From a virus, in IMG/VR virus record IMGVR_UViG_3300011115_000954, positions 1 through 25,720 of that record: a DNA stretch of 25,720 nt; one strand, 5' to 3'. The notes under the pieces were generated by a model. The model saw only the letters and a list, made by a program, of their open reading frames with translations. It had not been told where the DNA came from and ran no database searches. The number at the start of each line of letters is the position of its first letter. Position 1 is the stretch's first letter. A program made the position numbers and the translations under genes. Below, piece by piece: positions 1-25,720 of the stretch.

Positions 1-45
1 GCCTCGATCTACGCCCATATCGCAGATCTGGTTGAGCAAAAGTAA
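1..45 (+). CDS. 3' end of an upstream gene (partial)
   Basis: Frame 1 is open from the first base and ends at TAA 43-45, giving 14 residues that end in LVEQK. It is followed at 79-110 by a strong intrinsic terminator, which is the arrangement expected for the last gene of an operon. Too little is present to name a product, and an accidental open frame of this length cannot be excluded from the sequence alone. Confidence 0.45.
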   Translation, partial: ASIYAHIADLVEQK

Positions 46-78
46 TCAAGATTTCTTGAAGATCAAAACTTAAAAACA

Positions 79-110
79 GAGCGGGAGAAGTAGAATTCTC
101 CCGCTCTTTT
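79..110 (+). terminator. Rho-independent terminator
   Basis: A perfect 11-bp GC-rich stem (GAGCGGGAGAA at 79-89 with TTCTCCCGCTC at 96-106) encloses a 6-base loop and is followed by TTTT at 107-110. It separates the upstream gene from the HNH/dnaE unit. The U tract is short, but the stem is strong. Confidence 0.85.
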
Positions 111-116
111 GCGTTC

Positions 117-146
117 GGTACAATATAGGAGCGGGAAGGATCGCCG
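117..146 (+). promoter_or_regulatory. Leader motif, copy 1
   Basis: This 30-base element matches 6710-6739 at 24 of 30 positions by hand alignment. Shared parts are GGTAC[A/T]ATATA, GGAAGGA and CG[C/A]CG. The other copy ends directly on a start codon and its GGAAGGA serves as the Shine-Dalgarno. Here no start codon follows at that spacing, so this copy looks like a promoter or 5' leader whose gene has been displaced. TACAAT at 119-124 could act as a -10 box, but no convincing -35 is visible. Confidence 0.45.
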
Positions 147-193
147 CAAGCGGAAGGCGGTACAAAGCCTGCTAATATATTCATATATACTAT

Positions 194-1501
194 ATGATAA
201 CATGCTTAAAATGTAATGAAAATAAAGAGAAATCTTCTTTCATAAAGAAGCTCGGAGCAAAACCATCGGTGGTTTGTTTTTCATGCTGGAAGAAGTTTTC
301 TGCAGAAAATATTGTTAACGCAGTTTGCACCAAAGACGAGTCTGGCTGTATTCTCTGGCCAGATCAGGATAGAGACCCTGATTATTATAATTACTTGAGA
401 AGAAGACTTTTTAAAAACAAAGAAGAATATATTCATGTCAGATGCAATAAGGCCTGCATGAATAGCAAACACTTCTTTTATTTTAAAACAAACTCAACAC
501 CATATTGGTTTAAATATGGCCTTAATTATGAAATTAATTTTTCAAAACCATCGGACAAGGAGATCATAGTATTAAAATCGATCCTAATGGATCGCGTCAT
601 ACGGAAGAATGATTGTTGGATCTTTGGAGAATCATCGGGTAAAAAATCCAATATTAAAATTGGTGATAATGTATTTAATTCCAAAAAAATATACTATGAA
701 ACCTTCAACTCAAAGATAGGCCAACCAATCTTTTCGATTTCTTCAGCATGTGGTGACATAAATTGCGTTTCTCCAGATCATATGACGTTATTCTTGGGAA
801 GGTCTTACCCAGTCTGGGCAAGAAAAAACTTAAAAAAACCAGATGAAGGTATGTGGTATTGTGAAGTAGAATCTTGCAGCAATCCACGAGTTCAAATTTC
901 AAACCTCCAATTGAAAAAGCATCGTGGACGCCATTTGTGTGAGGGTTGTTTTGGCTTTATTGCAACGGAATCAAAAGTAAGAAAATCAAAATATGATCTA
1001 AGATACGTTGAAGAAAACAGGAAAAGAATAAAGGAAAGATTTGAAGCCTGGTCAAAAACAGATTCCGGAAAATTATCAAAAACATTGAGCTCTCAAAACA
1101 GAAGAGATAAGGGATTGAGAAAAACAAATAAGCCTTTTCTTTCCAAACTGCTGGTGGAGTACAAAACCTGCTGTTATTGTGAAAGAGGCGTTGATGATAT
1201 CCCGGAACATCCAAACGGTACATCAAAGCTACAATTGGAGCATATAATTCCAATATCAGCAAAAGAAAGACAGGGCTCTAATGATTCTGATAACTTAGAG
1301 ATTGCCTGCTGGGAGTGCAATTCGATGAAGAGAGCCTCAACTCCAATCGAATGGCGGAGTAAAATACAGAAGAAGACCGCATCGTGCAAAGATCCTAGCA
1401 GATTGCTTCTGTACGAAAAAATAATCAAGATTCTTTTTGAAGAATCAAACTATGAAAATAATAACTTCTATCCAAGGCACATGAGAAACAATAATGTCTA
1501 A
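194..1501 (+). CDS. HNH endonuclease-like protein with several zinc-binding modules
   Basis: This 435-residue protein has a canonical C-terminal HNH nuclease core: CxxC at 326-329, LEH at 348-350, N367 and CxxC at 372-375 followed by Asn. A first Cys pair is at 4-7, and C28/C31 could complete a zinc ribbon. Two segments (about 52-99 and 141-202) resemble the HNH_3 pattern, with an aromatic strand, then Cys-x4/5-Cys-x2/3-His, but lack the first HNH histidine. Another Cys cluster lies near 223-252. The family nicks or cuts DNA and often occurs as free-standing homing endonucleases. It overlaps the dnaE start by 8 bases. No clear Shine-Dalgarno precedes ATG 194, so a downstream start is possible. 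Nuclease activity and homing at the polymerase locus are inference. Confidence 0.8.
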   Translation: MITCLKCNENKEKSSFIKKLGAKPSVVCFSCWKKFSAENIVNAVCTKDESGCILWPDQDRDPDYYNYLRRRLFKNKEEYIHVRCNKACMNSKHFFYFKTNSTPYWFKYGLNYEINFSKPSDKEIIVLKSILMDRVIRKNDCWIFGESSGKKSNIKIGDNVFNSKKIYYETFNSKIGQPIFSISSACGDINCVSPDHMTLFLGRSYPVWARKNLKKPDEGMWYCEVESCSNPRVQISNLQLKKHRGRHLCEGCFGFIATESKVRKSKYDLRYVEENRKRIKERFEAWSKTDSGKLSKTLSSQNRRDKGLRKTNKPFLSKLLVEYKTCCYCERGVDDIPEHPNGTSKLQLEHIIPISAKERQGSNDSDNLEIACWECNSMKRASTPIEWRSKIQKKTASCKDPSRLLLYEKIIKILFEESNYENNNFYPRHMRNNNV

Positions 1502-4500
1502 TGGTCCATTCGTATCGCTTCATAATCATACCTCTACCGGATCTGTCCTCGATGCGCTCAATGATGTTGATGAGTTATTCGACAGAGCAAAAGAGATAGA
1601 TCACCCAGCCATCGCAATAACCGATCATGGCACCCTTACCGCGCACTACGACGCATACCGCGCTTCCCAAAGAACTGGAGTAAAGCTAATTCCGGGTATG
1701 GAGGCTTATTTTGCACCAGATCTGTCTGAGAAAAAGTCATCCCATATGGTTCTTGTTCCAAAGAATGAGAATGGATACAAAAATATTCTTCGTCTTAACT
1801 ATGAGGCTTATAACAATCAAGCTTCTGGTTACATGGGAAAGATGACTCCCCGTATTTCCTGGGAACATATCCAGAAGTTTAATTCTGATGTATTTTGTCT
1901 TACTGCTTGTTCAAATGGTCTTCTGTCCAAGGATATTGTTGAAGATAGGACTGAGAAGGCAGAAGAAAATCTTACCAAGCTTCATGGAATCTTTGGCGAC
2001 CGACTCTTCTTGGAGATTCAGCCTCATGCCCTCAAGACTGATGATAGCAAGGTAGATCAGGTAAAGTTGAATGAAACTCTAATTGGATTTTCTCGCAAGC
2101 ACAACATTCCATACGTTGCAACTTGCGATGCTCATTATCTTGATAGGGATCATGCAAAGTATCACGATATGATGCTCGCCATCAAAGATAAGAAGCCTCT
2201 CTCTGATCCAAATCGTTTTCGTTATGGCGTACAGGAAATGTACCTTAAGCCATTTAACGAAATCACAGAGTTCTTTGGGAATCATATTGGCACCATTGCC
2301 ATGAATAATTCCATTAGAATTGCTTCGGCTTGCGAGGAGCCTCACTACCTAAAATCTCGTGGTGCAATTCTTCCTCAGTTTCCAGTAAGGCACCAGCGTG
2401 ACTATCTGGAGTTTAAGATTTGGTGGCAGGAGAACTGTGAGGAACTACCCGAGGATAAGGCATATCTTCGATTCCGTTGTATTTCAGGATTTCAAGAGTT
2501 TACTGATGAATTCTCATCAGAGAAAAAGAAAGAATATTGGAATCGAGTTAAGTATGAGCTTTCGGTTCTTGAAATGCATAATTTCTCATCCTATATGTTG
2601 ATTGTTGCTGATTATATCAATTGGGCAAATAATAATGAGGTTATTGTTGGGCCGGCTCGTGGATCAGGTGCGGGTTCTCTTGTTGCATTTCTAATCGGAA
2701 TTACCAAGGTAGATCCTATTAAATACAATCTTCTTTTTGAGCGATTTCATAATAAACAAAAGAAGTCTTTTCCAGACATTGACTCTGACTTCTCTCATCC
2801 TGATCGAGTTAAGGCTTATATCAAGGAGAAGTATGGAAAAGATTATGTTGCTCAAATTAGCAACTGGTCAACTCTATCTCCAAAGGTTGTTTTAAAGGAC
2901 GTTGCTCGCAGCTTGGAAATTGGTGGTGATAAGTCCACTGCATTTGAGATTGCAAATCATCTAACCTCCATTATGCCGGATGTTCATACTATTGAAGAAG
3001 CAATCTCTGGAAATAAAGAGTTTGCCAAATTCATGGATAAATATCCGGAAGTTAAGGAATATTCCATTAAGCTTCAAAACCTAACTCGTCAGTGGTCGGT
3101 TCATGCGGCAGGAGTTGTAATTGGTGATAGACCACTCTATGAGATGGTTCCGCTTAGAATTGGTGCAGAAGAAGATAGCGATGAAACTGTAACTGCAACA
3201 CAATGGGAGAAGACTAGAGCAGAAGAATTTGGTCTAGTAAAGATGGACGTTCTCGGTCTCAAGACCCTCATTATTATTTCAGAGGCCCTGAAATATATTG
3301 GAGATACTACCGGCAAAAAGATTGCTATTGATGAGATTCCGCTTGATGATCCTGCAACCTATAAGATGATATCAAAAGGAGATAACCTTGGTGTATTTCA
3401 GCTGGAGGCTTCGTTATCACCACTCTGCATGAAGATTAAGCCAACCGATGTAGACACAGTTGCCGCAATCAATGCCTTGGGTCGTCCAAGCTGTCCTCCA
3501 GAACAGAGGAAGGCCTATATTCAGCGTAGATTTGGAATAGATAAGGTTAGATATACTCATCCTTCACTTCAGAATGCTCTCAAGGATACTTATGGTATCT
3601 CTCTCTATGAGGAGAGCATGATGAGCATTGCAAGAGATTGTGCCGGATGGGATCTTAATGAGGCAGACAATCTTCGTAAGTTGACCAAGCTAAAGGGTAA
3701 GAATCCAGAATTGGCATTAAAGACTGAGGCAGACTTTATCAAGGGCTGCATGGATCACTCTGGAATGACCTACGAACAGGCCCAAGAAGTTTGGGAGACT
3801 GAGATTGCTAGCTTCTCAGGCTATGGCTTCAACAAAAGTCATGCTATTTCCTATTCAATCATTTCTGTCCAAACTGCTTGGCTAAAATGTCATTATCCAA
3901 CAGAATTTATGTGTGCCACACTCAATCTAACCGATCCTAACTCAGATGGTGCTCAAGAATATCTTGCCGAATGTAAAAGAATGGAAATTAAGATTACCCC
4001 CCCAGATGTAAATAAGGGTGCAGAGAATTACAAAGTTATTGGGGATAAGGTCATCGCCACAGGATTCGCTGCCGTCAAAGGCATAGGTCCCGCCGCAATT
4101 CCAGAACTGATTGCAAACCAACCTTTTGAAAGCTTGTGCGACTTTATTCTGAAGGGCAACATTATTACCTGCAAAGATGATGATGGAACAGAAACCTCCA
4201 CTCCAGCCTTAGATTGGTTGGAGACAAAGAATCCGTTACCAAAGACTTGCAAGCTAGAGTCTCATGGATTCATTGGCAAAGCTGCGATGCAATCACTTGC
4301 TGCCTGTGGAGCACTTGATGCTCTCGGAAGGACAAGAAAGGATATTTATGAAAACTTTGATTCGTACCGAACCAAGATTAAGAATGCAATCAAGAAGGGT
4401 AAGACTCTGACTGATGATGATCTTGGAAGGCCGGAAGAAGAATGGGAGAGAAAGGATCTTCTCTTTAATGAAAGGTTGGTCATGGGCAGGACTCTTTCTG

Positions 4501-4874
4501 GAGAGACTCATGAAATATTTCAAGGCTTCTTTAAGGGAGGTTCCGACACTATGAAATTTAAGGACCTAAAATCTCTGAAGGTTGGGGCGAGAGTTAAGGT
4601 AGAAGGCATCGTTAAGACTCTTAGTAAGGAATTCAAGATTAAAAACGGAAAGAATATTGGCCGTAAATTTGGCAAATATCTAATCGAAGATCTAGAAGGA
4701 AATACTACCGGTCTAACTCTTTGGACCGAAGATTACGAGAAGCATATCTCCAACTTCAAGGATGGAATTCCATTTAAGGCAATTTGTCAGGTTGGAGAGT
4801 ATATGGATGAGAAATCCCTCAATCTAGTTGAGATGATGGAAATCTTTGGAATTAAAAGTCTCTCTAAAAAATAG
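1494..4874 (+). CDS. dnaE: DNA polymerase III alpha subunit (replicative C-family polymerase)
   Basis: At 1126 residues this is close to bacterial DnaE. An N-terminal PHP domain shows HxH at 10-12, TDHG at 43-46 and E70. The palm carries the metal-binding pair D430 and D432 in the PDIDSDF motif and the third aspartate D585 in KMDVLGLKTL. Fingers motifs include an RPG-like segment and GYGFNKSH at 776-783. A C-terminal OB-fold segment is near 1025-1095. It synthesises DNA at the phage replication fork, normally on a sliding clamp. The QxxΦF-type internal clamp motif expected before the OB domain is not evident, and the protein ends soon after that domain. Its ATG lies inside the end of the HNH gene, and its stop overlaps the convergent cysM-like gene. 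Confidence 0.97.
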   Translation: MSNGPFVSLHNHTSTGSVLDALNDVDELFDRAKEIDHPAIAITDHGTLTAHYDAYRASQRTGVKLIPGMEAYFAPDLSEKKSSHMVLVPKNENGYKNILRLNYEAYNNQASGYMGKMTPRISWEHIQKFNSDVFCLTACSNGLLSKDIVEDRTEKAEENLTKLHGIFGDRLFLEIQPHALKTDDSKVDQVKLNETLIGFSRKHNIPYVATCDAHYLDRDHAKYHDMMLAIKDKKPLSDPNRFRYGVQEMYLKPFNEITEFFGNHIGTIAMNNSIRIASACEEPHYLKSRGAILPQFPVRHQRDYLEFKIWWQENCEELPEDKAYLRFRCISGFQEFTDEFSSEKKKEYWNRVKYELSVLEMHNFSSYMLIVADYINWANNNEVIVGPARGSGAGSLVAFLIGITKVDPIKYNLLFERFHNKQKKSFPDIDSDFSHPDRVKAYIKEKYGKDYVAQISNWSTLSPKVVLKDVARSLEIGGDKSTAFEIANHLTSIMPDVHTIEEAISGNKEFAKFMDKYPEVKEYSIKLQNLTRQWSVHAAGVVIGDRPLYEMVPLRIGAEEDSDETVTATQWEKTRAEEFGLVKMDVLGLKTLIIISEALKYIGDTTGKKIAIDEIPLDDPATYKMISKGDNLGVFQLEASLSPLCMKIKPTDVDTVAAINALGRPSCPPEQRKAYIQRRFGIDKVRYTHPSLQNALKDTYGISLYEESMMSIARDCAGWDLNEADNLRKLTKLKGKNPELALKTEADFIKGCMDHSGMTYEQAQEVWETEIASFSGYGFNKSHAISYSIISVQTAWLKCHYPTEFMCATLNLTDPNSDGAQEYLAECKRMEIKITPPDVNKGAENYKVIGDKVIATGFAAVKGIGPAAIPELIANQPFESLCDFILKGNIITCKDDDGTETSTPALDWLETKNPLPKTCKLESHGFIGKAAMQSLAACGALDALGRTRKDIYENFDSYRTKIKNAIKKGKTLTDDDLGRPEEEWERKDLLFNERLVMGRTLSGETHEIFQGFFKGGSDTMKFKDLKSLKVGARVKVEGIVKTLSKEFKIKNGKNIGRKFGKYLIEDLEGNTTGLTLWTEDYEKHISNFKDGIPFKAICQVGEYMDEKSLNLVEMMEIFGIKSLSKK

Positions 4875-5745
4875 AAAGATATCTCTCTCCTCTATCGCAC
4901 AAGATAGTGATTGCAATTTCATCATTCTTAAGCTGATTTTTTGATAGCCATTTCTTTGCAGCAAGAGAATTTGCCCCAGCACTAATTCCAACAAAATTAC
5001 CTGTCTTTCTCGCAAGCTCTCTTGCTTCTTCCGTAGCATCCTTAGTAGAGACATGAACTATTCCATTTATAAATTTTAAATCTACTAAGAATTTACTTCC
5101 ATCACCAATCCCTTGTATTCCATGTAATCCAGGCTTTCCGCCAGCCATAACTGGTGATTCCATAGGTTCTACTGCCCAAATTTCAATTTCTGGAAATGAA
5201 TTCCTTAGGGCAGATCCAATGCCCATAAGAGTTCCTCCGGTACCAGTTCCACAGATAAAAAGCTTTGGAATGTAACCACTCAATAAGCATTGAGATATAA
5301 GTTCTGATCCAGTTTCATTCCTATGGCAATCTATATTTTGTTTGTTATGAAATTGGTTGGTAGTGAACCAGCCATTATTCTTACATAAATCATCTCGAAG
5401 CTTAATTGCTCCATCAAAATCTCCATCACCAACTAGTATAAGCTCTGCCCCGAAGCCGGCAATCATCTTTTTTCTTTCTTCGCTCATATTCTGAGGCATG
5501 ATAATCTTAATATGATATCCCTTGACTGCTCCAATCATGGCTAAGGAAATTCCCGTGTTTCCACTACTAGCCTCAACGATAATATCTCCAGGCTTTATCA
5601 AGCCATTTTTCTCTGCAGATTCAATAATATATTTCATTGGACGGTCTTTGATGGACCCTCCAGGATTAATGGACTCTAGTTTTCCATAGAGATTATCGGA
5701 AATCTTAATCAGGGGAGTATTTCCGATGCAATCTAATAAACTCAT
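4864..5745 (-). CDS. cysM: Cysteine synthase (O-acetylserine sulfhydrylase, CysM-like)
   Basis: This PLP-dependent enzyme of 293 residues makes cysteine from O-acetylserine and sulfide (CysM can also use thiosulfate). Visible motifs are IGNTPL at 7-12, the PLP lysine K33 in GSIKDR, the substrate loop SSGNTG at 60-65, the GTGTGGT phosphate-binding loop, and CDRGERYLS near the end. The NMSEER and CDRG[E/D]RYLS segments resemble CysM more than CysK. ATG 5745 is chosen because it begins the family N-terminus and has GGAG 6 bases upstream; an in-frame TTG at 5814 would add 23 unrelated residues. It is the only clear minus-strand gene and overlaps the dnaE end by 11 bases. Promoters for it and for the divergent gene at 5814 must lie in the 68 bases between them. 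Confidence 0.93.
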   Translation of the reverse strand: MSLLDCIGNTPLIKISDNLYGKLESINPGGSIKDRPMKYIIESAEKNGLIKPGDIIVEASSGNTGISLAMIGAVKGYHIKIIMPQNMSEERKKMIAGFGAELILVGDGDFDGAIKLRDDLCKNNGWFTTNQFHNKQNIDCHRNETGSELISQCLLSGYIPKLFICGTGTGGTLMGIGSALRNSFPEIEIWAVEPMESPVMAGGKPGLHGIQGIGDGSKFLVDLKFINGIVHVSTKDATEEARELARKTGNFVGISAGANSLAAKKWLSKNQLKNDEIAITILCDRGERYLSIF

Positions 5746-5813
5746 TATTTTCTCCAAATTGTTGTAAATATAAACCAAAAAATTAGTACAATTTTCCAAA
5801 AGGATGTACCACA

Positions 5814-6392
5814 ATGATCTCTTGCCAAAAGTGTGAATTTAAGATTCTTCCAAAGATGCGATTTGCATTAGTAAAAAACTTTTGCCCATCTTGCGGAGGA
5901 ACTCTTCTTTCTGACCTAGATTCTCAAGAAATTAATGCCATTAATCGAAAGCTTCAGGCTCAAGAATTTATGGTCTCTCTTTCAAATCAACTCAACAAAG
6001 ACTTAGTTCAAACTCTAATATATGATCTTAGTATTTTTATTAAGTTTGATCTTCAGAAAGAACAATCTAGGGCATTTGCAGAATTTAATTCCCAAGAAGA
6101 AAGTCCTCCCTCTCTAACCTCAGAGAGTGATGAGGATAGACCAAGGAAAAATCTCAGGCCAATCTCTAGAGCAGAATCTTCCGGCCAACCTCAACCAGTT
6201 CACTCTCGAGATATTCAAGCCTTTAGAAAGGCAATTGTGGGAGACGATGATGGCGAATCAGATGATATGGAAGACCTAGAAGATGAGCCTTCTGATGACG
6301 AAGATTCTGACGATAGAGTGAAGAGATTAAAGAAGGTTTACGCCTCGTCCCCTACCCTTAAGAAATTTGGCGGAATTTCAAGATCAGAATGA
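5814..6392 (+). CDS. Zinc-ribbon protein with acidic C-terminal region
   Basis: I do not recognise the family. The 192-residue protein begins with a four-cysteine zinc ribbon (C4, C7, C24, C27) and continues with a helical stretch to about 95. It then has a low-complexity, Ser/Pro-containing linker and a strongly acidic segment around 142-167 before a basic end. A Shine-Dalgarno-like AAAGGA lies at 5799-5804. It runs divergently from cysM and is coupled to the next gene through an ATGA overlap. Its place upstream of SSB suggests a nucleic-acid or transcription role, but that is inference only. Confidence 0.75.
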   Translation: MISCQKCEFKILPKMRFALVKNFCPSCGGTLLSDLDSQEINAINRKLQAQEFMVSLSNQLNKDLVQTLIYDLSIFIKFDLQKEQSRAFAEFNSQEESPPSLTSESDEDRPRKNLRPISRAESSGQPQPVHSRDIQAFRKAIVGDDDGESDDMEDLEDEPSDDEDSDDRVKRLKKVYASSPTLKKFGGISRSE

Positions 6393-6691
6393 AGTCAGAA
6401 ATTAAATCCATTGCCAACACCAGAATTTCTCTCTCCCGAGAGGAATGGGAATACTACGAGAGATTGAGGACTATTTTTGGTGATGATTCCTTTCGCGGCC
6501 TATTCCAAACTGACCTCGCCGGGAATATTGCCGGAATATCCCCACCACTTGAGAGAGCTACTCCTCAGCCTGTCTTGTTTTTTCTCCTCAATGTCTCTTT
6601 CAACCAACGAATGAGGCAGGTAGAAAAGTACCTCCAAAAGATCGAACTTTTGGAAGAAAGAGTTAAAAGTTTGGAAACTAAAATACCTTAG
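6389..6691 (+). CDS. Small coiled-coil protein, unknown function
   Basis: This 100-residue protein starts on the ATGA that ends the preceding gene, so translation is probably coupled. Residues 75-97 form an amphipathic, heptad-like stretch rich in Glu, Lys and Leu, consistent with a short coiled coil and oligomerisation. The N-terminal part is mixed and unrecognised. It is about the size of a GroES co-chaperonin, but I see none of the GroES sequence features. Confidence 0.65.
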   Translation: MKSEIKSIANTRISLSREEWEYYERLRTIFGDDSFRGLFQTDLAGNIAGISPPLERATPQPVLFFLLNVSFNQRMRQVEKYLQKIELLEERVKSLETKIP

Positions 6692-6709
6692 TCGGGATCT
6701 AACGGAAGG

Positions 6710-6739
6710 GGTACTATATAAGGGCAGGAAGGAACGACG
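6710..6739 (+). promoter_or_regulatory. Leader motif, copy 2, with built-in Shine-Dalgarno
   Basis: This 30-base element matches 117-146 at 24 of 30 positions and ends immediately before ATG 6740. Its AAGGA at 6729-6733 lies 6 bases from the start codon and is the ribosome binding site. The upstream TACTATATA part resembles a -10 region. Conservation beyond the Shine-Dalgarno suggests a phage promoter or leader element for replication genes; this is not proven. Confidence 0.5.
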
Positions 6740-7297
6740 ATGCGATTCAAGGAAGTCATCAACACTCAAGATTTCTCGATAGAAAATCTTGACCTAACGG
6801 AAATTCAGAAGATCTCGCAATCCCTTCCTAAAAGCAAGGTGATTGACACCAATATTGCGGAGCAGCACCTCGTTTCTACAATCGAAGCACAAGATCTTTG
6901 TCAAGAAAAGATTGCGCTAGTAGAGCGATGGATTGGCATTAAGAGGATGATGCTGGATAAGACTGAAGCAGAATCAGCTTTAATCCGAGCAAAAGATGCC
7001 GGTCATAAAACAGCAAAAGAAAAAGAATGGTTTGTTCAGTGTGACGAGCAGGTTATAACCCTCAGAGATGAGTTAGAAAAAGCAAAAGTCTGCAAGCTTT
7101 ACCTAGATAATAAAATTAAGTACTTTTCAATGTGGCACTATTCACTCAAAGCATTCCTCAGGAGAGATTATGGTATAGAGTCTTCTTCAAATTATTCTAC
7201 TTTTGCTCCCACGCCGGAGTATAATTTAGATGCCGAAAGCGAGTTCCGCAGTCGCCCCGGCAAGAAAGATATCTGCGGTGAAATTGACTGGAAATAA
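6740..7297 (+). CDS. Helical protein ending in an SSB-like GEIDW motif
   Basis: I do not recognise this 185-residue protein. It is mostly charged and helical (roughly 15-145), followed by a Ser/Pro-rich linker and a C-terminal tail in which GEIDW occupies 180-184, one residue from the end. The next gene, SSB, carries GEIDW at residues 8-12. Its position just upstream of SSB suggests a partner or modulator of SSB or replication, which is inference. The start is fixed by AAGGA 6 bases before ATG 6740. Confidence 0.7.
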   Translation: MRFKEVINTQDFSIENLDLTEIQKISQSLPKSKVIDTNIAEQHLVSTIEAQDLCQEKIALVERWIGIKRMMLDKTEAESALIRAKDAGHKTAKEKEWFVQCDEQVITLRDELEKAKVCKLYLDNKIKYFSMWHYSLKAFLRRDYGIESSSNYSTFAPTPEYNLDAESEFRSRPGKKDICGEIDWK

Positions 7298-7315
7298 TTG
7301 ATTCTAAATTGATTC
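7296..7315 (+). repeat. Direct repeat in the SSB leader
   Basis: AATTGATTC occurs at 7296-7304 and again at 7307-7315, a period of 11 bases, immediately ahead of the ssb Shine-Dalgarno. It could be an operator for translational autoregulation, as T4 gp32 binds its own AT-rich leader, or chance in AT-rich DNA. Confidence 0.35.
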
Positions 7316-7338
7316 ACAAATAAAAAGGAGTATATAAC

Positions 7339-7983
7339 ATGGCAAAAGATACAGTATCAGGCGAAATTGATTGGAACGAGGCAGACCTTCCTTCACCCAA
7401 GGGCGGTGGAAAGAATGATTATATGAGACTAAAAGAGGGCGAGAATGTAGTCCGTATCATGGGTAACCCTGTTCAGAGTTACATTCACTGGGTAACTCTT
7501 CCAGATGGGGCACAGCGCAAGATTGTCAGTCCATCAAATAGCCCCGCTCTCGTCAAGAAGCTAGAAGAGGCAGGCTTCCGTCGCCAGCCAAACTGGATTA
7601 TCAAGATTCTTGATCGATCAGATGATGAATTCAAGCTTCTTGAGATTGGAAACCAAATCTATAAGGGTATTCAAACTCTCTTCAATAACCCAAAATGGGG
7701 AAAGGTAACTGGTTATGATATTTCGATCAATCGTGGTCCAAAAGGTCAGCAACCACTATATTCGGTAACCCCAAATCCAAAGGAATCACTTGAAAGCACT
7801 TTCAAGCAAAAGTATGTTGATTTCAATGATCGGGTTAATATTGATAAGCTCATCTCACCAATGCCTGCAGAGGAAGTTGCAAAGATGTTAGGATTTTCAT
7901 CCGGTAGCAGTGACGAAGAGGAAGCTCCACGCTCGACTTCTTCTTCAAAGGGTCCAAAGAACTTTAACTTTGATTTTGAGTAA
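7339..7983 (+). CDS. Single-stranded DNA-binding protein (gp32-like)
   Basis: This 214-residue protein resembles phage gp32-type SSBs. The segment LKEGENVVRIMGNP (31-44) followed by an aromatic HWV (50-52) and the later GYDISINRG (125-133) fit the OB-fold core. The C-terminus has an acidic patch (about 193-198), a Ser-rich linker and a terminal FNFDFE tail, typical of the protein-recruiting tail of SSBs. It should coat ssDNA at phage forks and recombination intermediates. A strong AAAAAGGAG lies 8 bases before ATG 7339, as expected for an abundant protein, and a strong terminator follows. The cysteine pairs of the T4 gp32 zinc module are absent. Confidence 0.75.
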   Translation: MAKDTVSGEIDWNEADLPSPKGGGKNDYMRLKEGENVVRIMGNPVQSYIHWVTLPDGAQRKIVSPSNSPALVKKLEEAGFRRQPNWIIKILDRSDDEFKLLEIGNQIYKGIQTLFNNPKWGKVTGYDISINRGPKGQQPLYSVTPNPKESLESTFKQKYVDFNDRVNIDKLISPMPAEEVAKMLGFSSGSSDEEEAPRSTSSSKGPKNFNFDFE

Positions 7984-8000
7984 AGCCTAAGTAGTTAGAA

Positions 8001-8035
8001 CGCGCATGTGCTCACACACATGCGCGTTTTTTTTT
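8001..8035 (+). terminator. Strong Rho-independent terminator after ssb
   Basis: A perfect 10-bp stem (CGCGCATGTG at 8001-8010 with CACATGCGCG at 8017-8026) has a 6-base loop and is followed by nine T residues (8027-8035). It ends the 5814-7983 transcription unit. The T tract overlaps the likely -35 of the next promoter. Confidence 0.95.
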
Positions 8036-8062
8036 GATCTTCATATACTTTCTTAGTATAAT
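8034..8062 (+). promoter_or_regulatory. Sigma-70-type promoter for ruvC-groEL-recA
   Basis: A perfect TATAAT -10 box at 8057-8062 stands 17 bases downstream of TTGATC (8034-8039), a 4/6 match to the -35 consensus. The predicted transcription start is about 8068-8070, which is the ruvC start codon itself at 8069, so the mRNA may be leaderless. The element directly follows a strong terminator, as expected for the head of a new unit. Confidence 0.7.
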
Positions 8063-8068
8063 CTGGAT

Positions 8069-8608
8069 ATGAAAAAAGTATTAGGTCTAGATATTAGCTC
8101 TTCCGTTATTGGTTATGGGATAATTGAGTTTGATGACAAAAATATTAATCTTGTTAAATATGGTCATATAAAACCTCCCGGCTCAGACAAAGGCTCACTT
8201 TCCTTCAGAGGGCTCCAGGCATCTAAGGATGTTAGGGATCTTTTAATTAAAGAAAATCCAGATATTGTTGCGGTAGAGATGTATGCCAATCGTTTTGCAG
8301 GAGGCCGTACAACCGCAAGGACTATTATCGTTCTTTCTTTTTTTAATGAGCTTTGTCAACTAGTGTGTCTTGATTCCCTTGGGATAGAATCAGATAAATA
8401 TACTGTTGCAAATATTCGATCTACAATTTCAAAATATTTAAAAAATAAGTCTATTTCAAAAGATCAAATCTTTGAAGTTATAAAAAATACCTTTCCGACC
8501 TTTACTCCGCGAGTTAATAAAAATGGTAATATTGGTACGGAATCATTTGATCAGGCCGACGCCATAGCCGTCGCCTTTTGTCACGCGATTGTCAATCAAA
8601 ATAAATAG
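8069..8608 (+). CDS. ruvC: RuvC-like Holliday junction resolvase
   Basis: The 179-residue protein has the RuvC RNase H-like fold signatures: D8 in GLDISS, E70 in VAVEMYANR and the C-terminal pair D161/D164 in FDQADAIAVAF. These are the four acidic metal-binding positions of the family, so catalysis is likely intact. It would resolve four-way or branched DNA during phage recombination and before packaging. No Shine-Dalgarno precedes ATG 8069 and the promoter lies directly upstream, which points to leaderless translation. Its stop codon overlaps the groEL ribosome binding site. Confidence 0.9.
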   Translation: MKKVLGLDISSSVIGYGIIEFDDKNINLVKYGHIKPPGSDKGSLSFRGLQASKDVRDLLIKENPDIVAVEMYANRFAGGRTTARTIIVLSFFNELCQLVCLDSLGIESDKYTVANIRSTISKYLKNKSISKDQIFEVIKNTFPTFTPRVNKNGNIGTESFDQADAIAVAFCHAIVNQNK

Positions 8609-8617
8609 GAGAATATA

Positions 8618-10261
8618 GTGTCAAAAATTACACTCTATGGAAATGATGCGAGGGAAAAGATCCTTGTTGGTGCAAAGAAGTTAGCAAAAACCGTAGCAAC
8701 AACGATGGGTCCTTACGGAAGAAATGTGTTAATGGGTCGCGCAGTTGGCGCACCAGTGGCTACCAAAGACGGAGTCTCTGTAGCAAGAGAGGTTGTGCTG
8801 GAGGATCCTATTGAAGAATTAGGATGCCAGATGATTAAAGAAGTGGCAGGAAGAACTGCTGATGTTGCCGGTGATGGAACCACGACTGCTACAGTTCTTG
8901 CGGCAGAAATATTTGAAGGTGGAATGAAGTTAGTATCTGGAGGGGAGAGTCCAATCTACTTCCGCGATGGAATTAACTATACCTTAGCCCTCATTTTAAA
9001 AGACATTGAGTCATTTTCATTACCAGTCTCGTCCACTAAAGATCTGAGAAGTATTGCAACTATATCTGCCAATAATGACTCATCTCTTGGCGATGCTATC
9101 TCTGGAGCTTTTGAGTCAGTTGGTCGTCACGGAGTAGTTACTGCCGAAGCAACGCCAGGAAGAGAAACTCATTTTAGAGTAACTGATGGGATCGAAATTA
9201 GATCGGGTTATTGCACTCCAGCTCTTCTCAATCCAGGGGAAGACCCAATCACTCTTGAGAATCCTTATGTCCTAATCTGTGACAGAGAGATTACTCATGT
9301 TCAGGATTTTATGAAAATTCTTTCAGACCTTCATGAGTCAAACAAACCTATCCTGATTATTGCAAAGAGCATTAGACAAGAGGCCCTTCAAACTATCGTT
9401 GTTAATAGGAAGGCCGGAAGATTAAATGCCGTGGCAGTAGAATATCCAGTCTTTGGAAAATATAACGATCAGTGGCTAGAGGATCTTTCGATCCTAGTAG
9501 GAACCTCAGTTTATTCTGAAGATCGTGGGAACCCACTCTCTGAAGCTTCCGTTACAACGCTTGGTAGAGCAGAAAAGGTGAAGATTACCAGATATAGCAC
9601 CACCATTATTAATGGCGCAAAGAATGTAGAATCCATAAAAGAAAAAGAGCTTATTTACCTGTCAACCCTAGATACTGCTTTGGCTGACACAGATAGGAAA
9701 GACGTTAGGGCTCGTCTGGCCTTCCTCCAAAGTAAGGCTGCGGTGGTCTGCGTAGGCTATTCCACCGAGTCCGAGCTAAGGGAGAAGGGTGACCGCGTGG
9801 AGGATGCCGTCTGTGCCACCAAGGCCGCCGTAGAGGGCGGAATACTGCCCGGAGGTGGTACTGCCCTCCTACGTGCCGCAAGAAGGTTAGATTTGAATAC
9901 AGTGCCTCAAAACTTCAGACCTGCGGCGAGTGTCCTGAAGGCAGCTTGCGAAAAGCCATTTCATCAAATTCTTGAGAATGGATATATATCTTCCTCTGAA
10001 ATTTTGGAAAAAATTATGGCATCGGATGACCCTTGGTTTGGGTATAATCTAGTAACCCAAGAATCAGGCAACATGCTTGATCTTGGGGTGGTGGACCCTA
10101 AAAAAGTAACTGAAACTGCTCTAAAAAATGCAGTAAGTGCAGCACTACTTCTTATTAATACTGAAGCTGTAATGGCAGAAAATCCTAATAAGCCTTCTGG
10201 CTGGCAAAGTCCCGCAGGTTGGAGGCCACCCTCTGATTCTAACCTAAACCATAAATATTGA
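8618..10261 (+). CDS. groEL: GroEL-like group I chaperonin
   Basis: This 547-residue subunit shows the chaperonin core: MGPYGRNV (30-37), TKDG (49-52), the ATP motif GDGTTT (85-90), RVEDAVCATKAAVEGG with the hydrolytic aspartate, GGG in the intermediate domain, and a C-terminal DLGVVDP segment. The ATPase residues look intact. It should form a ring that folds phage proteins in an ATP-driven cycle. The usual GGM-repeat tail is replaced by a Pro/Trp/Asn-containing tail. No groES is present in the window. GTG 8618 is chosen because AGGAG (8607-8611) is 6 bases upstream and the N-terminus matches the family. Coding sequence around 9781-9840 is unusually GC-rich. Confidence 0.96.
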   Translation: MSKITLYGNDAREKILVGAKKLAKTVATTMGPYGRNVLMGRAVGAPVATKDGVSVAREVVLEDPIEELGCQMIKEVAGRTADVAGDGTTTATVLAAEIFEGGMKLVSGGESPIYFRDGINYTLALILKDIESFSLPVSSTKDLRSIATISANNDSSLGDAISGAFESVGRHGVVTAEATPGRETHFRVTDGIEIRSGYCTPALLNPGEDPITLENPYVLICDREITHVQDFMKILSDLHESNKPILIIAKSIRQEALQTIVVNRKAGRLNAVAVEYPVFGKYNDQWLEDLSILVGTSVYSEDRGNPLSEASVTTLGRAEKVKITRYSTTIINGAKNVESIKEKELIYLSTLDTALADTDRKDVRARLAFLQSKAAVVCVGYSTESELREKGDRVEDAVCATKAAVEGGILPGGGTALLRAARRLDLNTVPQNFRPAASVLKAACEKPFHQILENGYISSSEILEKIMASDDPWFGYNLVTQESGNMLDLGVVDPKKVTETALKNAVSAALLLINTEAVMAENPNKPSGWQSPAGWRPPSDSNLNHKY

Positions 10262-10277
10262 TTTAACTGGAGCATAA

Positions 10278-11435
10278 ATGAGTAGCAAGAAGCCATCTGA
10301 AGGCGAAAAAGATCTTCTCTCCCTCTTTGGAGAGGACACACTTTATCTTGACGGAGATATTGGAACCGTAGGAGCCTACGAAATAATTAGAACTGGAAGC
10401 CCATCTCTGGATTATGCCCTAGGAATTGGTGGTATACCAAGAGGTAGGATTATCCAGTTGGCAGGAAAAGAGAGCTCAGGAAAAACACTCCTGTCTCTTC
10501 TTTGTATGAAATCTTGGCTAAATGAAAATCCAGATAATACTGTCATGTTTATTGATGCAGAATATACTTACGATGCAAGTTGGGCACGCTCGCTTGGAGT
10601 TGATACCTCCCGTGTTATAGTGGCCAAAACCAATGAGGCTAAAAAAATCTTTGAAGGCCTTCTTGGAAAGATGACTGTAAATAAAACTACTGGCAAAGCA
10701 TCCAAAAGTGTTAAGGGCGTTTTGGACTTAGTAAAGGAAGGTGTAGATCCTAGATTTAAGAATCTCGGTTTGATCGTACTTGATTCCGTTGCGGCGATGA
10801 ATACTCCAATGGAGGCTGATGCCGCAGTTGCAAAGCAACATATGGCTCCGATGCCAAGGTTTCTTTCTACAGAGCTAAAAAAGCTAACCCCGGCAGTTGC
10901 AGATGCAAACGTTGCAATGATTTTTATTAATCAGGTTAGAGTAAATCCTGGAGTTATGTATGGTAATCCGGAAGACTCTCCAGGGGGAAGAGCTCTGAAG
11001 CATGCTTGCAGCGTAATGGTAAACATGGCTCCAATTTCTGGTGCTGATAGCAAGGTTGAAGATGAAAATGAAAACGTAATCGGCCACAAGGTTCGTGCAA
11101 AGATTCAAAAAAATAAGGTTGGCGCTCCGTTTAGAGAGGCAGTATATACAATCAAATATACTGAAGGACTTATTAACCAAGAGGAAGAACTATTGGATCT
11201 TGCAGTTCTCTGCAAGGTAATTAATCGACCAAACAATAGAAGTTATGAGCTTGGCACTGATAAATTCAGTAGTCGTCAGGCTATGGTTGATTACCTTAAG
11301 GATGAAGCATGTTATGGAGGGGTAGAAGATCTTTGTAGAGGCAAATATCTTTCTGGTGAAGTATCTGGTCCATCTTTTTCTGAAGATGAAGGATCGGAAG
11401 AAATTCAAACACTGTTTGATGTAATGGAGTCTTAA
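10278..11435 (+). CDS. recA: RecA recombinase
   Basis: This 385-residue RecA-family ATPase has Walker A GKESSGKT (63-70), FIDAEYTYD with the catalytic glutamate (E95), Walker B LIVLDS (165-170), and the L2-region signature FINQVRVNPGVMYGNPE (216-232) followed by PGGRALK. It forms filaments on ssDNA and drives strand exchange, which also supports recombination-dependent replication in phages. It is closer to bacterial RecA than to T4 UvsX in these motifs. A charged insertion lies near 132-160, and the C-terminus is acidic. GGAG (10269-10272) is 5 bases before ATG 10278. Its stop overlaps the next start in TAATG. Confidence 0.95.
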   Translation: MSSKKPSEGEKDLLSLFGEDTLYLDGDIGTVGAYEIIRTGSPSLDYALGIGGIPRGRIIQLAGKESSGKTLLSLLCMKSWLNENPDNTVMFIDAEYTYDASWARSLGVDTSRVIVAKTNEAKKIFEGLLGKMTVNKTTGKASKSVKGVLDLVKEGVDPRFKNLGLIVLDSVAAMNTPMEADAAVAKQHMAPMPRFLSTELKKLTPAVADANVAMIFINQVRVNPGVMYGNPEDSPGGRALKHACSVMVNMAPISGADSKVEDENENVIGHKVRAKIQKNKVGAPFREAVYTIKYTEGLINQEEELLDLAVLCKVINRPNNRSYELGTDKFSSRQAMVDYLKDEACYGGVEDLCRGKYLSGEVSGPSFSEDEGSEEIQTLFDVMES

Positions 11436-11818
11436 TGTTAATTAGCTGCAATCCAAGATGTAAAAAATCAGATGGTAGAACTGATGGTTCTCTTGATCTG
11501 GATAGAAATGAAGTTGTCTGTAAGATCTGTGGAGAAGATGTTCTTGGCATATCTTCATTTACTAAGCAGAGTATGAAACAAAATAAAGATGTTATTACTC
11601 CTGCCAAAAAAGCATTTATGTTTGACTGTAAGAATTGTCACAAGAAAGTTGAGACGGTAGTGGTCAACGGGGTACCATACGGTAAGGATTGCTCCACCAA
11701 AAATTGCACAATAAATATTAGCGAGATGATGGCTAGTGCAATGGAGAAGATCTCACCCACACTAAAGAAGCTTGAGGCAGAAAATGAAGGAAGTTCAGGA
11801 ACTAATAAAGCTGATTGA
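11435..11818 (+). CDS. Protein with two zinc ribbons, possible primase partner
   Basis: The 127-residue protein contains two cysteine quartets: C5/C9 with C29/C32, and C65/C68 with C86/C91. Both are arranged as zinc ribbons, and a helical, acidic tail follows. I do not recognise the family. It begins on the TAATG that ends recA and its last 35 bases overlap the primase gene. That primase lacks the usual N-terminal zinc-binding domain, so this protein might supply a DNA-reading zinc domain in trans. A transcription factor is an equally open alternative. Confidence 0.75.
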   Translation: MLISCNPRCKKSDGRTDGSLDLDRNEVVCKICGEDVLGISSFTKQSMKQNKDVITPAKKAFMFDCKNCHKKVETVVVNGVPYGKDCSTKNCTINISEMMASAMEKISPTLKKLEAENEGSSGTNKAD

Positions 11819-12542
11819 CATTTGTCATGATAACCTGAAGAAAACAAAGCTAGGAAAAGATTACATCTTCGGAGAGAGAAATCTCTCCGTAGATGCTTTT
11901 CAGCGTCATAAGATTGGATTTTTTCCAAGAAATCCTAAAAAACTTGCAGAATATGTTTCTGATGATTTTTTGAAATCTTCTGGATTAATGAATTATGATG
12001 GTACTAGTCAGTTTTCAGATTATTATTCAATCATCTTTCCAATTTATGATGACTATGGGCTGCCTATGGCCATAGCCGGAAGATGTATGCTGACAAACCA
12101 AGAAAGAGAGATCTTAAGCCTGCCAAAATATAAAAATTCAAAATTTAAGAAAACAAATTATTTGTTTGGATTAAACCTAGCAAGAGAGGAAATTCTACTA
12201 ACACAAAATGTGTATGTGGTTGAAGGATACTTTGATCAGATTAGTATGTATGATGCCGGAATAAAAAATACCGTCGCAGTCTGTGGAACAGGATTTTCAA
12301 AGAATCACCTTATTAAGCTGTCCAGATATACTGATAAAATATCCATCTTTCTGGATGGTGATGAGCCTGGACAAAAATCAGCAGAATCTATTTACAATAA
12401 ATATGTTAATCGCGGAATAAAATTAAGATTTGTTAGACTACCACGAGATTATAAAGATGCGGGAGAGTACTTTCTAGATAATAATAAAACTCTTGATGAT
12501 TTTCAAAATGAAATAGAGAGTATAATTCCAATGGAGTGGTAA
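11784..12542 (+). CDS. DnaG-type primase core (TOPRIM), lacking zinc-finger domain
   Basis: The 252-residue protein matches the RNA polymerase core of DnaG. The N-terminal part carries FQRHKIGFFP (39-48), IIFPIYDDYGLPMAIAGR (83-100) and PKYKNSKF. The TOPRIM domain has EGYFD (147-151), LDGDEPGQ (190-197) and a final KDAGEYF. Catalytic Glu147, Asp191 and Asp193 are present. Both the N-terminal CHC2 zinc domain and the C-terminal helicase-binding domain of full DnaG are absent. It should make RNA primers for the phage fork. ATG 11784 is chosen over TTG 11772 because GAGG at 11774-11777 lies 6 bases upstream. It overlaps the zinc-ribbon gene and abuts the next gene in TAATG. Confidence 0.87.
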   Translation: MKEVQELIKLIDICHDNLKKTKLGKDYIFGERNLSVDAFQRHKIGFFPRNPKKLAEYVSDDFLKSSGLMNYDGTSQFSDYYSIIFPIYDDYGLPMAIAGRCMLTNQEREILSLPKYKNSKFKKTNYLFGLNLAREEILLTQNVYVVEGYFDQISMYDAGIKNTVAVCGTGFSKNHLIKLSRYTDKISIFLDGDEPGQKSAESIYNKYVNRGIKLRFVRLPRDYKDAGEYFLDNNKTLDDFQNEIESIIPMEW

Positions 12543-12976
12543 TGAAATTAAAGAGTAAGAGTTATCAATATAAAATCGTTGAGGTTGCATTTGATCAGTC
12601 AAAACTTAATAATTTTGCTGAAGATAAAGGCATAGGCGGAATACTTTCTAATAACTCTTACTCCGAAGAGCTTCTTGATCTCAGAGAGCAGCTCTTAGAA
12701 GAAGTTTACACAGTTGTTAATGGAGAACTTTTGACTGAGCATCAAAAGAAAGTTTTATTTATGATATTAATGGGAAAGACTCAGAATGAAATTGCTGAGC
12801 ACCTTGGAATCACTCAGTCTGCAGTTCATAAAGCATTAAGAGGCAATTTAGATTATAGAAATGATAAAAAAAGATATGGTGGAATTTTTAAGAAATTAAA
12901 AAAAATATGTAAGGGAAGTGGCAAAATACAAGAAATTCTATTAGAAATGGATAAGTTAAAAGAAAAGGTAGATTAA
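12542..12976 (+). CDS. Sigma region-4-like helix-turn-helix protein
   Basis: The 144-residue protein has a helix-turn-helix at about 78-100 (MGKTQNEIAEHLGITQSAV), preceded by LTEHQKKVLFMIL, a layout like region 4 of sigma factors and LuxR-type HTHs. A basic region follows (about 108-125). It may be a phage sigma or sigma-like factor that directs transcription of the structural genes downstream, which is inference. No region 2 is recognised, so it may need the host factor or act as a co-activator. ATG 12542 within TAATG, with GGAG 5 bases upstream, is preferred over GTG 12536. Confidence 0.7.
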   Translation: MKLKSKSYQYKIVEVAFDQSKLNNFAEDKGIGGILSNNSYSEELLDLREQLLEEVYTVVNGELLTEHQKKVLFMILMGKTQNEIAEHLGITQSAVHKALRGNLDYRNDKKRYGGIFKKLKKICKGSGKIQEILLEMDKLKEKVD

Positions 12977-13060
12977 ACTATTAATTAAATTCAAATATAT
13001 TGTATTTTTGATGCTCAGTCTTTCTATTAATAAACCAAGCTATCTTCAGAGGAAATATTA

Positions 13061-13540
13061 ATGTCTAGTTATTTAGACGACATGCTAATAAAGCTTGCAA
13101 AGAAACAATCTACTGACTTGGGCGTTAAAGACCAAATAGAGGTTACTGACTCTCTTTCGTTTAAAAAGGTTGCCTTTGATAGATTTAGAGTTGAGAATGA
13201 TCCCTACGAAGGGCTCTGGGCTCTACAGGACATTGATGGCAAGCCTCATTTGGTTAGAGCATCAGACCCTCAATTTGAGACAAGAAAGACTGGTGATTGG
13301 GAAGTAATTTCCGATTATGATAAAAGAAATGTTACTCTTTCTTATAAAAATATTCCAATTACAAGATTCTCCTCTGATGAGTATGGATTCTCATCTGGGG
13401 ATATTTCTATTTTTAAGTCTGCGCTTATAGAGAAGACATCTTCTGATGATTCATTTGTAAAAGAGCTTTTAAATGAACAGCCGATCAGCAAGAGAGATGC
13501 TCTAGTTTCAACTTTTCCAGAACTGAAAAAATTTATTTAG
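13061..13540 (+). CDS. Unknown protein, probably virion-related
   Basis: I do not recognise this 159-residue protein. It opens with a short amphipathic helix (LDDMLIKLAKKQ, 5-16) and contains KKVAFD at 35-40, a motif that recurs in other proteins of the downstream block. The middle section is rich in Trp, Asp and beta-prone residues (48-105). An AGAGGA-like ribosome binding site precedes ATG 13061. It is the first gene of a three-gene group closed by the terminator at 15524. A structural role is suggested only by position. Confidence 0.65.
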   Translation: MSSYLDDMLIKLAKKQSTDLGVKDQIEVTDSLSFKKVAFDRFRVENDPYEGLWALQDIDGKPHLVRASDPQFETRKTGDWEVISDYDKRNVTLSYKNIPITRFSSDEYGFSSGDISIFKSALIEKTSSDDSFVKELLNEQPISKRDALVSTFPELKKFI

Positions 13541-13544
13541 GTGA

Positions 13545-15095
13545 ATGATGTCATTAAAACTTTTAAAAAAACAAGCAGAAACAGCACTTCGTTCTTTAGA
13601 GACTGGAAAAGAATATCCCTCTAAATATGTAGTCGATAGATTTGATTCAGCTTGGGATAAATGCCAAAAAGATCAAGTCATCGGAAATATGAGGAATGTT
13701 ATTACAAAGATGGCGTCTAAGAAGCAGTACTTTTCTCAAAATGAGATTACAGCTCTATACGACAGATTTAATAATATTTCTGGTGGAGCAACCTCTTTCC
13801 GTGATGAGCTTGGAGACTTTCTTCGTGATGGTTATGGAAAGCTTCCTGAACCAGCCAAGACAGACATCTCCAAGACTGCTGCTGATATGTCCAAGCCAGT
13901 AACTCTAAACGAAAAAACCGCTCTTTCTGATGCATTCTCTGTTCTATTCTCATTTGGCTCAAATGATGACTCTGGAACATATAATAAGAACCTAGTAAAG
14001 AAAGCAGAAAGACTAATTTCACTAGAACTTAATGCAATGGGTATTAGACCAGATATGGTTAAGACCGTAACTGGAAATGAGCACTTTATTCTTTGCAACG
14101 CATATTACAAAAATCCAGACTTTACAACCAGTCATGTCAGCATTCCAGTACAGGTTTCAAATGGGTCTGTTGGAATGCCATCCGAACTAGTCGCTGGTGG
14201 AAGTCTTATAAGATTAAGTAAGGAAAATGTTCTTGTCCAACTAAAGACAGCCCAAAAAACAAAGAAGGATTCAGATCTTTCTAAGTATGCAGATCTTCGT
14301 CAGACACAGGTCCTCTCTACTCCATCTGTTAAGGCACCTGCTGCACTACAGGAGAAATTCAATCTTTCCGATGAGATGCTTCTTGCTTCAAATAAGTTCT
14401 CTCAGGATCAGATTCGACTTGCCTCTTCTGTAGTCACTGGAGAAGTTTCTTCTTGGGGAGCAAGAGCCCAGGTTAAATTCGCAGGAACCAATGAAAGAGG
14501 GATGTCATTCTTAGTGAAGACGGCCACCTCTGCTGGAGAAAAATCATTCGTAGTCCCAGTAGAAATTACGAATGGAAAAGTGGCTATGCCATCTGAGTTT
14601 ATTTCAAACTCTTCAAAATATGATTTCTCTTCCAGTGGTTATACAAACTTCCTTTCTGGCGCAAAGGTAGCCTCTACATCCACCTTCTCCAGAGACACTG
14701 AAGAGCTAAATAGACTATCATATCCACAACTTATGGATGTCATGATTGATGGCGTATCTAAAAAAGATTATAAGGCATCCGAAGATGCACTTTCTGCCAT
14801 CGGATCAAAGTTTGGTCCAGAAAGATTCAAGACTGCCCTAGAGGACTTTCAAAAGTTTCTAAAGACTGCCTCACAATCTTTTGATCAGGATCTTATTAAG
14901 TCCGCAGTCTCTCGTGGAGATCTTATCCGTACCAAAAACTCTGTCGAATGGTTTTGTCCAAAACTTGGTCTTCCATTAAGCAAAATTGCTTTTGATGCAT
15001 CTGGCCGACCTGTTCCTAAGTTTAGGAATGAAAAGCGCGATCTTGAAACACTTGGAGAAGTTGGGTTTTCAACAAGCAAGATATTTATTTCATAA
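13545..15095 (+). CDS. Large protein with an internal domain duplication, unknown function
   Basis: This 516-residue protein is unrecognised. It has a helical N-terminus (1-100) and two related modules at about 176-235 and 312-375. The modules share the core IPV[QE][VI][ST]NG[SK]V[GA]MPSE[LF] and similar flanks, implying an ancient tandem duplication. A helical region follows (385-470), then a tail containing SKIAFD at 479-484. It starts 4 bases after the previous gene, after TAGGTGA. ATG 13545 and ATG 13548 are both possible, and the second gives the better spacing. Its size and position suggest a virion component, which is inference. Confidence 0.75.
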   Translation: MMSLKLLKKQAETALRSLETGKEYPSKYVVDRFDSAWDKCQKDQVIGNMRNVITKMASKKQYFSQNEITALYDRFNNISGGATSFRDELGDFLRDGYGKLPEPAKTDISKTAADMSKPVTLNEKTALSDAFSVLFSFGSNDDSGTYNKNLVKKAERLISLELNAMGIRPDMVKTVTGNEHFILCNAYYKNPDFTTSHVSIPVQVSNGSVGMPSELVAGGSLIRLSKENVLVQLKTAQKTKKDSDLSKYADLRQTQVLSTPSVKAPAALQEKFNLSDEMLLASNKFSQDQIRLASSVVTGEVSSWGARAQVKFAGTNERGMSFLVKTATSAGEKSFVVPVEITNGKVAMPSEFISNSSKYDFSSSGYTNFLSGAKVASTSTFSRDTEELNRLSYPQLMDVMIDGVSKKDYKASEDALSAIGSKFGPERFKTALEDFQKFLKTASQSFDQDLIKSAVSRGDLIRTKNSVEWFCPKLGLPLSKIAFDASGRPVPKFRNEKRDLETLGEVGFSTSKIFIS

Positions 15096-15107
15096 GGATA
15101 TATCTAA

Positions 15108-15503
15108 ATGAACAACTCAATGCGTCAAAAATTAGAATTACTCTATAAAAAAGCTCAGGCAACTGGAATTCTCCAAGAACCAAGAATGGGAGTTACTGAA
15201 TATAAAAATAGGTTTGACATTCAAGAAGAGATGAATCTACCAAAAGTAGACACCTCCAAACTTTACGGTGTCTTTGGTGAACAACCAGATTATAAGCCTG
15301 TGATATCAGAAGGTAATCATTCTCTATCTACCAGATATGCTCCTGATATGCCTGGAGTTCAGGCAGCAGTTCCTTCTGATGGCGTAAGAGTAAATCCATA
15401 TACTAAACAAGTATTTGATTATAACAATGGATTTAAAACTAGCGATGGAAGAAACTTTTCCCCAACAAATGTTTCTAACCAGACCAAAATCTTCTCAAGA
15501 TAA
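15108..15503 (+). CDS. Unknown protein, end of the 13061 unit
   Basis: The 131-residue protein begins with a basic amphipathic helix (MRQKLELLYKKAQ, 5-17). After this comes a polar, Pro/Asn/Ser-rich region with little predicted secondary structure and many Tyr and Asp residues. No family is recognised. AAGGA at 15094-15098 precedes ATG 15108. The intrinsic terminator at 15524-15551 ends the unit after it. The helix resembles the starts of its neighbours, suggesting a common targeting or binding role. Confidence 0.65.
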   Translation: MNNSMRQKLELLYKKAQATGILQEPRMGVTEYKNRFDIQEEMNLPKVDTSKLYGVFGEQPDYKPVISEGNHSLSTRYAPDMPGVQAAVPSDGVRVNPYTKQVFDYNNGFKTSDGRNFSPTNVSNQTKIFSR

Positions 15504-15523
15504 TAAATTTTAGGTAAAATAAG

Positions 15524-15551
15524 AATAAGCCTATAAAGGGCTTATTTTTTT
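15524..15551 (+). terminator. Rho-independent terminator ahead of the packaging module
   Basis: An 8-bp stem (AATAAGCC at 15524-15531 with GGCTTATT at 15539-15546) has a 7-base loop and runs into seven T residues (15545-15551). The next gene's AGGA ribosome binding site starts at 15552, so terminator and translation signal abut. Confidence 0.8.
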
Positions 15552-15560
15552 AGGAATCAC

Positions 15561-16262
15561 ATGGAACAAAGTAAAGTCATAAGGCACCCAGATAAAGATG
15601 AACTTATCAAGATGCTGCTCAATGGCGATTCCGTAAAACAAATTGAAGCCTGGTTGAAAAAGAAGTATCCGCGCTCTAAACGTCATCATATTTCCTATAT
15701 GACTCTTCAGAAGTTTAGAGCCGAACAGCTAAATATAAAAGGAGATCTCTTAGAGGATATTAAAACGAAAAAGAGATCTGATGAATTAATCTCTACTAAC
15801 ACAGAGATTAGGCTTGCCGTATCTAATTCCTCTGAGTATCAAAAGAAAGTAGAGGAAATAGTCTCCAATGAGATGGATGTCGCCAGAAAGCTATTAGAGA
15901 TGGAAAAGCTTATTTCTGCAAGAATGGAATTTTATTATAATGCCGTTGCTAACGGCGGAAGCATTAAACATGATCGAGTATTTTTGGAATATTTAAATAC
16001 TATGAGATCTGTTATGCAAGACTGGAAAAAATATATTGAGGGATTTGCAGATAAAAAAATTGAACATAATTTAAATGTTAATGTTGTAAATGACCAACTA
16101 AAAGTAGTAAAAGAGGTTGTTTTGGAAGTACTAAAAGATATGGATCCATCACTAGTCCTTATTTTTATGGAAAAACTTAATTATCGCATGTCCGGATTAA
16201 AACATGATTCTCCAGAATATAATCAATACTTAATAGAGGTATCAGATGCAGAAGAAATATAG
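15561..16262 (+). CDS. HTH and coiled-coil protein, candidate small terminase
   Basis: The 233-residue protein has an N-terminal helix-turn-helix-like region (12-55) with a strongly basic KKKYPRSKRHH segment. A long helical, coiled-coil-like middle (60-170) follows, then a C-terminal helix near 185-215. Small terminase subunits combine a DNA-binding HTH with a coiled-coil oligomerisation region, and this gene opens the module that contains the large terminase and portal, so that is the best guess. Sequence similarity to a known TerS is not evident to me. AGGA (15552-15555) lies 5 bases before ATG 15561. It overlaps the next gene by 17 bases. Confidence 0.5.
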   Translation: MEQSKVIRHPDKDELIKMLLNGDSVKQIEAWLKKKYPRSKRHHISYMTLQKFRAEQLNIKGDLLEDIKTKKRSDELISTNTEIRLAVSNSSEYQKKVEEIVSNEMDVARKLLEMEKLISARMEFYYNAVANGGSIKHDRVFLEYLNTMRSVMQDWKKYIEGFADKKIEHNLNVNVVNDQLKVVKEVVLEVLKDMDPSLVLIFMEKLNYRMSGLKHDSPEYNQYLIEVSDAEEI

Positions 16263-16509
16263 CTCAGACAATACGGTTCATCTTACAAAGAAAGATTTAA
16301 ATACTCCAAACTCCATGGTAGAATGGTTAGAGAATAATTTCTCTGAAATAAGAGCAAAAGATATAGAGCCTAGTCATCTATCATCTGCATTAGATGGAAT
16401 TCTTCATGATAAGAATTTTATCTCATTAAGCAATGATAAAAAGAAAGAGTTTATAGAAATATTCAATAAATTAAAAAATACATTAAGTAATATGAAAAAG
16501 TTACCTTAG
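16246..16509 (+). CDS. Small helical protein, unknown function
   Basis: This 87-residue, charged, helical protein overlaps the end of the preceding gene by 17 bases, with AGAGG 7 bases before ATG 16246. Residues 18-60 and 60-82 appear to form two helical stretches. No motif or family is recognised. Tight coupling to the candidate small terminase suggests a related role. Confidence 0.6.
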   Translation: MQKKYSSDNTVHLTKKDLNTPNSMVEWLENNFSEIRAKDIEPSHLSSALDGILHDKNFISLSNDKKKEFIEIFNKLKNTLSNMKKLP

Positions 16510-16512
16510 ACT

Positions 16513-17973
16513 ATGAACAAGTATAATAAGAAATATAATCATGAGATAGATTCCTTTGTAAAAGAGGCTTCTAATGATATTTCTAATTTTCAAATAGAAG
16601 AGTCAGAGCTTAATTCTTTTTTAAATTTAAAAAGAGCCGTTAAAAAGATTTGTGGAAGTAAGTCCAATGATGTAATAGGCTATGCCTGGAAGAACAAAGA
16701 TATAGTCAAAAAATTAAAAACAGAGAATGATCTATATTTTTACATAACATCAATCATTATTGACAAGAACTCAATGAAGAAAGTTGCATATCCTATGGGA
16801 GAAAATTACTTCTTTAAAAATCCCTTTTATGGATATGATCTTCAGTCTTGGGCAAACTGTGTTCATAAGATTTACGAATCTGTTTATAAAGATGGAGCAG
16901 ACTACTCGGATTCTGTTGTAAAGTATTCTAGTAATATTTTTAAAGATGATGAAGAAAGAAACAATTTTTTATCTTGGTTGAAATATTATAACCACGGAGA
17001 ACACTTGAAATACAATATAAAAACAGCTTCATTTAATTTTGGACTTAATGCCGGCGGAAACCTATACAAAGAGGATTACATGGGAACTGACTTTGTTCTA
17101 GACCATGACTCTCAGGCTAATGACGCAAAAGAACATGGCGAAACCAAACTTAATTATAAAAATTGGAAAAAGAAATTTAATACTGCACTAAGAAGAGTTG
17201 ATAAAATTCTAAAAGAAAGTGAAGATTATGTAGATCCTGATAAATATGAGGAGATCTCACAGGTTCTCAATAAGCTTGATGTTCAGGTTGGAAAAATAAG
17301 ACTTCAGTCATCCGCATCAGATATAAGTTATCGTGCCGCTGGACAGCTAAAGAAGCTAGGCTTTAATCAAGGAGCATCGGTTTTATATAAATACTCTCAA
17401 GAGGCAGCCCCACCGGAAGCCGCTCCAATACCATCTGATCCTGTTGATGCCCCACCAGCCATTATTGAAGATGCTGGACAATCTCCAGCTGAAGCAGCAA
17501 GAAAGCAGCAGGAAAAGGAGAATACAGAAAAGGGTAGAGAGGTAATGAGGGGTATTGATCCTGTACCTGGACCAAGAGAAAATGAATATGAAGATATCAT
17601 GAAGAAAAATGTTTCTGTTGATGATGCCTCTAGAAAATTAGAGCAGATTGCAGGAACCCTTTCGGATAGAAGAGTAATCAGATACCTTGCTGAGTTCGAT
17701 ATTATGCTTGATAAGGTTGGAATTGCTTCAATGTTTCCTGAACTTGCAGAGGCACAGAGCAAATTAATTGAATCATATTCTTATGCTCTAACTAGAGTAA
17801 CAAAAATGTTGGGAATGTTATCAAATAATAAGGCCATCATGGAAATGACAAGGCCGGAAGCAGATCAGGAGATAGCAGAGCAGCCTGCAATAAGCGCCGC
17901 CGTCCCTTCTCCAGTATCTTCAGAGGCTACTCCTCAGGCATTACCAACAACGCCTCCTCCGGTAGTTGAATAA
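16513..17973 (+). CDS. Large unknown protein with Pro/Ala-rich linkers
   Basis: I do not recognise this 486-residue protein. The N-terminal part (1-190) is rich in Lys, Tyr and Asn and includes KKVAYP (89-94) and IKTASFNF (169-176). A helical section spans 195-290. A Pro/Ala-rich linker (about 297-325) then leads to a second helical domain (355-440) and a disordered Pro/Ala/Thr tail. This multi-domain plan with flexible linkers is common in phage structural or scaffold-like proteins, but nothing diagnostic is visible. It follows the previous gene by 3 bases without an obvious Shine-Dalgarno, suggesting coupled translation. Confidence 0.65.
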   Translation: MNKYNKKYNHEIDSFVKEASNDISNFQIEESELNSFLNLKRAVKKICGSKSNDVIGYAWKNKDIVKKLKTENDLYFYITSIIIDKNSMKKVAYPMGENYFFKNPFYGYDLQSWANCVHKIYESVYKDGADYSDSVVKYSSNIFKDDEERNNFLSWLKYYNHGEHLKYNIKTASFNFGLNAGGNLYKEDYMGTDFVLDHDSQANDAKEHGETKLNYKNWKKKFNTALRRVDKILKESEDYVDPDKYEEISQVLNKLDVQVGKIRLQSSASDISYRAAGQLKKLGFNQGASVLYKYSQEAAPPEAAPIPSDPVDAPPAIIEDAGQSPAEAARKQQEKENTEKGREVMRGIDPVPGPRENEYEDIMKKNVSVDDASRKLEQIAGTLSDRRVIRYLAEFDIMLDKVGIASMFPELAEAQSKLIESYSYALTRVTKMLGMLSNNKAIMEMTRPEADQEIAEQPAISAAVPSPVSSEATPQALPTTPPPVVE

Positions 17974-17980
17974 CTAGCCT

Positions 17981-18766
17981 ATGATTGCTGGTAATCTACA
18001 ACGCTTTCAATCCCCACTAGAAATTATGCTCGCGGTAAGCAGGCAATATTCTATAGATAAACCATATGTTGTCGGCGGAATAGTCAGAGATCTTCTTTTT
18101 AAAAGACAGAATCCGTCTCCAGACTTAGATATAACAACAAACTCCTCAGAATGTATTAGGCTGGGAATATTATTCTCATCCTCTACTGGTCAAATATTCA
18201 GAATGTTTGAGGATAGACACATTAGAGTATTTCATCTTGGAGAAAATATAGACTTTTCTCCAGGAGTATTGAGCTTTTCTCATCCTGGAGTTTTGAATTG
18301 GGTTAGAGACAATGTTCCAGAAAAAGAAAAATATTTAGAATCATTTTCTAGAGATTTTACAATAAACTCAATGTATCAGGATATTGAGACTGGCAAGATA
18401 TTTGATCCTACTGGACTTGGAATTAAGGATGTTGAGTCTAAAATTCTAAGAACGCCTGTTCCTCCTGAGCTTGCAATTAAAAATGATCCTAGGAGAATTT
18501 TTAGAGCCATAAAGCTAGCTAGTCAATTTGGACTCTCCTTAGATAGTTCTATTGTGGAGTATGTGAGAGAAAATTCTGAAATTATATTAAACCCAAGATT
18601 AACAACTCAATACATGACAATGGAAGTTAATTTGGCATTTGAATTTAATCCAGAGATTGCAATGGCCACAATCTTTGATTTGGGTTTATTTAAAATAATT
18701 CCACTATCCGGATCTTATTCTGATTATTTAATTAAAAACAAACTATTATCAAAATATCTATCTTAA
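17981..18766 (+). CDS. CCA-adding/poly(A) polymerase-family nucleotidyltransferase, short form
   Basis: The 261-residue protein has the class II tRNA nucleotidyltransferase head and neck. GGIVRD (32-37) binds nucleotide, DLD (48-50) supplies metal ligands, RDFTIN (124-129) is the conserved motif, and NDPRRIFRAIKLA (168-180) corresponds to motif D. Such enzymes add CCA or A residues to RNA 3' ends. The aspartate and arginine of the EDxxR template motif are kept (D169, R172) but the glutamate is Asn168. The protein is much shorter than bacterial enzymes (about 400 residues) and lacks most of the body and tail that hold the tRNA. It could repair host or phage tRNAs or tail another RNA. Its place amid packaging genes is unusual. 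Confidence 0.88.
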   Translation: MIAGNLQRFQSPLEIMLAVSRQYSIDKPYVVGGIVRDLLFKRQNPSPDLDITTNSSECIRLGILFSSSTGQIFRMFEDRHIRVFHLGENIDFSPGVLSFSHPGVLNWVRDNVPEKEKYLESFSRDFTINSMYQDIETGKIFDPTGLGIKDVESKILRTPVPPELAIKNDPRRIFRAIKLASQFGLSLDSSIVEYVRENSEIILNPRLTTQYMTMEVNLAFEFNPEIAMATIFDLGLFKIIPLSGSYSDYLIKNKLLSKYLS

Positions 18767-18795
18767 TTTACTATTAATATTTTTGGACAAATATC

Positions 18796-19188
18796 ATGAT
18801 CAGAGGAAAATATAAAACATGTCCATTTGGACTTCCAATTCCAGATGCTTGTAAATGCGCTGGAAATTCAGTATTTTCTATGAAAAGAATTAAAGATGAT
18901 TCTTCTAAAGAAGATAAAGAGTATAATTATCAAGTATTTTTATCAATAAAAGAAGAATCAGAATGTCCTTTTGCAGATCTAATTCTGGAAAAAAAAGATG
19001 CAGTAGACTGCAAATACAATCCGGAAGATTATAAGAAGATGTCTGGAAATAGTTTTGTTTCCGGAAGCCCAATATATCCAAACTTATATATTGGAAATTC
19101 TAAATCTTATCAATCATATCCTGTAAACTACTATTCTGATGATAATATAAGAAGTATTTATTATGGTATTATAAGTCTAATAGATTAG
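18796..19188 (+). CDS. Cysteine-containing small protein, unknown function
   Basis: This 130-residue protein carries cysteines at 9, 19, 21, 57 and 72 in TCPFGLP, CKC and ECPFAD contexts, which could bind zinc or an iron-sulfur cluster. The C-terminal half is Tyr/Ser/Asn-rich. No family is recognised. It follows the nucleotidyltransferase after 29 AT-rich bases with only a weak ribosome binding site. Its stop codon overlaps the AGGAG of the next gene. Confidence 0.6.
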   Translation: MIRGKYKTCPFGLPIPDACKCAGNSVFSMKRIKDDSSKEDKEYNYQVFLSIKEESECPFADLILEKKDAVDCKYNPEDYKKMSGNSFVSGSPIYPNLYIGNSKSYQSYPVNYYSDDNIRSIYYGIISLID

Positions 19189-19196
19189 GAGCCCTA

Positions 19197-20105
19197 ATGT
19201 CTCAGTTTTCAAAATCAGCAATTGTTTATTCCGAAGGCGACAACATTGTTGCTTTTGCAGAGGACGAATCCTTTCTTGTCGATAACGGTCACCATCTTGA
19301 TAACGCATCTGATGATCTTTATTCTGTAGAAACATCAGAAGAAAGACCAGAGGAAAGAAAGAGAATTATTCCTGGCACAATGACGTATGTAGAGGATGTT
19401 GATGCTGATATGGCAGATGATCCACCTCCCCCATCTAAGGAAAAAGATTGGAAAGAAGATAGGGCTGTAGATAAATTTATGGATCATGTCAAAGATTCTT
19501 ATCCACACAAGATTCCAAAACACGATGGAAAAAGTATTGTTGGTGCAGAAAGAGCAGTAAAGTGGCTAACTAATTTTGGAAAAGAAATTTCTGAAGCCGT
19601 AAGAAAAGATGACTCCGGTATTCTTGATGATTCTGTTCTTGAAGAAATAAGAGTATCCGTAATGAAAGATATTCTTCTTTTAAAAGAACATATAAAGAAA
19701 CTAGACAAGGCCTTCAAGGGTAAACTGAGAAAGAAGGCGGGTCTTGACGGTGATATCATGAAATATGCGGAAGAAATAGAGCTTGCATATAATTATGAAG
19801 TCAACGGCGAAATTAAGAAAACTGCTGCTCATCCAAAAATTCAGCTTGTAGTATCTCCATTTGAGAGAGCAGTATCAGGAATCATAATCAATTCCGTTAT
19901 CTCTGGCGGTAAGCCACTAGAAGAAGTTTATGACTTCTTAAAAGAAAAATATAAACTTACTGATCGTGAAGAGCTTGCTGTCATGCAAGTTATCATGGAC
20001 AGCGGATTCCCAATCTTTAAAGACCGTGGTACCTTTTCATCTAAGAAGGACAAGGATTCCGGAAAAATGCATGGAATTGAATTCATTAAAAATTACTTCT
20101 CGTAG
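19197..20105 (+). CDS. Unknown acidic protein of the packaging module
   Basis: This 302-residue protein is unrecognised. An acidic N-terminal third (to about 90) contains a PPPP stretch near 76-79, followed by a helical, Lys/Glu-rich centre (85-180). The compact C-terminal domain (about 215-302) has an LVVSPFERAV start and alternating hydrophobic helices. AGGAG (19187-19191) sits 5 bases before ATG 19197, giving strong initiation. It may be a structural or assembly protein, judged only from its neighbours. Confidence 0.65.
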   Translation: MSQFSKSAIVYSEGDNIVAFAEDESFLVDNGHHLDNASDDLYSVETSEERPEERKRIIPGTMTYVEDVDADMADDPPPPSKEKDWKEDRAVDKFMDHVKDSYPHKIPKHDGKSIVGAERAVKWLTNFGKEISEAVRKDDSGILDDSVLEEIRVSVMKDILLLKEHIKKLDKAFKGKLRKKAGLDGDIMKYAEEIELAYNYEVNGEIKKTAAHPKIQLVVSPFERAVSGIIINSVISGGKPLEEVYDFLKEKYKLTDREELAVMQVIMDSGFPIFKDRGTFSSKKDKDSGKMHGIEFIKNYFS

Positions 20106-20113
20106 GATTTAAT

Positions 20114-20710
20114 ATGTCTGAAATTAAAAGAACAAACGAAACTGAGAGCTACAACACTACTGCCGATTGGCTTCAGGATTTTATCAATAAAATGGCAAAA
20201 TCTGCTCCTCCTGCTCCACCCACAATCTCTACTGCTAGTAGAGAAAAATTTGCTACAATTGAAGATAAGATGAAAGATATCAAGTCACGAGTTGGATTTG
20301 GGGCAATCACAAAGATAACTCAAGATTCTAGTCCAAAGATTATTGTTGAGTCTGCAAAAAAATGTAATTGTGAAAAAAATAACGGAAAATGTACTTGTTC
20401 TAAAAAGAAAAAAGTTAATAAAGAAAAAATTAATTCTTTAAAAAACATTCTTCAATATATTTCTGATATGATTGCATCTGAGCCACATCTTCTTGAGCCT
20501 GAAATTAGATCTCGCTGTATTGAAAATAGAGAGCTTGGTTTTGAATCCTTAAACATAAGACCTACAACGCTTGAGGCTTATATTAGCAAAAAAAGAGGGG
20601 TTAGTCCATCTGTATCGGAAGTGCTTTATATCAAGCCAGATGTTGGTAGTTCTTCATCAGAGGAAGATATTGCAGATTATTTCAGACACGGTATGCCTCC
20701 ATCTAGATAA
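20114..20710 (+). CDS. Unknown protein with a CxC-x6-CxC cluster
   Basis: The 198-residue protein contains a compact cysteine cluster, C84, C86, C93 and C95, embedded in lysines, which would fit a small metal-binding knuckle. It is preceded by a Pro/Ala-rich linker (about 30-37) and followed by a helical region (100-185). No family is recognised. AGGAT lies 8 bases upstream of ATG 20114. It is the last gene before the large terminase. Confidence 0.65.
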   Translation: MSEIKRTNETESYNTTADWLQDFINKMAKSAPPAPPTISTASREKFATIEDKMKDIKSRVGFGAITKITQDSSPKIIVESAKKCNCEKNNGKCTCSKKKKVNKEKINSLKNILQYISDMIASEPHLLEPEIRSRCIENRELGFESLNIRPTTLEAYISKKRGVSPSVSEVLYIKPDVGSSSSEEDIADYFRHGMPPSR

Positions 20711-20728
20711 TTAAGTAATATGTAATTT

Positions 20729-23575
20729 ATGAATGATTTTAAGCAAAAAGAAAAAGAAAGTTTTGATCAAATAAAAAGTTCTTTCTTAGATTTTGATCCT
20801 GCATTTTTTATTGAGAATAATTTAACAATAGATGGCAGTGAGTTCAAAATTATTGGTAATGGTTGGAAGTTTATGGTCGATGTTTATCGATACATTGGGC
20901 TTCAAGCTACTCAAAAGGTAGGAAAGCCAGTTGTAATAAAAAAGGGTCGTCAGGTTGGTGCAACTATGATGGCAGCAGCTATCGATCTTTTTTTTACAAA
21001 TAGTGGACTCTTTCACAAACCACCCATCAGAGTTCTTCATGCTTTTCCATCCCTTGGGCAGGTAAAGAAATTTTCTCAAGATAAATTAGAAGGATTTGTT
21101 AGAACTTCTAAAAATGGATTTATTTCAAAAAATAAACTTGATAAAAATTCTGTTGATAATTTAACAATGAAGCAATTTAAAGATGGAACTCTTTGGGTTG
21201 ATAGCATTGGTGAGGATGGCGATAGAATCCGTGGTATGACTGTTGACGCTATCTTTTTTGACGAATGCTTTCCATATGAAACCTACATAGAAGTTGAGGG
21301 TGGAAAAATTCAAATTGGAGAAGTCTTTGAATTATTTAGTGCGGGCTCAGAAATTCCTCTTATAAAGAGCTATAATGAAAAGCTTGATATCTTTGAATAC
21401 AAGAAGATCAAAAATGCATGGAATCGCGGAGAAAAAAATATAATAGAGCTTCAACTTGGAAATAGAACAATAAGATGCACCCCAAATCACAAGTTTCTCA
21501 CTACCAGTGGGTGGATTGAGGCTAGAAATCTAAGAATTGGAAGCTTGATTATAACATCTCCATCGACCAAGACTTTTGTCCGAGACCTTAATTCTGATCA
21601 ACTACAAATTGTTCTTGGCTCATTCCTGGGTGATGGTCATATTGATAGTATTAAAAACAATAAATATAGATTAAGTGTTACACATGGCATAGATCAATCA
21701 GAATATTGTCTCTGGAAAGCATCTTTTTTTGATTCAAGTATAGTTAATATTAATAAAAATGGATTTTCTGAAAGTTCAGCTATAAAATTTACTACAAAGT
21801 CATTTGGATTAAGCGGTAACTTTCCAAGCACTAAATCAACATGCCCTCAGTGGGTGCTGGACTCAATAGATGCTAGGGGGATGGCAATATGGTTTATGGA
21901 TGACGGATCTATAAAAAGATGGAATAATTCTGGATCTGGGTGCATTTCAACCTGTTCTTTTGATGAGGACTCTCAAAAAAGATTTGTTGAAAAATTTAAT
22001 TCTCTTGGAATAAAATCACATTATAAAAAATATAAAGCTAGCAATGGTAATGAGTATTTTTCAATTTATCTTAATAAGGATGGATTTAAAAAACTTTCTA
22101 AATTAATTGCTCCATATATTCATAATAATATTTCTTATAAAATTTTAAATGATGAAGATGTTATAAAATATGAGTGGAACGAGCCAAATAAAATAACCGG
22201 ATTAACATCGGTAGATTCTATAAAATATCTCTCTGAAAAAAAAATAGTTTATGATATTGAAGTTGAAGATAATCATAACTTTATTGTTACAACATCAAAA
22301 ACAAGCAAAAATCTTGGAGGAGTAATAGCGCATAATTGTCAAGATATGTATGCTACTGCCATTGGTAATGCCACAAAGACTCTTACTGCTGCAAAATACG
22401 GTCCCGTAGGTCAAGGTGTCCAAGTTTATTTCGGAACACCAAAAGAAAAGAATAGTTATTTCTCCTCTTTGTGGGATATGTCAGATCAAAGATACTATCA
22501 CCTTGGCTGCAAAAATTGCAAAGAAACATTTCCATTTTATCTTCCAGATGATAAAAGATGGATGGATATTTGGGTATCTGGACATACAATAAAATGTCCA
22601 CTCTGTGCTTGCGAACAGCATAAGATTGAAGCAATAGAACGTGGAAAGTGGGTGCCAAGCAGAAACCCCGACGAGTGCAAGCTTGTCGGATTTCATATTA
22701 ATCAATTATATATTCCATACTTTACAAAAGAAAATATTCTAAATCTTATGCCGGAAAATAACCCACTGCAAACAGAAAGAATATTTAAAAATGAAGTTGT
22801 TGGCGAATTCTTCTCCGGCGCAGGTCTTCCTATCACTAGAGCAGAAATTTATGAAAAATGTCGTGATGCAGATCGTGCATTTTCAAGATCAATTAATCCA
22901 AGAGAAAAGTCATCTTATCTTGGAGTAGACTGGGGTGGTAAGGATGATGGTAGCGATAGTAACGTGGGTCAATCTTATTCTTGTGTAGTAATTCTTTCTG
23001 CCCTTCCGGACGGAACACTATTGGTAGAACATGCCCACAAGCTAAGGAAGCAAGACTTTGATTATAAGAAAGAAACTATTCATGAGATGTATAAAAGATT
23101 TGGAGTAAAGCAAGGCCTATCAGACTGGTTTTTTGGACAGGATGTAGTCCACGATCTTCAGCGTCATTATGGCTCAAAGTTCTTAGGAGCACAAGGAAGC
23201 GGCAACCTTCTAAAACCATTAAAGTTTAGAGAAGATGAGCTTATAGTATCTTATAATAAAGATATGATGGTTGAAGAGATTTTTGATCTATTTAGAAAAG
23301 GAAAAATTAGATTTCCCTGGAAGAGCTTTGAGTATATAGAGTGGCTCATTGATCATTGTACCTCTATGGAATCCTCCATCAGAACTATTGGTGGTCAACC
23401 GGTAAAGACCTATATTAAAGGCCCAAGCCCAAATGACGGATTAATGGCACTGATGTATGCCTATATGGCCTATAAATTTGACGCAACCAAGGGTTTTTCT
23501 ATTAAACCTGGTATAAATGGTAATGAACAGTCTGCGCCTAAGCCAATATTAGCACATCTAAAAAGAAGGATATAA
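20729..23575 (+). CDS. terL: Large terminase subunit (GpA-type) with an in-frame intein
   Basis: The ORF encodes 948 residues, of which 180-536 are an intein, leaving a 591-residue terminase. The N-terminal ATPase has the deviant Walker A KKGRQVGATM, with the lysine before rather than after the glycine, as in lambda GpA relatives, and Walker B AIFFDE (174-179). After the intein come a zinc-ribbon-like segment (CKNC, then CPLCAC), and an RNase H-like nuclease with D734 in GVDWGG and D903 in NDGLMALMYAY. The enzyme cuts concatemeric DNA and drives it through the portal, encoded next. Splicing would join FFDE to CQDM. No Shine-Dalgarno is evident before ATG 20729. Confidence 0.93.
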   Translation: MNDFKQKEKESFDQIKSSFLDFDPAFFIENNLTIDGSEFKIIGNGWKFMVDVYRYIGLQATQKVGKPVVIKKGRQVGATMMAAAIDLFFTNSGLFHKPPIRVLHAFPSLGQVKKFSQDKLEGFVRTSKNGFISKNKLDKNSVDNLTMKQFKDGTLWVDSIGEDGDRIRGMTVDAIFFDECFPYETYIEVEGGKIQIGEVFELFSAGSEIPLIKSYNEKLDIFEYKKIKNAWNRGEKNIIELQLGNRTIRCTPNHKFLTTSGWIEARNLRIGSLIITSPSTKTFVRDLNSDQLQIVLGSFLGDGHIDSIKNNKYRLSVTHGIDQSEYCLWKASFFDSSIVNINKNGFSESSAIKFTTKSFGLSGNFPSTKSTCPQWVLDSIDARGMAIWFMDDGSIKRWNNSGSGCISTCSFDEDSQKRFVEKFNSLGIKSHYKKYKASNGNEYFSIYLNKDGFKKLSKLIAPYIHNNISYKILNDEDVIKYEWNEPNKITGLTSVDSIKYLSEKKIVYDIEVEDNHNFIVTTSKTSKNLGGVIAHNCQDMYATAIGNATKTLTAAKYGPVGQGVQVYFGTPKEKNSYFSSLWDMSDQRYYHLGCKNCKETFPFYLPDDKRWMDIWVSGHTIKCPLCACEQHKIEAIERGKWVPSRNPDECKLVGFHINQLYIPYFTKENILNLMPENNPLQTERIFKNEVVGEFFSGAGLPITRAEIYEKCRDADRAFSRSINPREKSSYLGVDWGGKDDGSDSNVGQSYSCVVILSALPDGTLLVEHAHKLRKQDFDYKKETIHEMYKRFGVKQGLSDWFFGQDVVHDLQRHYGSKFLGAQGSGNLLKPLKFREDELIVSYNKDMMVEEIFDLFRKGKIRFPWKSFEYIEWLIDHCTSMESSIRTIGGQPVKTYIKGPSPNDGLMALMYAYMAYKFDATKGFSIKPGINGNEQSAPKPILAHLKRRI
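21266..22336 (+). mobile_element. Intein with LAGLIDADG homing endonuclease in terL
   Basis: The 357-residue insert begins with Cys180 and ends with His535-Asn536, followed by Cys537, the residues needed for standard protein splicing. Block A (CFPYETYIEV), block B (CTPNHKFLTT, His254) and block F (VYDIEVEDNHNFI) are clear. Two LAGLIDADG helices appear as LGSFLGDGH (296-304) and IWFMDDGS (387-394), each with an acidic catalytic residue, so the endonuclease looks intact. The insertion is directly after the Walker B glutamate, a highly conserved site that suits homing. Confidence 0.95.
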
Positions 23576-23578
23576 CAA

Positions 23579-25246
23579 ATGAGAAGAACTGATAGGCCTC
23601 CTAGTGATATTAGCAAATTTGCAGCATCACAGGTTTCGGAAGTGAGAAGAGCTGAAATTACAAATGCTGTTAATCGTCAACAGGATTCTAGAGATATTTC
23701 TAAAGCATCTGCAGTAGTTGCTAACAGTCCAGGATTTAAAAAGAAGGGCTCTATTGCCTCACCTATGGGGCCTCTAGGAACTACCACTAATTCTGATAGA
23801 ATGGCCCCAGAAGTCTTCTCTCCACTCTTCCTTTTGGCAAATTTAAATCTACCAAGAGACCGAGTAACGATGAATGCTTGGAATCGAATTTATTACGATA
23901 CCAACCCCATTGTTAGAAACTCAATTAACCTTCATTCCTCCTACCCCATAAGCAAGATTAATATTGCCTGTAAAAATAAAAAAGTTCAGCAGTTCTTTCT
24001 TGAATGGGCAGAAAAAATAGACCTCTATTCTATTGTCTACGGGGTAGCTCTAGAGTACTGGAAATTAGGGGAAGCATTTCCATATGCAGAGTTAGATCAA
24101 AACTCTGGAACTTGGAAGAGAATTACGATTCTTAATCCAGACTATGTTCATGTTAAAAGATCTGTTATTGGAGATCAAACTATAGTATCTCTTAGACCAG
24201 ATGCAACACTTCAGAGGCTGGTGGGATCAACAGACCCTGGAGATCTCGCAATGAAGTCGAGATTACCACCACATATTGTTGATTCTGTCCGAAGAGGACA
24301 AAACATTCCTCTTGACAATTTTAACGTATCACATCTCAAACTTTTATCTGCACCTTATGACATCAGAGGAACATCAATTATAGTTTCCGTCTACAAGGAC
24401 TTAATGCTTCTTGACAAAATTCGTGAAGCAAAGTTTGCACAGGCCGATGGAATGATTAATCCGCTCACCCTAGTGAAACTAGGTGGAGAGGACTATAAGC
24501 CAACCCAGGCTGATCTGGAGGCGTTTCGTCAGGTTCTTGAGGAAGCTCAGTATGACAAAGACTTCAAGATTGTGACTCATAATGGTGTCGATATTACCCG
24601 CGTTGGATTTTCTGGATCTACATTAGAGGTACAGTCAGACCTTGAGTTTATTATGAATAACCTTTATAACGGTCTTATGGCACCAAAAGCCCTATTTGAT
24701 TCTGAAGGTGCATCATATGCCTCATCATCTGTTGGCTTAGAAGTTCTTCGTCAAAGATATGACATCTTTAGAAATATGTTAAAAAAATGGCTAGAGAGAA
24801 AAATCTTTGCCCCAATTTGCGAACTCCAAGACTTCTTCGAGTATGTTGATGGTGAAAAAAGACTTCAGGTTCCAACTATTGACTTTAATCACATGAATCT
24901 TTATGATCTATCTGATTATATTAACGCAATTAATACTTACGTTGGAAACAAACAAATTTCTATTCAAACTCTCTGTAGAAGTCTTGGATTATCTTATGAG
25001 GAAGAGCAGAAGAGACTTAGAGAAGAATCTATCAATGAAGCAATTATCAATAAGGAGAAAGCAATCCTTAGTGGCATGAGACTTTCAGAGCTACTCTCCC
25101 TAGACCCCGATAAGGCCATCCCAGAGCCTCCAGAAGAGGTTGCTCCTGCCGAGAGTCCGGACGGTGGTGGTGGGGCTCCTCCAGGCCTTCCTGGTCTTTC
25201 TGGGCCTCCTGATGGCGGAGGATCTTCTCCACCGTCCGGCGGATAA
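23579..25246 (+). CDS. Portal protein
   Basis: The 555-residue protein has the portal arrangement. TNPIVRNSINLHSSYPI (108-124) leads to an aromatic segment in which a GEAF turn is followed by an ILNPDYVHV strand, then long helices. The central KFAQADGMINPLTLVKLG segment and the helical NNLYNGLMAPKALF region are also typical. Portals form the dodecameric ring through which terminase pumps DNA and to which the neck binds. Its place right after terL supports the call. The C-terminus (about 515-555) is a Gly/Pro-rich, collagen-like tail that looks disordered. AAGGA before ATG 23579 overlaps the end of terL. Confidence 0.88.
   Translation: MRRTDRPPSDISKFAASQVSEVRRAEITNAVNRQQDSRDISKASAVVANSPGFKKKGSIASPMGPLGTTTNSDRMAPEVFSPLFLLANLNLPRDRVTMNAWNRIYYDTNPIVRNSINLHSSYPISKINIACKNKKVQQFFLEWAEKIDLYSIVYGVALEYWKLGEAFPYAELDQNSGTWKRITILNPDYVHVKRSVIGDQTIVSLRPDATLQRLVGSTDPGDLAMKSRLPPHIVDSVRRGQNIPLDNFNVSHLKLLSAPYDIRGTSIIVSVYKDLMLLDKIREAKFAQADGMINPLTLVKLGGEDYKPTQADLEAFRQVLEEAQYDKDFKIVTHNGVDITRVGFSGSTLEVQSDLEFIMNNLYNGLMAPKALFDSEGASYASSSVGLEVLRQRYDIFRNMLKKWLERKIFAPICELQDFFEYVDGEKRLQVPTIDFNHMNLYDLSDYINAINTYVGNKQISIQTLCRSLGLSYEEEQKRLREESINEAIINKEKAILSGMRLSELLSLDPDKAIPEPPEEVAPAESPDGGGGAPPGLPGLSGPPDGGGSSPPSGG
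25157..25239. repeat. Inverted repeat at the portal 3' end
   Basis: CCGGACGGTGG at 25157-25167 is perfectly complementary in inverted orientation to CCACCGTCCGG at 25229-25239, with 61 bases between them. It lies within the GC-rich Gly/Pro coding tail just before the stop codon. It may form an mRNA stem or may reflect the biased codons of the tail. Confidence 0.5.
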
Positions 25247-25279
25247 TAAAATAAAACTGCTAATATTTTATTCTTTTTT
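25245..25279 (+). terminator. Possible weak AT-stem terminator after the portal
   Basis: AATAAAAT (25245-25252) can pair with ATTTTATT (25265-25272) across a 12-base loop, followed by TTTTTT (25274-25279). The stem has no G-C pairs, so it is at best weak. The next start codon follows immediately at 25280. Confidence 0.25.
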
Positions 25280-25501
25280 ATGAACAATAAGAAAGCATCA
25301 AATGGTGGTTCTACAACCACCCCACTTTATGAAACAACCGGACCTGATGGAAAGAAGATAACCTTCACTCCAGCAGATCTGGTTGCCGGCGGTGGGCATA
25401 TAAAATCAAAGAGTGGGAAATCTTTTAAGCCAAGGAAATACAAAGGAAGTTCTCTGGGGGACAGAATCACCGGAAAAGATTTTGGCAAAACTAAAAAATG
25501 A
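25280..25501 (+). CDS. Small basic protein, unknown function
   Basis: This 73-residue protein is rich in Lys, Gly and Ser. It contains GPDGKKITFTPADLVAGGG near the middle and a strongly basic C-terminus. No family is recognised. There is no visible Shine-Dalgarno before ATG 25280; the upstream bases are a T run. It ends in ATGA shared with the next gene, which supports a real coupled pair. Confidence 0.55.
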   Translation: MNNKKASNGGSTTTPLYETTGPDGKKITFTPADLVAGGGHIKSKSGKSFKPRKYKGSSLGDRITGKDFGKTKK

Positions 25502-25720
25502 AAAAAATATCTTATAGAAATATATTGCCTAGAGAGCAACAGAAAATAACTTCTGATAAACTACCAACCATTGGAAACTCTGATTCTGCAACAGAATCTG
25601 GAGGTAGAGCAGGATATCTCTTTACTGGACTTCCGGATACTCACCCTCTTCCCGACGAACCTATGACAACAGAGCATGTTGGATTAATAAATGAGTTTCT
25701 TTCTATGGCAGATGAACTAG
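25498..25720 (+). CDS. N-terminal part of a gene running off the window (partial)
   Basis: From ATG 25498, overlapping the previous stop as ATGA, the frame stays open to the window edge for 74 codons. The product begins MKKISYRNILPREQQ and continues with a polar, Gly/Ser/Pro-rich stretch. In phages the gene after the portal is often a head maturation protease or another head protein, but nothing in these residues identifies it. Confidence 0.6.
   Translation, partial: MKKISYRNILPREQQKITSDKLPTIGNSDSATESGGRAGYLFTGLPDTHPLPDEPMTTEHVGLINEFLSMADEL

Follow-up and report, generated by a model that had tools for sequence, protein, structure and literature searches.

The terL gene of a viral contig carries, at positions 21266-22336, a class 1 intein inserted exactly between the Asp-Glu of the Walker B motif and a Cys+1 residue. 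The contig is a 25,720-base IMG/VR virus record, referred to here over its full length as the window; features lie on its plus strand unless otherwise noted, and a slash marks an intein insertion point or junction. In our judgment, the insert is probably a self-splicing TerL intein belonging to a motif-targeting class 1 family that has spread across ATPases by homing. More specifically, the endonuclease of this family may recognize a catalytic motif at the DNA level (Walker B, GAYGAR/NNNCAR) rather than one gene, and the family may therefore move among non-homologous ATPases, including those of a single phage genome, and supply its own +1 Cys codon wherever a site lacks one; toward this narrower proposal we lean only slightly.

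Anatomy of the TerL intein

The terL open reading frame (20729-23575) encodes a 948-amino-acid precursor, a GpA-type terminase large subunit with an intein; a match to PHROG 675 identifies the host protein as the terminase large subunit, and the portal gene (23579-25246) comes next. The N-extein (residues 1-179; 20729-21265) contains the sequence KKGRQVGAT (residues 71-79; 20939-20965), conserved in relatives, which we take, from general knowledge of terminases, to be a deviant Walker A motif, and it ends with the Walker B motif IFFDE (residues 175-179; 21251-21265), whose DE is invariant in relatives. The intein (357 amino acids, residues 180-536) follows directly after the Glu, and the C-extein (22337-23575, including the stop codon) begins with CQDM and comprises the remaining ATPase and the nuclease domain. 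The junctions are E179/C180 and H535-N536/C537, the flanks are VDAIFFDE and CQDMYATA, and the joined exteins amount to 591 amino acids.

Pfam detected Intein_splicing (E = 4.7e-17) and LAGLIDADG_2 (E = 1.4e-17) in the terL frame, and removal of the insert gave a single unbroken GpA_ATPase match over residues 66-284 (E = 3.3e-16; PF05876, 60.1 bits against a cut-off of 25.6). NCBIfam intein_Nterm (180-258) and intein_Cterm (507-537) both scored above cut-off. The N-terminal splicing region, from Cys1 to block B, spans 21266-21502 (TIGR01445, residues 180-258), and the characteristic residues of a class 1 intein are all present: C1, block B TPNH (TxxH; residues 251-254; 21479-21490), block F YDIEVEDNHNF (from residue 508; 22250-22282), and block G IAHN (residues 533-536) with the TGT codon of Cys+1 (22337-22339), together 22325-22339. 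The LAGLIDADG_2 homing endonuclease domain (residues 293-456; 21605-22096; Pfam and fold model) has both of its motifs, LGSFLGDG (residues 296-303; 21614-21637) and FMDDG (residues 389-393; 21893-21907), with the catalytic Asp intact in each. Chance is excluded as the source of the intein call. The original prediction, made from the window alone, had placed an intein with a full endonuclease at these same coordinates, immediately after the Walker B glutamate E179; the position proved exact, Pfam, NCBIfam, the splicing blocks, and the continuity of intein-free relatives agree on the intein, and the domain match and motifs bear out the complete endonuclease.

An AlphaFold2 model of the intein, built with 32 related inteins in the alignment (pLDDT 93.3, pTM 0.90), brings both intein termini together in one domain. 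Over the model range 1-357 it matched the Mtu RecA intein (Z 20.8, rmsd 1.7, 135 residues aligned), and its residues 97-294 matched I-SceI (Z 20.6), so that the predicted architecture is a Hint domain with an I-SceI-like endonuclease. The top fold matches for a model of an intein-free relative (L006) were the TerL proteins of phages D6E, T4 (gp17), and Sf6 (gp2); this model was of moderate quality only (pLDDT 70.6, with the Walker regions lower), and no distances were taken from it.

We infer the splicing reaction from these residues. The 948-amino-acid precursor would be made first; an acyl shift at Cys1 would be followed by transfer to Cys+1 and by cyclization of Asn357 aided by His356 (intein numbering). 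Excision would restore FFDE-CQDM and with it the ATPase center. In the unspliced protein, the Walker B loop would be broken and packaging would need splicing, a dependence already proposed from the window alone and one that fits the data gathered here.

The G+C content of the intein is 31.0%, compared with 36.4% for the exteins (21% versus 27% at third positions). Elsewhere in the window lie a PALP-family, cysteine synthase-like pyridoxal-phosphate enzyme (4864-5814, minus strand, opposite to its neighbors), which is unusual for a phage, and a GroEL-type chaperonin (Cpn60; 8618-10261, plus strand), close to RuvC, RecA, a DnaE-type polymerase, and a primase fragment. Directly 5' of the DnaE gene, a 435-amino-acid protein with a C-terminal HNH nuclease domain (194-1501, plus strand) is possibly a second homing-type element.

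The Walker B junction in unrelated ATPases

The intein site is not peculiar to the GpA terminase studied here; many TerLs and unrelated ATPases are occupied at it. Among viral loci, inteins were sought by conserved splicing-block patterns, independently of insertion site, and 68 of the 80 loci found (a number that includes some duplicate contigs) lay at DE/C followed by Gln or His. The window intein sits between the Walker B Glu and Cys+1, and full-length inteins related to it by at least 33% identity occupy the same Walker B junction in other GpA TerLs, UvrD-like helicases, PhoH, and ResIII-type helicases. Host families were assigned by Pfam on representatives and otherwise by similarity and motif; DE/C inteins were found in UvrD-like SF1 helicases (L023-L025, L222, L228-L230, L232, L105, L233, L111, and L342), in PhoH with or without a PIN domain (L109, L110, L210, L218-L220, L231, and L236), in ResIII-type SF2 helicases (L226, L258, and L027), and in SNF2 proteins (L028-L031), and cyanobacterial DnaX inteins likewise have a DE/C junction. 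The PhoH precursor L236 and the helicase intein L025, used as single queries, matched only themselves.

A tree of 42 full-length DE/C inteins from TerL, SF1, PhoH, and the ResIII-type L226 separated them, with support of 100/99, from seven inteins at other sites that were weaker matches from the same searches. Within the DE/C group, PhoH and TerL inteins were intermixed. The PhoH intein L236 is 64% identical to the TerL intein L198, compared with 59% to the PhoH intein L210, although the PhoH exteins of L236 and L210 are 69% identical; the helicase intein L342 resembles PhoH inteins (57% identity) more than its nearest helicase intein (44%). Four unrelated host families within one intein clade require at least three switches of host protein. 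A single clade of TerL inteins was not rejected (p-AU 0.179), and the test for a single clade of SF1 helicase inteins also fell short of significance (p 0.064); given these two results, we claim neither a number nor a direction of switches. The inteins of DnaX, SNF2, and L027 are too divergent for firm placement.

Two genomes hold DE/C inteins in more than one host protein. A 353,765-base phage record has DE/C inteins in both PhoH and TerL, and one Chitinophagales contig has a full DE/C intein in TerL (L108) and a DE/C mini-intein in a UvrD-like helicase (L342). The two inteins of each such genome show only moderate similarity (51% identity for the PhoH/TerL pair), so neither pair arose by recent copying inside its own genome.

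The DNA at the junction offers a possible basis for such movement. In the window, the predicted homing target would consist of a left half TTTTGACGAA (21256-21265, plus strand) and a right half TGTCAAGATA (22337-22346). Across the 20-bp junction, intein-free TerL and intein-free helicase alleles have an identity of 0.689, against a background of 0.292 (maximum, 0.532) for other in-frame segments, and the best TerL/helicase pair, TTTTGATGAAGTTCAAGATA and TGTTGATGAAGTTCAAGATT, have 18 of 20 bases in common. LAGLIDADG-type endonucleases tolerate mismatches, and the similarity of the Walker B DNA combined with this tolerance makes that DNA a plausible common target.

The alternative that fares best is an ordinary allele-specific TerL intein, active together with its endonuclease but homing among TerLs only; the other DE/C inteins would then stem from independent insertions, convergent on Walker B because catalytic motifs are where inteins persist best. 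Inteins are known to cluster at conserved catalytic positions in ATPases (PMC5050341, PMC2814812), and monophyly of the TerL inteins was not rejected. Nevertheless, the closest relatives of the TerL inteins are the DE/C inteins of other proteins, which have the whole architecture in common with them, while inteins at other sites fall outside; together with the intermixing of PhoH and TerL inteins, this makes the allele-specific explanation unlikely in our estimation. The tree likewise speaks against unrelated inteins having converged on Walker B, although it does not settle the matter for the highly divergent inteins of DnaX, SNF2, and L027.

Further insertions were seen in some of these genes and records. 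Five TerLs (L198, L199, L237, L244, and L328) have two inteins nine residues apart: the first has no Cys1, shows W/C/T as in class 3, and ends PTHN/T at a GR/T or GK/T site; T.D..(F/L)FDE comes next and is followed by a class 1 DE/C intein or mini-intein. The nine-residue micro-extein between them must survive two splicing reactions. The UvrD-like helicase genes L024 and L222 also have two inteins each, which in L024 lie in Walker A (GSGK/..THN/TTT) and Walker B (DE/CQDM). A portal gene in the record of the intein-bearing TerL L206 has an intein-like insert at KLRE/CFSQDTEILTDSG (L343, locus 143 onward), and so does a ribonucleotide reductase at TNP/CFPSSEYLLTKNG (L344) in the 340-kb phage record whose helicase L228 has a DE/C intein. 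Non-intein LAGLIDADG genes with 26-31% identity to the intein endonuclease domain occur at L329 and in the records of L209 and L108, in each case alongside DE/C inteins; these free-standing genes are possibly sources or descendants of the intein endonuclease.

Intein-free alleles and a proposed homing cycle

A scan of viral contigs yielded nine intein-free TerL loci, and a wider scan yielded 69 intein-free TerLs. The nine are 67-97% identical to the exteins and run without a gap across the FFDE/CQDM junction, so that the alignment proposed as a check in the original prediction came out in favor of an insertion. Two facts change the meaning of that first reading, namely that the family occupies the motif in other proteins and that most intein-free alleles do not have the +1 Cys. 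At the +1 position, the 69 intein-free TerLs have Val (44), Ile (14), Cys (5), Phe (5), or Met (1), that is, Val or Ile in 58, and 41 intein-free helicases have Val (19), Ile (17), Cys (2), Leu (1), Tyr (1), or Thr (1). All intein-bearing TerL alleles have Cys. In the nearest intein-free relative, L005, whose TerL is 95-97% identical to that of the window, the nine bases 5' of the junction and the three codons after +1 are the same as in the window, whereas the +1 codon is GTG instead of TGT. With Val or Ile prevalent in intein-free alleles and Cys in every occupied one, co-conversion of the +1 Cys codon along with the intein is the probable history in most lineages. The five intein-free TerLs with Cys+1 may be targets that already had the nucleophile, or may be sites from which an intein was precisely lost.

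Occupied and intein-free alleles are interleaved in the TerL tree, and at least nine changes of state are needed. TerLs are found at each predicted stage of a homing cycle: empty, full, apparently endonuclease-dead, and mini-intein. The endonuclease motifs are intact in the window, L004, and L018, but in L002 and L003, near-twins of L018, GDG has become GAG and DDG has become DNG; the inteins of these last three all end in Ser-Asn. Mini-inteins without an endonuclease occupy the same site in L026, L235, L237, L239, L241, L242, L244, L246-L250, and L256. TerL intein identity and extein identity are partially correlated (r = 0.54); for the window and L099, the exteins are 73% and the inteins 51% identical.

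The proposed mechanism would account for this pattern as follows. In an intein-free allele, the LAGLIDADG domain would cleave the Walker B DNA, roughly TTYGAYGAR/NNNCARGAY; the break would then be repaired from an occupied copy, and the intein would enter along with its own Cys+1 codon (TGT or TGC), which would replace that of Val or Ile. Near-identical DNA in several P-loop ATPases would allow the family to spread at this junction among TerL, UvrD-like helicases, PhoH, and ResIII-type helicases, and each site would pass through invasion, endonuclease decay, a mini-intein, and an empty site again. Cutting and repair, as well as homing as the route between families, are read here from sequence comparison.

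An independent contig, L004, carries the same insert at 98% identity. Between the two, the intein dN/dS is 0.10 and the exteins are under purifying selection; with the splicing and endonuclease residues intact, the earlier statement that splicing and homing look active holds at the level of the sequence. Third-position divergence is alike in the intein (0.092) and the N-extein (0.095), at about 0.09, and rises to 0.226 in the C-extein, which is responsible for the difference in dS between the whole extein (0.42) and the intein (0.17). The step at the C-extein possibly marks a conversion tract but fits ordinary recombination equally well. A recent intein sweep between the window and L004 was not adopted, since ordinary recombination is an equally good fit.

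A domesticated intein, whose splicing is kept to time packaging through a redox or infection-stage switch rather than for selfish ends, would fit a site that disables the ATPase until splicing has occurred, and Cys at both junctions could give redox-sensitive splicing; one study reports conditional splicing in other inteins (PMC6195587). Yet the patchy presence of the element, the intein-free L005 at 95-97% identity, and the intactness of the endonuclease favor selfish behavior, and we regard a regulatory role as very doubtful. We give almost no credence to a dead intein or assembly artifact with packaging by another TerL, for which a 25.7-kb fragment leaves room elsewhere in the genome, in view of the intact splicing residues, the low dN/dS, the same insert in L004, and the purifying selection on the exteins.

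Relation to known inteins

It has long been an open question how an intein gains access to a host protein new to it, and in the usual picture one site belongs to one set of orthologues (PMC2814812). The near-identical short targets described here, with empty alleles, mini-inteins, and dead endonucleases at hand, make motif-targeted ectopic homing directly testable, and the replacement of Val or Ile by Cys suggests that the nucleophile need not pre-exist at an intein target. Inteins in TerL were already known; judged against the open-access literature, what is new is one class 1 family at one motif across host proteins, and in that literature we found no description of a DE/C intein in GpA TerL, PhoH, or SF1 helicases. 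Swithers et al. (2009) described same-site inteins of orthologues as closely related, with relations across hosts largely unresolved (PMC2814812).

In mycobacteriophages, seven intein sites have been described in the TerL ATPase domain, of which TerL1-e is at Walker B; five tested TerL inteins spliced, and the two tested for cleavage cut intein-free TerL DNA (PMC5050341). Inteins in those phages were confined to terminase_1, terminase_6, and one terminase-like family, TerL1-c and TerL1-e are class 3 inteins related to mycobacterial DnaB-b inteins, and TerL1-d is related to a RecB intein (PMC5050341), so that movement between different proteins has precedents. Like the window intein, TerL1-e interrupts Walker B in a phage TerL; however, TerL1-e is a class 3 intein, with no position-1 nucleophile and a WCT triad, in a terminase_1 protein, whereas the window intein has Cys at position 1 and a block F (YDIEV) without Cys, which sets it apart from class 3, and is a class 1 intein in a GpA-type protein, whose kin include inteins that interrupt this motif in helicases and PhoH. 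Its best PDB sequence match is the Spirulina DnaX mini-intein (PDB 7cfv), and cyanobacterial DnaX proteins have the same junction, IDE/C..HN/CHML (L113, L122, L131, L155, and L185), but the host is DnaX, the one DnaX intein scanned (L122) is a mini-intein with no LAGLIDADG_2 domain, and DnaX inteins are distant in the splicing-domain tree. The inteins of T5-like phage DNA polymerases and of a phage RNA ligase are also class 1 and match over nearly the full length at 24-27% identity, but they have other insertion sites and fall outside the DE/C clade. I-SceI and I-WcaI have the endonuclease fold in common with the window intein but are intron encoded, have no splicing domain, and cut an unrelated target.
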